A stretch of DNA of 64,000 nucleotides from an uncultured Dehalococcoidia bacterium (GTDB taxonomy: Bacteria > Chloroflexota > Dehalococcoidia > Lucifugimonadales > Lucifugimonadaceae). Position 1 is the first letter of the stretch. Each line of letters begins with the position of its first letter. Positions 1-64,000 of this stretch are shown here, piece after piece. Location of the stretch: positions 1,698,277 through 1,762,276 of the forward strand of contig OX638325.1 of the NCBI GenBank assembly GCA_951812795.1, written 5' to 3'. The position numbers were made by a program, and so were the translations under genes. The notes under the pieces are model-generated. The model was not told where the DNA came from. It saw nothing but the letters and a program-made list of their open reading frames with translations, and searched no databases.

Positions 1-607
1 TTTCTTGCTCGCCGCAATTCTGACCACCAACATCTCATCCTTCCCATCTTTCGGCATCCTTAGCATCCTAGTTCAAACCGCCCCTGCGTGCACAAAACCC
101 TTTCCCTTGATGCCCAAGGGGGAATTCAAGGGGGTTTAGACTTGGTGTTTGGCCTTGGACGCCGTTGCCCCGCCCCTCTGGATTCCGGCTTTCGCCGGAA
201 TGACGGTGGTTGCGCACAGAACCCGGAGGGGAGGTTTGTCCTCCCTCCCACATCGTCCTCTTTCTTGCTCGCCGCAATTCTGACCACCAACATCTCATCC
301 TTCCCATCTTTCGGCATCCTTAGCATCCTAGTTCAATCCGCCCCTGCGTGCACAATACCCTCCCCCTTGATGCCCAAGGGGGAATTAAAGGGGGTTTAGA
401 CTTGGTGTTTGGCCTTGGACGCCGTTGCCCCGCCCCTCTGGATTCCGGCTTTCGCCGGAATGACGATGGTTGCGCACAGAACCCGAAGGGGAGGTTTTTT
501 CTCCCTCCCACATCGTCCTCTTTCTTGCTCGCCGCAATTCTGACCACCAACATCTCATCCTTCCCATCTTTCGGCATCCTTAGCATCCTAGTTCAAACCG
601 CCCCTGC
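1..607. repeat. 260-bp tandem direct repeat (2.3 copies)
   Basis: Units start at 1, 261 and 521; the third stops at about 607, where the sequence diverges. The first two units differ at only a few positions. Each full unit carries two sub-elements also found elsewhere in the window: a G-rich block (101-137 and 361-398, a run of CCCTTGATGCCCAAGGGGG followed by AATTnAAGGGGG) and a hairpin, attccggctttcgccggaat, at 182-201 and 442-461. The open frames in this stretch are low-complexity, repeat in register and match no family, so I call no gene here. The array ends about 60 bases before the M81 gene. Confidence 0.95.
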
Positions 608-667
608 TCGCTTCGATGGGTTAACCTTCGTTCAGTTGATGGTTATCGTGTCGGAAAGGACTTGGTG

Positions 668-2239
668 ATGCGTATTCCGTTGTTGGGGATTTCACATGAG
701 ACGAATACTTTTTCGAGTGTTCCGGCGGACTATGCCGCTTTCGAAGCGTCGGGAATTTTACGCGGGGAGGAGATTTTCGATAAGTTCCGGGATGCGAGTT
801 ATACGATTTCGGGTTACTTGCAGGCGGCGGAGGAGCTTGGGTTTGAGTTGGTGCCGTTGATGTATGCGGTGACGGGGCCGATCGGGACGATTACTAAGGA
901 TGCGTATGACCGTCTGACGGGGGAGATGTTCGGGATGTTGCGGGATGGTGGGCCTTGGGATGCGGTGTTGATTTCGAACCACGGCGCGGCGGTGAGCGAG
1001 GAGTTCCCGGATATGGATGGCGAGTTCTGCCGGGCGGTGCGAGAGATCGTCGGGCCGGATATGCGGGTTGGAGTGACGCTGGATATGCATGGAAATGTGT
1101 CGGAGCCGGTTGTGGAGCATACGGATGTGTGCGTGGTGTGGCGTACGAATCCGCATTTGGATCCGAAGGTTCGGGGTAGAAAGACAGCCGAGATGGTGGT
1201 GCGAGCGGCGAAGGGTGAGATCGATCCGGTGCAGTGGATCGAGATGCCGCCGATGTATGTGAATATCGTGAAGCAGTTCACGGGCGAGGACCCGATGCGG
1301 TCGTTCGTGTCGGACTGTGTGGCGGCGAATGAGACGCCGGGGATCCTGGATACGAGTGTTGCGGAGGGTTATCCGTATTCGGATGTGGAGGAGATGGGGA
1401 TGGCGTGGGTCGCGATAGCAGATGGCGATTTGGAGTTGGCGAAGTCGGTGGCGAAGGGAATGGCGTCACGGGCTTGGGAGCGTCGGGCGGAGCTGAACGT
1501 GGAGGTGGCATCGATCTCGGAGGCGTTGGACATGGCGATTGCGGAGTATGTGGGTCCGCGCGATTTGGGCGATGCGGATGTGGTGGCGACTGATGGTACG
1601 GCGCTGTCGATGCCGGATGAGGATGCGCCGGCGCGGGAGGGTCCGATCGTGTTGATGGATGTCGGCGACAACATCGGCGGCGGTTCATCGGCCGATTCGA
1701 CGCATATCTTGGCGCAGGTTGTGGAGCGTGGGATATCGGGCTTCTTGCAGACGCTGTACGACCCGGAGTCGGTGGATGCGTGCGTCGCGGCGGGCGTTGG
1801 TGCCACGGTGACGCTGGATGTCGGCGGGAAGACGGATGATATGCATGGTTCGCCGGTTCGGGTGACGGGCACGGTGCGGGCGATCACGGATGGTCAGTAC
1901 GAGGAGCTGGGCGCTTCGCACGGCGGGTTCCGGTTCTACGATTCTGGGGTGAGCGTACGGGTGGATACGGATGGCGGGCAGACGTTGTTGTTGACGTCGG
2001 TGCGGGCCGGTAACACGGTGCGGGCGCAGATGTATCACATCGGTATAATTCCGGAGCGTTACCGGATCGTGGTGGCGAAGGGAGTGGTGTCGCCGCGTCC
2101 GGCGTATCAGCCGATAGCGGGGAAGGTGATCTTGGTGAACACGCCGGGGGTTACGACGGCGGATATGTCGACGTTCACGTATCACCATCGTCGGGTTCCG
2201 CTGTATCCGATGGAGCTGGATGCGGCGTATGGGGGTTGA
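668..2239 (+). CDS. M81 family metallopeptidase (MlrC-like)
   Basis: A 523-residue protein of the M81/DUF1485 family, whose best known member, MlrC, cleaves linear microcystin peptides; family members are zinc-dependent amidases in the cytoplasm. N-terminal motifs are GISHETNTFS (residues 7-16), NHGAAVSE (104-111) and LDMHGN (138-143), with D139, H141 and H163 fitting the zinc ligands. The C-terminal half has the family signature DVGDNIGGGSSADSTHIL. I chose ATG 668 because GGAAAGGA ends seven bases upstream; a TTG and a GTG lie just before it. The real substrate is unknown, as most M81 proteins do not act on microcystin. A second copy of the last 74 bases of this gene lies at 2890-2963. Confidence 0.9.
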   Translation: MRIPLLGISHETNTFSSVPADYAAFEASGILRGEEIFDKFRDASYTISGYLQAAEELGFELVPLMYAVTGPIGTITKDAYDRLTGEMFGMLRDGGPWDAVLISNHGAAVSEEFPDMDGEFCRAVREIVGPDMRVGVTLDMHGNVSEPVVEHTDVCVVWRTNPHLDPKVRGRKTAEMVVRAAKGEIDPVQWIEMPPMYVNIVKQFTGEDPMRSFVSDCVAANETPGILDTSVAEGYPYSDVEEMGMAWVAIADGDLELAKSVAKGMASRAWERRAELNVEVASISEALDMAIAEYVGPRDLGDADVVATDGTALSMPDEDAPAREGPIVLMDVGDNIGGGSSADSTHILAQVVERGISGFLQTLYDPESVDACVAAGVGATVTLDVGGKTDDMHGSPVRVTGTVRAITDGQYEELGASHGGFRFYDSGVSVRVDTDGGQTLLLTSVRAGNTVRAQMYHIGIIPERYRIVVAKGVVSPRPAYQPIAGKVILVNTPGVTTADMSTFTYHHRRVPLYPMELDAAYGG

Positions 2240-2305
2240 GTGAAGCGCCAACCTTTGTGCACCGTCGCTCTGGTAATTCGCATCGATTAGCGATAAAATC
2301 GCGAT

Positions 2306-2668
2306 ATGCCTTGGGAAGTTGAAAAAACGGACCAATTCGAAGAGTGGTGGGACGAGTTGACAGAAAACCAACAAGAATCCATTTCTGCCATCGTGGATAT
2401 ATTGATGGAACAGGGCCCGAATTTGCCTTTTCCGTATTCTTCCGATGTGACAACTTCACGGCATGGTAATATGCGGGAACTTCGCGTTCAAAGCGGCGGA
2501 AGACCGATACGAACCTTTTACGCTTTTGATCCGCGACGAACCGCGATCTTGCTAATCGGGGGCGAAAAAACAGGAAACGATCGATTCTACGAGGAGTTCG
2601 TACCGGTTGCTGACCGGCTATACGACGTGTATCTAGACGAACTGCGCATGGAAGGATTAATAAGATGA
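2306..2668 (+). CDS. higB: HigB/RelE-type toxin (Gp49-like)
   Basis: A 120-residue protein of the RelE/HigB toxin superfamily, which cleaves mRNA at the ribosome. It begins MPWEVEKTDQFEEWWDEL and has the Gp49-like core MRELRVQSGGRPIRTFYAFDPRR, here at about residues 55-77 (MRELRVQ...PIRTFYAFDP), followed by a strand with GGEKTGNDRFYE. Length and order match the family. The next gene starts inside its stop codon (ATGA overlap at 2665-2668), the usual toxin-first HigBA layout. The partner is truncated, so whether the toxin is still active or still controlled is open. Confidence 0.82.
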   Translation: MPWEVEKTDQFEEWWDELTENQQESISAIVDILMEQGPNLPFPYSSDVTTSRHGNMRELRVQSGGRPIRTFYAFDPRRTAILLIGGEKTGNDRFYEEFVPVADRLYDVYLDELRMEGLIR

Positions 2669-2868
2669 GCGGTCACCGTCCATTCGACGAATTGACACAG
2701 GATTTCTCGCCTGAACGGCGCCAACGAGTTGAAGCATTAAAATCGGAAATGCTTGAAGACATGCGTGCCACTGAGGTCGTGCGCAGTAAGGAAATTACCC
2801 CCGGCCGCCGGAAAGAAATGACCGAAGTCAGAGTCGCAGCAGCTGATGCGAAAAAAGTCAAGCCGTAG
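2665..2868 (+). CDS. Truncated HigA-like antitoxin
   Basis: A 67-residue protein beginning MSGHRPFDELTQDFSPERR, the typical N-terminus of HigA antitoxins paired with Gp49-like HigB. Full HigA proteins are about 95-105 residues and carry an XRE helix-turn-helix in the second half. Here the sequence is recognisable up to about EITPGRRKEMTEV and then runs into a lysine-rich tail and a stop, so the DNA-binding helix and C-terminal strand are missing. The stop lies 21 bases before a fragment of an M81 gene, suggesting that the 3' part was lost in a rearrangement. It overlaps the toxin gene by four bases. It may still bind the toxin but should not bind the operator. Confidence 0.7.
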   Translation: MSGHRPFDELTQDFSPERRQRVEALKSEMLEDMRATEVVRSKEITPGRRKEMTEVRVAAADAKKVKP

Positions 2869-2889
2869 CGGACGGTGGGTGGACGTTGT

Positions 2890-2963
2890 TGTCGACGTTC
2901 ACGTATGAGCGTCGTCGGGTACCGCTGTATCCGATGGAGCTGGATGCGGAGTATGGGGGTTGA
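2890..2963 (+). pseudogene. Remnant of a second M81 gene (3' end)
   Basis: These 74 bases match 2166-2239, the 3' end of the intact M81 gene, at all but five positions, and end in the same TGA. Read in frame they give STFTYERRRVPLYPMELD, against STFTYHHRRVPLYPMELD in the intact gene. The changes are partly amino-acid altering, so this looks like the end of a diverged paralogue rather than a fresh duplication. The toxin-antitoxin pair sits exactly between the two copies. Confidence 0.85.
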
Positions 2964-2999
2964 TATTATTGGTCTTAAACTTAAACAAAGGTGTATGCG

Positions 3000-3230
3000 A
3001 TGACTATGACAGCTGAAGAACTCAACGAGTTGCGAGAAAACACGATCGCCAGCAATCAGCAGACGATCGCCAGCCTGATGCAGCTACAGGCCCAGATGGT
3101 GAAGGTGAGTACCGAGCAGGTCTTGCGGCTGAACAACATCGAAACGATCTTGTCGTCGGTGCTTGAACGATTGGAACGATTGGAACAACTCAACCGCAAC
3201 GCCATCGGTTTCGCCACTCGCGATAGCTGA
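3000..3230 (+). CDS. Small coiled-coil protein, unknown function
   Basis: A 76-residue soluble protein (from ATG 3000) that is almost entirely helical: a run of Glu/Gln/Leu with heptad-like spacing, including an internal near-repeat (NTIASNQQTIASLMQLQ) and a C-terminal LERLERLEQL stretch. I recognise no family. Start ATG 3000 is preferred over the GTG at 2991 because AAAGG lies eight bases upstream. It stands between the M81 remnant and three ribbon-helix-helix antitoxins, with 12 bases to the next gene, and may be co-transcribed with them. A comparable small protein, with a membrane helix added, is at 34478. Confidence 0.6.
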   Translation: MTMTAEELNELRENTIASNQQTIASLMQLQAQMVKVSTEQVLRLNNIETILSSVLERLERLEQLNRNAIGFATRDS

Positions 3231-3242
3231 AACCGAATTTCT

Positions 3243-3491
3243 GTGGCCGATCTCGAAGTAAAGAACGTACCGGATGAACTGCGCGAGCGTTTATTGCGGC
3301 AGGCGTACAAACGCGAGATGTCTTTGGATGACGTGATTGTGGCTGCACTGGAGCGCCAGATGAGGCGGATGGAGTTTGACGAGGAATTGGCCGAGAAGGG
3401 TTTGTTGAGTCTGTCCGTCACTCCCGCGGAGTTTCATGCCGTCGAAAGTTTGCGGCACAACGCGGATCGACGGCACAACGCGGATCGTTAG
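3243..3491 (+). CDS. FitA/VapB-like ribbon-helix-helix antitoxin (orphan, first of three)
   Basis: An 82-residue protein with an N-terminal Arc/FitA-type ribbon-helix-helix: the strand ADLEVKNVPDEL, then helices around RERLLRQAYKREMSLDDVIVAALERQM. Such proteins bind operator DNA as dimers and neutralise a PIN toxin with the C-terminal tail. There is no toxin gene directly after it; the next gene is another antitoxin of the same kind. The last residues are encoded by an 18-base tandem duplication (3453-3470 and 3471-3487), giving RHNADRRHNADR, so the toxin-binding tail is probably altered. GTG start. Confidence 0.72.
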   Translation: MADLEVKNVPDELRERLLRQAYKREMSLDDVIVAALERQMRRMEFDEELAEKGLLSLSVTPAEFHAVESLRHNADRRHNADR

Positions 3492-3522
3492 TTGGCAAAA
3501 ACGGAGCGGAATCTCCTGACGA

Positions 3523-3753
3523 ATGGCAACATTGCGAATAAAAAACGTCCCAGACGACCTACATGAGCGGCTGCAAAAACAGGCGCAGCGATACAAGACG
3601 TCGTTGGGTAATTTGGTCGTTGTGGCTTTGGAACGTGAGATAGTACAAATCGAGTTACACGAACGGATCGCGGCTCAGGAGCCGAGGGAATTCAAAGTTA
3701 GTCCTTCTGAGATGTTGGCTCGTGAGCGTGCTCAGCGAGATGCGATATTCTAG
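3523..3753 (+). CDS. FitA/VapB-like ribbon-helix-helix antitoxin (second of three)
   Basis: A 76-residue paralogue of its neighbours. The strand MATLRIKNVPDDL and the helices HERLQKQAQRYKTSLGNLVVVALERE form the ribbon-helix-helix, and the tail FKVSPSEMLARERAQRDAIF is nearly the same as in the third copy (DFSPSDVLAQERAQRDAEF). No toxin follows directly; 39 bases separate it from the third antitoxin. The tandem copies look like repeated duplication of the antitoxin alone. Confidence 0.75.
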   Translation: MATLRIKNVPDDLHERLQKQAQRYKTSLGNLVVVALEREIVQIELHERIAAQEPREFKVSPSEMLARERAQRDAIF

Positions 3754-3792
3754 TTCTATGGCTGTTGGCGAGCATTTACAGAGGTTTCGAAC

Positions 3793-4023
3793 ATGGGCAA
3801 TATTCAAGTAAAGAACATACCGGACGAACTGCAAGAGAGATTGCGGAAACAAGCACGACGATGCAAGACGTCGATCGACGCAGTTTTGTTGACCGCTCTG
3901 GAACGCGAGGCGCTACGACTCGAGTGGAACGAGAAACTGGATTCGTTGGAACCGCCAACACTTGATTTCAGTCCTTCTGATGTATTGGCTCAAGAACGGG
4001 CTCAACGCGACGCAGAGTTTTAG
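3793..4023 (+). CDS. FitA/VapB-like antitoxin paired with the PIN toxin (third of three)
   Basis: A 76-residue ribbon-helix-helix protein: strand MGNIQVKNIPDEL, helices QERLRKQARRCKTSIDAVLLTALERE, and a C-terminal toxin-binding tail ending in DAEF. AGAGG about 11 bases upstream supports ATG 3793. Its stop codon is followed immediately by the GTG of the PIN toxin gene, so this is the true partner; the two earlier copies are probably duplicates. As a family, these pairs repress their own promoter. Confidence 0.82.
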   Translation: MGNIQVKNIPDELQERLRKQARRCKTSIDAVLLTALEREALRLEWNEKLDSLEPPTLDFSPSDVLAQERAQRDAEF

Positions 4024-4452
4024 GTGCGAGGGTACGTTGTAGACGCGTCGGTCGCCGTTGAGTATTTGCTCAAATCCGACCTCGGTCGGGCGGTGACGAA
4101 TGTGCTGGACCACAGTGCGTTGTCTGCTCCACAGATGATTGATATCGAGGTGTTGTCCGCATTTCGACGGTCTGTATTCCAACGAAAATTGTCAACGGAT
4201 GACGCCTTGCGGGCACTTGATAGGCTATCGACTTGGAATGTCGAGCGCGTCTCTCATCGAGGATTGATACGGCTAACTTGGGCGTATATACGTAATGTCA
4301 GTGCGTACGATTCCGCATACTTGGCAACGGCCAAATTCTTAGGTCTCGAAGTATTGACCGCCGACAGCAAGCTGGCTCGGGCGCCGAACGTTGACGTTGC
4401 GGTGTACGACGTGCGTGATGTGAATGTTCTCTCATGGCTTGAGACGCGATAA
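4024..4452 (+). CDS. PIN-domain toxin (VapC/FitB-like ribonuclease)
   Basis: A 142-residue PIN domain with all four acidic residues in place: D7 in YVVDASV, E42 in MIDIEV, D96 in YDSAYLATA and D114 in LTADSKLA. These bind Mg2+/Mn2+ and cut RNA, often tRNA or rRNA, when the antitoxin is lost. The GTG start abuts the stop of the antitoxin gene, which implies translational coupling. Length is typical for VapC. The sulfatase gene follows 13 bases later and may be read through from this operon. Confidence 0.88.
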   Translation: MRGYVVDASVAVEYLLKSDLGRAVTNVLDHSALSAPQMIDIEVLSAFRRSVFQRKLSTDDALRALDRLSTWNVERVSHRGLIRLTWAYIRNVSAYDSAYLATAKFLGLEVLTADSKLARAPNVDVAVYDVRDVNVLSWLETR

Positions 4453-4465
4453 AGGAGTCGTTCAG

Positions 4466-6154
4466 ATGTCAAATCAACCACAAATCAACCCGTCTGATGC
4501 TCGGCCTAACGTGATTGTGATCATGGTCGATGATCTGGGTTTTTCAGATATCGGGTGTTACGGGGGTGAGATTAGCACGCCGAATTTGGATGCTTTGGGC
4601 TACGACGGGATCCGGTTTACGCAGATGTATAACGGTGCGCGGTGCTGTCCGTCGCGGGCGGCTCTGCTGACGGGGTTGAACGCGCATCAGGCAGGTATCG
4701 GGCAGATGACGGCTGATTTGGGTGTGCCGAGTTACCAAGGGTATTTGAGGGATGACTGTGTGACGATGGGCGAGGTGGCGAAGAGCGCGGGTTATCGGAC
4801 TCTGATGTCGGGGAAGTGGCATGCAGGCGGTGGGTACGATCGTCGGTTGCGTGACCAATGGACGCCGGGCGATGCGAAGCACCCGTTGCCGACGCAGCGG
4901 GGTTTCGACCGGTATTTCGGTCTGCTGGAAGCGGCCGACTCGTATTGGAATCCGAAGGCGCTGATGTTGCAGGATCAGTTGATCGAGGTGGAGTCGGATG
5001 ATTTTCATCTGACGGATGCGATTGCGGATCACGCGGCGTCGCAGATCGATGATGCGATGTCGGCCGGCGAGCCGTTTCTCCAGTACATCGCGTTCACCGC
5101 GCCGCACTGGCCGCTCCATGCTTGGGAGGACGACATCGTCAAGTACGAGGGCAAGTACATGCGGGGTTGGGACGAGATTCGGGCCGCACGGCATGAGGAG
5201 CAGAAGGGTCTGGGAATTGTCGATTCGAAGTGGCCGATCTCGCCTCGGGACGAGGATGCTCCGCCGTGGGAGGATGTCGAGAACAAGGAGTATGAGGACA
5301 TTCGGATGGCGGTCTACTGCGCCATGATCGAGGAGGTGGACCGCGGCGTCGGGCGCGTGGTCGAGACGTTGAAGCGGCATGGTCAGTTCGAGAATACGAT
5401 GATCATGTTCCTAACTGACAACGGCGGTTGTGCCGAGTTGTTCCAGGAGGACTCGGACTGGCCGGATCCGTCGCAGTGGGCGACGTCGTTGACGCTGGAC
5501 GGACAGGAAGTGCGGGTTGGCGATATACCAGAGTTGAGGCCGGGTCCAGATACGACGTTCCAAGCCGTGGAGTTGCCGTGGGCGAATGTATCGAATGCGC
5601 CGTTCAGGTTGTTCAAGCGGTGGATACATGAGGGCGGTATCTCGACGCCTTTCATCGTGCACTGGCCGGCGAAGATTGCCGAGGGTTCGATAGTGGACAA
5701 CGTTCCGATGCACATCACGGACATTGCGGCGACGGTTTACGATGCGATCGGTGCGACATATCCGACGGAGTATGGGGGCAACGAGATTACGCCATTGGAG
5801 GGGGAGTCGATAGTGCCGATATTGGACGGTAAGCAGTGGTCGCGGGAGAAGCCGGTTGCGGTTGAGCACGAAGGCAACCGGGGGATCCGGATCGGTGATT
5901 GGAAGCTGGTTGCGGAGTGGGATGGTCCTTGGGAGCTTTACAACATCCCGGAGGATCGGACGGAGCAGCATGATTACGCGTCGTCGGAACCCGAGCGTGT
6001 GGCGTCGATGATTCGTGAGTACGATGCTTGGGCAGAGCGATGCGGCGTGTTGCCGTGGCCGGTAAAGGAGGGGTTCTTGGCGAAACGGACGCTAGGCAAG
6101 CGTGATCACATATCGCAGCATCGCGGCGCGATCGGCGGTCGGACGTTTAGGTAG
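4466..6154 (+). CDS. Type I sulfatase (arylsulfatase family, Cys-type)
   Basis: A 562-residue alkaline-phosphatase-superfamily sulfatase that would release sulfate from an organic sulfate ester. The metal site begins with IMVDDLG (D22, D23). The activation motif C-x-P-S-R is present as C60-C-P-S-R64, with C60 expected to be converted to formylglycine. Further marks are MSGKWHAGG (K and H of the active site), LTDNGG and a C-terminal GDWKLV. I see no signal peptide, so it may be cytoplasmic. ATG 4466 is chosen for AAAGGAG nine bases upstream; an earlier in-frame ATG at 4424 lies inside the toxin gene. The enzyme needed for its activation is encoded at 21175. Confidence 0.93.
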   Translation: MSNQPQINPSDARPNVIVIMVDDLGFSDIGCYGGEISTPNLDALGYDGIRFTQMYNGARCCPSRAALLTGLNAHQAGIGQMTADLGVPSYQGYLRDDCVTMGEVAKSAGYRTLMSGKWHAGGGYDRRLRDQWTPGDAKHPLPTQRGFDRYFGLLEAADSYWNPKALMLQDQLIEVESDDFHLTDAIADHAASQIDDAMSAGEPFLQYIAFTAPHWPLHAWEDDIVKYEGKYMRGWDEIRAARHEEQKGLGIVDSKWPISPRDEDAPPWEDVENKEYEDIRMAVYCAMIEEVDRGVGRVVETLKRHGQFENTMIMFLTDNGGCAELFQEDSDWPDPSQWATSLTLDGQEVRVGDIPELRPGPDTTFQAVELPWANVSNAPFRLFKRWIHEGGISTPFIVHWPAKIAEGSIVDNVPMHITDIAATVYDAIGATYPTEYGGNEITPLEGESIVPILDGKQWSREKPVAVEHEGNRGIRIGDWKLVAEWDGPWELYNIPEDRTEQHDYASSEPERVASMIREYDAWAERCGVLPWPVKEGFLAKRTLGKRDHISQHRGAIGGRTFR

Positions 6155-6179
6155 AGGGCGCGTTGTCTGGCGTTTGACT

Positions 6180-6821
6180 TTACATAACCGCGTCGGCGAT
6201 CAAGACCGCGACGTTGATTACGAACGCGGCGAGGATTCCCGCGGCTAAATCGTCGAGCATGATGCCCCATCCGTTGGGGATGGCTTCGAGGCGTCGGATT
6301 CCGAGGGGCTTGGTGATGTCGAACAGTCGGAAGAGGAGGAAGGCGGCGAGGGTTGACCACAAGTTGACGTCGGTGAGAATGACGACGGCGGCGAGTTGAC
6401 CGGCCACCTCGTCGATGACGACGCGGCTAGGGTCGGGGTCTTCTTCAGTCTTGACGCGTGCGGATGCGGCGACGCCGACGAGGAATATGGCGATGATGGC
6501 GGCGATTAGCCAAGGGCTGATCGCGGATTCGCCCCAAGTCAGCGCGGCGAAGATGGTGATGGTCACTGCGCTGGCTAAGGTAGCTTTGGCGAACGGCGTG
6601 AGATAGGCGACGCCTAACCCGGTGGCGAGGGTGACCGAGATGAGTTTCAAGATGCGTTGGGGCATGGCGGTGGGGAGTTGCGTGGGTTTCGAATCGGCAT
6701 TTTCATCATATTTTGGCGAATCGTCGGCGATGTTTGGCGGAAGAAGGCTTGTGATTCGCATTATGGGATTGCCGAAATTGTGGATTATGTGTGAATTGGT
6801 TGACATGCGCGACGATTTCAC
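6180..6821 (-). CDS. pgpA: Phosphatidylglycerophosphatase A
   Basis: A membrane protein of the PgpA family, which removes phosphate from phosphatidylglycerophosphate to give phosphatidylglycerol. The family core is clear: the acidic motif DPSRVVIDEVAGQ, then FRLFDITKPLGIRRLE and PNGWGIMLDDLAAGI, with four hydrophobic segments. The homologous part starts near IKL at about residue 57, so the first 50 residues are doubtful. In-frame starts are GTG 6821, ATG 6806, ATG 6761 and ATG 6665; none has a good Shine-Dalgarno sequence. It is divergent from the binding-protein gene at 6907 and converges on the sulfatase. Confidence 0.85.
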   Translation of the reverse strand: MKSSRMSTNSHIIHNFGNPIMRITSLLPPNIADDSPKYDENADSKPTQLPTAMPQRILKLISVTLATGLGVAYLTPFAKATLASAVTITIFAALTWGESAISPWLIAAIIAIFLVGVAASARVKTEEDPDPSRVVIDEVAGQLAAVVILTDVNLWSTLAAFLLFRLFDITKPLGIRRLEAIPNGWGIMLDDLAAGILAAFVINVAVLIADAVM

Positions 6822-6906
6822 TTAAATTGCGGGACACCGCCACGTAGTTTTGCGGATAGCAAGGCGCGCGTGTGGCGGCGAATCGCATTCAGTAGAGAGG
6901 TGTCCG

Positions 6907-8892
6907 ATGAAGGCAATATCGGAATCAAGGACGAGGCGGCGACCGATTTGGTTTGGCATGGTGTTTTCACTGGCGGCGGTCTCATCGCTCGCGCTTTTCG
7001 CGTGTGGCGGCGAGACGATCGTTGAGGTGACTGTCCAGACCGAGATCATTCGCACCGTCGAGGTCGAAGTGCCGGTGGAGGTCGAGAGAGAAGTCATCCG
7101 AGAGGTCGAAGTTGAGGTTGTGAAGGAGGTCATCAAGGAAGTCGAGAAGGAAGTCCAGGTTGAGGTTGTGGTGACCGCGACTGCGGTGCTCCCGCCGACC
7201 GCGACTCCGGTTCCGGCCGCGACTGACGCTCCACCTTCACGTCAGGCAGCTGGCGAGTTGGTTTGGGCGATCGGTGACAGCCAGCGAAACTGGTCGGGTT
7301 TCAACGCGGGTAACCTCTGCTGCGCCGCAAAAGCGCTGAGCGTGGTTGAGACCTTGTTCAAGCCTGTCGGCACCAACATCGCCGACAATCTGTTGGCCGA
7401 GAGTTTCGAGTTCGATTCCGACTTGACGTACGTCGATGTCAAAGTGCGCCAAGGCGTTGAGTTCCACAAGGGATTCGGGCCGCTGACAGCTGAAGACGTC
7501 GCATGGTCAACGAACGACACGAACCCGAACTTGTCGAACGAGCTAGGCTCGGGCCAGACTAGCGTTACCGACGGATCTGGGACTTGGGCCGGGTTCCTAG
7601 GCTCGAACGCTAGCGAGGCGATCGACGCGGAGACGGTACGCATCCGTTGGGAGAACTTTGACCCCCGATGGGACACTTGGTTCTTCGGTCAAGACGGACT
7701 AGGTGCGGGCATCGTGAGCAAGAATGCTTTCACCGAGATGGGCAAAGACTGGAACAACGACAACATCGTTGGTACGGGTCCGTTTGAATTCACGAACTGG
7801 ATTCGTGGCGACCGGACCGAGTACACGGCGTTGTCTTCGCACTGGCGCCAAGCGGCAGAGATCGCGAAAATAACTCGCATTTCGGTCCCGGACGAGAGCG
7901 TGCGTATCGTGATGTTGCAGAACGGTGAAGCGGACATCGCTGAAATCGGCACGAGCAACATTCCAACGGTCGAACGCTTCGGTATGGTTCGTAACGGTTC
8001 GGGAACTGCCCGCATGGTGACGGTGATGTTTGCCGGCAACCTGTGGGAGACGACCCACCCGACGACCGGTGAGGAGCTAGAGATCGTGACTTACACGCAC
8101 GACCTACCGTGGCTGGGCAACCCCCACAGTCCGGACGACGGTAACAACCCGGCTGGCATGGATGACATGGAGCAGGCGCGATTGGTGCGCCAGGCTTTGG
8201 CCTTGGCGGTTGATCGTCAGCTGATCAACGAGGCCGTAATCGGCGGTGTCGGTTGGCCAGTCGAAATCCCCTACTTCGACATCAACCACCCGGATTGGGA
8301 CGACGATCGCTGGGGCATTGGATACGACCCGGACATGGCTGAGGCCTTGCTCGACCAAGCCGGCTTCCCACGCGGCGGCGACGGAAATCGCTTCAAAATA
8401 GCGATGTTCGCGTGGCCTGTTGGTCACTTCTACGGTGACATCGGCGACGCCATCGCTCAGTTCTGGGAAGAGATCGGCGTAGACGTCGACGTTCTGCACT
8501 ACGAATACACAGTGTTCCGCCCGACGCTGGTCGGTCGTTCAGCGACCCAGGCGTGGACCGACACTGGTCCGTTGGAGAACTTCGCAACTACCCCGTGGGA
8601 CTTCCCACGCGGGATCCAGATGTCGGCAATCGCACGTGGCGGCAAGAGCCACGGCCTGGAATTCCCCGAGGCTACCGCCAACTACAAGGCGGTGTCTGCC
8701 GAACCTGACCGAGCGGCACGAATTGAGTTGAACAAGCAGTTTGCAGACTTCTTGCGGCACTGGTTGCCAGGTTTCGGAGTGGTTGCTGCGCCGAGTTTGA
8801 TCGTTTACAACCCGAATTCGATCGGGTCTTGGGACATGGAGCCTGGTTTGCGTCAGGCGATCAACTCCCCAGAGAAGATCACACTCCCGTAG
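6907..8892 (+). CDS. ABC transporter substrate-binding lipoprotein, peptide family (SBP_bac_5)
   Basis: A 661-residue lipoprotein of the DppA/OppA family. The signal peptide runs to the lipobox LFACGG at about residue 32-37. It is followed by a long spacer of Val/Glu repeats (VEVPVEVEREVIREVEVEVV and so on) and a TATPVPAATD stretch before the binding domain starts near GELVWAIGD. The spacer would hold the receptor away from the membrane. ATG 6907 has AGAGAGG upstream. Two permease genes follow, separated by a strong hairpin; no ATPase gene is present. The ligand cannot be told; members bind peptides, sugars or other solutes. Confidence 0.9.
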   Translation: MKAISESRTRRRPIWFGMVFSLAAVSSLALFACGGETIVEVTVQTEIIRTVEVEVPVEVEREVIREVEVEVVKEVIKEVEKEVQVEVVVTATAVLPPTATPVPAATDAPPSRQAAGELVWAIGDSQRNWSGFNAGNLCCAAKALSVVETLFKPVGTNIADNLLAESFEFDSDLTYVDVKVRQGVEFHKGFGPLTAEDVAWSTNDTNPNLSNELGSGQTSVTDGSGTWAGFLGSNASEAIDAETVRIRWENFDPRWDTWFFGQDGLGAGIVSKNAFTEMGKDWNNDNIVGTGPFEFTNWIRGDRTEYTALSSHWRQAAEIAKITRISVPDESVRIVMLQNGEADIAEIGTSNIPTVERFGMVRNGSGTARMVTVMFAGNLWETTHPTTGEELEIVTYTHDLPWLGNPHSPDDGNNPAGMDDMEQARLVRQALALAVDRQLINEAVIGGVGWPVEIPYFDINHPDWDDDRWGIGYDPDMAEALLDQAGFPRGGDGNRFKIAMFAWPVGHFYGDIGDAIAQFWEEIGVDVDVLHYEYTVFRPTLVGRSATQAWTDTGPLENFATTPWDFPRGIQMSAIARGGKSHGLEFPEATANYKAVSAEPDRAARIELNKQFADFLRHWLPGFGVVAAPSLIVYNPNSIGSWDMEPGLRQAINSPEKITLP

Positions 8893-8911
8893 TCGGTCTC
8901 GGAACCGACAA

Positions 8912-8958
8912 GACTTGGCCCCTGATCTGCCCATTTGAGTCAGGTCAGGGGCCAAGTC
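8912..8958 (+). terminator. Stem-loop between binding protein and permease genes
   Basis: Arms 8912-8929 and 8941-8958 pair over 18 positions (GACTTGGCCCCTGA with TCAGGGGCCAAGTC plus a further four pairs) around an 11-base loop. There is no U-run after it, so it may act as an mRNA-stabilising or partial attenuation hairpin, as is common after binding-protein genes. The second operon of this type has a hairpin in the same place. Confidence 0.75.
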
Positions 8959-9042
8959 GGTATCCTCCCGGTCGCGCTTTCGGCGTGACAGGTAGGATAT
9001 GACGTTACCGCGGTCGCCGTTTAGGAGATCGAAAGTTCAAAG

Positions 9043-9993
9043 ATGCGTAGGTATTTGGCCCGTCGTCTGCTTTTCGCAGTATTAACGCTGTGGGGTGTGA
9101 CGATTCTGGTTTTTGGGCTTTCGAGGTTGGGACCTGACCCGCTGCTCGCCTATGTGCGTGACGACACATACGGGTTGTCGGCGGATACGGTTGCGGAACT
9201 CAAGGCGAAGTGGGGGTTGGACAAGCCAGTCTACATTCAGTATTTCGTGTGGCTTGGCAACATATTGCAAGGCGATATGGGAGAGAGTATTGCCACACAA
9301 CGATCGGTGTGGTTGACGATCACGGAGGCGTTGCCGAACAGCCTTCAACTCGCGGCGGTGGCGTGGGTTTTGGGCACTGTGCCCGGGGTGTTGTTAGGGA
9401 TAATCTCGGCTGTTAAGCGCGGCAGCATAATCGATTATTTCGGCCGGGCGATTGCGCTGATCGGGCAGGCTACACCCGCATTTTGGCTAGCGATCTTGTG
9501 CATTCTGTTGTTCGCCGGGTATTTGCAGTGGCTTCCCTCGGCGACGAAAGCTCCGGCGACGACGCCGTTGCTGACGCAGGCCAAGCACTTCGTTATGCCG
9601 GCCTTCGTGTTGGCTTTCGACCCTTGGGCGACATATCTGAGGCTTACTCGATCATCGATGCTCGAAGTGCTCGACTCGGAGTACGTGAAGCTGGCACGCG
9701 CTAAGGGTGCATCGGGTGGGATGGTGATCATGAGGCACGCGCTCCGGAACGCGTTGATTCAACCCATCACGGTATCGGCTCTAGTGTTGGCGGCGTTCAT
9801 CACTGGGTCGGTGTTCGTGGAGACGGTGTTCGCGTGGCCAGGGATCGGCAGATTGGCGGTTCAAGGAGCGCTCGACAACGATGCCCCGATCGTAGCTGGG
9901 ACCGCGCTGATATTCGGTAGCGGATACGTCGCACTCAATTTCGTCGCCGATATGCTCTACTTGGTGATTGATCCTAGGATCCGATACTCGTAA
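9043..9993 (+). CDS. ABC transporter permease, DppB type
   Basis: A 316-residue inner-membrane protein of the binding-protein-dependent transport family, first of two permeases. It begins with the typical DppB signature MRRYLARRLLFAVLTLWGVTILVFGLSRL, cut here to the core RRLLFAVLTLWG, and has about six membrane helices and the EAA-loop EYVKLARAKGASGGMVIMRHALRNAL that docks the ATPase (core VKLARAKGA). It follows the binding-protein gene and overlaps the next permease by one base (TAATG), so the two are translationally coupled. Confidence 0.92.
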   Translation: MRRYLARRLLFAVLTLWGVTILVFGLSRLGPDPLLAYVRDDTYGLSADTVAELKAKWGLDKPVYIQYFVWLGNILQGDMGESIATQRSVWLTITEALPNSLQLAAVAWVLGTVPGVLLGIISAVKRGSIIDYFGRAIALIGQATPAFWLAILCILLFAGYLQWLPSATKAPATTPLLTQAKHFVMPAFVLAFDPWATYLRLTRSSMLEVLDSEYVKLARAKGASGGMVIMRHALRNALIQPITVSALVLAAFITGSVFVETVFAWPGIGRLAVQGALDNDAPIVAGTALIFGSGYVALNFVADMLYLVIDPRIRYS

Positions 9994-10919
9994 TGAACAC
10001 AACGAGTGAAATTCGCGCTACCGACAGTGCGCCGTTAGTGGTTTCGAGGGGTTACCTGTGGTACTCGCCGCTGGATTGGTGGCGTTTCTTGCGGCGCTGG
10101 CCAGTGGTGCCCGTAATGGTACTGGTGCTTGTCGTGTTGGGCGCAGTATTCGCCGATCAGATAAGTCCGCACGAACCAGACAAGGGCAATCTGCGGGCCC
10201 GTGACATTCCGCCGTTGTGGTTTGAAGGGAGCACCACCGAGCATCCATTGGGCACTAACAATCTCGGACAAGATATGTTGGTTCGTGTATTGGAAGGTGC
10301 GCGAGTTTCGTTGATTGTGGCCAGCGTAGCGGTGCTGTTCGGGCTGTTTGTCGGCACGATAACGGGTATGTTGGCGGGTTACTTCGGCGGATTGTTGGAT
10401 GAGTTACTTATGCGGTTGGTAGACCTTTGGTCATCTTTGCCGTTGTTGATGATCGCGATCATTTGGGCGGTGAGTATCCAGCCAAGTCTCTGGTCCGTGA
10501 CTTTGTTGTTGTCGATATTCTCTTGGTCTTCGGGGACCAGAAACATCCGAGGCGAGATACTATCGCTGAAGAATCGCGACTTCGTGATCGCGGCACGGAC
10601 GATGGGCGCGAGCGATTTGAGGATTTTGTGGCGACACCTATTCCCACAGATCGTGCACATCGTGATCGTGGTTACGACATTGCGAACGGGTGCGTTGATC
10701 GTCGCCGAATCGGGGTTGTCGTTCTTGGGTGTCGGTTTGCCGGCGTCGGTGCCAAGCTGGGGGCTGTTGATAACTCAGGGTCGGGCGTTCTTGACGACGA
10801 CGAACTGGTGGATGTCGATCGTTCCGGGGTTGTTCCTTTTCTTCACGGTGATGTCGCTAAACTTCTTGGGCGATTGGCTGCGCGACCGGTTGGATCCGCG
10901 GTTGCGGCAGATCGATTGA
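9993..10919 (+). CDS. ABC transporter permease, DppC type
   Basis: A 308-residue second permease of the peptide-type ABC system. It has an N-terminal cytoplasmic stretch, a first helix near residues 35-53, the periplasmic OppC_N-like region (EHPLGTNNLGQDMLVRVLEG) and the EAA loop with RDFVIAARTMGASD. Its ATG overlaps the stop of the DppB-type gene. Normally DppD/DppF ATPases would follow; here the next gene is metF, so ATPases must come from another locus. Confidence 0.92.
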   Translation: MNTTSEIRATDSAPLVVSRGYLWYSPLDWWRFLRRWPVVPVMVLVLVVLGAVFADQISPHEPDKGNLRARDIPPLWFEGSTTEHPLGTNNLGQDMLVRVLEGARVSLIVASVAVLFGLFVGTITGMLAGYFGGLLDELLMRLVDLWSSLPLLMIAIIWAVSIQPSLWSVTLLLSIFSWSSGTRNIRGEILSLKNRDFVIAARTMGASDLRILWRHLFPQIVHIVIVVTTLRTGALIVAESGLSFLGVGLPASVPSWGLLITQGRAFLTTTNWWMSIVPGLFLFFTVMSLNFLGDWLRDRLDPRLRQID

Positions 10920-11011
10920 GGTCTCGGCAATCGGCCGAATCGTCGCTCCTGGGTCAATCTGCTGCAATCGGGCGGTGAGAACGTTCTTCTCCAGTGCGAT
11001 AATTGGGTTTC

Positions 11012-12607
11012 ATGGCATCTGTTGAAGATTTTTCCGCGCCCAACACCGGCATAACGGCGCGTCTGGCCGATGGCTTCTCGGTTGCGATTGAGGTTGAGAC
11101 TTCGCGTGGGTTGGCGATGGAGGCAGGGGCTCGACATTCGGTGGAGTTGGCGACGGCGGCGGCGGATGGTGGTCGGGTAGACGCGGTGTGTTTTACGGAC
11201 AATCCGGGAGGGAATCCGCACATTACGCCGGAGACGTTGGGACGCGAGTTGTTGGATCGGGATGTGGAGGTCGTGATTAATCTCTCGTGCAAGGACTACA
11301 ACCGGAATTCACTTGAGGGCAGATTGTGGTCGCTTTCGAGTTTGGGATTCCGCAATGTCCTGTGTCTATCTGGCGACTATCCGGTATCGGGATTTGCAGG
11401 TCAGGCAAGGCCGGTGTTCGACACCGATTCGGTTGGGTTGTTGGAGATGATCCGTCGGATGAATGAGGGGTTGAAGGTGACGTTGCCAGGGAGACGAAGC
11501 TCGGAGACGGAGCTTGGTCGTACGGAGTTCAATCCTGGCGCCGCAGTGAACCCGTTCAAGTTGCATGAGGGCGAGTATCTGACGCAGCTCTACAAGATGG
11601 ATTTCAAGATTCGAACGGGTGCCAGGTGGTTGGTTTCTCAGATCGGCTACGATGCTCGGAAGCATCACGAGTTGATCCGCTACCTGAATTGGAAGCACGG
11701 CGGGAGTGGCACGTTGCCGGCGGTTATGGGATCAATCTTCGTGTTGAGTGCGCCGGCGGCGAGGTTTTTCGGTCGATGGGGGATTCCCGGAGTTGCGGTC
11801 AATTCTGAATTGGTAGAGGAGGCCAATCGCGCGGCGAAGGCTAAAGACCGTGGGCGCGGTTTCTTCAACGAGTTGGCGGCGAAGCAGATCGCGGTTCTGC
11901 GCGGGACCGGTTACAACGGTGTGTACTTGAGCGGCAGACTGACTTACGAGCGGATCGAACGGATTCTGGATATTGCAGAAGGTATTCAGGGTGATCAGTG
12001 GAAGGATGCGGCGGCGGAGATCGGGTATTCCCAACCCGGCGAGTTCTATCTGTTCGAGCAAGGTGATAGTCCCAATACCGCGTCCGAGGAGATGAACCAC
12101 GAGTACGCCGTGAGTCGCGGCAGGCCGGCTTCGTTGCTTAGGCGCGCTCTCCATCCGGATCTGCCCTACCGTATCGGGCGCTTCGGCAAACACTTCGTGT
12201 TTGACCACGATGCGCCGGCGTTTAATGCAAGCGCTTCGCTATATCGTCAGATCGAGAAGAGCAAGGTGGCGCAAAAAGCGGCGCATGCGGCGGAGCAGAT
12301 GATGAAGGTGCCGCTCTACGGATGCAAGGACTGCGGTGATTGTTCCCTTCCCGATATCGGGGAGTTGTGCCCGGAATCGCAGTGTGTGAAGAATCAGCGC
12401 AACGGTCCCTGTGGGGGCACGCGTGCCGGCAAGTGCGAGATTCTGGATAAGGACTGCATCTACCTCCGGGCGTATAACACGCTCAAGTTGTACGGCGAGG
12501 AGGAGGAGATGCTGGAGCATCCGGTGGTTCTTACCGATTCATCGTTGCAGGACACGGCGTCATGGGCAAATACGTTTGCGAAGCGGGATCACTACGGCAA
12601 AGATTGA
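11012..12607 (+). CDS. metF: Methylenetetrahydrofolate reductase with C-terminal Cys-rich MTHFR_C domain
   Basis: A 531-residue protein. The first ~310 residues form the MetF TIM barrel, with FTDNPGG, NLSCKDYNRN and VLCLSGDYP in the expected places; this domain reduces methylene-THF to methyl-THF with FAD. The last ~100 residues carry a cysteine cluster (YGCKDCGDC, ELCPESQC, GPCGGTRAGKC, KDC) like the MTHFR_C/MetV domain found with MetF in acetogens, where it is linked to electron supply and zinc or Fe-S binding. Here both are in one chain. ATG 11012 is chosen; a TTG lies at 11003 and no strong Shine-Dalgarno sequence is visible. Confidence 0.88.
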   Translation: MASVEDFSAPNTGITARLADGFSVAIEVETSRGLAMEAGARHSVELATAAADGGRVDAVCFTDNPGGNPHITPETLGRELLDRDVEVVINLSCKDYNRNSLEGRLWSLSSLGFRNVLCLSGDYPVSGFAGQARPVFDTDSVGLLEMIRRMNEGLKVTLPGRRSSETELGRTEFNPGAAVNPFKLHEGEYLTQLYKMDFKIRTGARWLVSQIGYDARKHHELIRYLNWKHGGSGTLPAVMGSIFVLSAPAARFFGRWGIPGVAVNSELVEEANRAAKAKDRGRGFFNELAAKQIAVLRGTGYNGVYLSGRLTYERIERILDIAEGIQGDQWKDAAAEIGYSQPGEFYLFEQGDSPNTASEEMNHEYAVSRGRPASLLRRALHPDLPYRIGRFGKHFVFDHDAPAFNASASLYRQIEKSKVAQKAAHAAEQMMKVPLYGCKDCGDCSLPDIGELCPESQCVKNQRNGPCGGTRAGKCEILDKDCIYLRAYNTLKLYGEEEEMLEHPVVLTDSSLQDTASWANTFAKRDHYGKD

Positions 12608-12797
12608 TCAACGCCCCTGTCGCATTGCGAGATGTGTATGCACTGGAAGGTCGGGAGGATATCTCACCTGGTACCTTTCATTCCGACCTCAGCGCATGAG
12701 GGTCACGTAGCAGTCATGCGTCATCCCTCGGACGTTTCGCATAGTAATATCCGAATGTCTCGAGCCTGCTTTCCGCAGAGTAGAGAAGGAATCCACA

Positions 12798-13580
12798 ATG
12801 CTCGTGTTCATTGATGAGAGCGGCCACCCGCACCCTAATGACCCAACGACGTGCCCTGTCTTGGCCGCCGTCTGTTTCCACGAGTCGGAATCCCGGAGCA
12901 TTAGCCGACAGTTATTTGGGATCAAGCGTACGTTGCTCGGAGATGAAAGGGCCGACAAGGAACTGAAAGCTAACGAAATACTCAATAAGCGCACATTCAA
13001 CCGAAGGCCCGAACTCCGAGAATTGGTGGAAGAGGTTTTTGACCAAATCCAGAACCTCGACATCACAATCTTCGCGGTCGTGATGGAAAGGCCAGAGACG
13101 GAAATCCCAAGAGACACGATCTATCTGCCGCGACAGTACCGTTTTATCCTACAGCGCGTTAACGCACTCTTGGACTTGCAGAAGTCAATGGCGTTTGTGT
13201 TGGTGGATGGCGACGGTAGCCAGTACGGGGGACTATCTGCGAAAATCGAGAGGTTTCTCAACAGATCCTACGAAGGCCAGTCCATGACCAATGTCGTGGA
13301 TACACCGTACTTCGTCGATTCCAGGTACACGACGGGGATCCAATTCGCTGATTTGGCTGCCGGGGTCATCAGGCAGTATCACGAAGCCGAATTGTTCCGC
13401 AACCCTCATTCCTCTGATCCCTACCTCAGAGCCATAGCTCGGTACTACAGAATTATCGCGAGCAAATCGAGGGACTTAAACACGCCTGGAGGCTATCCCC
13501 TTTACGGTATCTACCGCATGGCCGAGCATCTTCACTACTTCGACCCCGAAGACGAAATGCCTAGCGGAGATCAACCCTAA
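12798..13580 (+). CDS. DUF3800 domain protein
   Basis: A 260-residue protein with the DUF3800 marks: the opening MLVFIDESGHP, a central DITIFAVVMERPE, and QFADLAAGVIRQY near residue 180-192. The family is predicted to have an RNase H-like fold with acidic residues (D6, E7 here, and D183 in the ADLAAG motif), but its function is not established; members are often found on mobile or defence-rich DNA. Shine-Dalgarno GAAGGA lies upstream of ATG 12798. It stands alone between metF and the D-aminoacylase gene. Confidence 0.8.
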   Translation: MLVFIDESGHPHPNDPTTCPVLAAVCFHESESRSISRQLFGIKRTLLGDERADKELKANEILNKRTFNRRPELRELVEEVFDQIQNLDITIFAVVMERPETEIPRDTIYLPRQYRFILQRVNALLDLQKSMAFVLVDGDGSQYGGLSAKIERFLNRSYEGQSMTNVVDTPYFVDSRYTTGIQFADLAAGVIRQYHEAELFRNPHSSDPYLRAIARYYRIIASKSRDLNTPGGYPLYGIYRMAEHLHYFDPEDEMPSGDQP

Positions 13581-13584
13581 AAAA

Positions 13585-13637
13585 ACCAAAGTGCCAAGTG
13601 CGTGACCCTTCGAAAGAATCACCCGCCTGGCACTGGT
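13585..13637 (+). terminator. Possible terminator hairpin after the DUF3800 gene
   Basis: ACCA-AAGTGCCA pairs with TGGCACT-GGT across a 31-base interior that partly pairs again (GTGCGTGA with TCACCCGC). The sequence after it is pyrimidine-rich (CTCTCTCTCG) rather than a pure U-run. This is a moderate candidate. Confidence 0.35.
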
Positions 13638-13831
13638 TACAGTCTAATCTCTCTCTCGCTCTCTTGTCAACGTAGAAGTTATACAACAATGCTGACCTAG
13701 GTCGGACAAAACTTGGAGGTTCGCAACCATCATCATTCACATCACCATAAATCATGCTCATCTTTGCTCCATTTGACATCATCCGCGATATCCTGCTACC
13801 CACACTCAAAGCTTGAACGGACGGAAATCCG

Positions 13832-15418
13832 ATGCAATTCGACCTGCTAATCATCAACGGCACAGTTTACGACGGCACTGGCGCGGCTGGAGTGAGGGCT
13901 GATGTCGGTATCGACGGCAAACGGGTGTCGGCCGTTGGCGACCTGTCCGCGGCTACGGCTACGCGGGTTATCAACGCGACTGGCTTGGCAGTGACGCCCG
14001 GATTCATTGATGTGCATTCTCATGCCGATGCAGCGTTGTTAAGGGATGGCCAGCATGCTTGCGGAATCCGTCAAGGCGTGACCACCGAGATCATTGCGCC
14101 AGACGGACTAACTCTGGCTCCGCTCTCGCACGACAACTATCTGATGTACATGCATTACTTGAGCGGCATCTTGGGTTACGCGCCGGAAGAGTTGGACATG
14201 TCGACGTATGCCACGGCGATGTCGAACTACCACAACAAGACTTCGTGCAACGTTGCCATGTTCCTCGGTCACGGCCCGGTACGGCTGGAGGCCATCGGAG
14301 GGATGAAGGACGAGCCGCTGGTGGGGGACGCATGGGATCGCGCCGAACGGATCATTCGCGAGAGTTTTGATCAGGGAGCCTGTGGCTTCGCAACTGGCCT
14401 GTCGTATTACCCGAACTCGTACTCTGACACCGAAGAACTCGTCAACATCATGAACGTCGTCAAGGAGTACGAGCGTCCGTTGTCGATTCACCTCCGAAAT
14501 CACAACACAGATCGCGGTTTCGCGGGTGGCGGTGTCGAAGAGGCGATGGAGGTCGGGCGTCGGACGGGCGCGCAGATTCACCTTGAGCATTACCGCACAC
14601 AGCCCGATTCGGCGGGCGAACTCGATGCACTGATGGAGCCGGTGGAGCGTGCCAAGGCCGATGGTGTTGATGTGACGCTGGAGACCTATCCCTACCCGGT
14701 CGGGTCTAGCTTCCCGCAGTCTTTCTTCCCCGGCTGGTTCCACGAAGGTGGCCCGGAGGCGATGTTGAAGCTTCTTGCCGACGGTGAAAGCCGAGAAGAA
14801 GTGATAGCCGGTATCCGAAGCGGCACGCGAGGCGGGTTGTCGGGCAACGTTTGGTCAAGCATTGGCTCTGCGGCCAACAAGGACATCGAAGGGATGTCTT
14901 TCAATGATGTAGCAGAGCAATGGGGTGTTTCGCTCGAAGAGATGATGTGTCGGGTGATGCTCGAGGAGGACCTGAACTGTGGTTTCCGAGGTGCACCTCC
15001 GGCCAGCACGCGCGTGTGGCAGCAGGTGGAGGCGGACATCATGGATTTGATGCAGCGGCCCGATTACATGGTCGGTTCTGACGCCATCCCAACGGGCGGC
15101 ATGGTTCACCCGCGCGCCTATGGATGTTTCCCGCGGATGATCGGTCGTCTGCGACGGCGGCACAACATCCCGCTTGAACTGATGGTTCAGCGACTGTCGC
15201 AGAATGCTGCGTTACGCTTTGGGTTGAAGGATCGGGGAGAGATTGCGGTCGGTAAATTTGCAGACATCGTAGTCTTCGACTCCGAACGTATTACTGATAG
15301 AGCCACATTCGAAGATCCTGAGCAGTTCCCTGAGGGAATCCCGTTCGTCGTTGTCAATGGGCGCGTGGCTGTCGATCACGAACGTGTAACCGGGGTGCTA
15401 GCAGGCGAAGCAGTGTAG
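13832..15418 (+). CDS. N-acyl-D-amino-acid deacylase (D-aminoacylase family)
   Basis: A 528-residue amidohydrolase-superfamily enzyme that removes an acyl group from N-acyl-D-amino acids. The N-terminal metal motif is PGFIDVHSHAD (H62 and H64), followed by GVTTEIIAPDG, and later HLEHYR and the C-terminal GSDAIPTGG (Asp of the active site) with MVHPRAYGCFPRMIGRL, cut here to RAYGCFPRMIG. The final strand DIVVFDSERI is typical of the beta-sandwich. A HARE-HTH/Mrr-like gene follows 11 bases later and may be co-transcribed. Confidence 0.9.
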   Translation: MQFDLLIINGTVYDGTGAAGVRADVGIDGKRVSAVGDLSAATATRVINATGLAVTPGFIDVHSHADAALLRDGQHACGIRQGVTTEIIAPDGLTLAPLSHDNYLMYMHYLSGILGYAPEELDMSTYATAMSNYHNKTSCNVAMFLGHGPVRLEAIGGMKDEPLVGDAWDRAERIIRESFDQGACGFATGLSYYPNSYSDTEELVNIMNVVKEYERPLSIHLRNHNTDRGFAGGGVEEAMEVGRRTGAQIHLEHYRTQPDSAGELDALMEPVERAKADGVDVTLETYPYPVGSSFPQSFFPGWFHEGGPEAMLKLLADGESREEVIAGIRSGTRGGLSGNVWSSIGSAANKDIEGMSFNDVAEQWGVSLEEMMCRVMLEEDLNCGFRGAPPASTRVWQQVEADIMDLMQRPDYMVGSDAIPTGGMVHPRAYGCFPRMIGRLRRRHNIPLELMVQRLSQNAALRFGLKDRGEIAVGKFADIVVFDSERITDRATFEDPEQFPEGIPFVVVNGRVAVDHERVTGVLAGEAV

Positions 15419-15429
15419 GAGACCAACCG

Positions 15430-16617
15430 TTGCGGATGCTTGACGCCGCATTTGATGTCTTGAGACGGGCTGGCGAGCCGCTATCGCCGGCGGAGATCGT
15501 GCGTCAGATCAAGTCGGCTCGGATGCAGATCGATGCCAACGAACCGATCGATGACGAATCTGTGAAGGTCGAACTCGAGCACATTGCCGAAGAAGGCGCC
15601 GAAACCGTAGGAATTGTGCGAACTCCATCAGGTCGGTTCACGCTACCCTCGATGCTCGATCGAACTCTGCGGACCGGAACGTCGATAGCGACTACGACGG
15701 CATCAACGATTAATCCGATCAGCATCGCTACTGCCATCGCGCGGTCGAATGTCGGTGCCATGTGGTCGCTCCAAGACGCGACCAAAGAAGTGTTGCAGCG
15801 CGCAAGGCGACCGTTGAGCGTCGATGAGATGACGACGTTGCTGCGCGCCGCAGGAGTTTTGAAGGGCACGAGGTCGAAGGATGAGGCGGAGGTTCGGACT
15901 CAGCTAATCCAGGACATGCTTCAACACGGCGGCGATTCGGCCTTCGTACGGGTCGGAAATAACACTTACGCGCTCAGATATCACTCGGCACCAGGCGTGT
16001 ATGATAGCGATCCAGAAGAGCTGGAAGGCGATGCCTCAACGGCGACGGTCGACCAGTCGCCAGAAAATGGGCCGAAGTCGACCGAGCCTTTGTCCGTTGA
16101 ACCGACGACGCTGCAACGTCAGAGCGGATTGACGCGAGCGGTTGCAGCGCCGGTAAGATTGGCGCGGAACATCGCCGAGGAGGCCTTGCCGAGTCAGGTA
16201 AACGAGGTCGATCAAGCGCTGCTGCGAAGCATACGGACCCTGAGCAACCAGCGATTTGAGCGCTTCACGGTGGTATTTCTTGCGAGCATCGGAATGACCG
16301 ACGTCGTTGTCATCAACCGTTTGCGGCCCGGGGAACTCGATATCCACGCCAGCATGTCCGTCTCTGACGTTGTGGATGTGCATTTCTCGATTCAGGCGTT
16401 GAACTGGCACCGCGATATTCACGGCGGTGATGTTCAACTTCTGCGCGGCGGGATGCGCATCGGGGATCACGGATTGATGATCACCACCTCGGATTTCCAA
16501 CGAGGTGCTTTAGAAGAGGCCAATCGGGAAGGGGCGATTCCGATCGCGACGGTGAACGGAGCGAGGTTGGCGGAGCTGGCGCGTGAGCGGGGGGCGGCGA
16601 AGGTGGTGGGTGCTTAA
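15430..16617 (+). CDS. HARE-HTH protein with a degenerate Mrr-like restriction fold
   Basis: A 395-residue protein. Residues ~1-75 and ~115-180 look like two HARE-HTH winged-helix domains (MLDAAFDVLRRAGEPLSPAEIV; ATKEVLQRARRPLSVDEMTTLL), which bind DNA. A linker rich in Ser/Thr/Pro leads to residues ~255-390, which resemble the Mrr-type nuclease fold: QRFERFTVVFLASIGMTDVV, GELDIHA, then FSIQALNWHRDIHGGDVQLLRGGM and MITTSDFQRGALEEAN (family-typical order). The catalytic Asp is kept in GELD, but the QxK position reads Q-A-L, so activity is doubtful. A TTG start at 15430 fits AGGAG eight bases upstream. It overlaps the convergent ggt gene by four bases. Confidence 0.6.
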   Translation: MRMLDAAFDVLRRAGEPLSPAEIVRQIKSARMQIDANEPIDDESVKVELEHIAEEGAETVGIVRTPSGRFTLPSMLDRTLRTGTSIATTTASTINPISIATAIARSNVGAMWSLQDATKEVLQRARRPLSVDEMTTLLRAAGVLKGTRSKDEAEVRTQLIQDMLQHGGDSAFVRVGNNTYALRYHSAPGVYDSDPEELEGDASTATVDQSPENGPKSTEPLSVEPTTLQRQSGLTRAVAAPVRLARNIAEEALPSQVNEVDQALLRSIRTLSNQRFERFTVVFLASIGMTDVVVINRLRPGELDIHASMSVSDVVDVHFSIQALNWHRDIHGGDVQLLRGGMRIGDHGLMITTSDFQRGALEEANREGAIPIATVNGARLAELARERGAAKVVGA

Positions 16618-18299
16618 TACCCCAGCGCCATGCCGTCTCTACGTGGGTCCGCCGCTCCCAGATACGTGCCGTGCGATGTGCGGTGGATGGCTTGGGCGCC
16701 CCCTACTGCGTTGGTGTAGGGGGGCAGGAGGTCGTAGGTGTGGCCCATGTTGCCGAGGGCGGCGAGTTGGTCGGGGTCGAAGCGAGATTCGAACATGAGG
16801 GCGCCGATGTCGTAGTAACGGAACCGGGGCGCTTCGATGGCTTCTTGAATGTTGAGTCCGCAGTCGAGGAACTGGTGGATCATCTGGATGGTGGTGTGGA
16901 GGATACCGTAGCTGCCGGGTGTGCCGATGGATGCGATGAAGGTGGCGCCGTCGTCGGAGAATATCTGCGACGGGGCGATGACGAAGTCGACGGCTCGTCC
17001 GCCACCGATGTCGTTGGGGCTACCTTGGTTGAGGTCGAACCATTTGCCCATGTTGTTGATGAAGATCCCAGTGCCTTTCGGTGCGATGCAGGATCCGAAT
17101 CCGCCGCCGAGGGTCTGGGTGATGGTTACGACGTTGCCCCACTGGTCGGCGGTGGCGAAGTGGGTGGTCATCGGCGCTTGCGCGGCGGACGGCGGGTTCC
17201 ATACTCCGGGCAATGATGCTTCGACTGCGGATCGATTCCATCGTTCGGGCGGAAAGCCTGAAAACTTGTCGATTGCGATGCCGGACCTGATTTCTTCGGC
17301 GTACTCTTTCGATATCAACCGGTCAAGCGGGATGTCTACGTCTTTGGGGTCGCCGGAGTAGTGGGTGCGATCATCGGCGGCTTTCAGCACGGCTTCGATC
17401 AGGAGGTGCTGGGTGGTTACGGATCCGGGTTCTAATTCGTAGCCTTCGAGGATGTTCAGAGTTTCGAGCATCTGGAACGCTGAGGAGTTGGGTTTCGGGA
17501 CGCGTAGTTCATAGTCGCGGTAAGTGGTGGAAATCGGTTGTTCCCAACGTGGACGATAAGCGGCGAGTTCGTCGCGGTTGATGATGCCGCCGAGCGCTCG
17601 GTTTCCGGCGCACATCTCGTCGCCGAGTTTGCCGTCGTAGAACTCTTCGATGCCGCCGTCGACTACTCGTAGCATGCTTTCGGCGAGTTGCGGTTGGCGC
17701 AGCAAGGCACCGGCTTCGACGGCCGAGAACTCTAGTGGTGGTGAAGCGTCGGGTTCCGTGAGTTCTTGGATCTTGGAGAGGGAGTCGGCGATGGTTGTCG
17801 CGACCAGCGGTGTCATTGGGTAGCCGTTTTCGGCGAGGTCGATGGCGTATTCGAAGACTTGGGCACGGGAAAGCTTGCCGTATTGGTCGTGCATCGTGAG
17901 CCACCCACCGATGTTGCCGGGGACGAGCGTTGAGAGGGGGCCGTACTCCATGTCGTCACGGGTCATGCTCGACGGATCGATATCGTTCGGGGCGTGACCA
18001 GAGAAGTTGATGGTTCGAGTCACCCCCTTTAATTCCCCCTCAAGCGAGGGGGAGGTCGGAGAGATGTAGACCAGTCCGATGCCAACCCCGCCCATCCCGG
18101 ACATGAATGGTTCGGCGACGTTGAGGCCTGCGGCGACTGCCACCGCGGCGTCGACGGCGTTGCCTCCGGCTTGGAGAGCCCGCAATCCGGCGACAGTGGC
18201 GTGTTGGGACGCGGAGGCTACCATGCCGCGTCTGCCTGTGGCTGGTGGTCGCGTCGAGTTGCCGTGAGGTGTGCTGCCGGTCTGTGCTGCCAATGCCAT
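16614..18299 (-). CDS. ggt: Gamma-glutamyltransferase family protein
   Basis: A 561-residue Ntn-hydrolase that cleaves gamma-glutamyl bonds, for example in glutathione. N-terminal motif: GRRGMVASASQHATVAGLRAL and GGNAVDAAVAVAAGL. The autoprocessing site is M-T-T-H-F, with T378 as the new N-terminal nucleophile of the small subunit, followed by GNVVTITQTLGGGFGS. There is no signal peptide, although many homologues are exported. Residues 80-93 (SPTSPSLEGELKGV) are encoded by a palindromic repeat inserted in frame (18021-18065) between the strands GIGLVYI and TRTINFSGHAP; these are adjacent in relatives. First gene of a minus-strand group transcribed toward the 3' end of the HARE-HTH gene. Confidence 0.92.
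   Translation of the reverse strand: MALAAQTGSTPHGNSTRPPATGRRGMVASASQHATVAGLRALQAGGNAVDAAVAVAAGLNVAEPFMSGMGGVGIGLVYISPTSPSLEGELKGVTRTINFSGHAPNDIDPSSMTRDDMEYGPLSTLVPGNIGGWLTMHDQYGKLSRAQVFEYAIDLAENGYPMTPLVATTIADSLSKIQELTEPDASPPLEFSAVEAGALLRQPQLAESMLRVVDGGIEEFYDGKLGDEMCAGNRALGGIINRDELAAYRPRWEQPISTTYRDYELRVPKPNSSAFQMLETLNILEGYELEPGSVTTQHLLIEAVLKAADDRTHYSGDPKDVDIPLDRLISKEYAEEIRSGIAIDKFSGFPPERWNRSAVEASLPGVWNPPSAAQAPMTTHFATADQWGNVVTITQTLGGGFGSCIAPKGTGIFINNMGKWFDLNQGSPNDIGGGRAVDFVIAPSQIFSDDGATFIASIGTPGSYGILHTTIQMIHQFLDCGLNIQEAIEAPRFRYYDIGALMFESRFDPDQLAALGNMGHTYDLLPPYTNAVGGAQAIHRTSHGTYLGAADPRRDGMALGY
18021..18065. repeat. Palindromic repeat inserted in frame in ggt
   Basis: The block CCCCCTTTAATTCCCCCTC...GAGGGGGAGGTCGGAGAG belongs to the same family as the G-rich part of the 260-bp repeat (GGGGGAATTAAAGGGGG at 380-396). 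It keeps the reading frame of ggt and codes for about 14-15 residues. The inner arms CCCCCTC and GAGGGGG form a short hairpin. Confidence 0.85.
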
Positions 18300-18315
18300 G
18301 TTGGGTTTCTCCTAA

Positions 18316-18363
18316 GCGAGGGGGCCCTCACCCTAACCCTCTCCCTCGAATTGGGAGAGGGCA
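18316..18363. repeat. Palindromic G/C-rich repeat between ggt and the isomerase gene
   Basis: Contains CCCTCACCCTAACCCTCTCCC, given here as the core ACCCTAACCCTCTCCCTC, then AATT and GGGAGAGGGCA; the arms CCCTCTCCC and GGGAGAGGG pair. It fills most of the gap between two minus-strand genes and could act as an mRNA processing or stabilising element, as REP elements do. Confidence 0.8.
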
Positions 18364-18367
18364 TCTG

Positions 18368-19174
18368 TTAGTTGAGAAGTGAAGCTAGATGTTTGCGTGA
18401 AGCGATCTTTTCATCTGGCGTTCCGTACGCCATCGAGTAGTGCCCGCGGTAACCGCTACTTTCAAGGCGATTGAGGCAGGACTTAAAGTCGATGTTGCCT
18501 TCGCCGGGGATCATGTGGGTTTCGTATTCGCCGGTGTTGTCGGCAAGGCGCACTTCTCCGAGGTAATCGATTCCAAACGCATCGATAAATCCGTCGATGC
18601 CCTCGGGGACTAGGTGTGCATGGTTAACGGTGAATGCCCAACCTAGTCTGCTTGGTGGGATTACGTCGAAGATCTTTTGGCATTCCTCCACGGTGTGTGC
18701 GAGGTATTTGATCTCGGCGTGCTCCGGTTCGGCGTTGTGATTTTCGAGTAGGATTCGCTGGCCCGTGTCGGCGGCGTAGTTTGCAGCTCGGTCAAGTCTC
18801 GCAATGGCTGCGTCCATCCTAGTTTCGGGATCGGAGCTGAAGTGATAGCCGGCGTGGACGATCGTCCATTTACACCCGAGGCGATTCGCGAGATCAATCG
18901 ATGCGCGCATGTAGTTCTCGACGCCCCTTGAGACGTACGGGGAGTACTCTGCGACGTTGACGGCACTCAACGTATGAAGTCCGATGCTGATGCCTGTGGT
19001 TTCGCATCGGTCACGGAGCGCGGCTATGCGATCAGGTGACCATGTATCCATATGGTTTGGACCCGTATCAGCATTGAAGTCAACGTAATAAAAACCGTAT
19101 TGCTCGGCGAAATTTAGAGCGTCTTCGAGTCGGGTTGAACCAGCGTCGTAACCGATCCGGTCGAATATTGCCAT
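18368..19174 (-). CDS. Sugar phosphate isomerase/epimerase (AP-endonuclease-2 TIM barrel)
   Basis: A 268-residue TIM-barrel protein of the xylose isomerase-like family. Metal-binding residues appear in order: E/D near YVDFNAD, HAGYHF (His on strand 4), ILLENHN (Glu on strand 5), the VNHAHLVPEG segment (His on strand 6-7) and HMIPGEGNIDF near the end, which is a strong signature of this group. The family covers sugar epimerases and related carbohydrate enzymes; the substrate cannot be read from sequence. It lies between ggt and the alcohol dehydrogenase, same strand. Confidence 0.85.
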   Translation of the reverse strand: MAIFDRIGYDAGSTRLEDALNFAEQYGFYYVDFNADTGPNHMDTWSPDRIAALRDRCETTGISIGLHTLSAVNVAEYSPYVSRGVENYMRASIDLANRLGCKWTIVHAGYHFSSDPETRMDAAIARLDRAANYAADTGQRILLENHNAEPEHAEIKYLAHTVEECQKIFDVIPPSRLGWAFTVNHAHLVPEGIDGFIDAFGIDYLGEVRLADNTGEYETHMIPGEGNIDFKSCLNRLESSGYRGHYSMAYGTPDEKIASRKHLASLLN

Positions 19175-19252
19175 GGCGTGGGGAGGGTTCGGATTTAGGT
19201 GGATGGATGCCGTGATTCTATGTCGGTCACGCTAACTTCGCGACCCATGCAT

Positions 19253-20341
19253 TTAGAACGTTAGAACGGTCCGCGCCGCTTCGCCGGCGGTCATGTCTGC
19301 GAACGCCTCGTTGATCTCGCCGAGGGGCCGATATCGCGTGATCATTTCGTCGAGTTTGAGAATGCCTTGTTTTTCCATCTCGAGCAACCAGAGGAAGTCC
19401 ACGCGAGGTCGCCCGTCGCCGTGCCAGTTGCCGAGGATGGTTCTACCGCGGAGGAGTTCCCATCCGTCGACCGCCATCTCTGCGCCGGTGGGAAAGACGC
19501 CAACGAGAACGGTTGTGCCGAGAGGTCGGGTTGAGTTGAATGCTTGCTTCGCTATGGCGGGCAGACCAACGACTTCAAATGCGTAATCTGCGCCGCCGCT
19601 GGTGATTTCTTGGATACGAGCGACGGGATCTTCCTTCGATGCATTGACGAAGTGGGTTGCGCCCATCTCTTGAGCCTTTTCGAGTTTGAATTCGACTGTG
19701 TCGACTGCGATGATTTGGGCGGCGTTGGCGAGTCTGCCTCCCTGAACGACGCTGAGGCCCACTCCCCCACATCCGAAGACGGCCATGCTCGAGCCGGTGG
19801 GCACCTTGGCGCGGTTTACAACCGCCCCGACGCCGGTGATGATGCCGCATGAGATTAGACAAGCTGCCTCGAGATTCGTGTCATCTGGGACGAGAACGCA
19901 TTTGTCTTCAAGCGCGATCGAGTACTCGGTGAAGGTCGGGGTTCGATGGTTAATGCGTTCGCCGTTCTTGTGGAATCTTGTAGTTCCATCAGGCATCGAG
20001 GCGCCGTAGGAGAAGTTGGTCTCGCAAAGCGAAGGATGCCCGTCGGTGCAGTTACGACAGCGTCCGCACATCGAATCAAGTGACAGTATCACCTTGTCTC
20101 CGGGCTTCAACCAGTCGACGCCGTCGCCGACTTCGGCAACCGTGCCGGCGCCCTCGTGTCCGAGGATCATCGGACTCACGAAGTTCTTGGTGTGCCCGTC
20201 GACGGAGTGGTAGTCGGAATGACAGACGCCTGCACCGACCATCTTGAGCAAAACCTCACCGCGTTTGGGTGGATCGATCTCAAGTCTCTCTACAGACACA
20301 GGTTGTCGTTGGGCTCGAAGGACGGCGGCTTGGGTGTTCAT
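19253..20341 (-). CDS. Zinc-dependent alcohol dehydrogenase (class III-like)
   Basis: A 362-residue medium-chain dehydrogenase. Catalytic zinc ligands are C40 in GAGVCHSDYH and H62-E63 in LGHEGAG; the structural zinc site is C92, C95, C98 and C106. The Rossmann motif is FGCGGVGLSVVQGG. Sequence order and the kept lobe resemble the class III or mycothiol/NDMA-dependent alcohol dehydrogenases, which oxidise alcohols or thiol-adducted formaldehyde using NAD. It is the first gene of the minus-strand group with the isomerase and ggt, with 78 bases to the isomerase gene. Confidence 0.92.
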   Translation of the reverse strand: MNTQAAVLRAQRQPVSVERLEIDPPKRGEVLLKMVGAGVCHSDYHSVDGHTKNFVSPMILGHEGAGTVAEVGDGVDWLKPGDKVILSLDSMCGRCRNCTDGHPSLCETNFSYGASMPDGTTRFHKNGERINHRTPTFTEYSIALEDKCVLVPDDTNLEAACLISCGIITGVGAVVNRAKVPTGSSMAVFGCGGVGLSVVQGGRLANAAQIIAVDTVEFKLEKAQEMGATHFVNASKEDPVARIQEITSGGADYAFEVVGLPAIAKQAFNSTRPLGTTVLVGVFPTGAEMAVDGWELLRGRTILGNWHGDGRPRVDFLWLLEMEKQGILKLDEMITRYRPLGEINEAFADMTAGEAARTVLTF

Positions 20342-20482
20342 GATTGGTTGTAGCTTTGGTGGTTTCGATGGGTATGAATGTTAGCGTGTTGGATGGCGGA
20401 TCGCGCTGTGTTGCTTGATTTACTGCCGCAACGAAGCGCGTACAATCGTTTACACAAGCGGTTTTGTCTAGGAGGAAGCATC

Positions 20483-20776
20483 ATGCGACGGCGTCCAACG
20501 CACGAAGAGATGATGGAAATCGGGGACTTGGGAATGGCGATTTACGAACGAGATATAGATCAACACCTAACGGATGACGATCACGGAAAATTGATCGCTA
20601 TCGATGTTGATACGGGGGAATGGGTGCTCGGGGCAGACGCTGTACGAGCGATGGACGCCAACAATCCAAATGCTAGGATCTTGAACATGGTTCACACTGT
20701 GGGTCCTACCATTGGTTTCGGTGGGTCATCTTTCTACACAAAACCCGAAGACACAGCGTTGGCGTCTGGCCGTTAA
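20483..20776 (+). CDS. Small protein paired with a retropepsin-like protease
   Basis: A 97-residue protein of unknown function. The core HGKLIAIDVDTGEWVLGADAV, given here as KLIAIDVDTGEWVLG, and the end VGPTIGFGGSS are a pattern I know from short proteins encoded directly before clan AA aspartic proteases in cyanobacteria and Chloroflexota. ATG 20483 is fixed by AGGAGG at 20470-20475; a longer frame from 20378 has no support. The protease gene starts six bases after its stop. The pair may work together, but no role has been shown to my knowledge. Confidence 0.72.
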   Translation: MRRRPTHEEMMEIGDLGMAIYERDIDQHLTDDDHGKLIAIDVDTGEWVLGADAVRAMDANNPNARILNMVHTVGPTIGFGGSSFYTKPEDTALASGR

Positions 20777-20782
20777 AGATTT

Positions 20783-21178
20783 GTGGTGCGCGTCGGGTCG
20801 GTAGAACTAATCCGTGGACGGTTGCGAGCAGTCGTCCGGGTTTATGTGGAGGGGCCAAATCTAGTGAGCTGGCTTTGCCACGCTACGGTCGACACGGGTT
20901 TCTCTGAACATATGACGCTCCCTGGCGACGTCATCGACTATTTGGGGTTGCAATCGGCAGGATTCACTGAAGCTCGAATGGCGAACGATCAGGTCCAACG
21001 TTTTGATCTTTTCCACGCAGTGGCCATTTTTGGCGGTCGCATTCAAAACATCTTGGTGCATCGGACCGAATCAGAATCGCTCATTGGAATGTCGTTGTTG
21101 CAAGGTCTTGTTCTGACGATGGATGCTCGTCAAGGGGGTACGGTGGGGGTCGAACCAGCTACGGGGCCTGTGCGATGA
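20783..21178 (+). CDS. Clan AA aspartic protease (retropepsin-like)
   Basis: A 131-residue protein with the single catalytic triad D37-T38-G39 in ATVDTGFSEHMTLP and the second-half motif LIGMSLLQGLVLTMD typical of COG5550-like retropepsins, which act as dimers. It lacks signal and membrane segments. GTG start (20783 or 20786). It is preceded by its usual small companion and overlaps the next gene, a formylglycine-generating enzyme, by four bases (ATGA), so all three form one operon. Confidence 0.75.
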   Translation: MVRVGSVELIRGRLRAVVRVYVEGPNLVSWLCHATVDTGFSEHMTLPGDVIDYLGLQSAGFTEARMANDQVQRFDLFHAVAIFGGRIQNILVHRTESESLIGMSLLQGLVLTMDARQGGTVGVEPATGPVR

Positions 21179-22152
21179 CTTCTGATCCAGATCCAATTCA
21201 ATCCTGTTGTGCTCCGATCCGTGGGGAGGAGCAATCATCCGATGCGTTGGAACGTGTCCAGTGTCCTTCTGCCGAACGATCAAATGGGCAAACGGTGAGT
21301 AAATGGGTCAGCTTGTCCGGCGACGAGTTCCGGATGGGGACGGATGATCGGCGGTTTCTGGCTGATGGTGAAGGGCCGATTCGGGAAGTGTCGGTGGATG
21401 GATTCGCTATCTCACCGAATCCGGTAACGAATGCCGAGTTCGATGGGTTCGTATCCGCGACCGGTTATGTGACGGACGCGGAACGTTTCGGGTGGTCGTT
21501 TGTGTTCAAGGATTTCGTTACGTCGGAGGTTGAACGTCGGGTTACTCAGGTGGTGCAGGGATCGGAGTGGTGGTGGCGCGTAGATGGTGCATATTGGCGG
21601 ATGCCGGAAGGTCCGGGTTCGAATGTTGACGATCGGGCAGATCATCCGGTGACGCATGTCTCATGGCAAGACGCGTTGGCTTACTGCGAATGGGCCGGAA
21701 CACGGTTGCCGACGGAGGCGGAGTGGGAGTATGCGTCGCGTGGTGGTTTGGATCAGGCGCGGTTCGTTTGGGGCGACGAGTTGGAACCGGAGGGTAGGCA
21801 TATGTGCAATATCTGGCAAGGCGAGTTTCCGGGAAGGAACACCCTTGAGGATGGTTGGCATGGGACATCACCGGTGGGGAGTTTCGCGGCGAATGGTTAT
21901 GGGCTCTACGATGTGGCGGGGAATGTATGGGAGTGGTGTTCGGACTGGTTTTCGGCATCGTTCCATCGCAATGCCAGACGGATCACCAGAGATAATCCGA
22001 AGGGGCCGCGAAACGGATCGGCGAAGGTCATTCGCGGTGGCTCTTATCTTTGTCACGACTCCTACTGCAATCGCTACAGAGTGGGCGCGCGGACGTCGAA
22101 CACGCCCGACTCGAGTACCGGTAACTTGGGATTCAGGATCGTCACCGACTAA
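21175..22152 (+). CDS. Formylglycine-generating enzyme (SUMF1 family)
   Basis: A 325-residue protein of the FGE-sulfatase family, which uses copper and oxygen to turn the Cys of a sulfatase C-x-P-x-R motif into formylglycine. The C-terminal signature RGGSYLCHDSYCNRYR with both active cysteines, C293 and C298, and ARTSNTPDSSTGNLGFR matches true FGE rather than EgtB-like relatives. Other marks are GTRLPTEAEWEYASRGG and VAGNVWEWCSDW. The first 40 residues are not conserved, and GTG 21297 is a possible shorter start. It overlaps the protease gene. A substrate with the right Cys motif, the sulfatase at 4466, lies 15 kb upstream. Confidence 0.93.
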   Translation: MTSDPDPIQSCCAPIRGEEQSSDALERVQCPSAERSNGQTVSKWVSLSGDEFRMGTDDRRFLADGEGPIREVSVDGFAISPNPVTNAEFDGFVSATGYVTDAERFGWSFVFKDFVTSEVERRVTQVVQGSEWWWRVDGAYWRMPEGPGSNVDDRADHPVTHVSWQDALAYCEWAGTRLPTEAEWEYASRGGLDQARFVWGDELEPEGRHMCNIWQGEFPGRNTLEDGWHGTSPVGSFAANGYGLYDVAGNVWEWCSDWFSASFHRNARRITRDNPKGPRNGSAKVIRGGSYLCHDSYCNRYRVGARTSNTPDSSTGNLGFRIVTD

Positions 22153-22222
22153 TCGTCGGGTCTCGGCTGAGGATACCGCTGCACATCCCTCGTCATTCCC
22201 TTGGACGCGGCTGGAAAATCTC

Positions 22223-23173
22223 TTACCGGACGGTCACACTGGAGAGGTTCACATCTAGTTCAATGTCGATCCGGTTGGGGGCATCAGAGTAGTTAGAAGT
22301 CTCAAAGACGCCGTTTAGGCGGCGACCCATGAAAGTGTCGTCAGAATCGAATTCGCCCTTCTGCTCGTCGGTGCGTTTCCGCGTGTAGCCGGCGAGGTCT
22401 CGCGATATGTCAATGGATGAAAGAACCGAGTCTCTCCACAGCCGTACCGCAACTTCTGAAGACACGTGCAAATCGATGCTAGAGGCGTTGGCGGTGATGG
22501 GCGCTCGAACTTCGCCGGCATTGCCAGGCATTTCAATCGACACACTGGACGCGTTGGCATCCACACGCAGCACCGTGATTTTTGGGTCGGTCAAATCCAG
22601 TTCGACGGAGCTCGCGTTATTGGCGATGTATACCTCGATATCCGGCGCACGCGACAAGGACAAGCTCAAATCTGTAGGCCACGGGCAAGGTGGGACACTG
22701 TCGCCCCGTTCGATATCCAGATAGGCAGCCTGTCCTTCCCGATGGAATGATGTGGAAATATAGCCGCATGATGTCTTCGACACCCCTTCAAGGATGTTCG
22801 GAGAGCCGTCCGGTAGCGAGTCGATCGTTAGACTCCCGACACTGAAGTCGGCACTGACTTCGAGAAACGTAGTTTCACCGAGAGGCTCCGCAATCCTGCG
22901 AGTCACCGCCTCGTGTTCCGACTCGGCGTAGACTACCGCGCCCACGATCGAAACTGTGACCAGTGCGGCCGTGACGACTGTAGTGATCCAGGGAAAACGG
23001 CGTCCCAAGATCAGATTGGCGCCGATGATAACTAACAGCACCGGCCAGAAACGCCATAGCTCGAACCACAACTGCCACGCGATGATGTTCAACGTCTGTA
23101 AGAGCAGAACAATCCCGATGGCAACCAGAAAAAGGCCAAATAAAGGAGGCCCGCGTCTCCTTCGATCATCCAT
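22223..23173 (-). CDS. LiaF/toastrack-like membrane protein
   Basis: About 316 residues. Two or three hydrophobic segments (PPLFGLFLVAIGIVLLLQTL; FWPVLLVIIGANLILG; TVVTAALVTVSIVGAVVYA) are followed by a repetitive beta-rich domain with recurrent ANASSVELDL, ANASSVSIEM and ANASSIDLHV units, the pattern of the LiaF/DUF4097 toastrack domain. Such proteins sit beside PspC domains in envelope-stress modules. ATG 23173 overlaps the upstream PspC gene's stop, so the pair is one operon. I infer a role in sensing envelope stress; no histidine kinase is nearby. Confidence 0.75.
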   Translation of the reverse strand: MDDRRRRGPPLFGLFLVAIGIVLLLQTLNIIAWQLWFELWRFWPVLLVIIGANLILGRRFPWITTVVTAALVTVSIVGAVVYAESEHEAVTRRIAEPLGETTFLEVSADFSVGSLTIDSLPDGSPNILEGVSKTSCGYISTSFHREGQAAYLDIERGDSVPPCPWPTDLSLSLSRAPDIEVYIANNASSVELDLTDPKITVLRVDANASSVSIEMPGNAGEVRAPITANASSIDLHVSSEVAVRLWRDSVLSSIDISRDLAGYTRKRTDEQKGEFDSDDTFMGRRLNGVFETSNYSDAPNRIDIELDVNLSSVTVR

Positions 23174-23663
23174 CCCGGTCACGCCCGCCGATTCTTCCAA
23201 CGATGAATAACAGGCCTAAGACGATCAGGACTATTGGCCAGAATCGTCCCCAATCCCACCAACTGAAGACACCAAAGTTGACGCCGAGAAAAATCCCACC
23301 GATCACGATCAGCAGAAAACCTACCGCAACGCCAAACATTCCGCGTCGTTTCGCATGAACGCTTGTCGAGACCGCCCCAGAGGCAGTGGGCTCAGCTGAG
23401 TCGCCTTCTGCTGCGTCACAGTCGCCGCCGGCTATATCTCCATCACTGTTCGCTGGCGATGCACTGCGCGTCTCGAGTGGTCGTTCAGGCATGATGAATG
23501 TCAAAACGATGTAAGCCAGGATCGCGAGACCTCCACTAAAGATGCAGATTAGCACCCATCCGGCGCGGACTAGTACAGGGTCAATGTCGAGATACTCGGC
23601 CATCCCCCCGGAAACTCCGGTCACCATCCGGTCAGTCCTGCTCTTGTACAGTCGATCTGCCAC
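23166..23663 (-). CDS. PspC-domain membrane protein
   Basis: About 165 residues. The N-terminal PspC domain is clear (RLYKSRTDRMVTGVSGGMAEYLDIDPVLVRAGWVLICIF, core MVTGVSGGMAEYLDIDP), with one membrane segment, then an acidic linker and two C-terminal helices (GVAVGFLLIVIGGIFLG; WPIVLIVLGLLFIVG) of the DUF5668/LiaI kind. GTG 23663 is preferred: GGAGAAGG lies just upstream and the PspC homology starts at once; a longer frame runs to 23753. It is first in an operon with the toastrack protein. PspC proteins take part in responses to membrane damage. Confidence 0.82.
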   Translation of the reverse strand: MADRLYKSRTDRMVTGVSGGMAEYLDIDPVLVRAGWVLICIFSGGLAILAYIVLTFIMPERPLETRSASPANSDGDIAGGDCDAAEGDSAEPTASGAVSTSVHAKRRGMFGVAVGFLLIVIGGIFLGVNFGVFSWWDWGRFWPIVLIVLGLLFIVGRIGGRDRDG

Positions 23664-23805
23664 AGCCTTCTCCGCACCCAAGTCCCTTGGCCAATGATTT
23701 GATGATAATACCAGTCGTCTTGTCGAATGCAACTGCTTCCCGGGCCCGGACATGCGATATCATCGCTACATCTGAACACTTGCCTTTCCTGAGGAGACTC
23801 AATCT

Positions 23806-25449
23806 ATGCACTTGCTAGAAGTCTTGAACCCGGTGGCCCAGCAGCGGGGGTTGATGAATTCGTCGAAGATAAATGATCGTCCGGAGTCGCTCGACGGTCG
23901 GACTATCGGTCTAATCTGGAGCGGGACGCATGGCGGTGATGTCGCATTGAAGCGCGCTGGCGAGATGCTTCAGGAGCGGTTCAAGAATGTGCAGGTCAAC
24001 TTCTACACGGGTGGCAACTATCCGGCGCCGCCGCCGATCGTGAAGCAAGCGGGAGAGGAGTGTGACGTCGTCATCGGCGCCACTGCCGACTGAGGGACTT
24101 GTGCGTCGTGGATGGTCCACGACATGATCCAGATCGAGAAGATGGGTAAGCCCGCGATTCCCATAGTCTCCGGTCGTTTTGAAGAGGATGCGATAGCCAG
24201 CTCGAGAGCGTTGGGCATGCCGGATTTGCAGTTCGTGATCGTGCCTCGCATCTATCGAAATCTTCCCATCGATGAGTGTGTCTCACAGACTGAGGCCGCG
24301 ATCGACGACATCATAGATGTCTTGACGGTCGACAAGCAGCACGGTCGGGGTGAGCGTGATGATGTGGCGGATGTTCAACGGTTTGAGGGCGAGGACCGTT
24401 GGGACGCCATCCTGAAGATGAACGAGCAGTGGTTGATGCGGGATTGGGGCGACTCGTTCGTACTACACCCTCCGACGGTCGACGCGGTCAATGAGTTGAT
24501 AGCCGGAACGGGTTTGGACGCGGATGAGTTGATCTGCGACATGCCTCCGGGTTTCGGGTTGGCGACAGTGGAGAAGATCGCGATCAACGCGGCCATGGCC
24601 GGTGCGAAACCGGAACACATGCCAGTGATTATTGCTGGCGTCAAGGCGCTTTCGCAGATGGGATCACACGGCGGGACATCGTTGCTGATGTCGACCAGTC
24701 CGCAGGCCCCTTTGCTGATCGTCAACGGTCCGATCGCCAAGGAGATCGGCATCAATGCGCGTTCGGCACTCGGTCCAGGTCGCGACAACGAAGTCAACAT
24801 CACGATTGGCCGCGCATTTTCGCTCTGTCTTCGCAATATCGGCTACTGGTATCCCGGCCAGATGGACATGGATACTATTGGCACGACCCGCAAGTTCGTG
24901 CACTGCATCGCCGAGAACGAAGATATGAGTCCGTGGGAGCCCTTCCACGTGAACCAAGGATTCCGGGCGAGCGAAAGCACCGTCAGCGTGTTCATCACCA
25001 ACGGTGAGTTAGACGTTCAGGACCAAGGCAACACCAAGGCCGAGGACTTGCTCAAAACGCTAGCCTACGGTTCGATCTTCGGAACTCGTGGCCTCGGAAT
25101 GCATGGCGGCGGTCAGCGGCTCATCTTGATGCCGCCCGACGTGGCCGGGCCGGTGGGCGACCAAGGCTTCTCGAAGGATGATGCCCGCGGCTTCATCCAC
25201 CTCAACGCCAATCACAGCTTGGGCAAGATGATCCAGTACACCCCGCTCAAGGGCGAGGCACGGATCAGCCCGATGTGGCGCTGGCTCGAAGACTTGACGG
25301 AGAAGGAGCGACTCGAGATTGAGGTCCCGGTCGTCGACAATCCCGAAAATTGGCACATCGTTGTCGTTGGTGCCGACCGCGCGAAGACTTGTGTGATGCC
25401 GACCGGGGATGGTGTGTCGACGATAGGCATCGATCAGTATCGACCTTAA
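23806..25449 (+). CDS. UGSC-family selenoprotein (UGA read as selenocysteine at codon 96)
   Basis: Read through the TGA at 24091-24093, this is one 547-residue protein; the frame is the same on both sides with no other stop. The UGA falls in VVIGATAD-U-GTC-ASWMVHD, matching the U/C-G-S-C motif of a family of marine (seleno)proteins. A hairpin directly after it (24105-24123) fits a bacterial SECIS. The N-terminal ~180 residues are an alpha/beta redox-like domain (LDGRTIGLIWSGTHGGD; KPAIPIVSGRFEEDA). The remaining ~350 residues (for example AFSLCLRNIGYWYPGQ and RGLGMHGGGQRLILM) form a second domain of unknown function. GAGGAG precedes ATG 23806. If the UGA is not read, the gene would be split after 95 residues. 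No selenocysteine synthesis gene is in the window. Confidence 0.82.
24105..24123 (+). promoter_or_regulatory. SECIS-like hairpin
   Basis: GTCGTGGA (24105-24112) and TCCACGAC (24116-24123) pair perfectly over eight positions around TGG; if the closing A-U pair opens, the loop is AUGGU. The loop starts 19 bases after the UGA and has G in it near the 5' side, as in known bacterial SECIS elements, which would recruit SelB. It lies within the coding frame. Confidence 0.75.
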
Positions 25450-25450
25450 G

Positions 25451-25493
25451 GACGACCTCTCCCTAACCCCCTCCTCAAGGAGGGGGAGGACAC
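25451..25493. repeat. Palindromic repeat that supplies the next gene's ribosome binding site
   Basis: CTCCCTAACCCCCTCCTC followed by AAGGAGGGGGAGGAC is a member of the dispersed family; CCCCCTCCT pairs with AGGAGGGGG. It begins at the end of the selenoprotein gene. Its purine arm (25478-25489) is the only Shine-Dalgarno-like sequence before ATG 25498, at eight bases' spacing. Confidence 0.85.
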
Positions 25494-25497
25494 ACGA

Positions 25498-26031
25498 ATG
25501 AACCGCTACGTAGCATTCTTGCGCGGGTTGAATCTGGGTCGCCGTCGAATCAAGAACCCGGAGTTGTGCGCGGCTTTCGAAGATATCGGTTTCACAAATG
25601 TCGCGGCGTATTTGGCGAGCGGCAATGTCATCTTCGACGCTGATGATTCCGATAGAAAGTCGGTAGCGAGTTCGATCGAATCCGGGTTGCGGGAGTCGAT
25701 TGGTTACGAGGTTCCGACATTCTTACGCGGTGCTGAGGAGGTCAGGGCGATCGCTGAATATGCGCCGTTTGCAGATGTCACGGAAGAACGCACCGGCAAG
25801 ATGCAGGTTGCGATGGTTCGCGACGAGGTAGATGAGTCGGCGCGGGCTTCGGTGATGGAGTTGTCGAACGACGCCGATATGTTGGAGATGGTTGGACGCG
25901 AACTCTACTGGTGGCCGAAGGGAAATTTCTTGGATTCGGAGCTGGATCTGAAGGTTGTCGAAGGCGTCTTGGGGCCGGTGACGATTCGGACTAAGGGTAC
26001 GGTTGAGCGTTTGACGAAGAAGTTCTTGTGA
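25498..26031 (+). CDS. DUF1697 protein
   Basis: A 177-residue protein with the DUF1697 pattern: the opening MNRYVAFLRGLNLGRRRIK, LASGNVIFDADD at about residues 40-51, RGAEEVRAIA, and the ending TIRTKGTVERLTKKF, which resembles the conserved RNWxTxxKL stretch in relatives. Function is unknown. The start is set by the repeat-derived ribosome binding site directly upstream. After it, 26032-26236 shows no gene. Confidence 0.88.
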   Translation: MNRYVAFLRGLNLGRRRIKNPELCAAFEDIGFTNVAAYLASGNVIFDADDSDRKSVASSIESGLRESIGYEVPTFLRGAEEVRAIAEYAPFADVTEERTGKMQVAMVRDEVDESARASVMELSNDADMLEMVGRELYWWPKGNFLDSELDLKVVEGVLGPVTIRTKGTVERLTKKFL

Positions 26032-26236
26032 CGTTGGTGCGGGATGGGAAGGTTTTTACGACGTGGAAATCATCCATGCACGTCTCAGTTCTTCGCTTAT
26101 TAAAGCGAAAAGCGATATCGTTGAATAACATAAGGATGTCCGACATCTGGTTGAGTTGCAGTCGCTCTCAACCTCGCTGGAGTTGGAAGGTGGTCTGACG
26201 ACTTCAGAAACAGCGTTGAGTTTGAGGGGTTGTTTT

Positions 26237-27400
26237 TCATAGCGGATCCGTTCCTTCGGACAGAATTCTTATGTACTCGTCGTACATGTATCGACGGTTG
26301 CGCCTGGAACCTGTGGTTTCTCGAGTTATGCCTAGTCGCGTCAATAGTTCCGTTGCTTGCGCGGCGGTTGGATACGAAACGTTAGTGATTTCGGAGATGC
26401 GGTTGATCGACAGAAAGGGAAGTTGAGCCAAGGCGTCGAGAACTCTCAAAGTCGAATTCGCACGTCGCCCCAGTTGTTCTACCTTTTGTTTATCGCGGAT
26501 CAGCATTGAATTCAATCTTTGAGCCGTTTCGAACGCGTTGTCCGCAGAAATCCTGATGCCCTCCAAGAAAAACACAATCCAAGCTTCCCAATCGCCAGTC
26601 CTTCTAACGTGTGACAACAATTGGTAGTACCGTTCGCGGTTTTCCTTCAAGTACAGACTGGGGTAGAGTGATGGCCCAGTCAAAACACCGGATGCGGTCA
26701 GTATGAGGTTAATCATGAGCCGCCCAATTCTTCCGTTTCCGTCTTCGAAAGGGTGGATAGTCTCAAATTGAACATGGACCAAAGCCGCTCGCAACAATGG
26801 TGACCTCACCTGTTCCGGGTCCTGAATCAACGTGAACAAATCGTCCATGCAGGGTCGCACGTATTCCGGTGGCGGCGGAACGTAGACTATCTCACCACTG
26901 GGAACTCGCTGAATCGCACATTGTTCTGTTCGATACTCCCCTGCGTTCATGTCGCTACCACGTCCGGTAGCCAATAGAATGGCGTGTGCACCTTTGATCA
27001 ACGGCTCATCGATGGTTTGACCAGACGCTAAACGTTCAAAACTATGCGTCGCTGCTCTGATGTAGTTGGACACATCAATCGCCGGATTCGGCTCGTCGAC
27101 ATCAGCTGCGTCTAGTTCTTGTCTGAATATGTCAGGCAACGTCGAATTGATCCCTTCGATCTGGGAAGAGAGCAGGGCCTCTTTACGTTGGTACGAGTAA
27201 ACGAACAGCGATTCGTCGGGCAGCAGAACGGATACGGCGTTAAGTTTGCCTAAAGCGAGGTTACATTCGTCGATGAGCGTTTGAATTCGCGTCTCAATCT
27301 GCAACGGCGGTTGAGGGGGAAGCGGGGGAGGGAGGTATGGCCTTACCAACCGTCCCGCGAATTCGCCTATAAGGTAGCGGCCAGTTGAATCCCGTTCCAT
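26237..27400 (-). CDS. Fic family protein with internal inhibitory helix
   Basis: A 387-residue Fic protein, which transfers AMP or a similar group to a target protein. The active motif HPFEDGNGRIGR is at 216-227 with the catalytic H216 and all key residues. An inhibitory motif SSQIEG (78-83) precedes it, so it is a class II Fic kept off until relieved. The C-terminus (ALAQLPFLSINRISEITNVSYPTAAQATELL, core INRISEITNVSYPTAAQAT) is a winged helix-turn-helix. ATG 27400 is chosen for AAGGGTG upstream; the frame extends to 27568 without homology. Such proteins are often stand-alone toxins or regulators. Confidence 0.9.
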   Translation of the reverse strand: MERDSTGRYLIGEFAGRLVRPYLPPPLPPQPPLQIETRIQTLIDECNLALGKLNAVSVLLPDESLFVYSYQRKEALLSSQIEGINSTLPDIFRQELDAADVDEPNPAIDVSNYIRAATHSFERLASGQTIDEPLIKGAHAILLATGRGSDMNAGEYRTEQCAIQRVPSGEIVYVPPPPEYVRPCMDDLFTLIQDPEQVRSPLLRAALVHVQFETIHPFEDGNGRIGRLMINLILTASGVLTGPSLYPSLYLKENRERYYQLLSHVRRTGDWEAWIVFFLEGIRISADNAFETAQRLNSMLIRDKQKVEQLGRRANSTLRVLDALAQLPFLSINRISEITNVSYPTAAQATELLTRLGITRETTGSRRNRRYMYDEYIRILSEGTDPL

Positions 27401-27748
27401 ATCACCCTTTGGTGAAGATGAAGCATTCTGCTTCTTATTCAATGTAATCAGTGTTTGATTTAATAATATCACATGTCGCGGGAATCGTGTTGGCAGGTTG
27501 TCGAACGAAAACGGAATCAAAACGATGGATGCTGCCGTTGAATTCTGCCAGAAATCGAAAATGATCAAGTCAATTGCAGCTCCACTGGCGATCAGCGGTG
27601 ATCTATGAGTAGGTTCGGCGCTTATTAAAGTTTTCGTGATAGGAGTGAATGTTATGCAATCAAAAAGCGTTTTGGTTTAATAGTCAGTTCCGATCACTCG
27701 GAAGACCGTGATGCTCAGTTGGAAATGGGCTCGTCGCTTCGCGGTTGG

Positions 27749-28321
27749 TCATCTAGGTAGAACGCCGCTTGACTGGCGCCAAATCCTTTCGAAGGGCGGA
27801 TTCCCTAAATCGGACGCAATGAGCACGTACACATCCGGGTTGCTGAGTGATTTCCATCCATCAAAGCCGAATGTGCGATCCAACGAGTGCAGCACCAATG
27901 CCATCAAGTTGCCGTGTGTAACGACTAACGGCAGCGAGTGACCGGCCGCGATAATCTCATTCAGCGCGTCCCAGGCGCGAGCCAAGACTTCGCGTGCAGA
28001 TTCTCCGCCGGGCGAGCGTAAGTCGAGGTCGGCGAAGGAGTCGCGGACCACTTCTTGCCAGTTTTCGAGGGGTTCGAAGGATAGGATTCGTTCGTTTAAG
28101 CTGGGGTCGGTGTGGACTGGCAAATCCGAAATGCTTGCGAATGGTTGGATGGATTTTTGGGCTCGTAGGTATTCGCTCGTAGTGATGTGATCAATGGGGT
28201 AGTCCGAGAGAAATTCGGCGAGGGTTTGGGCTTGTTGGACGCCTACGTTGGTTAGGGGCGCGTTCGGTTCTTGGCCGGTTGCTTGGCAATGGCGGACGAG
28301 TATCAGTTCGCGGGGGTGCAT
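27749..28321 (-). CDS. Histidine phosphatase family protein
   Basis: About 190 residues of the phosphoglycerate mutase-like family. The catalytic motif is variant, ELILVRHCQATGQ, with Cys after the essential His where Gly is usual (RHG/RHC). The second His appears in LPLVVTHGNLMALVL, and the proton donor is probably E in SFEPLENWQ. The family acts on small phosphates, so the substrate is unknown. ATG 28321 lies one base after the stop of the upstream lipoprotein gene on the same strand, so the two are likely co-transcribed. Confidence 0.82.
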   Translation of the reverse strand: MHPRELILVRHCQATGQEPNAPLTNVGVQQAQTLAEFLSDYPIDHITTSEYLRAQKSIQPFASISDLPVHTDPSLNERILSFEPLENWQEVVRDSFADLDLRSPGGESAREVLARAWDALNEIIAAGHSLPLVVTHGNLMALVLHSLDRTFGFDGWKSLSNPDVYVLIASDLGNPPFERIWRQSSGVLPR

Positions 28322-28322
28322 A

Positions 28323-30119
28323 CTACGGAACTTCAAACACGGTCACGCCATGCGCCGAAATCGATTCGGTGCTCGGGTATTCGCCGCTACCTCTGTAGGT
28401 TACGTTCTCGATTCCGAGTTTCGCCATGTCCTCGATCGAAAACGTCCAGCCTTCAAATAGATGCATCGGCCACCATCCGGCATCGTAGTCAACACCTATG
28501 AACCCGTAGAGGAGAACATCCTCATTTATGCCGGTCCATTCGAGGAATTTACGTTCATGTTCGATGCCCGTTTCGACGCGCTCAATGATGTCGTCCAGCA
28601 TCCCTTCTCGTTCTGCGTCACTCATTCCTCGACCGATAGCGTCTTCGATCGATAGGCCCAAAGTTCCGGCTTCGATCTCGAACTCCCGCGGTGATCCGTA
28701 CCAACCCACGAGCGCTGCATCCTCAATGACCTTATTGTTCCCCGCGGTGAAAATATAGTTGGCGCACGCAGACATGCAGAGCTCATCGACCACCACATCG
28801 ACGTCGTTATCGTAGATCCACAGGCCGATGAAAATCGCCTGAACCACTTCGCCGTATTCGGAATTGATCCGGATGGTAGAGATGTTTTCCTCTATTCCAA
28901 CAATTGCGGAGCGAAATCGGCCAAATGCATCGGGGTTGAGGTACCCGTCGATGACAACGGTGTCGCCTTCAACGGTTATTTCGGCTGGAGGTGGTTCGAC
29001 CCATGTTCCGGTTTCGGTGTCGAGATCCGGGTTTTGCGTTGGGGTTGGTGTGCTGCCTGGAGGTGGTGCGAGGGAGGGGAGTGGTGTCGGGATCTCAGCG
29101 GGAGGAAGGGTGTCCGTCGGGACTGTGAAGACCGCTACAAGGTGATGGTGGTTTTCTAGGGCATTTTCGCTCGGATATTGTCCCTCTCCTTCATAGGACA
29201 CGTTGTCAACACCGAATTTCGCCATGTCTTCGATTGAGAAGGTCCAACCCCCGAAATGAGTATCGTCGCTGAAGTAGTAGTCGAATTGATCTGGCAAGAA
29301 GCCGTAAACCATCAGATACAGGTGGACGCCGATCGCGTCCAAGAATCGTTGTTCACCGCCATCGTCATCCGCGTCCATCTCCAGCATGGTTGCGACGAAA
29401 TCCTCTTTGGTCTCGCCGGGCGGAAGTCCGCCCCACTCCTTCAGTTCTTCGTAGTTTCGGGCGTGAAGTTCGGCTAGTGTGATGCCGTGGCCGGCGGCGA
29501 TGAATGGATCTTGTTGTTCTGAACCGTGCCAGCCGACGATGGCATTTTTTTCGATGATCTTGTTTTTGCCTGCGGTGAAGATGTAGTTGGCGCAGGATGA
29601 GAAACAGATTTCGTCAACGATGACGTCGATTTTGTGATCGAATACCCATTCGCCGATTTGCATTCCTTCATCCGTATTGCCGCCGGGTGAGTTAATGCGA
29701 ATAGCGGTGATTTGGTCCTCTTTCCCGCGGACCGCAAACAAGAAGTCGCGATAAGTTTGCGATTCGATATCGCCGACGAATGAGATGATCGTTCCTTCGA
29801 CTGTTATCGTCGCTGGATTCGGCTCGTAGTCGTACCAGATGACGCCATCTTCGTCGGGAGTCGTAGTTGGTTCGGGTGAAGGTGTCGCTGACAGCGTCGG
29901 TACGGGCGTCTCGGTGGGCGCGGGAGTTGATGTTGGCGATGGCGGCGGGGTTGGCGTGTTAGTCGATGTGGGGGTGTTGGTTGGAGCGATGGTAGGCGTG
30001 GGAATCGGTGTCGGGTCCGGGGTGGGTTGTGGAGTCGGTGTTGGGGCGGATTGGGTACATGCGACGGCCACGAGGAACGTACAGATACACAGAACAAGGA
30101 ACTTGCGAGAAAAGATCAT
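28323..30119 (-). CDS. Lipoprotein with two ClpP/COG3904-like domains
   Basis: A 598-residue protein. The lipobox is LVAVAC (C21), followed by ~80 residues of Thr/Pro repeats that would span the envelope. Two copies of a ClpP/crotonase-like domain follow (about residues 110-280 and 380-590). Each has ISTIRINS or [11 protein letters not shown], then [30 protein letters not shown], and [15 protein letters not shown] ends, separated by a second T/P linker. They resemble the periplasmic COG3904 family. The nucleophile position reads SSCANY and SACANY; catalytic activity is not certain. ATG 30119 is supported by AAGG upstream; the frame extends to 30221. Confidence 0.8.
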
Positions 30120-30267
30120 TATTTTTTCGGCCTTGAGTGAATTTACACGATAGGTCGTGACACCACTCGAGGCATACGAACCGGTTGGGCCAACGGTTTT
30201 AAGTTGGCAAATGTACTGCACGTCATCTCATTTTCGAGTCTGTTGACTAGAATCGTCGTTAGCGCTA

Positions 30268-31128
30268 ATGCGAACGCGCTTTAAGTTAGCACGGGAGATT
30301 GAAAGATTGTCACAGGATCAAGCAGAATCATCTACCTACGCGATGGGTTACAGCGATGAGTTTACGCAGATATTGCACCGTCGGAATGCTGAAACTCACG
30401 CCGCACACCTTCTGCCGTATTTGAAATCCGGCTCGCGAGTGTTGGATCTCGGTTGCGGACCAGGTTCCATTTCAGTCGGTTTGGCAAGGGCGATTGAACC
30501 TGGGGAGTTGCATGGGATTGACATGGAGGAGTCGCAGATCATGGTGGCTCGCGCATCCGCGGCTGCTGGTGGGCACGACAACACGACGTTCCACGTTGGC
30601 GATGCGACTGCTCTCCCGTTCGAGGATGATTCCTTCGATGCTGTCCACACACACGCGGTCTTGATGCATATCCCGGACACCGAGGGCACGTTGAACGAGG
30701 TTAAGCGCGTGTTGAAGTCGGGTGGCGTACTGGCGAGTCGGGAGATGATTACCGATGCGTCGTTCGTGGGGCCAGAGGGCGCGGTGGATGAGACGGCTTG
30801 GCAGACATTCGCGAAATTGATCGGCGCGCGCGGGGGTCATCCCAATATGGGTAGGAACCTTAAGAACGTGTTCGTGAACAAAGGATTTAAGGATGTCCAA
30901 GCTGCCGGTTCGTTCGATCTTTTTGACAGTCCGGAAGATGTGGCATTTTTCCACGCGTTCGTGAATCAGTGGTTCTTGTCTGATGAGGTCGCAGGACCCG
31001 CTACGCAGTTCGGGTTGGCGACAGCGGAGCAGTTTGAGATGTGGCGTGCTGACATGGACCGTTGGGACGGTCATCCCGGTGCCATCGCGGCGATCGCGTT
31101 TGGCGAGGCGATCGGGTTCAAGCCTTAG
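30268..31128 (+). CDS. Class I SAM-dependent methyltransferase
   Basis: A 286-residue protein with a COQ5/UbiE-type fold: motif I VLDLGCGPGS, the acidic GIDMEES after strand 2, VGDATALPFEDDSFDAVH and VKRVLKSGGVLASREM. It would transfer a methyl group to an unknown acceptor. The first ~25 residues are not conserved and there is no clear Shine-Dalgarno sequence, so a start further in is possible. It stands alone, divergent from the lipoprotein gene. Confidence 0.88.
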   Translation: MRTRFKLAREIERLSQDQAESSTYAMGYSDEFTQILHRRNAETHAAHLLPYLKSGSRVLDLGCGPGSISVGLARAIEPGELHGIDMEESQIMVARASAAAGGHDNTTFHVGDATALPFEDDSFDAVHTHAVLMHIPDTEGTLNEVKRVLKSGGVLASREMITDASFVGPEGAVDETAWQTFAKLIGARGGHPNMGRNLKNVFVNKGFKDVQAAGSFDLFDSPEDVAFFHAFVNQWFLSDEVAGPATQFGLATAEQFEMWRADMDRWDGHPGAIAAIAFGEAIGFKP

Positions 31129-31208
31129 TCTGCGACCAAGTGTCCCACCTACGGGTGTTGTGCACAACCTCACTTACGACGGATTTACGGTAAGAATTTG
31201 TGTACTTC

Positions 31209-31272
31209 CCGGTTGCCCAGCCCCTCTGGGTTCCGGCATTCGCCGGAAAGACGGTGGTTGCGCACAGCACCC
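31209..31272. repeat. Dispersed copy of the hairpin part of the 260-bp repeat
   Basis: CCGGTTGCCCAGCCCCTCTG, then GTTCCGGCATTCGCCGGAAA and GACGGTGGTTGCGCACAGCA closely match 161-223 and 421-483. The repeat stops at the very end of the ThDP gene, whose stop codon is at 31273. Confidence 0.9.
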
Positions 31273-32973
31273 TTACGTCGGTAGTAGCCCGTCTTGCGGT
31301 GTGGCCCACGGTAGTTTGGTGGTGAAGGCAAACTGCGGGGCACGTGGCATCCGCAGGTCGTGCACTGGCACGTCGATTATCACGGGAGCGTTTAATTCCA
31401 AGGCTTGCGGAATTAATGTTGCCAGTTCCAAGGGATGTTTTGCCCGCATGCCTACAGCACCAAACGACTCGGCAAAGCTGACGAAGTCCGGGTTGTGCAG
31501 GTCGGTGTCGTATGAGCCATTGAACACCTCATCCAAATCGCGTTCGACGTTGCCATATGAGTCGTTGTTGAAGATGACTGTCACGACGTTGATGCCGTAC
31601 TTGACCGCGGTCGAGAGTTCAGACGCGTTAAACATGAATCCGCCGTCGCCAACCATGCAGATCACTGGTCGGTCGGGTTGACCGACTTTGACTCCGAGCG
31701 CGGTTGGGAATGAAAACCCGAGGTTGAAAGAGTAGCCAGAATCGATGTAGGTCTTGGGATGGTTGACTTTGTAGTGGGTCCGCGCGTACCAACCGAATTG
31801 AGTAACGTCCCAAACGATGAATGCGTCTTCGGGGATCGCTTCGTTGATCGCCTTGATGATTTCGTATGGTGGCTCTTTAAGCCGGATGTCGTAGTAGGCA
31901 ATGAGATTTCGCGCCGCGGTTACCGCCTCCGCGGGAGAAGGACGTTCGCCCGCACCGGCTTCGATGAGATATGGGATTAGCGCTTCGATAGTCGCTTTTG
32001 CATCGCCGTGCAACGGGACGGTATTGGATTGGATACGAGTCAGATCGCCATCGTCAACGTTGATGTTGATTAGGGTCGACGCCTCCCCTGCGGGGTTGCC
32101 AAGAGAGAATCGTGCACCGATGCCGATCACGACATCGGCGGATTGCATGACCTCAAAGAGCTCGTTCATCGATGGTTGCTCGGCCATGGGGCTAAAGCAT
32201 GAGCCGTATGAGAGCGGATGGTTGTCGGGGATAGTCCCCTTGCCGCTGTTCGAGGTTACGACGGGTATATTGGTCGCTTCGGCGAGTTTTACGAGTGCTT
32301 GTTCGGCATCGGAGACGGCGACACCGCCACCGGCGTAGATTAGGGGAAGTCGGGAATTGGCGATGATTTGGGCTGCTTCACGCAGTTGTTCGGGGCTTGG
32401 AACGATGCGGGAGATTCGAGCGGGTTCACGGAGGACCACTTCCTCGCGCTCGACTCCGGTTTCGGGTGGGACTTCGATGAGGACAGGTCTAGGTCGGCCG
32501 GTGCTCATCTGCCTGAATGCTTCGAAGATGGCGTCAGGGACTTCACGTGGCCTCATGACTCTCCGTTGCCATTTGGTTACGGGCTTCAACACGCTAGGTT
32601 GATCGGCTACTTCGTGGATACTCCCGATGTCCTTATCGATCTGCGCGCGTGGGATCTGTCCGGCAATCAATAGCACGGGCGAACAACCGGCAAAAGCATT
32701 AGCGAGACCTGAAGCGGCGTTGTAAACACCAACGCCGGGAACGACGAGTGCTACACCCGGCTTTCGCGCGGCGCGCGCGTATCCGTCGGCCATGTAGGTG
32801 GTGGCCTGTTCGTGCCGCGTCGATATCATCCGGATCCCAGGCTCGTCCCGCACCGCAGCAACGATACCGTATATCTGGACGCCCGGGATTCCGAAAACGA
32901 CCTCAACCCCTTCTTTGACGAGTGATTTGACAAGCGCTTCGCCGCCGCTGAGTTTCAAATTGAGATCCTTCAC
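31273..32973 (-). CDS. ThDP-dependent enzyme (acetolactate synthase-like)
   Basis: A 566-residue protein of the pyruvate oxidase/acetolactate synthase superfamily with three domains: PYR (VFGIPGVQIY; RHEQATTYMADGYAR with the ThDP-activating Glu), a central FAD/NAD-like domain (~190-330), and the PP domain with MVGDGGFMFNASELSTAV and VIFNNDSYGN, which binds ThDP-Mg2+. It could be a decarboxylase, oxalyl-CoA-like lyase or synthase; sequence alone does not say. It is upstream of no regulatory subunit gene, so it is unlikely to be the biosynthetic IlvB. Same strand as the dehydratase gene upstream. Confidence 0.9.
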   Translation of the reverse strand: MKDLNLKLSGGEALVKSLVKEGVEVVFGIPGVQIYGIVAAVRDEPGIRMISTRHEQATTYMADGYARAARKPGVALVVPGVGVYNAASGLANAFAGCSPVLLIAGQIPRAQIDKDIGSIHEVADQPSVLKPVTKWQRRVMRPREVPDAIFEAFRQMSTGRPRPVLIEVPPETGVEREEVVLREPARISRIVPSPEQLREAAQIIANSRLPLIYAGGGVAVSDAEQALVKLAEATNIPVVTSNSGKGTIPDNHPLSYGSCFSPMAEQPSMNELFEVMQSADVVIGIGARFSLGNPAGEASTLININVDDGDLTRIQSNTVPLHGDAKATIEALIPYLIEAGAGERPSPAEAVTAARNLIAYYDIRLKEPPYEIIKAINEAIPEDAFIVWDVTQFGWYARTHYKVNHPKTYIDSGYSFNLGFSFPTALGVKVGQPDRPVICMVGDGGFMFNASELSTAVKYGINVVTVIFNNDSYGNVERDLDEVFNGSYDTDLHNPDFVSFAESFGAVGMRAKHPLELATLIPQALELNAPVIIDVPVHDLRMPRAPQFAFTTKLPWATPQDGLLPT

Positions 32974-33003
32974 CTAGAGCAAGGGTTCAATAGGCAACCA
33001 AAA

Positions 33004-34206
33004 TTAGTCATCGTCTTCGGTGCCGCCATACCAGTCGATCCGTTGCGCTTCTGGCGCATCGACGTCGATGCTGAACTCTTCCATGGCATCCGGATTCGGT
33101 TCGATGCCTAGACCCGGGCGACCGTTGGGATGGATGTGCCCGTCCCGGACATCGAACATCGGGTCGATCAATTTCTCAAACATCGGGAACCAGTGGTGGA
33201 CGCACTCTTCGCGGTAGAGGTTGGGCATCGTCATGCAAGTTTGGAAGCTCGCAGCGATCGCGATCGGTCCGAGGGCGTCATGGGGGCTGATGCGGACGTA
33301 TGCGACTTCTGCCATGGCAGCGATGCGTCGGATCTCGCTGATGCCGCCGCACCATGCGATGTCCGGCATGATGTAGTCGACGAGGCGATCGTTCAAAATC
33401 TGCCAGTAGTCCCACCGAGTGAAGTGACGCTCGCCGATGCAGAGCGGGACGTTGACGTTTTCTCGGACGTGTTTGAGGGCGTTGTGGTTTTCGACGTGAA
33501 TCGGCTCCTCTAACCACACGAGGTTGATGTGTTCCAACGCTCGGCAGGCCTCGATGGCGGAAGCGACGTCGAAACGTCCATGCGCGTCGACCATCAGTTC
33601 GTAATCGTCGCCAAAGGCCTCGCGTAGGCCGTCCATCCAGCGGACGGCTTGGTGGATTGCGGCAGGATCGAGCCGTTCGACCATGAAGGCACCACGGAAC
33701 TTGCCGTATTGTCGGCGCGACGGAAACGGGTCGGTCTTGATCGCTTCAAAACCCATCTCCTTAGTGCGTCGAGCATCCTCCATCATCCCCGCGAGGTGGT
33801 CCTCGAAAGTATCTCCCTGTGATGTGTCGCTGACGTGCGTGTAGAGCGGCACCGACGCCCTAACCGGACCGCCGAGGAGGTCGTAGATTGGGCGGTCTAA
33901 GACCTTGCCTTTAATGTCCCACAAAGCGATGTCGATGGCACTGATCAGGTGCGAGACAAAGCCGCGCCCGTTGAGATCAGAGTACATGTGGAATATGCGC
34001 TGCCATATCTCTTCGATGTGCGAAGCATCGATGCCGATGACCCACGGTTTGACCGCCTCGATGCCTCGCACGAGTTGCGGGTTTGCGATGTAGTCGGTGC
34101 ACTCTCCCCAACCGGTTACGCCCTCGTCGGTTTCGACGCTGACGAAGACCCACGGCATAGTGTCGGGCATCTTGACGACATGGGGTTTTACGTCTGTGAT
34201 TTTCAT
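33004..34206 (-). CDS. Mandelate racemase/muconate lactonizing enzyme family dehydratase
   Basis: A 400-residue enolase-superfamily enzyme. After the capping domain (VTGWGECTDY; SAIDIALWDIKGK) the barrel shows EAIKTDPF, metal ligands in MVDAHGRF, WLEEPI and IGERHF, and the general acid/base region ISPHDALGP. This layout fits acid-sugar dehydratases such as galactonate dehydratase. It removes water from an acid sugar to give a keto-deoxy product. It stands 30 bases upstream of the ThDP gene on the same strand, so both may serve one degradation route. Confidence 0.9.
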   Translation of the reverse strand: MKITDVKPHVVKMPDTMPWVFVSVETDEGVTGWGECTDYIANPQLVRGIEAVKPWVIGIDASHIEEIWQRIFHMYSDLNGRGFVSHLISAIDIALWDIKGKVLDRPIYDLLGGPVRASVPLYTHVSDTSQGDTFEDHLAGMMEDARRTKEMGFEAIKTDPFPSRRQYGKFRGAFMVERLDPAAIHQAVRWMDGLREAFGDDYELMVDAHGRFDVASAIEACRALEHINLVWLEEPIHVENHNALKHVRENVNVPLCIGERHFTRWDYWQILNDRLVDYIMPDIAWCGGISEIRRIAAMAEVAYVRISPHDALGPIAIAASFQTCMTMPNLYREECVHHWFPMFEKLIDPMFDVRDGHIHPNGRPGLGIEPNPDAMEEFSIDVDAPEAQRIDWYGGTEDDD

Positions 34207-34477
34207 GGTGTTGGGCGGCCTTTGGGGATGGGGATTGGTGATGGTGATGGGGGTAGTTTACGGGTACATTGAGGCGCGCGAATGGCTATGCTGTTTCACT
34301 TCAGCGAGTGGGCGAACTCAGAGCCTTGGCAGACAGATTGGTCTTCTCTCGGCAACCTCGAATCAAATTCGGCGGCATTATCTGCATCACGGTAACTCGC
34401 CTGCTACAATCTTACGGAATTGCACGGTTGTAGTATAATATGTCTAACATTTCGACAAGAAATTTCAGAAAATCAAT

Positions 34478-34684
34478 ATGACCACAGCACAATCACAGAT
34501 CACCCGTTCCGTCCTCCGAGAAGAACTTGCAGACATGCGAGGTGAATTCAGTAGGCACTACGCCACGAAAGCCGATTTAGCGGAACTCGAGACGCGCCTC
34601 ATTAGGTGGATGGTCGGTGCAATCGTAACTTCGACGTTGATCGGCGCAACTCTCGTAGCAACGATTGACCGGTTAATCGGGTAA
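34478..34684 (+). CDS. Small coiled-coil protein with one membrane helix
   Basis: A 68-residue protein: a charged helical half (LREELADMRGEFSRHYATKADLAELETRL, core YATKADLAELETRL, the CCDC90/DUF1640-like pattern) and a C-terminal membrane helix (MVGAIVTSTLIGATLVATI). Its function is unknown. A TATAAT sequence lies at 34434-34439. A 12-base direct repeat (tcgcctgctaca) flanks it at 34397-34408 and 34711-34722. Confidence 0.6.
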   Translation: MTTAQSQITRSVLREELADMRGEFSRHYATKADLAELETRLIRWMVGAIVTSTLIGATLVATIDRLIG

Positions 34685-34761
34685 GAGTTGAAAACCAATC
34701 TACCTAAAGTTCGCCTGCTACAGCGTGCCCTCGGCTATCAGCTTGCAACGATCTGCCAAAA

Positions 34762-35673
34762 TCAATTTATCTGACGCAACCGCGGGTCTAGATAGTCGCG
34801 AAGCCAGTCGCCGATGAAGTTGAAGGCGAAGACGGTGAGGAATATGGCGGCGCCCGGCATTACGGGTACCCACCATGCGGTAGTGATGAACTCTCGACCG
34901 TCTGCGACCATGCTGCCCCATGCGGGTTGGGGTGCGGGTATTCCGACTCCGAGGTAGGAGAGCACGGATTCGGTGAGGATGAGAGAGCCGATCTGGAGGG
35001 TGGCGATGACGACGATGGTGTTGACCACGCCAGGGAGGATGTGTCGGAAGGCGATGCGAATTTCTGATGCCGAAGCAACGCGCGAGCTAGCTACGTAATC
35101 CATGTTCTTTAGTTGGAGGGTCAGGCCGCGGGTTTGTCGGGCGAAAATGGGCCAGGAAAAGATTGTGAGCAGGATCAGGACGAGTTCAAGGCTGGCGCCG
35201 AAGACGACGGCTGCGACGAGGGCGATCAGGAGGAATGGTGTGGCGTATACAAGGTCGACGATTCTCATGGCGATCTCGTCCCAAATGCCGCCGGCCATGC
35301 CTGATGCGATTCCAATTCCGCTTCCGATGACGCTGCCGCAGATTATGACGATGAACGCGACCGATAACGAAATGCGTGAGCCGTGGATGATGCGACTCAA
35401 CAGGTCGCGCCCGATCTTGTCAGCACCGAGGACGTAGTCCCATGATCCCCCTTCGATCCATACCGGTGGCGCGGCGAGTTTGTCGAGTTCGCTTTCGAGC
35501 GGATGGTTGGGTGCGACCCACGGCGCGAAGATCGCCATTATAGCGAGGCCGACGGCGACGATAACTGGTAATACCGGATACCGTCGAATCCATTGGTACA
35601 ACGTTCCAAGAACGGGCACTTGAGTGCCACGCCGATCGAACGTCGTGTCAGGCAATTGGGTATCACGAATCAT
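34762..35673 (-). CDS. ABC transporter permease, DppC type (second system)
   Basis: A 303-residue inner-membrane protein with an N-terminal OppC_N region, YVLGADKIGRDLLSRIIHGSRI, given here as VLGADKIGRDLLSRI, six membrane helices and the EAA-loop MDYVASSRVASASEIRIAFRHI (core ASASEIRIAFRHI). It ends DPRLRQIN, almost the same as the other DppC-type permease (DPRLRQID), so both systems are close relatives. Its start overlaps the DppB-type gene by 11 bases. No ATPase genes follow; the operon ends here. Confidence 0.92.
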   Translation of the reverse strand: MIRDTQLPDTTFDRRGTQVPVLGTLYQWIRRYPVLPVIVAVGLAIMAIFAPWVAPNHPLESELDKLAAPPVWIEGGSWDYVLGADKIGRDLLSRIIHGSRISLSVAFIVIICGSVIGSGIGIASGMAGGIWDEIAMRIVDLVYATPFLLIALVAAVVFGASLELVLILLTIFSWPIFARQTRGLTLQLKNMDYVASSRVASASEIRIAFRHILPGVVNTIVVIATLQIGSLILTESVLSYLGVGIPAPQPAWGSMVADGREFITTAWWVPVMPGAAIFLTVFAFNFIGDWLRDYLDPRLRQIN

Positions 35674-36631
35674 AGATGCGGATCCTAGGATCGATGTACG
35701 CGTATAGAAGGTCTGCCATCAGGCTCGAGAACAGGAACATCGCGGCGAATATGACGGTTATGCCAGTAACCAACGGGAAGTCGTTGTTTTTTGTGGCATC
35801 GACGGCGAGTCTGCCAAGGCCTGGCCACGCAAACACTGTTTCCACGACGACGGTTCCGGTGAGGAAACTTGCGAATAACACAGCAGCGACAGTCAGCGGC
35901 GGTATCAAAGCGTTTTTCAATGCGTGCTTGATGATCACTGTTGAACCGGCGACGCCTTTGGCTCGGGCAAGTTTGATGTATTCGGAGTCCAGAACTTCGA
36001 GCAGTGATGAGCGCGTTAGCCGGGTCAGTGCCGCGGATCCGAGCCAAGCGAGCGTGGTGGCGGGCAAAACAAAGTTGGTCCAATCGCCGCGTCGGGATGT
36101 TGGTAGCCAGTCGAGATAGACCGCGAATACATAGATCATGATGAGCGCAAGCCAGAACGGCGGCGCCGCTTGGCCGATTAAAGCGAACGAACGTACCGCG
36201 ATGTCGATGAGCGTTCCTCGTGTGACTGCCGAGATAGTGCCCAGCGCTATGCCAAGGACCACCGCCATCAAATACGAGATGCCCGAGAGTTGGATGGTGG
36301 CTGGAACCTTCTCGATGATGATTTTGAGGGAGTTCCGTTTGTGCCACAACGACTGCCCGAAGTCGCCTCGAACGGCGTTTCCAGCCCAGACTAGGTACTG
36401 GACGACCATGGGTTTATCGAGACCGAGTTCGCGACCTCTAGCATCCCAGACCTCTTGCGACCAGCGGGTCCCTTGGGTCATGTAAAGCAATCGCGGATCG
36501 CCAGTCAAACGTGACAGACCGAACACGATCATTGAGATGCCGATCATCACGGCGATCATGTAGAAGGCACGGCGTATTAGAAATCTAGCCACGGATCGCG
36601 TCCAATTGAAGGCTTGCACGGCGCGTGTCAA
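35663..36631 (-). CDS. ABC transporter permease, DppB type (second system)
   Basis: A 322-residue permease with the DppB opening RRAFYMIAVMIGISMIVFGL, periplasmic GRELGLDKPMVVQYLVW, and EAA-loop EYIKLARAKGVAGSTVIIKH. It ends IDPRIRIYDS, as the other DppB-type protein ends IDPRIRYS. It lies between the binding-protein gene and the DppC-type permease gene, all on the minus strand. Confidence 0.92.
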   Translation of the reverse strand: MTRAVQAFNWTRSVARFLIRRAFYMIAVMIGISMIVFGLSRLTGDPRLLYMTQGTRWSQEVWDARGRELGLDKPMVVQYLVWAGNAVRGDFGQSLWHKRNSLKIIIEKVPATIQLSGISYLMAVVLGIALGTISAVTRGTLIDIAVRSFALIGQAAPPFWLALIMIYVFAVYLDWLPTSRRGDWTNFVLPATTLAWLGSAALTRLTRSSLLEVLDSEYIKLARAKGVAGSTVIIKHALKNALIPPLTVAAVLFASFLTGTVVVETVFAWPGLGRLAVDATKNNDFPLVTGITVIFAAMFLFSSLMADLLYAYIDPRIRIYDS

Positions 36632-36690
36632 GCTACGCCGGTAAACCGAGTTTACGCCATTCGGCGGGTTCCGTTATTCGGTCAACGATT

Positions 36691-36732
36691 GACCCTGTAA
36701 CCTTCACCCGCAAGGATGAGGGTTACAGGGTC
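36691..36732 (-). terminator. Stem-loop between binding protein and permease genes (second system)
   Basis: GACCCTGTAACC (36691-36702) and GGTTACAGGGTC (36721-36732) pair perfectly; inner bases extend the stem with one mismatch to a GCAA tetraloop. No U-run follows in the direction of the operon. It matches in place the hairpin of the first system, so it probably lowers permease expression relative to the binding protein. Confidence 0.8.
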
Positions 36733-36754
36733 AGGAGGTCATCGACCGTTTTGC

Positions 36755-38521
36755 TCACTCAGCGTCGGAGAGATCGATCGATTCCGGCCGGTTGGGTAGA
36801 ACGTCTTGTGAGTTGTAGGGATCCCAAGCGGACACGGTCGGAGCGACGGCGAACAGGTTAGCGCTGTGCTGGAACATCGGAAGGAAGAGCATCTGATGCG
36901 ACAGATAGTCTTGAACCTCAATGTTGTTTGCGATGCGCTGGTTCAGGGATTGTTCGGTGGCGTTGGAGAGACCGGTGTTGCACACGGACTGTTCCATCGT
37001 GAATCCGACGATGTGGCCGGCGGCGGCGCAGATGTATCTGGCCGACGTGGCGCCTGGTATCCAGTTGATCCCGTGCGTGAACGGAACGTTGATCGTCTTG
37101 TCCACAGTCTGTGGTCGACGCGCTGCGTACTCGGTTCGGTCGATTGTTACGTCGATACCAAGTTGGCTTCTCCACATTTCAGCGACTGCTTCCGCGGCGG
37201 CGATGGTTCCTGGTGAGAATGTGCTCGGCACCCAGATCTCCATTTCGAAGCCATCGGCGTAACCAGCTTCAGCCATGTACTGCTTAGCCATTGCGACGTC
37301 GTGAGGAATGTTCCACTCGTCTTTGTGCATCGGGTCGTCCGGCAGGATGTTTTGCCAAGCGTAGATTACGCGGCCGAGTCCGTCGAGGACGTTGGTGATG
37401 ATCGACTCTCGGTCGACTGCCATCGCCATCGCCCATCGCACCTTGCGTGCGTTCTCCATCGAAGTCGGGTCGGCTGGGTCGCCGATCCAGGGGTATCCGT
37501 TAGCGAGACCCTCCTCCCAACCGGGACGGGGCATCTGACCGCCTTCACAGTCGGCGCACTCCGTGGACCAGTAGTTTCCGGCCATCTGGAATCCTTGCGG
37601 CCGTGCAATTCCGATCTCTTGGACCCACCCACCAATGTCATCAGCAACTTGGTTGATGACCTGCGGACTAAGTTCCCCGATGTCGATCTCTCCGGCGCGC
37701 AGGGCGGCCTCACGTGATGCGGCCTCGGGCATGTGAACCAATCTCACAGTTCCGACTGAAGGCTCGATTCCGGTCCAATGGTCTCGCACCGATTCCAGAA
37801 CCACTTGGTCGTCTGCAACCCACTCAGTGGCCTGATATTTCCCGGTGCCGACGGCGGTTGTTCCGAAGCCTTCAGCGCCCAACTCGTCAAACGCCTTCTT
37901 GCTAACAATGACGATGCCGTTGAATCCGGCGTTGCCTTGCAGCCAAGCCCATGTCGGGTCGAAACCTCCAGGTACGATGTTCTGACGTACCGTGAGGTCG
38001 TCGATAACATCGAAACCGGCCTTCATTTCTGGCCCGATCTCCTCGGCTCCGTTGTTTACGGAGTCGGCGGCGAATGCCGAGTTGTATGTCCAAGCAACGT
38101 CTTCGGCGGTTAGGTCACCCCAATCGCCACCGTTGTTGTGCCAAGGGATGTCAGCACGGATTTTGAACGTGATGCTGTTGAAGTCGGATGCGACTTCCCA
38201 CGACTCGGCAAGTCCGAGATCCGAAGGGGAGTATGCGGTATGATCTTGCGGCGGAGGCGTCGGCGGTGAGACGTGCGGAGCGCGCACGATGGTCTCGTAG
38301 ATCGACAGGTCTTTGCCGATTCCGCCGGTTGCGCGAATGTCTCGACGCGGCTCTTGAATTAGCGGCGGAACTTCGCCGATCGCGATGGTTACCGTGCCTT
38401 CTGCCGCGGGTCCCGAATCGTCCGTGCAGGCGATTGCGGCGAATGCCGCGAGGGGTATCAGGAGGGTGCTCCCGAGAATCAATAAGAGTGTTCGGGGATC
38501 GTGGCGAAACATAGTTCGCAT
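36755..38521 (-). CDS. ABC transporter substrate-binding lipoprotein, peptide family (second system)
   Basis: A 588-residue SBP_bac_5 protein with a signal peptide ending in the lipobox AAIAC (about residue 33) and no long Val/Glu spacer, unlike its relative at 6907. The binding domain has the usual order: ESWEVASDFNSITFKIR, GDLTAEDVAWTYNSAF, GTGKYQATEWVADDQVVLE and WAMAMAVDRESII. ATG 38521 is fixed by AGGAGG six bases upstream. Two permease genes follow after a hairpin. Confidence 0.92.
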   Translation of the reverse strand: MRTMFRHDPRTLLLILGSTLLIPLAAFAAIACTDDSGPAAEGTVTIAIGEVPPLIQEPRRDIRATGGIGKDLSIYETIVRAPHVSPPTPPPQDHTAYSPSDLGLAESWEVASDFNSITFKIRADIPWHNNGGDWGDLTAEDVAWTYNSAFAADSVNNGAEEIGPEMKAGFDVIDDLTVRQNIVPGGFDPTWAWLQGNAGFNGIVIVSKKAFDELGAEGFGTTAVGTGKYQATEWVADDQVVLESVRDHWTGIEPSVGTVRLVHMPEAASREAALRAGEIDIGELSPQVINQVADDIGGWVQEIGIARPQGFQMAGNYWSTECADCEGGQMPRPGWEEGLANGYPWIGDPADPTSMENARKVRWAMAMAVDRESIITNVLDGLGRVIYAWQNILPDDPMHKDEWNIPHDVAMAKQYMAEAGYADGFEMEIWVPSTFSPGTIAAAEAVAEMWRSQLGIDVTIDRTEYAARRPQTVDKTINVPFTHGINWIPGATSARYICAAAGHIVGFTMEQSVCNTGLSNATEQSLNQRIANNIEVQDYLSHQMLFLPMFQHSANLFAVAPTVSAWDPYNSQDVLPNRPESIDLSDAE

Positions 38522-38741
38522 CACATGCCTCCTTTTATCGTGACGCATCGATGTCCATTGCGTGGCAGATTTCGACGCGTTTACCGTCTGTCAGTAACGA
38601 GCACAATAATGCCAGTGTTGCGAATGCCGAGATTCGCAGTGTGCGCTACCTGATTTGTTGCAACAGTTTACCCTACGATTTGGTGATGCGCGCGGCGAAA
38701 AATCCACGTTTTGCGTGGACTAGATTGAGGTACGGGGGTGA

Positions 38742-40334
38742 TTGGGACACTCCCTGAGCGGTGAGCGCTGGATCCGGAACGACGGTTGGTTGAGCGATGT
38801 TTCGATCGGAGAGTGGTATCGAGTTACGACGGAGGGCGAACGCGTAGTTGCGATTTCGCTTCGTGATAACGGGTTGAGTGGTGCGCTGCCTTCTGAGATC
38901 GGCGGTCTTACGAGGTTTAGGGAGTTAAATGTCTCGGGTAACGTGTTGACCGGGAAGTTGCCGACCCAAATTGGGAATCTGACTGGTCTCGAATTGATTT
39001 CGCTGGACGTCAATTACCTTGCCGGTGAGATTCCGAGTTCTATCGGCAACTTGGCCAACCTTAGGATTCTGGGTTTGTCGGAAAACGATTTAAGGGGTTC
39101 CATCCCTTCACAAATCGGTAGTCTGACAGGACTGGTTCATCTCGACTTGAGCTACAACGATTTGGTGGGCGCGATTCCATTGGTGCTGGTCAACCTAAGG
39201 AATTTGATCTGGCTTGATTTTTCGAACAACGAGTTAAGCGGCGAGATATCGGCTGATCTTAGGGGTTTTTCGATGCTTGAGGGATTGTTGCTTGCGGGCA
39301 ACCGACTTGTGGGCAGGATCTCTTCTGAATTCGGCGAGTTGCATCTGCAAAAGTTACGGATCGCCGGAAACAGTTTCGCCGGGTGCGTGCCTGAATCGTT
39401 CATGGATTCGGGTTTTCTAGTCGGTTTGACCAACGATTTGGCAGATTCGGGATTGCCTTATTGCAACAAGACTGATCGATACGCGTTGAAGTCGGTCTAC
39501 GCCGCGGCGAGCGGCACGGAGTGGCTGAGCGACGAGTTCGTCGGCGATTGGTTCGCCGTCACAACCGATGGACAAGGTCGGATGATCCGATTGGAGCTAG
39601 GTTCAAACGGACTGGTTGATTCGATCTAACCAGCGATCAAGGGGTTGTAGAAGTTGCAGGTATTGGATCTTGGCGGCAATCGATCGCCTGGGCAGTTGCC
39701 ATCTGAGATCGGGGAACTCGAGGAACTTACTGATCTGATACTGGCGAACAACACTTTTCACGGTCCGATACCACGTGAGATCGACTTACTATACGAACTG
39801 CGGTTGCTATCACTTTCGAGCAACGGCTTGACTGGCGAAATACCTGCCGAACTTGAGAAACTTGTATGGGATCGACGCGTTCGATCTTTCTCGCAATGAT
39901 CTGGGCAGCACGATACCGCTGGGAATTGGCAACATGGAAAACCTAACGGAATTGAATCTTGGTCACAACGGTTTGACGGGCGAAATTCTTCAAGAAATCG
40001 GGTTTCTGGACAGTCTCGCATTGTTGGATATTTCGAACAATGATTTAAACGGCGAGTTGCCTGTGCGACTCGAGAGGTTGTACCTAGATGAGAACGAATT
40101 CACTGGGAGGATACCGCGTGGGATCGGGATGTTGGCGAATTGACGAGGCTTTTGGGTATCAGCCTAATAGGCAACAATCTTCGCGGGCGGATTCCGCAAG
40201 GGTTCACTGAGATGCCTAATCTCGAAGGATTGACGCTGCGGGGCAATCGCTTTACGGGTTGTATTCCGTCACGATCAATTCAGTTGCCGAGAAATGATCT
40301 CAGGGAACTCGGTCTGCCGAGATGCCGTAGTTGA
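38742..40334 (+). pseudogene. Broken plant-type leucine-rich-repeat protein gene
   Basis: Repeats of the form LxxLxxLxLxxNxLxGxIPxxIGxLxxL run through the whole stretch but not in one frame. The first part ends at TAA 39627-39629; a TAG follows in the same frame at 39648-39650; the frame then shifts near 39850 and shifts back at about 40140, where the sequence reads on as LTRLLGISLIGNN. Joined up, it would have about 20 repeats and an internal second header (WLSDEFVGDWFAVTTDGQG) like the one at its start. The N-terminus is also missing. A related gene without lesions is at 62957. Confidence 0.85.
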
Positions 40335-40366
40335 ATTTGGTTAGCTTCGGGTATTTGCAGTCTGAA

Positions 40367-41905
40367 TCACGCGCCGTTGTCGGAGGGCTCGTTGATGACC
40401 GGCACGGTTCGCATGGCGCGGATGGTGGTTTCTACGGGTTGGGTTTCGGGTAGTTCTTTGGTGGTCTGGACGCCAAGTTCAGGGAAGCGTCGGGCTTGGG
40501 TTAGGACGCGGGATTCGAGGGAGCCGACGCCTCGGTTGTAACGGTTGACGGCGCGGTCGAGTGCGGTTCCGATGTCGGCGTAATGGGTGGCGAATACCTC
40601 TAGCCGGTCGTGGAGTTCGCGTCCCAATAGTCCGATCTGTATTGCCTCGTCGGTAAGTTTGCGCTCTTGCCAGCCCATGGCGACGGTTTTGAGGAGCGCG
40701 ACGAGATTGGACTGTGACGAGATGACGACGTTCTGCCGATGCGCTTCTTCGATGAGATTTGGCCGTCGTTCGAGTGCCGTTGGCACGGCGTAATCGGGAA
40801 CGACCATTACCACGTAATCGGCGGCCTTTGGCAGGTTGCTCCAATATTCTTTGCTCGCCAAATTGTTGACGTGGTCTTGAAAGTGACGGGCGAAGCGTTC
40901 GAGATGCGCGTTGCGTTGATTTTCGTCTTCCGTTTCGTGAGCGTCAACGTACGCGACGAGGGGCACCTTGGAATCTAGGATGATGTCGCGATCATGCGGC
41001 ATGTGCACGATGAAATCGGTGCGGCCGCCCTTCATATCGGATGCTTGCGCTTGGTAGTGAATACCCTCTTGCAACCCTGAGAATTCCAAGATCCTCTCGA
41101 CCTGCATCTCTCCCCACTGCCCGCGCCCTTGTGGTTTCGACAATGCAGTGGAGAGCGCGCGGGTTTGATCAGCGAGCGAACTTACCTGCTGTTTGAATGC
41201 GCCGGATGTGGTGGCCCACTCGCGGTCGAGTTTTTCGACTTTGTCGGATAGTGGTTTGAGCGTTTGCGTTGCACGTTCGATGAACTGTTTCTGCTGGTTG
41301 GCGAGGGTTTCGGACGACATGGTCTTGAAACGGTCGCCGAATAGTTTTTCGAGTTGGCCTCGCTCTTCCATCCGCTCGTCGGCATTTTTGAGTTCGGTAT
41401 TCAGGTTCGAGACTTTGGCGGTTAGGGAGTTGACTTGGTCCGTCAGTTCTGCGGACTGTTTGCGGAGGTTCGAGTTGTCCGCGTTTTCCTTTTGCAGGGA
41501 CGCAGACTTGGCTCCGAGTTCGGCTTTTAGCCCGGAGATTTCGGCCGTTAGGCTTTGAACTTGGGCTTGGAGGGTGTCGCGCCGGGTTTGGGTTGTTTTG
41601 AGTTCATCGGAGACTCGTTTTAGGAGCGCCGATTCGTTGGCGATTTCGGAGGTTAGTGTGGCGTTTTGGATCTCGAACTGGCGGGCCGTAACGAGTTGGC
41701 GCTTGGTGTCGTCCAGTTCGTTGTGCAGGGATGCTAGTTCGGACTCGGCTTTGGCTTTTTCTTCGGTTAATTGAATGAGGTCAGGAGAATCTTCGCTGGT
41801 CTCTCGGCCACTTAGACGGCCGTAAATTATGAACCCGGCCAATATGAATGAACCAACTATTGATGCGCCGATGATTGCCGCCGAGATGGTGATGCCTGCG
41901 TCCAT
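40367..41905 (-). CDS. rmuC: DNA recombination protein RmuC
   Basis: A 512-residue protein with an N-terminal membrane helix (ISAAIIGASIVGSFILAGFI), a long coiled coil (~50-200) and the C-terminal RmuC domain with GRGQWGEMQVERIL, GGRTDFIVHMPHDRDIILDSK and VMVVPDYAVP. RmuC proteins limit inversions at short repeats and have a restriction-endonuclease-like fold. Length and order are normal. It is convergent with the broken LRR gene and is 57 bases downstream of the PaREP1-like genes' end on the same strand. Confidence 0.93.
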   Translation of the reverse strand: MDAGITISAAIIGASIVGSFILAGFIIYGRLSGRETSEDSPDLIQLTEEKAKAESELASLHNELDDTKRQLVTARQFEIQNATLTSEIANESALLKRVSDELKTTQTRRDTLQAQVQSLTAEISGLKAELGAKSASLQKENADNSNLRKQSAELTDQVNSLTAKVSNLNTELKNADERMEERGQLEKLFGDRFKTMSSETLANQQKQFIERATQTLKPLSDKVEKLDREWATTSGAFKQQVSSLADQTRALSTALSKPQGRGQWGEMQVERILEFSGLQEGIHYQAQASDMKGGRTDFIVHMPHDRDIILDSKVPLVAYVDAHETEDENQRNAHLERFARHFQDHVNNLASKEYWSNLPKAADYVVMVVPDYAVPTALERRPNLIEEAHRQNVVISSQSNLVALLKTVAMGWQERKLTDEAIQIGLLGRELHDRLEVFATHYADIGTALDRAVNRYNRGVGSLESRVLTQARRFPELGVQTTKELPETQPVETTIRAMRTVPVINEPSDNGA

Positions 41906-41962
41906 GGTGGAAGATTGCCTTTCTGTGCCGCGGCGAGTCGGTGGAAAGAGGCGCGCTGCTAG

Positions 41963-42316
41963 CTATTCGCTGAGTGCGAGCATCCGATTCACGAACCGGT
42001 GAACCTTCTCGCGGTTGATTTCGAACTCGTAGTCTTCCATGAAGCCGTGATAGAAGTTGGCTTGCATTGCGCGAGCACCAGCAAACATGTCGGATAATCC
42101 AGGGTCTTCGCCGTCAACTGCGAATTCCTGAACCGCTAGGGTCATCGCGCGATGTCCGCTGGATTTCGTGCCGTGCCTGCGCATTTCGGCGATTACGACG
42201 TGCGAGGCAGCTCCCCAAAGCTTCTCTGATGCTTGGAGCATATCTCCAGATTCGTATTCGCGGTCGGCCTCGGCCAGAAAATGGTGTGCCGTTTCTAGGT
42301 GTTCAGTTGCTAACAT
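41963..42316 (-). CDS. PaREP1/HEPN-like protein (second of a tandem pair)
   Basis: A 117-residue helical protein. The segment AEADREYESGDMLQASEKLWGAASHVV, core GDMLQASEKLWGAASHVV, matches the PaREP1-type helical domain, related to HEPN. HEPN proteins often bind or cut RNA, but no RxxxxH catalytic motif is clear here (EMRRHGTKSSGHR is the closest). About 60% identical by eye to the gene directly upstream, with the same bases (gttcagttgctaacatcttg) around both starts, so a duplication. Confidence 0.7.
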   Translation of the reverse strand: MLATEHLETAHHFLAEADREYESGDMLQASEKLWGAASHVVIAEMRRHGTKSSGHRAMTLAVQEFAVDGEDPGLSDMFAGARAMQANFYHGFMEDYEFEINREKVHRFVNRMLALSE

Positions 42317-42322
42317 CTTGAT

Positions 42323-42676
42323 CTACGATGCGAGCATCGTTATTCGCTCGACGAATCGCCGAACGAGTTCTCGGTTTTCGGCATATTCGTAATCCTCCAT
42401 AAATCCGTGGTAGAAGTTGGCGTGCAAAGCTCTCGCCGCGGCGAAACCTGGTCGCAATTCCATGTCGCCATGGTCTTCCGCAATCTGACGCACAGCCAAG
42501 ATCATGGCTCGGTGTCCACTAGTTTTCATCTCGCGCCGTTGCATCTCTGCGATGACGACGTGCGATGCGGCGCCCCAGAGTTTTTCGGAAGCTTGAGGCA
42601 TGTCGCCAGCTTCGAATTCGCGGTCAGCATCATTTAGGAATTGGCGCGCGGTTTCTACGCGTTCAGTTGCTAACAT
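42323..42676 (-). CDS. PaREP1/HEPN-like protein (first of a tandem pair)
   Basis: A 117-residue paralogue of the neighbouring protein, with GDMPQASEKLWGAASHVVIAEM and FYHGFMEDYEYAENRELVRRF, core FYHGFMEDYEY. ATG 42676 is used because it matches the start of the second copy; the frame runs back to 42760 through a repeat. The gap between the two genes is six bases. A PaREP1-like protein is often paired with a nucleotidyltransferase in toxin-antitoxin fashion; none is seen here. Confidence 0.7.
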   Translation of the reverse strand: MLATERVETARQFLNDADREFEAGDMPQASEKLWGAASHVVIAEMQRREMKTSGHRAMILAVRQIAEDHGDMELRPGFAAARALHANFYHGFMEDYEYAENRELVRRFVERITMLAS

Positions 42677-42703
42677 CTTGATTGAGTATTCTAACGTCAA
42701 CGG

Positions 42704-42750
42704 ATTCCCGCCTTCGCGGGAATGACGGATTGATGGTCGGAATGACGGGA
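42704..42750. repeat. Hairpin repeat between divergent genes
   Basis: ATTCCCGC-CTTC-GCGGGAAT at 42704-42723 is a perfect 8-bp hairpin followed by GACGGATTGATGG and a second GGAATGACGGGAG. It resembles the ATTCCGGC...GCCGGAAT hairpin of the 260-bp repeat. It sits between the start of the PaREP1-like gene and the divergent amidohydrolase gene, so it may influence either. Confidence 0.8.
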
Positions 42751-42758
42751 GAAACACC

Positions 42759-43643
42759 ATGATCGTCGATGTACATACCCACTTGCCGAGTCACCCGGAT
42801 ACTGTGCCGGAGGATGAGATGTTGACGGAGACGACGATGCGGTCGGGGGAGACGGTGCAGTTGACGAACAGCATCGACGACTACTACAACGACATGTCGC
42901 CGGTGGATAAGACGTTTATCTTCGGGATAGCTCCGCGGCCTTGGAAGCCGGAGGAGCGAGTGTTGCGTCAAGGCGGGTGGGACCCAACTCTCAACCACAA
43001 CGACATCGCTTCGATCACTGCCACCCGCAACCCCGACAAAACGATACCGTTCATGTCGTTGCATCCGCTAGACCCGAACTGGGAGGATGAATACGACCGA
43101 TGCGTTGGCGACTTAGGGTGCAAGGGAATCAAGTTGGGTCCAAATTATCAGGACTTCGATCCGACGTCGCCGGAGGCTTTCCGGTTGTTCGCCCGGTTGG
43201 AGCACGATGAGATCCCGATCATTTTCCATCAGGGGACGTCGCCGATGACGGAGGCGCCGTTGACGTATGCGCATCCTTTGACGACGGAGAGGGTGGCGAT
43301 GGCGTTTCCGAAGTTGAAGGTGGTGTTGGCGCATCTGGCGCATCCATGGCAGGTTGATTGCATCTCGGTTGTGAGGAAGCACCCGAACGTGTGGTGCGAC
43401 GTTTCGGCGCAGTTCTACCGTCCGTATTCGTTCTGGGAGGCGATGCTGAAGTTCCACGAGTGGGGCTCGACTGACCGGATATTATTCGCGTCGGACTGGC
43501 CGGTGACCCGCCCGCAAGACAACATAGACAGCTTGCGGGGCTTGAACAAGTTCGCGAAGGACCATCATCTGCCCGGTATACCGGAGAACGAGATCGAAGC
43601 GATCATCAATCGTGACGCGTTGGACATATTGGGGGTTGATTGA
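42759..43643 (+). CDS. Amidohydrolase family 2 (metal-dependent hydrolase)
   Basis: A 294-residue TIM-barrel protein with the family opening IVDVHTHLPSH (HxH ligands H6 and H8), GIKLGPNYQDFD on a middle strand, PIIFHQGTSP (His), VVLAHLAHPW (His) and the final FASDWPVTRP (Asp). Family 2 includes decarboxylases and hydrolases of cyclic or aromatic acids; the substrate is unknown. It starts just after the hairpin repeat. Confidence 0.88.
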   Translation: MIVDVHTHLPSHPDTVPEDEMLTETTMRSGETVQLTNSIDDYYNDMSPVDKTFIFGIAPRPWKPEERVLRQGGWDPTLNHNDIASITATRNPDKTIPFMSLHPLDPNWEDEYDRCVGDLGCKGIKLGPNYQDFDPTSPEAFRLFARLEHDEIPIIFHQGTSPMTEAPLTYAHPLTTERVAMAFPKLKVVLAHLAHPWQVDCISVVRKHPNVWCDVSAQFYRPYSFWEAMLKFHEWGSTDRILFASDWPVTRPQDNIDSLRGLNKFAKDHHLPGIPENEIEAIINRDALDILGVD

Positions 43644-43775
43644 GGGAGTTGTGGCCTGAAGCTGGCACTCTCCCGTTGAGCGTGATGGGGCCAGTGGTTT
43701 GGTTTCACATCTTGGGGCGATCGGGAAAAGATGGAATAGAATACCTACGGTTCTAGGTTGTTAAGGAGGTCAATG

Positions 43776-44192
43776 ATGGATTTTGAGTTTGCGGTGGATG
43801 GAGGTCAGTGGTTGGGAGTGGTGATCGGGTCGGTGTTGTACATGGTTCTGTCGATGATCTGGTACCTGCCGAAGGTTTTCGGGACGATTTGGATGAACGA
43901 TGAGGGGTTGGACGAGGAGGTGTTGCGCGAAAATGCGTCTCCGGTTATGTACATCGTGACTTTTGCGATGGCTTTGGTTTCCAATATCTCGATAGCGCTG
44001 ATCCTGGGCCATGTTGGCGGCGGATTGATGAATGGCCTCATCGTGGGGTTGATCCTAGGCGTGGGGATAGCCGGGATGGCGATAGGTCCGCACTACATGT
44101 TCGCATTGAAGAATCGTCTGGCCGTGATCCAGATGGCGCATGCCGCGTTGTTGATAACGGTATCGGGCGTCATTATCAGTGCGTTAACTTAG
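43776..44192 (+). CDS. DUF1761 membrane protein
   Basis: A 138-residue integral membrane protein with four hydrophobic segments; the first segment, VVIGSVLYMVLSMIWYLPKVFG (core YMVLSMIWYLPKVFG), and the last, IGPHYMFALKNRLAVIQ, are typical of DUF1761. Function unknown. AAGGAGG at 43763-43769 places the start at the second of two adjacent ATGs (43776). Confidence 0.82.
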   Translation: MDFEFAVDGGQWLGVVIGSVLYMVLSMIWYLPKVFGTIWMNDEGLDEEVLRENASPVMYIVTFAMALVSNISIALILGHVGGGLMNGLIVGLILGVGIAGMAIGPHYMFALKNRLAVIQMAHAALLITVSGVIISALT

Positions 44193-44243
44193 GCGATGTT
44201 ATTTCGTTAGGGTCATTGCTCCAGGACTAGAAGGATCGTTTTC

Positions 44244-44915
44244 GTGCCGCCGTTCGTTAGCGAAAACCTCGAAGACTACGTCACCGCCCACACTTCGGCG
44301 CCGGACAGCGTGTTCGACGATATTGCCACCGATGTCAAGGCGACCGGAGGAGCAGCCGGCATGATGTCGGGTCTCACCGTGGGTTACTTTCTGAACACGC
44401 TGGTCACGATCAGCAACGCTAAGCGGGTGTTGGAGGTGGGGACGTTCGTCGGCTACAGCGCGTTGATGATGGCGTCTGCCCTGCCCGAAGATGGTGAAGT
44501 GATTACTTGCGACGTGAGCGAGGAGTTCACGAGTATCGCACGCAAACATTGGGCCAGGCATCCTGCTGGCAAGAAGATCGATCTTCGATTGGCTCCCGCC
44601 ATTGAGACCTTGGATACGCTGTCGCCCCCGTTCGATTTGGTGTTCATCGATGCCGACAAGGTGAACTACTCGGTCTACTACGAGAAGGCGCTCGGACTAT
44701 TAGCACCCCGCGGCGTCATTGTCGTCGACAACGTCCTATGGGGCGGCCGAGTCCTGGGGCCGGACGACCCCGAAAACGACGATGAACAAGGCGCGACGAA
44801 GTCGATCAAAACCCTGAACGAGATCGTTCAGGCCGATGATCGGGTCGTTAACGTAATGCTCACGGTTCGCGACGGGATGATGTTGATTCGCAAGCGGGAC
44901 GCGCATTTGAGTTAG
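44244..44915 (+). CDS. O-methyltransferase (CCoAOMT-like)
   Basis: A 223-residue SAM-dependent O-methyltransferase of the caffeoyl-CoA O-methyltransferase group: VLEVGTFVGYSALMMASALP, VITCDVSEEF, FDLVFIDADKVNYSVYYEKAL (core VFIDADKVNY) and VIVVDNVLWGGRV. It methylates a catechol-like or small phenolic hydroxyl group using a metal ion (D in IDADK and DN in VVDN). GTG start at 44244. Its end touches a dispersed repeat. Confidence 0.92.
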   Translation: MPPFVSENLEDYVTAHTSAPDSVFDDIATDVKATGGAAGMMSGLTVGYFLNTLVTISNAKRVLEVGTFVGYSALMMASALPEDGEVITCDVSEEFTSIARKHWARHPAGKKIDLRLAPAIETLDTLSPPFDLVFIDADKVNYSVYYEKALGLLAPRGVIVVDNVLWGGRVLGPDDPENDDEQGATKSIKTLNEIVQADDRVVNVMLTVRDGMMLIRKRDAHLS

Positions 44916-44917
44916 TG

Positions 44918-44975
44918 GACGACCTCCCCCTAACCCCCTCGCCTCCCCCTGGCCCCCTCCTGAAGGAGGGGGGAG
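44918..44975. repeat. Double palindromic repeat supplying the Sir2 C-terminus
   Basis: GACCTCCCCCTAACCCCCTC is followed directly by GCCTCCCCCTGGCCCCCTCC and TGAAGGAGGGGGGAG, that is one and a half units of the dispersed family. It contains the stop codon of the minus-strand Sir2 gene (44930-44932) and codes for its last ~16 residues. Confidence 0.88.
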
Positions 44976-45796
44976 AGAAGTGCGGGTACGCCTTGGCCAG
45001 CGGTCATCCGGATCGCAACATCGCAGATCGACGATAGTTTGGTCGGATTAGGGTTGATCTCGATCAGTTTGGCGTCGGGTTTTGATTCGGCGGCGCCATT
45101 GTGATTGCCTTTCGACCGATGCCGGGCGATCCATAGGAGGCCAGAGGCAGGTCTGACGGTCGCGGAGGTGCCAATGGCCACGACGCAGTCGGCGCGATCG
45201 ATTTCGGCCTTAGCCGCGGCCATGACCTCAGGCACTATCGGTTCGCCGAACATGACGGCGTCGAACTTCACGGGTTCCCCGCAGTCTTCGCAGGGATCTG
45301 GCGCGAAGAGTGGCACGAAGTCGTTGAGATCGGTGCGTTTTGAACACCCGATGCAACGCAAACGAGATCGGTTGCCATGGATTTCGATTAGCGCTTCGCC
45401 CATTCCCGCCTTTAAGTCCAAGCCGTCGATATTCTGGGTGACGACGGATCTGATGTGTCCACGGTTGACGAGTTCGACGAGCGCGTAGTGACCGACGTGT
45501 GGTTTGGCGTTTCGAAGCGACTCGCGGAGTTCAAGAATGTGCTCGTCGATCTGAGCGTTAATCTGACGATCCCAGTAGGCCTCCGGATCGGCCTTGAACT
45601 GTCGATAGCCGTCCATCGATGGTGTGCCGTATTTCGTCCACAGGCCGTTGGTGCCTCGGAAGGGAGGGATGCCGCTTTCGACGGACATGCCGGCGCCGGT
45701 CATTGCGACGACGTGGTTGGATTTGGCTATTAGCTGGGCGGCCTGGTGGATCACGGACGCAATCGATACCTGTAACGAATCTGGCGTGGAACCCAT
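44930..45796 (-). CDS. Sir2-family NAD-dependent protein deacylase
   Basis: About 288 residues. Features are AMTGAGMSVESGIPPFRG (NAD binding), TQNIDGLDLKAG, the catalytic His in IEIHGNRS, two zinc-binding cysteine pairs (LRCIGCSKRT and DPCEDCGEPVKFD) and IGTSATVRPASGLL. It removes acyl groups from lysines at the cost of NAD. The zinc site marks it as an ordinary deacylase rather than a phage-defence NADase. ATG 45796 is the likely start. The tail LLSPLLQEGARGRRGG is read from a dispersed repeat and should not be conserved. Confidence 0.9.
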   Translation of the reverse strand: MGSTPDSLQVSIASVIHQAAQLIAKSNHVVAMTGAGMSVESGIPPFRGTNGLWTKYGTPSMDGYRQFKADPEAYWDRQINAQIDEHILELRESLRNAKPHVGHYALVELVNRGHIRSVVTQNIDGLDLKAGMGEALIEIHGNRSRLRCIGCSKRTDLNDFVPLFAPDPCEDCGEPVKFDAVMFGEPIVPEVMAAAKAEIDRADCVVAIGTSATVRPASGLLWIARHRSKGNHNGAAESKPDAKLIEINPNPTKLSSICDVAIRMTAGQGVPALLSPLLQEGARGRRGG

Positions 45797-45915
45797 ACGT
45801 GTATGGTACGGCAACCTGCATAATCCCTACTCTATTGGGATCCGCCGCGCTGTCAGATCACAAGTGGAGATACGTTTGTGGCATTATTACCCAGTCTAAA
45901 TTTATGTTATTGAAT

Positions 45916-45921
45916 TATAAT
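45916..45921 (+). promoter_or_regulatory. Possible -10 element of the cyclase operon
   Basis: A perfect TATAAT lies 34 bases before ATG 45955 in a markedly AT-rich stretch, unlike the flanking DNA. No good -35 hexamer is seen at the usual distance. Confidence 0.35.
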
Positions 45922-45954
45922 TGATACTGATGATGAATTTAGAAAGTGCATCAT

Positions 45955-46791
45955 ATGTTACTTGACGATGTACAAGCAGATGTTTCGTCACAACTTGAAG
46001 ACCAGTCCAATTTGGGGGTGCAAATTACCCGGAAAAACGACGTACCGGAACAAGGGCCAACCAACAGAGGTGTTTGGTTCCAGATTCCCAACGTCACCGC
46101 GGTGTTTGCCGATTTAAAGGGTTCGACTGAACTGAGTTCGGATGAGTCACCGAAGATTTCGGCGTTCGCTTACACGTATTTCATTAGAGCGATGACGTTG
46201 ATATTGGACCGCTTTTCAGTTGGTTACGTCGACATACATGGCGACGGCATATTCGGATTGTTCAGTGGTTCTGGATCCAGATTTAAAGCGGCGGCGGCGG
46301 CTATCACTATGAGATCGCTGGTAGAAAGCGAAGTCGCAGTCCAATTTGAGAAAGACACATCTACGGATTGGAAATTGACGGCCGGCATCGGGATCGATCA
46401 TGGGACGTTGCTCGTGAGGCGATTGGGTCTAAGGGGAACAAAGGAGAACGAGGTTTGGGCCGGAAAACCCGTAAATGTCGCTTCAAAATTAAGTTCTGCA
46501 GCTGGTTCGAACCAAGTGGTGGTGTCTAACCGTGTATTCAACCAATACGAAAAATCATCCAAACTACGGCGCAGAGTGCTGATTAGGAGCTGCGGATGCG
46601 ATGAGGAAGTAGAAGGCGACGGTCTTGACGCCGAGGTGGAGGACACGGTCGAGTTGTGGGAGCAAGAGGACGCCCCCGAAGGAATGGGTTTGGATTTCGA
46701 CAAAATTCACATTTTGAGATCAAAATGGTGCAGCAAGCACGGTTCGGAATTTTGTGAGGCGTTAGTAACCGGTAAGCGTCCGGTGGCGTAG
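45955..46791 (+). CDS. Stand-alone class III nucleotidyl cyclase (PycC-like)
   Basis: A 278-residue cyclase without sensor or membrane domains. Metal-binding aspartates are D53 in VFADLKGST and D97 in DIHGDGIFGLF; the transition-state region reads EVWAGKPVNVASKLS, with N174 and K178 (Arg in most adenylyl cyclases). The C-terminus has a Cys/His set (SCGCDE; KWCSKHGSEFC) that I associate with bacterial cyclases of Pycsar type. The gene directly downstream encodes a Pycsar-effector-like membrane protein, so I infer it makes cyclic CMP or UMP on phage infection. Which base it uses cannot be told here. ATG 45955 preferred; a GTG lies at 45946. Upstream DNA is AT-rich, a sign of transfer. Confidence 0.75.
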   Translation: MLLDDVQADVSSQLEDQSNLGVQITRKNDVPEQGPTNRGVWFQIPNVTAVFADLKGSTELSSDESPKISAFAYTYFIRAMTLILDRFSVGYVDIHGDGIFGLFSGSGSRFKAAAAAITMRSLVESEVAVQFEKDTSTDWKLTAGIGIDHGTLLVRRLGLRGTKENEVWAGKPVNVASKLSSAAGSNQVVVSNRVFNQYEKSSKLRRRVLIRSCGCDEEVEGDGLDAEVEDTVELWEQEDAPEGMGLDFDKIHILRSKWCSKHGSEFCEALVTGKRPVA

Positions 46792-46792
46792 C

Positions 46793-47308
46793 ATGGAAGA
46801 GCGACTGAAATCACATTACGAATCCTTCACCCGCGTGATCGGATTTACTCGGACCGCTGACCGGAAAGCCGCACCAGTTTTGGCGCTTCAAATCGCTCTC
46901 GCAGGAACATTGGCGGCAAGGTTGGAGAATTTGCAGCCAATTTTCGTATCCGACGAATGTGTTATCAGGATCCTGATTTGGTTGGCCTTAGGCATGTACT
47001 TGATCTGCGCGATCGCAGCGGTTGTCTTGGCCGCCTGGGTTTACATTCCGAGGAATCCACGTCTTGGAAAATCTCTGATTTACTTCGAGGACATCGCGTC
47101 TATGGACGCCACAACGTACCTCGCTCGAGCTAAAGGTATGAGCATCGACATGATTGAGGAACAGTTACTTGATCAGATTCATGTCGTGGCAAAGATAGCG
47201 AGCGCCAAAATGCGCAGCGTTCGTTGGGCGTTCCTGATGTCCGCGCCGTCTGGCATTCTCTGGTTGGCACTCATGGTTTGGGGTAGCGTCGAAGCCTCGG
47301 TAAAGTGA
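46793..47308 (+). CDS. Pycsar-type transmembrane effector (PycTM/DUF5706-like)
   Basis: A 171-residue protein. TRTADRKAAPVLALQ (20-33) resembles the conserved D-x-K-A start of the PycTM domain; hydrophobic helices follow at about 26-44, 57-84 and 145-165. Between them lies the soluble stretch PRNPRLGKSLIYFEDIASM and DQIHVVAKIASAKM, as in this family. In Pycsar, binding of a cyclic pyrimidine nucleotide makes the effector damage the membrane and halts phage growth. The ATG is one base after the cyclase stop. I judge homology from pattern memory, not from a search. Confidence 0.7.
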   Translation: MEERLKSHYESFTRVIGFTRTADRKAAPVLALQIALAGTLAARLENLQPIFVSDECVIRILIWLALGMYLICAIAAVVLAAWVYIPRNPRLGKSLIYFEDIASMDATTYLARAKGMSIDMIEEQLLDQIHVVAKIASAKMRSVRWAFLMSAPSGILWLALMVWGSVEASVK

Positions 47309-47326
47309 TTATTTCGCTGATTCCCG

Positions 47327-47356
47327 CGAGTTGAAACTGTGACTGTTTCAAACTCG
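47327..47356. terminator. Bidirectional terminator hairpin
   Basis: CGAGTTGAAAC (47327-47337) pairs with GTTTCAAACTCG (47345-47356), with one bulged A, around a seven-base loop. It stands between the convergent effector gene and the liv operon. Confidence 0.65.
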
Positions 47357-47402
47357 GCACACGTCTTGGAGAAGTTGTGCCGTCCGAACCTCTGGTCAAC
47401 CC

Positions 47403-48197
47403 TCATCCGCCACCCGACCCAGGAACACGTCGGTAAGGATGTCGGTTGATAGTACGGTTTGGGGGGGTGCCGTCGTGGGCGATGCGGCCGTTGTTGAGGA
47501 CGTATGCCCGATCCGCGATCTCTAGGATGCCTTTGATGTTGTGCTCGACGACCATGATGGTTGTGTTTAAGGTCTGGCTGATTTCGGAAACCTTTTCGAA
47601 TACTTCTGAGACGATGATGGGTGCGAGACCTAATGTCGGTTCATCGAGAAGTAACACGTCGGGGCCGGCCATGAGTCCACGACCGATAGCGAGCATCTGC
47701 TGTTGCTCTCCGGACCTGGTGCTGGCGTAGTCGCTGCTTCTGGTTCGAAGGATCGTGAACAGGGCGAATATCGAGTCCAGTCGCCGTTGCTGTTCGCTCG
47801 GGTCGCTGACGTGGAGGCATCCCATCCGCAGGTTCTCTTCGATGGTGAGATGGGTGAAGACGCGTCGGCCTTGGGGGACGAACGCGACACCTTGCTTGAC
47901 GATCTCGTGCGTCGCAACGTCTAAAGACCGCCCTCGAAGGAATACGGTGCCGCCGACTACTGGCGCGAGGCCCATAATGGCTTTGAGAACGGTGGATTTG
48001 CCGGCGCCGTTGGGACCCATAACAGCGACCAACTCGCCTTTTATTGCCGCCAACGATACTTCGTGGAGGCCGACGACCGCGCCGTAGTGCACTGAGATGT
48101 CAACCAGTTCCAAGAGGTTGGAGGCCTCCCCCTGGCCCCCTCCAGAAGGAGGGGAGATTTTCTCGGCGGCGGTGGATGTTGCGCGTATATGGTTCAT
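47403..48197 (-). CDS. livF: Branched-chain amino acid ABC transporter ATPase LivF, with altered ends
   Basis: A 264-residue ATPase with Walker A GPNGAGKST, signature STRSGEQQQMLAIGR (the usual LSGGE reads RSGEQ) and Walker B VLLLDEPTLGL. Residues 13-26 (KISPPSGGGQGEAS) come from a dispersed repeat. The last ~20 residues (TPPNRTINRHPYRR) are not LivF-like; one base fewer in the run of seven G at 47461-47467 would give TPQTVLSTDILTDVFLGR, the expected tail, ending at 47396. So the gene has a real or sequencing frameshift near its 3' end. It is last in a decaying liv operon. Confidence 0.82.
   Translation of the reverse strand: MNHIRATSTAAEKISPPSGGGQGEASNLLELVDISVHYGAVVGLHEVSLAAIKGELVAVMGPNGAGKSTVLKAIMGLAPVVGGTVFLRGRSLDVATHEIVKQGVAFVPQGRRVFTHLTIEENLRMGCLHVSDPSEQQRRLDSIFALFTILRTRSSDYASTRSGEQQQMLAIGRGLMAGPDVLLLDEPTLGLAPIIVSEVFEKVSEISQTLNTTIMVVEHNIKGILEIADRAYVLNNGRIAHDGTPPNRTINRHPYRRVPGSGGG
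48121..48160. repeat. Palindromic repeat in the 5' part of livF
   Basis: GGCCTCCCCCTGGCCCCCTC followed by CAGAAGGAGGGGAGATTTT. If translation starts at 48197 the repeat is translated as residues 13-26; if it starts at a TTG near codon 28 the repeat would instead provide the ribosome binding site (GGGGGAGG). Confidence 0.85.
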
Positions 48198-48207
48198 GTT
48201 CTGGGCG

Positions 48208-48246
48208 GGGAGGCCTCCCCCTGGCCCCCTCCTGAAGGTATGGGGG
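48208..48246. repeat. Palindromic repeat between livF and livG
   Basis: GGAGGCCTCCCCCTGGCCCC then CTCCTGAAGGTATGGGGG. Same family as at 48121, with a slightly worn right arm; the two copies lie 90 bases apart. Confidence 0.82.
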
Positions 48247-48261
48247 TTGTTGAGGCCGAGT

Positions 48262-49035
48262 TCAAGTACCGAGGTACGCTCGGATCACTTCGGGCTGGTT
48301 TAGGATCTTGTCGACTTCGCCTGACATTAGGAACTTGCCGCTTTCAAGCACGATGATTTGGTCGGACAGTTCCCGGACAATGTCCGTATTGTGCGAGATG
48401 AAGACGACAGTTCGACCACTGGCGCGGAGTTCGCGCAGGAGGTCTTTCACCCTCTCGAGCATCTGTGGGAAGAGCCCGGCGAATGGCTCGTCAAGGATGT
48501 AGACCTGCACTTCTAGAGCCATCGCTCTTCCGATCTCGAGGAGCGTTCTTTGTCCGTAGGACAGATCTTCGGCCATCGAATCCCGTTTCTCCCACATCCC
48601 TACTTTCTTCAATATCTCTTCGGTTTTTTCCCGATGGTTAGCCCCCTTACGTCCATTTGATCGCTCAATCATGGATGCCCAGAGCTTGCGATTGGTTAAC
48701 ACGACCATCAAGTTGTCCCATACCGTCATCTGATCGAAGAGTCGGACTTCTTGGAAGGTTCGGGTGATGCCGTGTCCGGGGGTTTCGTAGGCGTGAATGA
48801 CCTCGAAGGAGTTGGTCTCGATCTTCACGACGCCTTGGTCGTAGGGCAGGACGCCGGTAAGGAGGTTGACGAGTGTCGACTTGCCGGAACCATTGGGTCC
48901 GACGACGGTGGTGATACCAAATATTGGTATCGTCAGGGTGACGTTGTCCAACGCCTTTACCCCGCCGAACTGTTTGGTGAGGCCGATGGTTTGGATCCCG
49001 AAATATTCGCTGGGATCGATGTGGTGATGCGTCAC
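48262..49035 (-). CDS. livG: Branched-chain amino acid ABC transporter ATPase LivG
   Basis: A 257-residue ATPase, complete: Walker A GPNGSGKST, the LivG-specific region ITRTFQEVRLFDQMTVWDN, signature EDLSYGQRTLLEIGR, Walker B VYILDEPFAGL, and the tail PEVIRAYLGT. It overlaps the LivM remnant by four bases. Without working membrane subunits in the operon its function is doubtful, unless it serves another LivHM pair. Confidence 0.88.
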   Translation of the reverse strand: MTHHHIDPSEYFGIQTIGLTKQFGGVKALDNVTLTIPIFGITTVVGPNGSGKSTLVNLLTGVLPYDQGVVKIETNSFEVIHAYETPGHGITRTFQEVRLFDQMTVWDNLMVVLTNRKLWASMIERSNGRKGANHREKTEEILKKVGMWEKRDSMAEDLSYGQRTLLEIGRAMALEVQVYILDEPFAGLFPQMLERVKDLLRELRASGRTVVFISHNTDIVRELSDQIIVLESGKFLMSGEVDKILNQPEVIRAYLGT

Positions 49036-49768
49036 AGCTTGTACCTCCCGGCCAATCCCTGGGGTCTGAAGAGCATTAGCAGCACCAATTGGACGCCCAA
49101 CACCACTTGTCGCGCCTGCCCGACGAATTCGGACGGCAGGAAGGGGATGAATCGCATGCCCTCTTCGAGTAGCACGAAGGCCAATGCGCCGAGCAGCGAA
49201 CCGCGAATCGAGGCCAGACCGCCGAGTATGACGATCGAAACTAACAGCATCGACTCGAGGAGGATGAAGGAGTTCGGGTCAACAAAAGTGGTGAAACTGC
49301 CGAACAACCCGCCTGCCAATCCGGCCATCATCGCCGATACGACCCAAATTGCGAGTTTGTAGAACGTGGTTCGATATCCGATGACCTGCGCGACCTGCTC
49401 GTCTTCACGAATCGCCTTCAAGACGCGGCCGAATGAAGACGAAACGAGGAACCAAGATATGCCGACAACGATGAGCAAAAATACGGCACAGGGAATCAAA
49501 AAATCGAGTTCGCCGCTGACCGCGATCGCAGGGCAAGGGTGATGTCAAGATTTGATGGGAAAGTTAGCACGACGCCCGCATAGGTACAAGCGCAGATAGC
49601 TAGGATGACTCCGCCAATCCGTAATATTTTTTCGCCGAAGAGGGAACGGAGTCGATAGTAGAACGAGGTATGCAATGCCCACAGGATCACCCCGGCGACT
49701 ACGAGCGCTACGAGCACCGAAGCGAGCAGGTTGCTGCGGTTTGCCAAGTATGCGCGCGCGTTGGTCAC
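49032..49768 (-). pseudogene. livM: LivM permease remnant
   Basis: The C-terminal part (about 155 residues from 49499) is well kept: SSSFGRVLKAIREDEQVAQVIGYRT, core GRVLKAIREDEQVAQVIGY, and MLFRPQGLAGRYKL. An N-terminal part (49768-49496) carries helices but lies in another frame; the break is at or near a run of T (gattttttgattcc). At least 100 residues of the usual core helices are missing. So there is a deletion plus a frameshift. No LivH gene is present. Confidence 0.8.
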
Positions 49769-49802
49769 TGCAATCGCATGATCGCCTTGCTGTTCTTGCG
49801 GC

Positions 49803-50835
49803 CTATTCCAACGGCGCGGGTCCCAAAACCTCGTAGCCCTGGTTGTCGCCGGTTCGTTCGCCAGTGGAAAGTCCTACGACTTCGCCATTCTCGTCAAAGC
49901 TGTTGTTACTGCCGATGGCGCCAGACCATGTTATGTCGTACAGGCAGTCTCTGAATCCATCGGCCTCTTGGTCGTCTTCAGTTTGTTTTAGACATTCCGC
50001 GGTGATGTAAACGTCGTCGTATGCCGATCCGACATACCAAGCCAAGGTGATGTAGTGGTACTTCTCCTTGAAGCTGCTAGTGACCTGTTGCGCTTTCGAG
50101 TTCCCGCAGCTGTTTGACGACGGTGCCGCCGGAGAATTCAGACTGGGCGGCGATGTGGATAGCGTCCGGATTGGCGGTGAGGAGCTTGGTCAGCTGTGTC
50201 CGAAAGTCGGTAACGTCGGAGGCGTAGCGCTCTTCACCAATAATCTGTCCGCCGCGTTTTTCGAACTGCGCGGCGGTGGTTCGCCTGACACCTTCGGCGT
50301 AGTCGGTAGATTCGGTGATCGTCGCGACGTTGCGGACACCGTCGGCCCACATCAAATTGCTGGTGTCGACACCTAACTGCGCGTCGCTCATGGACGCACT
50401 GAAGATGTAGTCTCCAGCGGTTGCAATGTCTGGGTTGGTGGTGAGGCCGGAGAATAGAATAACGCCATCCTCTTCGGCCAACGGTGCGGCTCCGAGCATC
50501 GCGCCGCTACACGATGTGCCCAGAATGATCTTTACGCCATCGACGTCGGTTAGCTTGTTGTATGCGGTGATGGCATCTTGCGCGCCGCATTTCGAATCTT
50601 CAACCACGAGTTCGATCATGCGTCCGTTAACACCACCGGCCGCGTTGATCTCTTCCACGGCGAGCTGCTTCGCTTGGTTGGCGACGGTCCCATAGGTTTC
50701 ACCAGGACCAGTGAGGGTTTCATTTAGCCGATTCGATACGGATCGTCAGAGTCGGATTCACAACCGAGTCCGACTACGAAAGTGAAGGCAATCACCGTCA
50801 GTCCAATGCATGCGAGAAATTGTTTGCTCATCATG
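49803..50835 (-). pseudogene. Branched-chain amino acid binding protein remnant
   Basis: Three pieces in order. 50835-50720 gives a lipoprotein signal (KQFLACIGLTVIAFTFVVGL then GCESDSDD) that runs into a stop after a frameshift near 50735; the other frame continues LNETLTGPGETYGTVANQAK. 50658-50077 holds the Peripla_BP_6 core (INAAGGVNGRMIELVVEDSK, ILGTSCSGAML). 50045-49803 holds the C-terminal end (LAWYVGSAYDDVYITAECL). A stop and a probable deletion of tens of residues separate the last two. The gene cannot make a whole protein. Confidence 0.82.
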
Positions 50836-51031
50836 TCATTACTCCCTCTCGCGCGCTGATGGATTTGGGTAGATTCAATGTACGTTTTTCACCACTTAAT
50901 TTGATACGACGTATATTTTTGCACCACCCAATTGTGGATCGTGGGCAACCAAATACGCGAAGTTGCGTTGATCGGATATTCGAAACATATCGAGGTGCGA
51001 CCGGGATATGTACTGTCGAACCCGATTGAAT

Positions 51032-52243
51032 TCAACGCATGTCGATCGGATAGACGATCACTTTGGCTCCCCGCACTGCCGTTACGGTGACCGGTGCGCC
51101 ATCTGGGAGTTGCATCGCGTAAGTGCGGTTCCGCACGCGGAAAGTGTCGCCCGAAGGAAGACGTACGCTGAAGTCGGTGAAATCGCCGTGAAATTCGCGC
51201 GATTCGATGCGGGCCACGCATCGGCAATCGATGCCGCAAGCGGTAAATGGCTCAAGGGTCCAGCCGTCTTCTTCCTCACCGGTCGATTCGTGGCGGCGCA
51301 ATCTGAGTTCGGAGGCGCGCATCAATGCCGACACCTCTTCGCCGTCTTTTAACTTGTATCCGTTGGCGGCAACGGCCGGAAACTCTCCTGCTTCGGTGAA
51401 GACTCTATCGCCACGGAATGTGCCATCAATGAACGATGACCTTCCGATAATTCTGGCTACATGGGGCGAGATTGGATGGGCGTAAACCTCTTCGGCGGTG
51501 CCGATCTGCGCGACGCGTCCTGACCGCATTACCGCGACGCGGTCTGAAGTCAGGAACGCCGTCTCACGATCGTGGGTCACTAAGATCGCCGTCTTCCCGG
51601 CTTGGTGGATGATCTCTTTCACCTGTCTTCGAAGCTGTACGACGAGGCTCGGATCGAGGTTGCTGAATGGTTCATCGAGGAGCACGGCGACCGAATCGGG
51701 CGCGATCGCCCGGGCGAGTGCCACTCGTTGTTGTTCGCCGCCGGAGAGACCGTGGACTCCGCGATCGGCGTATTCGGCGATGCCGCACATCTCCAAGATC
51801 TCGAGCGACCGTCTCCTCTTCTCCTGATCATCAGCATTTTTGATGCCGAATTGAACGTTTTGGGCGACCGTGAGATGGGGAAATAAGGCGTATGACTGAA
51901 AGACTAAGCCAAGCGCACGCTCGTGAGGCGGAATGTGAATGAATGGCGAACCGACCAATCGTCCACCGAGGCGGACGTAGCCGTTGATGACGCGCTCGAA
52001 TCCGGCGATGACACGCAGGGCAGTCGTCTTTCCCACGCCGCTAGGTCCGAGGAGGCACACGATTTCGCCATCGTGCACTTCGAGGTTAAATCCGTTGAGG
52101 ACTGGTGGTTCGTCAGGATGGTAACGAGTCTGTACCTGTTCGAGATGAATCGCGCCGGTACCGCGCGGGCGGTTAAGCTGCGCATGCATATGTGGAGGAT
52201 CATTCGCCCCACTGATCCATTTTGGGCGCCGGAACATTTTCAT
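51032..52243 (-). CDS. Fe(III)-type ABC transporter ATP-binding protein (FbpC-like)
   Basis: A 403-residue ATPase: Walker A GPSGVGKTT, Q-loop FQSYALFPHLTV, signature HGLSGGEQQRVALARA, Walker B VLLDEPFSNLDP, and a C-terminal TOBE-like regulatory part (from about 290). FbpC/PotA/SfuC group. It ends an operon with its permease and binding protein (15 bases after the permease), giving a complete importer; iron is the best guess. Confidence 0.9.
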   Translation of the reverse strand: MKMFRRPKWISGANDPPHMHAQLNRPRGTGAIHLEQVQTRYHPDEPPVLNGFNLEVHDGEIVCLLGPSGVGKTTALRVIAGFERVINGYVRLGGRLVGSPFIHIPPHERALGLVFQSYALFPHLTVAQNVQFGIKNADDQEKRRRSLEILEMCGIAEYADRGVHGLSGGEQQRVALARAIAPDSVAVLLDEPFSNLDPSLVVQLRRQVKEIIHQAGKTAILVTHDRETAFLTSDRVAVMRSGRVAQIGTAEEVYAHPISPHVARIIGRSSFIDGTFRGDRVFTEAGEFPAVAANGYKLKDGEEVSALMRASELRLRRHESTGEEEDGWTLEPFTACGIDCRCVARIESREFHGDFTDFSVRLPSGDTFRVRNRTYAMQLPDGAPVTVTAVRGAKVIVYPIDMR

Positions 52244-52258
52244 CTATTCCAAATCCTA

Positions 52259-53896
52259 TTACCGCGCGCCTGAGTGTTCACGCAAGACTAGCCAAGCGGT
52301 GGGAACGCCGGCGGCTGCTACCAATATCAACGATGACGCTGCCGTCTTGGTGAAGAACGCCTCTGATGATGCGGACCATATCGATGTGGCTAGGGTATCG
52401 AAACCCGTTGGTCCGAGGATGAGCGTCGCGGGTAGTTCCTTCATCGTGAGCAAAAACACCAGAGCCGCGCTGGCGAAGACACTCGGCATGAGAATCGGCA
52501 GGGTGATCCGGGTAAATGCTCGGAACTGTGTCTTACCGAGAGACTGCGCAGCTTCTTCGAGACTTGGATTGATCTGCAATAGGCCCGATCTCAGCGATCC
52601 GAGTGCGACAGGAAGGAAGAGGACCGCGTAGGCGAACACCAACAAAAGGAGGGTTTGGTATGCGAACAATGCGAAATTGACGGCGAAGAATACGAGCGAA
52701 AGAGCCACTACAACCCCCGGTAATCCGAATCCTATGTAGACTGCCTTGCCGAAAAGGTCGCTCAGCCAATTTCGATTGCGGACCGTAACGAATGCCACTG
52801 GCAATGCCAAGACGATGGTGGCTATGGCGGCTAGGGCCGATGCTTGCAACGAATTCCACAGCGGAACCAATATCGGCGAACCTTCAAGCCCTTTGGACAG
52901 TCCCCGGAGCAGCCATTCAACTAAAACGGCAACCGGCACGACTACGCCTGCGACGACGGGGAGCGCCGTAAACAGGATTGCCGGCACTGCCCACCAACCG
53001 AGATGTACTGCGCGCTGGGTACGACCGACATTGGCGGAGGCATCGTCGTACCGACGCCGTCCCCGGATCGATGATTCGACCAACAATAGAGCGACGGCAA
53101 ACGCGACCAGTAGCATCGACATCGCGGCACCTGCGGTTCGGTCGATGGAGGTCTGGTAGTTGGTCATGATGGAGACGGTTAACGTGTTATGTCGCATCAA
53201 TGCCACTCCGCCAAAGTCGCTGAGGGTGTAGAGCGCGGCGAGGATTGCTCCAGCGCCGATCGCCGGCATCAGCAGCGGCAACGTCACACGTCGGAATGCT
53301 CCGAGCACGGAGTAGCCCATGCTCCTTGACGCTTCCACCAATTCGGGGTTTAGTCCTGCAATCGCGGCTCGCACCGTGAGATAGACATAGGGATACGTCA
53401 TTAGAACCAGCACCAGCGTCGCGCCGGGTAAACCGTAGATTGAGGGCAGCCGCTCGACTCCTATCGGTTCTAGAAGCTCTTGCAACGTGCCCTTGGGTCC
53501 GAACGCCTCGATCAGCGTCGTAGCCATTACGAAACTTGGGACTACCAACGGCAACGCCAAAGCGACCGAAAGCACGCGGCGAAACGGCATATCTGTTCGC
53601 ATCGTCAACCAAGCCGCGGGGACAGCAACGATTAGCGAGACGATGGTGACGCTTAGGATGACGGTTACGGTCCGCCAAATGACGTTTATCGAGTTCCTGC
53701 GGGTTAAGAAATCTAGGGTGACTTCGCCACCTTCGATACCGCGGACGAAGAGATAAAAAACGGGTAGCATCGCGGCCAAGACGACGAATCCAGCCGCGAT
53801 TGCTACCCAGACCGGGACTCCGCGCGCGCCGTTTGTAACGCCACGCCGGGACCTCGGTGCAGGTCGTTCAGCTACTTCCGCTGTAGAGCGGGTCAC
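52259..53896 (-). CDS. Fe(III)-type ABC transporter permease, fused two-domain (FbpB-like)
   Basis: A 545-residue protein with about 12 membrane helices and two permease domains, each with an EAA loop (ELVEASRSMGYSVLGAFRRVTLP, core EASRSMGYSVLGAFRR; SLEEAAQSLGKTQFRAFTRITLP, core EEAAQSLGKTQFRAF). This fused form is usual for FbpB and its thiamine relatives. Its start overlaps the binding-protein gene's stop (ATGA, 53893-53896). Confidence 0.92.
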   Translation of the reverse strand: MTRSTAEVAERPAPRSRRGVTNGARGVPVWVAIAAGFVVLAAMLPVFYLFVRGIEGGEVTLDFLTRRNSINVIWRTVTVILSVTIVSLIVAVPAAWLTMRTDMPFRRVLSVALALPLVVPSFVMATTLIEAFGPKGTLQELLEPIGVERLPSIYGLPGATLVLVLMTYPYVYLTVRAAIAGLNPELVEASRSMGYSVLGAFRRVTLPLLMPAIGAGAILAALYTLSDFGGVALMRHNTLTVSIMTNYQTSIDRTAGAAMSMLLVAFAVALLLVESSIRGRRRYDDASANVGRTQRAVHLGWWAVPAILFTALPVVAGVVVPVAVLVEWLLRGLSKGLEGSPILVPLWNSLQASALAAIATIVLALPVAFVTVRNRNWLSDLFGKAVYIGFGLPGVVVALSLVFFAVNFALFAYQTLLLLVFAYAVLFLPVALGSLRSGLLQINPSLEEAAQSLGKTQFRAFTRITLPILMPSVFASAALVFLLTMKELPATLILGPTGFDTLATSIWSASSEAFFTKTAASSLILVAAAGVPTAWLVLREHSGAR

Positions 53897-55068
53897 GGAA
53901 GTGCACCAACCTCCTGTAGTAGTTTTTGCGTGCCGGCCAGATCGTCAAGCAGACCCAGGTCGACATCGAATCGTTCGCTGATGTCACCGAGGTCCGGAAG
54001 GTGTTCCGACTGTTGCACGGCTGAGTTGAAGGGGTATTCGTGAGTCTGCGTCGCGAAGTACTGTTGAGCGGTCACGCCGAGGAGGAACTTCAAGAGTCGC
54101 TCGGCTTCTGGTTGTGCATCTGTCGAGGCCAAGATGCCCGCGCCCGCGGCCATCACGAGCGATCCGGCATCGCTTGCAGAGGTGTAGTGGTTGCGAGCGC
54201 CGAACCCTTCGCCCTCTTCAGCTAGGAAGCGGTGAAGGTAGTAATGATTGACGAATCCGACGTCGATCTCGCCGGCGCCGGCCGCCGCAACGGTCGGTGT
54301 GTTCTTCGCGTAGAAGACGGGTTCGTTAGCCATGATGCCCTCGAGCCACTCGCGGGTCTTTGCTTCGCCCCAATCCAGACGCATCGCCGTAACCATCACG
54401 TGAAAGGACCCGTTAGTTGGTGGTAAGCCGATGCGGCCCTTCCACATCGGGTCGGTGAAGTCCCAAATGGAATCCGGCAGCTCGCCCTCGGATATGTTCT
54501 CGGTGCTGTAAACAACGGTGCGTGCGCGCCCGGAGATGCCGACCCACTTGTGGTCGGGATCGCTGGCCCACGCGGCAGAACGGTTGTAGATGTCGTCCGG
54601 CAGCGTTAGGAATAGCGATTTCACCGCGCCCAATCCGCCCGGGTCTTGGGCAAAGAAAACGTCAGCGGGCGATCTGTCACCCTCTTCTAGCAAAGTTGCG
54701 GCCATCTCGCCAGTGCTGGCGTAGCGGACCTCGACCGGGATGCCGGTTAGTAGTTCGAACTCCTCAAGGATGGGGTCTACGAGCGACTGACTGCGTCCCG
54801 AATAGACCGTCAATGTATTCGGTTCGTTAGACGGTCTCTCAACCTCAACAATGACCTGTTTCTCTACGATTACCGGTTTCTCCACCTCAACGATCCGGTC
54901 TACCTCAACGACGACCGGAGTCGGTGCGGGGCTGGCGCTACACGCGAGAATGGCGAAACACATGGTCAACAGTGCGGCACTCATCGCAGCCACGCGTAAT
55001 ATTCTGCTCTTGGGTGCCGACGCATCGCGACGAAATGCGACCGGGCGGGATGATTGACGACTTATCAT
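53893..55068 (-). CDS. Fe(III)-type ABC transporter substrate-binding lipoprotein (FbpA-like)
   Basis: A 391-residue lipoprotein: lipobox FAILAC, then a Val/Glu-rich spacer (VVVEVDRIVEVEKPVIVEKQ), then an FbpA-like domain starting LTVYSGRSQSLVDPILEEFE. The conserved NHYYLHR stretch with two adjacent tyrosines fits the Fe(III)-binding Tyr pair. ATG 55068 is chosen for AGAGGAAA upstream; the frame extends to 55239 without homology. First gene of the three-gene operon. Confidence 0.9.
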   Translation of the reverse strand: MISRQSSRPVAFRRDASAPKSRILRVAAMSAALLTMCFAILACSASPAPTPVVVEVDRIVEVEKPVIVEKQVIVEVERPSNEPNTLTVYSGRSQSLVDPILEEFELLTGIPVEVRYASTGEMAATLLEEGDRSPADVFFAQDPGGLGAVKSLFLTLPDDIYNRSAAWASDPDHKWVGISGRARTVVYSTENISEGELPDSIWDFTDPMWKGRIGLPPTNGSFHVMVTAMRLDWGEAKTREWLEGIMANEPVFYAKNTPTVAAAGAGEIDVGFVNHYYLHRFLAEEGEGFGARNHYTSASDAGSLVMAAGAGILASTDAQPEAERLLKFLLGVTAQQYFATQTHEYPFNSAVQQSEHLPDLGDISERFDVDLGLLDDLAGTQKLLQEVGALP

Positions 55069-55304
55069 TGATGTTGTTTCCTCTGTTAATTTCAGTGTCA
55101 ATGGTTCGGACTGGATCCCCGCTCGGATCGCCAACAAATAATTATTACCTATTGAGTCAGGTATTGCAACCCTGACATCGAAAATCCTCCAAGTTAGTCG
55201 TGCGGTCGCAACGAGATTCATGGCAACATCCAGCGTCAATCATTTAGCGTAGAAATTTAGTGGCGCGGTGTGCGCCCACCGACCTTCACGAGCTTTCATG
55301 CAAC

Positions 55305-56591
55305 ATGACGCAACCTGACGATCAAAACAATTCCGGCCTCCGCGTCTCGGGCTACGGGCCGCGGGTGCGGCAGACCTTGATCGCAGGGATCGCCATCGCA
55401 GTTATCGTTGTGGCGATAGTTCTCGCGGCGTTGTGGGCGAATAGCCGAGAGCCCGAAACGGGTGTCCAACCAACTCCGAGACCCACCCAGCCGCCGCAAC
55501 CGTCGGCGACGGTGCCACCACCTGACACCGCTACTCCTGAACCCCCAGTTCCCGACACCTCTACGCCTGAACCGGTTAAAGATACCCCGACTCCGACCGC
55601 GGAAGCCAACCCAGAACCTGCGACCGCCACAGTTGCACCAGAGGTTACGAATACGCCGGTGGTTGACCGCGCGCCAACCCCGGAATCAGCGGCGACCTCC
55701 GTTCCGGCCGATACACCGACACCGATACCACCGGCTGCAACCGTCGCACCGACGGCAACCAATACGCCGACTCCCACATCGACCGCTGAACCGACGTCCA
55801 CGCCGGAGCCCTCCCCGACGCCGACAGTAACGCCAACACCAGCGCCGATGGTTCCGACGAAGCTAGAGATCTACGCAAGGGGCGAACTCATCGATCAGGG
55901 TATCGACCAGAGCGACGTCAAGGTGCTCAGCGTCGAGGAACACATCTGGCCGGACCGAACTTTGGGTTGTGGTTCGTACGTGGGCAGCAATCCAGCACGG
56001 GCGGTAGAAGGATGGATACTCGTCCTTGGAAACGAGGAGACGACCTACACGTTCCATTTGGCGAGCAAGGACCACGAAAACAACGACACCCTGCCGGACG
56101 ACATCATCGTCAACTGTACCGACGTTGAAAATCGTGTGCAAACCACCATCAATCCGGTCCATGAGTTGCGCCTCCACGAAGCGCGCCGCGTGGTGCTTTA
56201 TCGTGAGGTCCCGGGCGGGGAAGCACAACCGGTCCAAGACATCCAAAATCGCGAACTGATCGACGTGATCATCAATGCAATCAACACCCCTATACCCATA
56301 GGCAACACCGGAACTTGCGAGACATCGTTTAGGTTGGATTTTTACGTCTTGCGAGGGATCGAATCTGTCAAGTTCTTCTGCCGCGATGACTGGTACCGCG
56401 TGGGCGGTGATCAAGAAATATGGGGCTGCACGCAAGGCGCGATCCGTCAAGAACTTTTGGATGCCGTCTCACCTTTCTTCGCGGCCCAACCCATACCTGC
56501 GCTCCCGACTTTCGCGCCAGAGGGTGACGTCTCAAACACCGTTGACGAACCGTTTGAGGGGTTGCCGTGTCAACTAGAAACCGCGAACTGA
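55305..56591 (+). CDS. Membrane-anchored protein with Thr/Pro-rich stalk, unknown domain
   Basis: 428 residues from ATG 55305. A cytoplasmic N-terminus of ~25 residues, one membrane helix (TLIAGIAIAVIVVAIVLAAL), a stalk of ~140 residues made of Thr/Pro/Ala repeats, then an outside domain of ~220 residues with six or more cysteines (LGCGSY, VNCTD, GTCETSF, FFCRDD, WGCTQ, LPCQL), which may form disulfide bonds. I do not recognise the domain. The end overlaps the start of the AIR-synthase-like gene. Confidence 0.72.
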   Translation: MTQPDDQNNSGLRVSGYGPRVRQTLIAGIAIAVIVVAIVLAALWANSREPETGVQPTPRPTQPPQPSATVPPPDTATPEPPVPDTSTPEPVKDTPTPTAEANPEPATATVAPEVTNTPVVDRAPTPESAATSVPADTPTPIPPAATVAPTATNTPTPTSTAEPTSTPEPSPTPTVTPTPAPMVPTKLEIYARGELIDQGIDQSDVKVLSVEEHIWPDRTLGCGSYVGSNPARAVEGWILVLGNEETTYTFHLASKDHENNDTLPDDIIVNCTDVENRVQTTINPVHELRLHEARRVVLYREVPGGEAQPVQDIQNRELIDVIINAINTPIPIGNTGTCETSFRLDFYVLRGIESVKFFCRDDWYRVGGDQEIWGCTQGAIRQELLDAVSPFFAAQPIPALPTFAPEGDVSNTVDEPFEGLPCQLETAN

Positions 56592-57640
56592 AGACGGGGA
56601 AACTGCCGGGGACATTACTGCAGGACCTCATCGAGGGGATTCCCATGTTGTCCGATGGGGCGGTCAGCGACCGCCGGTTGTTGGTGGGACCCGGTGTAGG
56701 GGAAGATGCGGCGCACATTCTCTTCGGCGAAAACACGCTCCTCGCGAAGACTGATCCGATCACTTTTGCCACGGACCGCATCGGATGGTACGCGGTCAAC
56801 GTCAATGCCAACGACATTGCGGTCGCTGGCGGCACGCCGAAGTGGTTCCTCGCGACGCTGATGATGCCGCCGGGTTCAACGGAGGGTGAGGTCCGCGACA
56901 TATTCGGTCAGATCGGCGAAGCGGCATCTCAGATCGGCGTACAATTGGCCGGTGGTCACACCGAGGTCACGCCCGCGGTTACTCAACCGTTGATTTGCGG
57001 TTTCATGCTCGGAGAAGCGCCGACAAGCCGCACCGTCTCCGCATCCGGTGCGCGCCCCGGCGATGGAGTAATTCTTACCAAGGGAATCGCAATCGAAGGG
57101 ACCTCGATCCTCGCCAACGAGTGCCGCGATGAGCTTGTTCAGACTGGCATCTCGATGTCTGAAATCAATGCTGCTTCAGAGTTTCTGACGGATCCTGGCA
57201 TATCGGTCTTGAAAGACGCACAGACGGTTGTAGCCGCCGGCGGCGTCACCGCAATGCACGACCCGACCGAAGGCGGGTTGGCGACGGCGCTGCAAGAGCT
57301 CGCGTTCGCATCAAACGTCGACATCGTCGTTGACGCCTCAGCGGTGAATGTGCTGTCGATCTGTCGAAAAATATGCGATGCCTTGGAGATCGACCCATGG
57401 GGATTGATTTCGTCGGGGGCGCTTTTGGCTACGGTTCAATCCGATAATCAAGACTCGGTGGTAGCTGCGTTACGGGTTGCGGGCATCGAAGCCAGCGTTA
57501 TTGGAAGAATTGAAGCCGCTGGGATGGAGGCGAATGCACCCACGGTTCGCGTCCGAGATGAACTCGACTCCGTGCCCACGCCAATCGCGACATTCGAACG
57601 CGACGAGTTGGCACGACATTTCGATGCCGTAGCCAGTTGA
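56567..57640 (+). CDS. AIR synthase-related protein (HypE/ThiL/PurM superfamily)
   Basis: A 357-residue protein with the two-domain fold: GPGVGEDAAHI and TDPITFATDRIGWYAVNVNANDIAVAGGTPKWF (core VNANDIAVAGGTPKWF) in the N-terminal domain, QLAGGHTEVTPAVTQPLI, and HDPTEGGLATALQELA in the C-terminal one. It is closest to HypE-like proteins but lacks the C-terminal PRIC motif that HypE needs to make the cyanide ligand, and it is not SelD. So it probably binds a nucleotide and acts on a small substrate. GTG start, overlapping the previous gene by 25 bases. Confidence 0.82.
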   Translation: MSTRNRELKTGKLPGTLLQDLIEGIPMLSDGAVSDRRLLVGPGVGEDAAHILFGENTLLAKTDPITFATDRIGWYAVNVNANDIAVAGGTPKWFLATLMMPPGSTEGEVRDIFGQIGEAASQIGVQLAGGHTEVTPAVTQPLICGFMLGEAPTSRTVSASGARPGDGVILTKGIAIEGTSILANECRDELVQTGISMSEINAASEFLTDPGISVLKDAQTVVAAGGVTAMHDPTEGGLATALQELAFASNVDIVVDASAVNVLSICRKICDALEIDPWGLISSGALLATVQSDNQDSVVAALRVAGIEASVIGRIEAAGMEANAPTVRVRDELDSVPTPIATFERDELARHFDAVAS

Positions 57641-57800
57641 GTTGCGCGTCGACCCGGATGCAACACCATTGCGGTATCCACCACTTGATTTAAGACGAAC
57701 ATCGATGATCAAACCCATAGACGTTTCGAATTTCGGAATCGCCGGTCGAAGGTGAAGCGCGAAACCATTACGCCGAGTAACGTGTTGTCAGGGACACCTG

Positions 57801-58415
57801 ATGATTTGGCGCAGATTCATATATACGTTAGGACTGGTGTTGGTGATCAGCACCATCGCCTTTTCGTTGCTGGTTAACGCGGAAGGCATCAACGCCTGCG
57901 AATGCGATGAATCTACGTCCGCTGACGAACGTTTCAGCGAGGCGTCGGCGGTCTTCCTCGGCAGAGTGGTCAAGATTTATTTCGAAGACTGGCCCTTTGA
58001 TATCGACTCGGCGTTGGTTCCGCCTGATGAACCGTTAACAGTCGAATTCAGAGTCCGTTCTGTGTGGAAGGGAGAGGTTTCGGAGATAATGTCCGTTTCA
58101 ACGGCCAGATCAGAGCCATGTGGATACCCGTTCGGTATGCATGGAGATTACCTCGTCTATGCCGATGGCGAGCAGTGGGCGTTGGAGGTCTTGGCTTGTG
58201 GCGGTACCAAACGTTTCGATGAAGCGCAAGAAGATCTAATTTCGCTTGGTGAGGGGGATTCGCCGGTATCGTCAGAAAGAAGAGTCATCAAGCCGGCAAC
58301 GCTAGATTGCTTTGCGAGCGCGCAATCCGCCCGCAATCAATTGATTTCGTGGCCGTTAGGATTAATCGCCGGCATTGCTTGGGTCGGGTTAAGGAAAAGG
58401 CGACGCCGACGGTAG
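57801..58415 (+). CDS. Secreted NTR/TIMP-like protein with C-terminal anchor
   Basis: A 204-residue protein: signal peptide (FIYTLGLVLVISTIAFSLLV), then INACECDE, ASAVFLGRVVKI, FRVRSVWKGEVSE, the CGYPFGMHGDYLVYA block and VLACGGTKRF. This is the bacterial netrin/TIMP-like fold pattern, with disulfide cysteines in C-x-C, C-G and A-C-G-G. A C-terminal helix followed by RKRRRRR anchors it. Function is unknown in bacteria. No neighbours on the same strand within 150 bases. Confidence 0.75.
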   Translation: MIWRRFIYTLGLVLVISTIAFSLLVNAEGINACECDESTSADERFSEASAVFLGRVVKIYFEDWPFDIDSALVPPDEPLTVEFRVRSVWKGEVSEIMSVSTARSEPCGYPFGMHGDYLVYADGEQWALEVLACGGTKRFDEAQEDLISLGEGDSPVSSERRVIKPATLDCFASAQSARNQLISWPLGLIAGIAWVGLRKRRRRR

Positions 58416-58424
58416 CGCCGATCC

Positions 58425-59993
58425 TTACCGAACCACCGCGAAATCCATTTTGAAGGTACGTTTAAAGCGTGCGGCGAATCGCTTGGGGTCCCAGGCATTC
58501 AGCTCGGGTGCCCGGACTTCGAATCGGTCGCCGATGATATCCATCACGATTTGCGAATACCTATCGGCGCCAAGCCTTCGCTCCATCTCATCCGAGATTC
58601 GGAGAATGCTGGTGGCTCGTCGAACGATCGTTCGGTCCGACTTCTTGAGTTCCGGGCGGTATCGGGACATCGAGGCGGAATAGCTCCCGCCGAACCGAAG
58701 TGCGGCCGACATCAAACCGACATCGCGGTGGGAGAAACCGCCGATCTCGCCTTGTTCGATGATGTTAGAGGCGTGCAAGTAACGGTCGTAGTAGTTGACG
58801 CTGCGGCCGGTGTCGATGAGACGTGCGACGTGCGGGATCAGCTGCGTCATTTCTCCATCCAAATGGTCTAGCAGCAACGCGGCCATCTTTCTGGCGATCG
58901 CCGCCCGTCGGTCTGCGCGGAGTCGATCCCAAGTGTCGAATCTTGCACCCAGCGCGTATACGGAGCGTCGCCTGACCTCTTCGATCGACGGCAAATCCTC
59001 GATTACACCGGACATCGCCAGCCCTTCACGAATACCTCGGCCAGAAACGAGGATGGGCTTCTTGTTGAAGAACTTGGCGATTTCGGATGCCACGATGGCA
59101 CCGCCGAGGATGCTGTCGACGCGCTCCGGGTTCAATCCGGGCATGTATGCCAAACTCGCTCTGTCCAATCCTCGCAATCCGTTGACGATTGTCTTCAACG
59201 AGCCGTATGGAACCACCGAGCCGTGGAGACGCCCAAACGAGTGGTCCCGGGTTTCGCGATCGATCTTGGTCAAGTTGCGAATCGTTCCGCCGGCACCAAT
59301 CAAGGTGCCGTGTTCCGCTATCGGAGGCATACCGGACGCGCGCAACATCTTCTTCACGTGCCGCCTCAAACCCAGGATCGCGTCCCGTTCAGGTTGTTCC
59401 GAGTTCAGAAAATCGTCACTGACGCGCAGCGCGCCGAGATCTAAGGTGTATGCGTCCCTCAATGAGCGATGTTGAAAGAACGAGAACTCTACGCTACCAC
59501 CACCGATGTCGAACAATACGCCGTCATGGGCAGGGAGGGTGAAGACCGCGCCAAGGAACCCGAATTCCGCTTCTTGTGCTCCTGAGATGACTTCAAGTTC
59601 AATGCCGGTGTCGTTCGTCACCTGACGAACGACCTCGTCGCGGTTCGTAGCGTCGCGCATTGCCGATGTGGCAACGGCGCGGATCGAATCGACTTTCGAC
59701 GCTCTAGCTACGGTAGCGAAATCGTCGATGAGGCGCGACAGTTCGGAAATGGCAGAAGGCAACAATCGACCATCTTTCGTCTTGCGGCTCGCCAAACGTA
59801 GCAGAGCTTTAACTTCCGAAACAACCCGCAGATCGTAATCGGTTGTCAGTTGCAGAACCTCCATCCGGGTCGAGTTTGAGCCTACGTCGATGACTGCTAC
59901 CTGATGTGAATCGTGATCGCCGTCGAATCGACCCCGATTCAACTCGTTGCTCGGAAATACCTGAAAGATGTCGGGACGCGTCTCTACCGTCAT
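58425..59993 (-). CDS. Ppx/GppA phosphatase family protein
   Basis: A 522-residue exopolyphosphatase/pppGpp phosphohydrolase-like protein. ASKHA motifs: VIDVGSNSTRMEVLQL, FDIGGGSVEFSFF and LIGAGGTIRNL, then a C-terminal HD-like region (~310-500; LLDHLDGEMTQL, NIIEQGEIGGFSHRDVGLMS, core GFSHRDVGLMS). It breaks polyphosphate or pppGpp and so affects the stringent response. Lies directly before the tRNA gene. Confidence 0.9.
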   Translation of the reverse strand: MTVETRPDIFQVFPSNELNRGRFDGDHDSHQVAVIDVGSNSTRMEVLQLTTDYDLRVVSEVKALLRLASRKTKDGRLLPSAISELSRLIDDFATVARASKVDSIRAVATSAMRDATNRDEVVRQVTNDTGIELEVISGAQEAEFGFLGAVFTLPAHDGVLFDIGGGSVEFSFFQHRSLRDAYTLDLGALRVSDDFLNSEQPERDAILGLRRHVKKMLRASGMPPIAEHGTLIGAGGTIRNLTKIDRETRDHSFGRLHGSVVPYGSLKTIVNGLRGLDRASLAYMPGLNPERVDSILGGAIVASEIAKFFNKKPILVSGRGIREGLAMSGVIEDLPSIEEVRRRSVYALGARFDTWDRLRADRRAAIARKMAALLLDHLDGEMTQLIPHVARLIDTGRSVNYYDRYLHASNIIEQGEIGGFSHRDVGLMSAALRFGGSYSASMSRYRPELKKSDRTIVRRATSILRISDEMERRLGADRYSQIVMDIIGDRFEVRAPELNAWDPKRFAARFKRTFKMDFAVVR

Positions 59994-60059
59994 TGATGCC
60001 CCTCGACCGCGGGTGCTAGGTTGTGCCCTTTTAGAATGATTCTAGGGTGCCTTTCTTTT

Positions 60060-60135
60060 GCCCCTGTAGCTCAGAGGATAGAGCAACGGTTTCCTAAACC
60101 GTGTGCCACAGGTTCGAGTCCTGTCAGGGGCGCCA
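60060..60135 (+). tRNA. tRNA-Arg (anticodon CCU)
   Basis: The acceptor stem GCCCCTG pairs with CAGGGGC; the D arm (GCTC-AGAGGATA-GAGC), the anticodon arm ACGGT-TTCCTAA-ACCGT and the T arm ACAGG-TTCGAGT-CCTGT are complete. The anticodon is CCT, which reads AGG. The 3' CCA is encoded (60133-60135). Folding was done by eye. Confidence 0.95.
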
Positions 60136-60150
60136 CCTTCCGATCTCGCT

Positions 60151-61203
60151 TCAACCTCCACTCGCACCCACCTCATCAACCCGCGTCGTGCGGTTTGTGA
60201 CCGACCGTTTCAAGGTCGTCGCCAAAAACGCTATCCCGCCAAAGGCGACGATGCTGAGCCAGGATATTGAGCGGTCCAAGACCGTCAATGTGAACGCATC
60301 GGTGTCGTTAAGTCCGACCAAAAGCAGCACTGTGATTAGAGCGGTTTCTACGAAACCCAATCCGCCCGGTACCGGGATCGTGGTCATGATCGCGTTGGCG
60401 AGCGCGGCGAACATGGCGATGCTTATCGCCATTTCCAGACCCATCGCCTGCGCCACGAAGTAGAACCGCAACACCTCCATCAGCCAACCCAGTACCCCCA
60501 GGGCGATCTGCAATGTCATTCCACCGCCTCGAAAGCTGTTCAGCGTTCCGTCTTGGAAATGCAGATATTGCCTTCCAAATCGCGCCGGCAGCCATCGGGC
60601 GACTCTTTCACCAGCCTTGCCCATCACGTAGAGAATGAGCAGAAGTGCGAGCACCAAACCAGATGCAACTGCCACGACAATTACCGCGACGTCGACGATT
60701 CTTCCGGAAGCGGCGAATCCATCGACCAGCAGGGCCCAGATGGCCGAGGTGACCACGAGCACCAAGACGACCACCATATCCTGCACTCTTTCCGCGAACA
60801 CGGTGCCCAACGCTGTTGGCATGTCGCTCGACGTCCTATCGGCCAAAGCCCAACCTCGATACGCATCGCCGATGCGGAAGAACATGACTGAATTTACGAA
60901 CCAACCGGTCAGGATCATCAACGACATGGTCGCGACATTTGGTGCTTCAGCTCGCTGAAGATCAGGATTTTGGGAACGATTGGTAACCGAGTTGAAGATC
61001 AATTGCCATCGCCACCCTCGGAACCAGAAACTCAGGTAATACAGCAACCCGGCCAAAATGAACAGCCACCAGTTGATCCCGGTCAGGTGCTCAACGAATT
61101 CATCCCACTCGAAATCTAAGACGCGCCAGAGCAGGAAGCCGATGATCGCCAATCCAAAGGCCGCGCTGAGAATGGTGGGTAGCGACAAGACTCGTCGGCG
61201 CAT
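60151..61203 (-). CDS. UPF0104/LPG-synthase-type membrane protein
   Basis: A ~350-residue protein with about eight membrane helices: INWWLFILAGLLYYLSFWFRGWRWQLIF (core LSFWFRGWRWQLIF), NSVMFFRIGDAYRGWALADR, GTVFAERVQDMVVV, and IPVPGGLGFVETALITVLLL (core PVPGGLGFVE). This is the transmembrane domain of lysylphosphatidylglycerol synthase/AglD-like flippases, without the aminoacyl transferase half. It probably moves or modifies a lipid. ATG 61203 is preferred; the frame runs to 61278. Confidence 0.85.
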   Translation of the reverse strand: MRRRVLSLPTILSAAFGLAIIGFLLWRVLDFEWDEFVEHLTGINWWLFILAGLLYYLSFWFRGWRWQLIFNSVTNRSQNPDLQRAEAPNVATMSLMILTGWFVNSVMFFRIGDAYRGWALADRTSSDMPTALGTVFAERVQDMVVVLVLVVTSAIWALLVDGFAASGRIVDVAVIVVAVASGLVLALLLILYVMGKAGERVARWLPARFGRQYLHFQDGTLNSFRGGGMTLQIALGVLGWLMEVLRFYFVAQAMGLEMAISIAMFAALANAIMTTIPVPGGLGFVETALITVLLLVGLNDTDAFTLTVLDRSISWLSIVAFGGIAFLATTLKRSVTNRTTRVDEVGASGG

Positions 61204-61287
61204 CGCCGCGATGCCGTAGGCCTGACCGTTGTTGTCGCGGTTCGAATTTCTGCGCAAGAGTCGCAAAGGTCCACACAATCGCGTCGA

Positions 61288-62034
61288 TCAATCAGCCGAC
61301 AGCGGTCGTTTCGCTGGGATCCCGGGTCGACGGGGGTAGCGATCTTTTGTCGGTTGCACCTTGAGCCAGTAAATGATGTGGTCCATCGGTGATGCCCCCG
61401 GATGCGCCACCGGTTGGATGATCGCGGGTGCCGCGCCCAATTCGTTGGCTGCGAACGAAGCGTCTTCGACCTCGCATTGGACCGCTCGCGGATCGTGGCC
61501 TTTGGGGAGAACTGCTACGCCACCCAGTTTGAGGAACGGCAACGTGAACTCTGCAAGCAACGGAAGCTTGGCGACGCCACGGGCAGTGACGAGATCGTAG
61601 TTTTCCCGATGTTCCTTTAACCGACCCGCATCCTCGGCGCGCGAATTCAATATCGTGACTCCTTCAATTCCCAGTTCCGAGACAACGTGACGCAAAAAGT
61701 CGCACTTCTTGCCGTTCGATTCCAGCAAAGTGACCTCGGTGCCAGGGAGAATGATCTTCAACGGCAGTCCCGGTATTCCCGCACCCGAACCAATGTCGAT
61801 GATCCGTCGACCGTCGAACCATTCCGCTGTCGACACACTCCCGCCTGCCGGAACCGCAATTCTGAACGAACGAATGAAGAGTTGTTCGACAACGGCTTGG
61901 GGATCCTTTACAGCGGTCAGATTGATGCGACGCCCCCATTCGGTGAGCAGTTCGCGATAGCGCCGGAACCGCTCGATTTGGGTGTCGTCAACGTTCGCAC
62001 CTATGGTACCAGCCGCCTCGACCAGTGACTTCAT
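61288..62034 (-). CDS. rsmG: 16S rRNA (guanine-N7)-methyltransferase RsmG
   Basis: A 248-residue protein of the RsmG/GidB family that methylates G527 of 16S rRNA. Motifs are WGRRINLTAVKDP (residues ~33-45), IIDIGSGAGIPGLPLKI (SAM binding), LLESNGKKCDFLRHV and VTARGVAKLPLL. Length is normal. A 12-base tandem duplication (gctcgaatctgg twice, 62041-62064) lies just upstream. The adjacent membrane-protein gene is on the same strand. Confidence 0.93.
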   Translation of the reverse strand: MKSLVEAAGTIGANVDDTQIERFRRYRELLTEWGRRINLTAVKDPQAVVEQLFIRSFRIAVPAGGSVSTAEWFDGRRIIDIGSGAGIPGLPLKIILPGTEVTLLESNGKKCDFLRHVVSELGIEGVTILNSRAEDAGRLKEHRENYDLVTARGVAKLPLLAEFTLPFLKLGGVAVLPKGHDPRAVQCEVEDASFAANELGAAPAIIQPVAHPGASPMDHIIYWLKVQPTKDRYPRRPGIPAKRPLSAD

Positions 62035-62174
62035 GCTATTGCTCGAATCTGGGCTCGAATCTGGGCTCCATGCAGGCGCAATTCGAACCTCCTGTGCTGG
62101 ATGCGCGACTTAACATGATAACGACGGATCGCAGCAACGCCGCGGCTAACCAATACGAGGGAACGTAAACGACC

Positions 62175-62942
62175 ATGAAGATACTAATCACCGGTGCCAG
62201 CGGATTGATCGGCTCAGTGCTCCGCACCCACCTCGGAGAAACTGGACGGTACACCATCTCAGGCGTAGATGCTCGCCCGCTCGCCGACGATTCTCTTGCA
62301 AACTTCACACTTGCCGATTGCTATGACTACGACGCAATGTCGCCGGCATTTGATGGCCAAGACGCAGTGATCCATCTAGCGGCTAATGCGCCAGTTCACA
62401 CGCTATGGGACGACGTCCTTCGCAACAACATCGCATCGACTCACAACGTCTACGAAGCCGCCCGCGAACACGGTGTCAGACGCGTCGTATTTGCAAGTTC
62501 GAACCATGCGGTTGGGAACTTTGAGCTCGACGAACCCTACAAGAGCATCGGTCTTGGCGATTACTCCTTAATCGACAACGATCCCGCCAATATCCGGCAA
62601 GTCGACCACCGCGTGCCAATCCGTCCCGACAGTGACTACGGAGTGAGCAAGGTCTTTGGAGAGGCGACCGGTCGTTACTACAACGAACACTTCGGCCTCG
62701 AAGTCGCTTGCCTCCGCATCGGTAGCGTCGTGCCGGAAAATCGACCGACGAATATTCGTGCCTACGCGACGTGGTTGTCGCACCGCGACCTCGCTCACTT
62801 AGTCGACCGTTGCCTCGTCGCAGATCTGAGTTTCGATATCTTCTACGGCGTCTCTAACAACCACTGGCGATTCTGGGACATCGAACATGCCCGAGAGACT
62901 ATCGGCTACGATCCGCAAGATAGTGGCGAGGGCTTTCGGTAG
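62175..62942 (+). CDS. NAD-dependent epimerase/dehydratase family protein (uronate dehydrogenase-like)
   Basis: A 255-residue short-chain dehydrogenase of the extended type: MKILITGASGLIG (NAD binding), HLAANAPVH, VFASSNHAVGNF and the catalytic YGVSK. The short length, SSNHAVGNF and the end NHWRFWDIEHARETIGY match uronate dehydrogenases, which oxidise uronic acids to aldaric acid lactones. The true substrate is not certain. Confidence 0.88.
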   Translation: MKILITGASGLIGSVLRTHLGETGRYTISGVDARPLADDSLANFTLADCYDYDAMSPAFDGQDAVIHLAANAPVHTLWDDVLRNNIASTHNVYEAAREHGVRRVVFASSNHAVGNFELDEPYKSIGLGDYSLIDNDPANIRQVDHRVPIRPDSDYGVSKVFGEATGRYYNEHFGLEVACLRIGSVVPENRPTNIRAYATWLSHRDLAHLVDRCLVADLSFDIFYGVSNNHWRFWDIEHARETIGYDPQDSGEGFR

Positions 62943-62956
62943 AGGTCACGAGGCGC

Positions 62957-64000
62957 TCAATTCTCGACGCCTTCGCAGTCGGGCAAATTGAGCTGGCGCA
63001 AGTCGGTGTGGAATAGTGGTTTCGGTAACTGGGGTAGGCAACCGGACAGGAAGTTGAATCTCAGGAAGAGGTCAGACAACTCAGTCAGGTTACCCAACTC
63101 TGCGGGGACCTGTCCGGTGAACGCGTTGGCGTCAAGATGGAGCGCCGTCAAAGAAACCAGTTCCCCTAACCAGATCGGTATCGTTCCGCCGAAATCATTG
63201 GTCCCGACATCGAACACACGCAACACAGCGAGATTACGCATCGCATCAGGTAATTCGCCTTCAAGCTGATTGTGGTTCAACCTAAGCTCGATCAGATTTT
63301 CCAGATCCCCGATTTCGGCGGGCAATTCGCCGGAGAGCAGGTTTGCGCTCAAATCGAGTTCGATGAGAGCGTCTAGGTTCCCGAATTCGGCCGGGACCTC
63401 ACCGACCAGACGGTTGTTGGAGAGGATCATATTTGTCAGGTTAGTTAGACCGCCCAATGCCGACGGTAGGTTTCCACTTAAGCCGTTCCTGCTTAAGTTG
63501 AGCGTCGTCAATTTGTTCAGGTTCGACAACTCAGGCGGGATAGGACCGGTGAGATCATTGTTGTTGACTATCAGCGCCCTCAGGTTAGCCAAGTCGTTCA
63601 ATTGAGAGGGAATTTCGCCAGTCAACGCATTCTCGCCGAGGTCCAAGATCATCAGATTGGTCAGATCGCGCAGTTCGGGCGGGATCTGACCTGACAGCCG
63701 GTTATCGCCCAGATTCAATTCCTCCAGCTCCGTCAAGGATGCAAGCTCTGTCGGGATCGGGCCTTCAAAATCGTTCGCGTTGAGATGTATCACCTGCAGG
63801 CCGGTCAGTTGCCCCAAGGATTTGGGTATCTTTGCTTCGATCGCGAGGTCGACCAACTTTAGCGCCGTTACGCGAGTGGGTGTTCCGCCGATTCCCACGC
63901 CGAGCCAGGTGTCGATCGGCTGCTCCGCCGACCAGTCGAGAATCTCGGTTCCATTGAGCGGTTCAATCAGTTGAAGCAACACTTCGCAATCGATGACGAG
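62957..64000 (-). CDS. Plant-type leucine-rich-repeat protein (5' end outside the window)
   Basis: At least 347 residues of about 11 regular repeats, LxxLxxLxLxxNxLxGxIPxELGNL, ending LRQLNLPDCEGVEN. The frame is open to the window edge (LVIDCEVLLQLIEPLNGTEI), so the start, probably with a signal peptide, lies beyond 64000; a GTG at 63982 is not a likely start. Such repeats form a curved solenoid for protein binding. It is a relative of the broken gene at 38742 (similar header: WLGVGIG against WLSDVSIGEW). Confidence 0.85.
   Translation of the reverse strand, partial: LVIDCEVLLQLIEPLNGTEILDWSAEQPIDTWLGVGIGGTPTRVTALKLVDLAIEAKIPKSLGQLTGLQVIHLNANDFEGPIPTELASLTELEELNLGDNRLSGQIPPELRDLTNLMILDLGENALTGEIPSQLNDLANLRALIVNNNDLTGPIPPELSNLNKLTTLNLSRNGLSGNLPSALGGLTNLTNMILSNNRLVGEVPAEFGNLDALIELDLSANLLSGELPAEIGDLENLIELRLNHNQLEGELPDAMRNLAVLRVFDVGTNDFGGTIPIWLGELVSLTALHLDANAFTGQVPAELGNLTELSDLFLRFNFLSGCLPQLPKPLFHTDLRQLNLPDCEGVEN

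Follow-up and report, generated by a model that had tools for sequence, protein, structure and literature searches.

Among the selenoprotein families of aquatic metagenomes UGSC is one of the most common and, according to the passages on it in the survey of the Global Ocean Sampling (GOS) data, the fifth most numerous in that set (255 sequences), with a higher relative frequency in samples of non-marine origin (PMC2398784); these figures contradict the description of UGSC as a rare marine family in the original prediction for the locus reported here. In the same passages the authors assumed a thioredoxin-like (Trx-like) fold for UGSC and described, from ocean metagenomes, UGSC/Unknown_1, a fusion between a UGSC selenoprotein and a domain of no known class (PMC2398784). 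The family, its selenoprotein status and a UGSC fusion have thus been known since 2008, and the gene analysed here adds one member; a 2026 review regards the functions of such selenoproteins as largely uncharacterised. A second system relevant to this locus is that of GrdB, the selenoprotein B of glycine/sarcosine/betaine reductase (TIGR01917/TIGR01918). In published grd clusters trxB is located beside grdE-grdA-grdB (PMC2897892), and the FarB/FarE pair was reported to cleave the C-F bond in fluoroacetate, evidencing that GrdB homologues can change the leaving group (PMC10838667).

The locus lies in a window of 64,000 nucleotides (the whole stretch of DNA that was analysed) from a host genome of 2.6 Mb in a single contig. 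The closest named relative of the gene product is a 99% identical protein of SAR202 cluster bacterium bin127 and, judged by sequence, the host of the gene belongs to SAR202 (Dehalococcoidia, Chloroflexota); the cultured SAR202 member Ca. Lucifugimonas marina JH1073 encodes a selenocysteine (Sec) orthologue with 68% identity. As originally described, two open reading frames, 23806-24093 (95 aa) and 24112-25449 (445 aa), share one frame, with TGA 24091-24093 and six sense codons lying between them. With the TGA read as Sec, positions 23806-25449 of the forward strand form a single open frame of 547 residues from Met 23806 to TAA 25447-25449, and the readthrough product carries U96 and C99 in the motif UGTC, the redox-type motif already pointed out. 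The features of the locus are as follows.

23806..25449, + strand: whole predicted selenoprotein gene, 547 codons plus TAA, open with TGA as Sec; orthologues share its start and its TGA.
23791..23796, + strand: GAGGAG, probable ribosome-binding site 9 nt upstream of the ATG, read directly from the sequence.
23821..24327, + strand: UGSC domain (residues 6-174), probably GrdB-like and modelled as Rossmann/flavodoxin-like (PF24696, E 1e-31; pLDDT 93; GrdB kinship).
24091..24093, + strand: UGA codon 96, predicted to be read as selenocysteine (among distinct sequences, 93 have TGA and 9 have Cys).
24100..24102, + strand: codon of Cys99, second residue of the UxxC redox pair (C in 93/93 Sec and 9/9 Cys sequences).
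24105..24123, + strand: predicted SECIS hairpin, 8-bp stem, loop UGG at 24113-24115 (core pairing, compensatory changes, synonymous-codon constraint, bSECIS rules).
24400..25446, + strand: C-terminal domain, approximately residues 199-547, unclassified (no Pfam or NCBIfam match; standalone homologues; model pLDDT 91).

A scan of 23650-25560 for promoters and terminators found none. Elsewhere in the window, 21175-22152 (+) encodes an FGE-sulfatase-domain protein with weak, below cut-off matches to the EgtB and SenA models, and 28323-30221 (-) is an ORF of 632 aa for which Pfam gave no match and NCBIfam a weak one, to a ClpP-related phage head maturation protease. The same genome contains a second UGSC/C-domain fusion (L054 3957-5621; G000:C1:1087986-1089620), approximately 45% identical and with a TGA at the Sec position.

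Across all loci fetched, codon 96 was TGA in 93 distinct homologues and TGC or TGT in nine, with no other residue, and nearly all site-covering matches among 100 relatives contained one in-frame TGA. Family searches of the host genome retrieved SelA, SelB, SelD and a tRNA-Sec with anticodon UCA. The two genomic checks proposed at the outset, on the Sec machinery and on codon 96 of homologues, where the hairpin is conserved as well, thus both agreed with the selenoprotein reading. Two observations would fit a split pseudogene, or an error in the sequencing of the TGA: the presence of two ORFs under table 11 and the finding, detailed below, that the hairpin of the single sequence is not unusual; however, the identical TGA occurs in relatives from independent assemblies, the Sec machinery is present in the genome and the codons 3' of the TGA display dN/dS values of 0.015-0.038 between species. 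Such strong purifying selection past the UGA, together with the conservation of the TGA, led to the rejection of this alternative, which had been considered unlikely from the beginning and now retains practically no probability. The stretch 23806-25449 is almost certainly a functional selenoprotein gene, the incorporation of Sec being predicted from its sequence. An in-frame TGA was also observed near the N-terminus of the host SelD, the selenophosphate synthetase (L019; G000:C1:2061686-2062615), in the motif CAGUAGK, suggesting that this protein is probably a selenoprotein too.

The proposed SECIS element is a perfect 8-bp stem (24105-24112/24116-24123) that starts 12 bases 3' of the TGA, as had been noted. 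Folding of the single sequence against its base composition gave z = -0.67, with 49 of 200 shuffles folding at least as well, so the window hairpin alone was rejected as SECIS evidence and its significance derives only from comparison. In 85 distinct UGA sequences the 7-bp core was paired in 96% of cells, vs 16-51% for slid partners and 91.3% for shuffled partners (maximum of 500 shuffles, 92.9%; same 85 sequences). Compensatory changes are seen among these sequences: G-C (74) is replaced by C-G (11) at the innermost position of the core, G-C (83) by A-U (2) at another core position, and G-C (62) by A-U (3) at the outer pair, which also has 12 A-C mismatches. Codon usage within the hairpin is also biased: among UGA sequences Ser101 is encoded by TCG in 80/82 (TCG making up 23% of the Ser codons of these genes), Leu103 by CTT in 25/26 (background 12.5%) and His105 by CAC in 72/74 (background 70%), while in the Cys homologues Ser101 is TCG in 5/9 and Leu103 is CTT in none. 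Judged from these counts, the codon choices at Ser101 and Leu103 go beyond the requirement of the protein; the nominal p-values of the bias overstate it since the sequences are related, yet the contrast between Sec and Cys forms is clear. The window hairpin falls within the published bSECIS limits (3-nt loop UGG, 19 nt, -12.6 to -14.6 kcal/mol; PMC13188914), in support of its initial interpretation as a bacterial SECIS, and the 5-nt loops of some relatives, for example CUUGU, are a poorer fit to the loop rule.

Cys forms were detected in Actinomycetota, in a Rhizobiales genome and in a Gracilibacteraceae MAG. They need four changes on the maximum-likelihood tree, and three or more of these are required by branches with good support, which on this phylogeny means that Cys versions arose at least three separate times. 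SelA over the cut-off was missing in 6/8 genomes with Cys forms and present in the 4/4 Sec-form genomes tested. In an even sample of 301 Chloroflexota genomes UGSC was found in 32, of which 31 had a strong SelA match, the lone remaining genome being fragmented (86% completeness). SelA is widespread in the phylum (243/301 genomes sampled), therefore this co-occurrence is consistent with Sec incorporation but not striking.

The assignment of the N-terminal part to UGSC was confirmed by Pfam PF24696 (110.8 bits, E 1e-31, residues 6-174; gathering score, 25 bits). The equivalog cut-off of NCBIfam NF041046 (125 bits) was reached neither by the whole protein (99.5 bits) nor by the domain alone (103.2 bits), indicating that the window protein represents a divergent UGSC subfamily. 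An AlphaFold2 model of the protein, built from a 52-sequence alignment (pLDDT 93, pTM 0.93), shows the UGSC domain as alternating beta/alpha elements, with Sec96 placed immediately N-terminal to the helix after strand 88-94, and its best fold matches are of the Rossmann/flavodoxin type (best Z 11.2). There were no thioredoxins among the fold matches listed for the whole-protein model, an absence that in itself is no proof; a sequence search of solved structures gave no match at E <= 10, and a BFVD fold search gave nothing below 0.001. As modelled, the UGSC domain is Rossmann/flavodoxin-like, unlike the thioredoxin fold supposed in 2008. A groundwater Chloroflexi MAG (JACPQD01; L135-L140 and L142) encodes at least seven UGSC fusion paralogues, several of which adjoin another kind of frame that also bears a TGA, its motif being UGTCTPACTRPAVAAAKA.

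Kinship with GrdB was evidenced by standalone UGSC selenoproteins of the same order, which matched the NCBIfam model gly_red_sel_B with E-values of 8.2e-7, 2.2e-6, 3.6e-5 and 1.9e-4, in each case over the C-terminal end of the model, which bears Sec; they also matched PrdB more weakly. A comparison by hhalign of 19 UGSC domains with a profile built from five GrdB proteins of Chloroflexota, each translated across its own TGA, gave 89% probability (E 2.4e-6) over 98 columns, with Sec aligned on Sec; the C-domain, used as negative control against the identical GrdB profile, gave 0.5%. The window protein had no match to TIGR01917/TIGR01918 and was counted as remote kin only, so for its subfamily the argument for kinship runs through the standalone relatives. 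Altogether, this evidence makes it very probable that UGSC is remotely related to GrdB/PrdB, at the selenocysteine end of GrdB. A family search found neither GrdB nor GrdE in the host genome, and a literature search, limited to matched passages, retrieved no paper linking UGSC to GrdB. One 11.6-kb Chloroflexota contig (G164:C216; L175, L201, L203, L205, L207, L209) carries three GrdB-type and three GrdE-type partners, each GrdB-type protein being read through a TGA in VATUGTCNRCGAT or UGSCNRCGAT.

The C-terminal 350 residues matched no Pfam or NCBIfam family, in line with the first description of this region as covered by no known function, but a UGSC fusion with an unclassified domain had been reported in 2008, as far as the passages of that report go (PMC2398784). 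Modelled alone, the domain reached a pLDDT of 91, and its best Foldseek match in the PDB was a fumarate hydratase (E 7.6e-5, TM-score ~0.2; best Z 5.3). Its identification as fumarate hydratase or CyuA was rejected (TM-scores ~0.2 or less and Z <= 5.0 for those entries), and hhalign probabilities of 0.4% with GrdE (PF09338) and 0.5% with GrdB gave no support to either of these assignments. The pairing of the two parts was observed directly. Many genomes encode the C-domain and UGSC separately, in adjacent genes (e.g., L062, L064, L067, L068), with the C-domain gene mostly upstream and in some cases, such as haloarchaea, downstream, while in the window gene both parts are fused with UGSC first. 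One genome of the SAR202 order contains two tandem C-domain/UGSC pairs (L063 3533-6693). The upstream position of the C-domain recalls the grdE-grdB order, by analogy only as the C-domain is not detectably GrdE.

It could be proposed that the C-domain is itself the catalyst, for instance an organic-acid lyase or hydrolase, and that UGSC merely keeps it reduced, considering that several of its polar residues are near-invariant (D216, N331, R336, D354, K363, and E370), that in some records it occurs with no UGSC match beside it, and that fumarate hydratases appear among its Foldseek matches. That fold match is, however, very weak (TM-score ~0.2), and Sec is retained in UGSC at a cost, which suggests a direct part for Sec; this possibility is thus rated as improbable, and a catalytic UGSC domain is preferred.

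The linkage to thioredoxin was observed in a tblastn search of TrxB and TrxA against all loci. TrxB is encoded near UGSC/C-domain genes in Micromonospora (L129), two Variovorax (L213, L215), Neorhizobium (L214, L246) and Roseovarius (L244), as well as in the archaeon Haloterrigena (L239). In Arthrobacter sp. ERGS1:01 (L212 4659-7833), whose pair is of the Cys form, the gene order is trxB-trxA-C-UGSC, in a Chloroflexota genome (G188, L219) trxB lies 6 nt past the match of a UGA-bearing UGSC, and in a Streptosporangiales MAG (L132) TrxA is directly downstream. In a Mycobacteriaceae MAG a single ORF of 448 aa (L130 4280-5623) comprises both TrxB and TrxA and comes just before a Cys-form UGSC fusion. 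On a plasmid of Variovorax boronicumulans, a Cys-form UGSC/C-domain fusion whose sole annotation is hypothetical protein has a TrxB-like flavoprotein (~28% identical; L215 4044-4961) encoded one gene upstream. Six of the TrxB proteins exceeded the curated cut-off and three were TrxB-like proteins below it. In total, approximately nine separate trx places occur within 2 kb among 188 loci, far more than the number of about one given by a coarse estimate from the TrxB content of the host genome; the plasmid loci had not been chosen for trx. The Actinomycetota Cys forms L129, L130, and L132 share a well-supported clade with the window protein. No trx neighbour was found for the window gene, nor by the TrxB/TrxA search over the SAR202 orthologue loci; the host genome encodes one clear TrxB-family protein. 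Based on this linkage, recycling of the UGSC/C-domain enzyme by thioredoxin is considered likely.

The annotated neighbours are largely related to the uptake and catabolism of small carboxylic acids (TctC and TAXI-TRAP binding proteins, dipeptide-type ABC transporters, CoA transferases, CoA ester lyase, PEP mutase-type lyases, aconitase X, 2-hydroxyacid dehydrogenases and DUF6282). The distant and split-form loci have no operon in common, transport permeases being the most frequent class; as no neighbour set is common to all lineages, substrates probably differ between subfamilies and one common substrate is unlikely. These neighbourhoods bear on the proposal that UGSC is a general thiol/selenol oxidoreductase or a peroxidase-like antioxidant, with the C-domain as substrate or partner domain and no bond cleavage. 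The UxxC motif is consistent with such a role, thioredoxin reductase neighbours would suit a thiol peroxidase too, and a Trx-like fold was assumed in the passages on UGSC of the 2008 report (PMC2398784); conversely, the model is Rossmann/flavodoxin-like, the domain shows kinship to GrdB and the neighbours are mostly genes of organic-acid catabolism and uptake, not stress genes. An antioxidant role is therefore rated as unlikely, albeit the strongest of the competing explanations.

The reading favoured here, that of a selenoprotein fusion acting as a GrdB-like, thioredoxin-reset two-part enzyme, is held as a whole with some preference. SelB and Sec-tRNA(UCA), aided by the SECIS at 24105-24123, would decode UGA 24091-24093, and the product would be a fusion of UGSC and C-domain, 547 residues long, that contains the redox pair Sec96-x-x-Cys99. 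From the kinship described above we infer that the UGSC domain may act as the GrdB-like catalytic half, and that the C-domain may bind a small, probably carboxylic-acid substrate, in the role that GrdE has toward GrdB. The Sec96 selenolate would attack the organic acid, with the leaving group expelled by reductive cleavage, Cys99 would resolve the selenium adduct, and thioredoxin/thioredoxin reductase would reset the oxidised Sec-Cys pair or the Se-bound product; in SAR202 the two parts would be fused and the reductase encoded elsewhere. That the reaction class is reductive cleavage is an evenly balanced proposition. More tentatively, UGSC and the C-domain could constitute a widespread, unrecognised class of thioredoxin-coupled, GrdB-like reductive-cleavage enzymes in aerobic bacteria, haloarchaea and anaerobes, in Sec or Cys and split or fused forms, in which the C-domain would represent a new fold for substrate binding.

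To our knowledge, there has been no biochemical test of any UGSC protein. What is new in this analysis is the link of UGSC to the Sec end of GrdB, the Rossmann/flavodoxin-like model, the existence of the C-domain elsewhere as a separate gene beside UGSC, and the location of the C-domain/UGSC pair near thioredoxin reductase in approximately nine separate bacterial and archaeal loci. Kinship with GrdB and trx linkage offer first concrete, testable biochemistry for this long-uncharacterised family, and the question of its function can be addressed in the cultured SAR202 strain, Ca. Lucifugimonas marina, whose cultivation paper does not mention selenium in its text. Should the proposed mechanism be correct, the breakdown of dissolved organic matter by SAR202 would be influenced by the supply of selenium.

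Compared with the known systems, the window protein shares with UGSC (PF24696/NF041046) the whole aligned domain, Sec or Cys at the matching place, the UxxC motif and a SECIS, and differs in belonging to a divergent subfamily fused to a 350-residue C-domain. It resembles UGSC/Unknown_1, likened by description only, in combining a UGSC selenoprotein with an unclassified domain, whereas the passages of that report give no host, split form or trx link (PMC2398784). UGSC lacks the N-terminal part of GrdB (PF07355) and its partner domain is not detectably related to GrdE; in common with GrdB/PrdB it has approximately 98 aligned columns around the Sec motif, a companion subunit gene mostly upstream and a thioredoxin reductase nearby. 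FarB/FarE are true GrdB/GrdE homologues of anaerobic Synergistota and differ in this from the pair described here, but, likened by description, they provide the precedent of a GrdB-type selenoprotein whose small-acid substrate has a different leaving group (PMC10838667).
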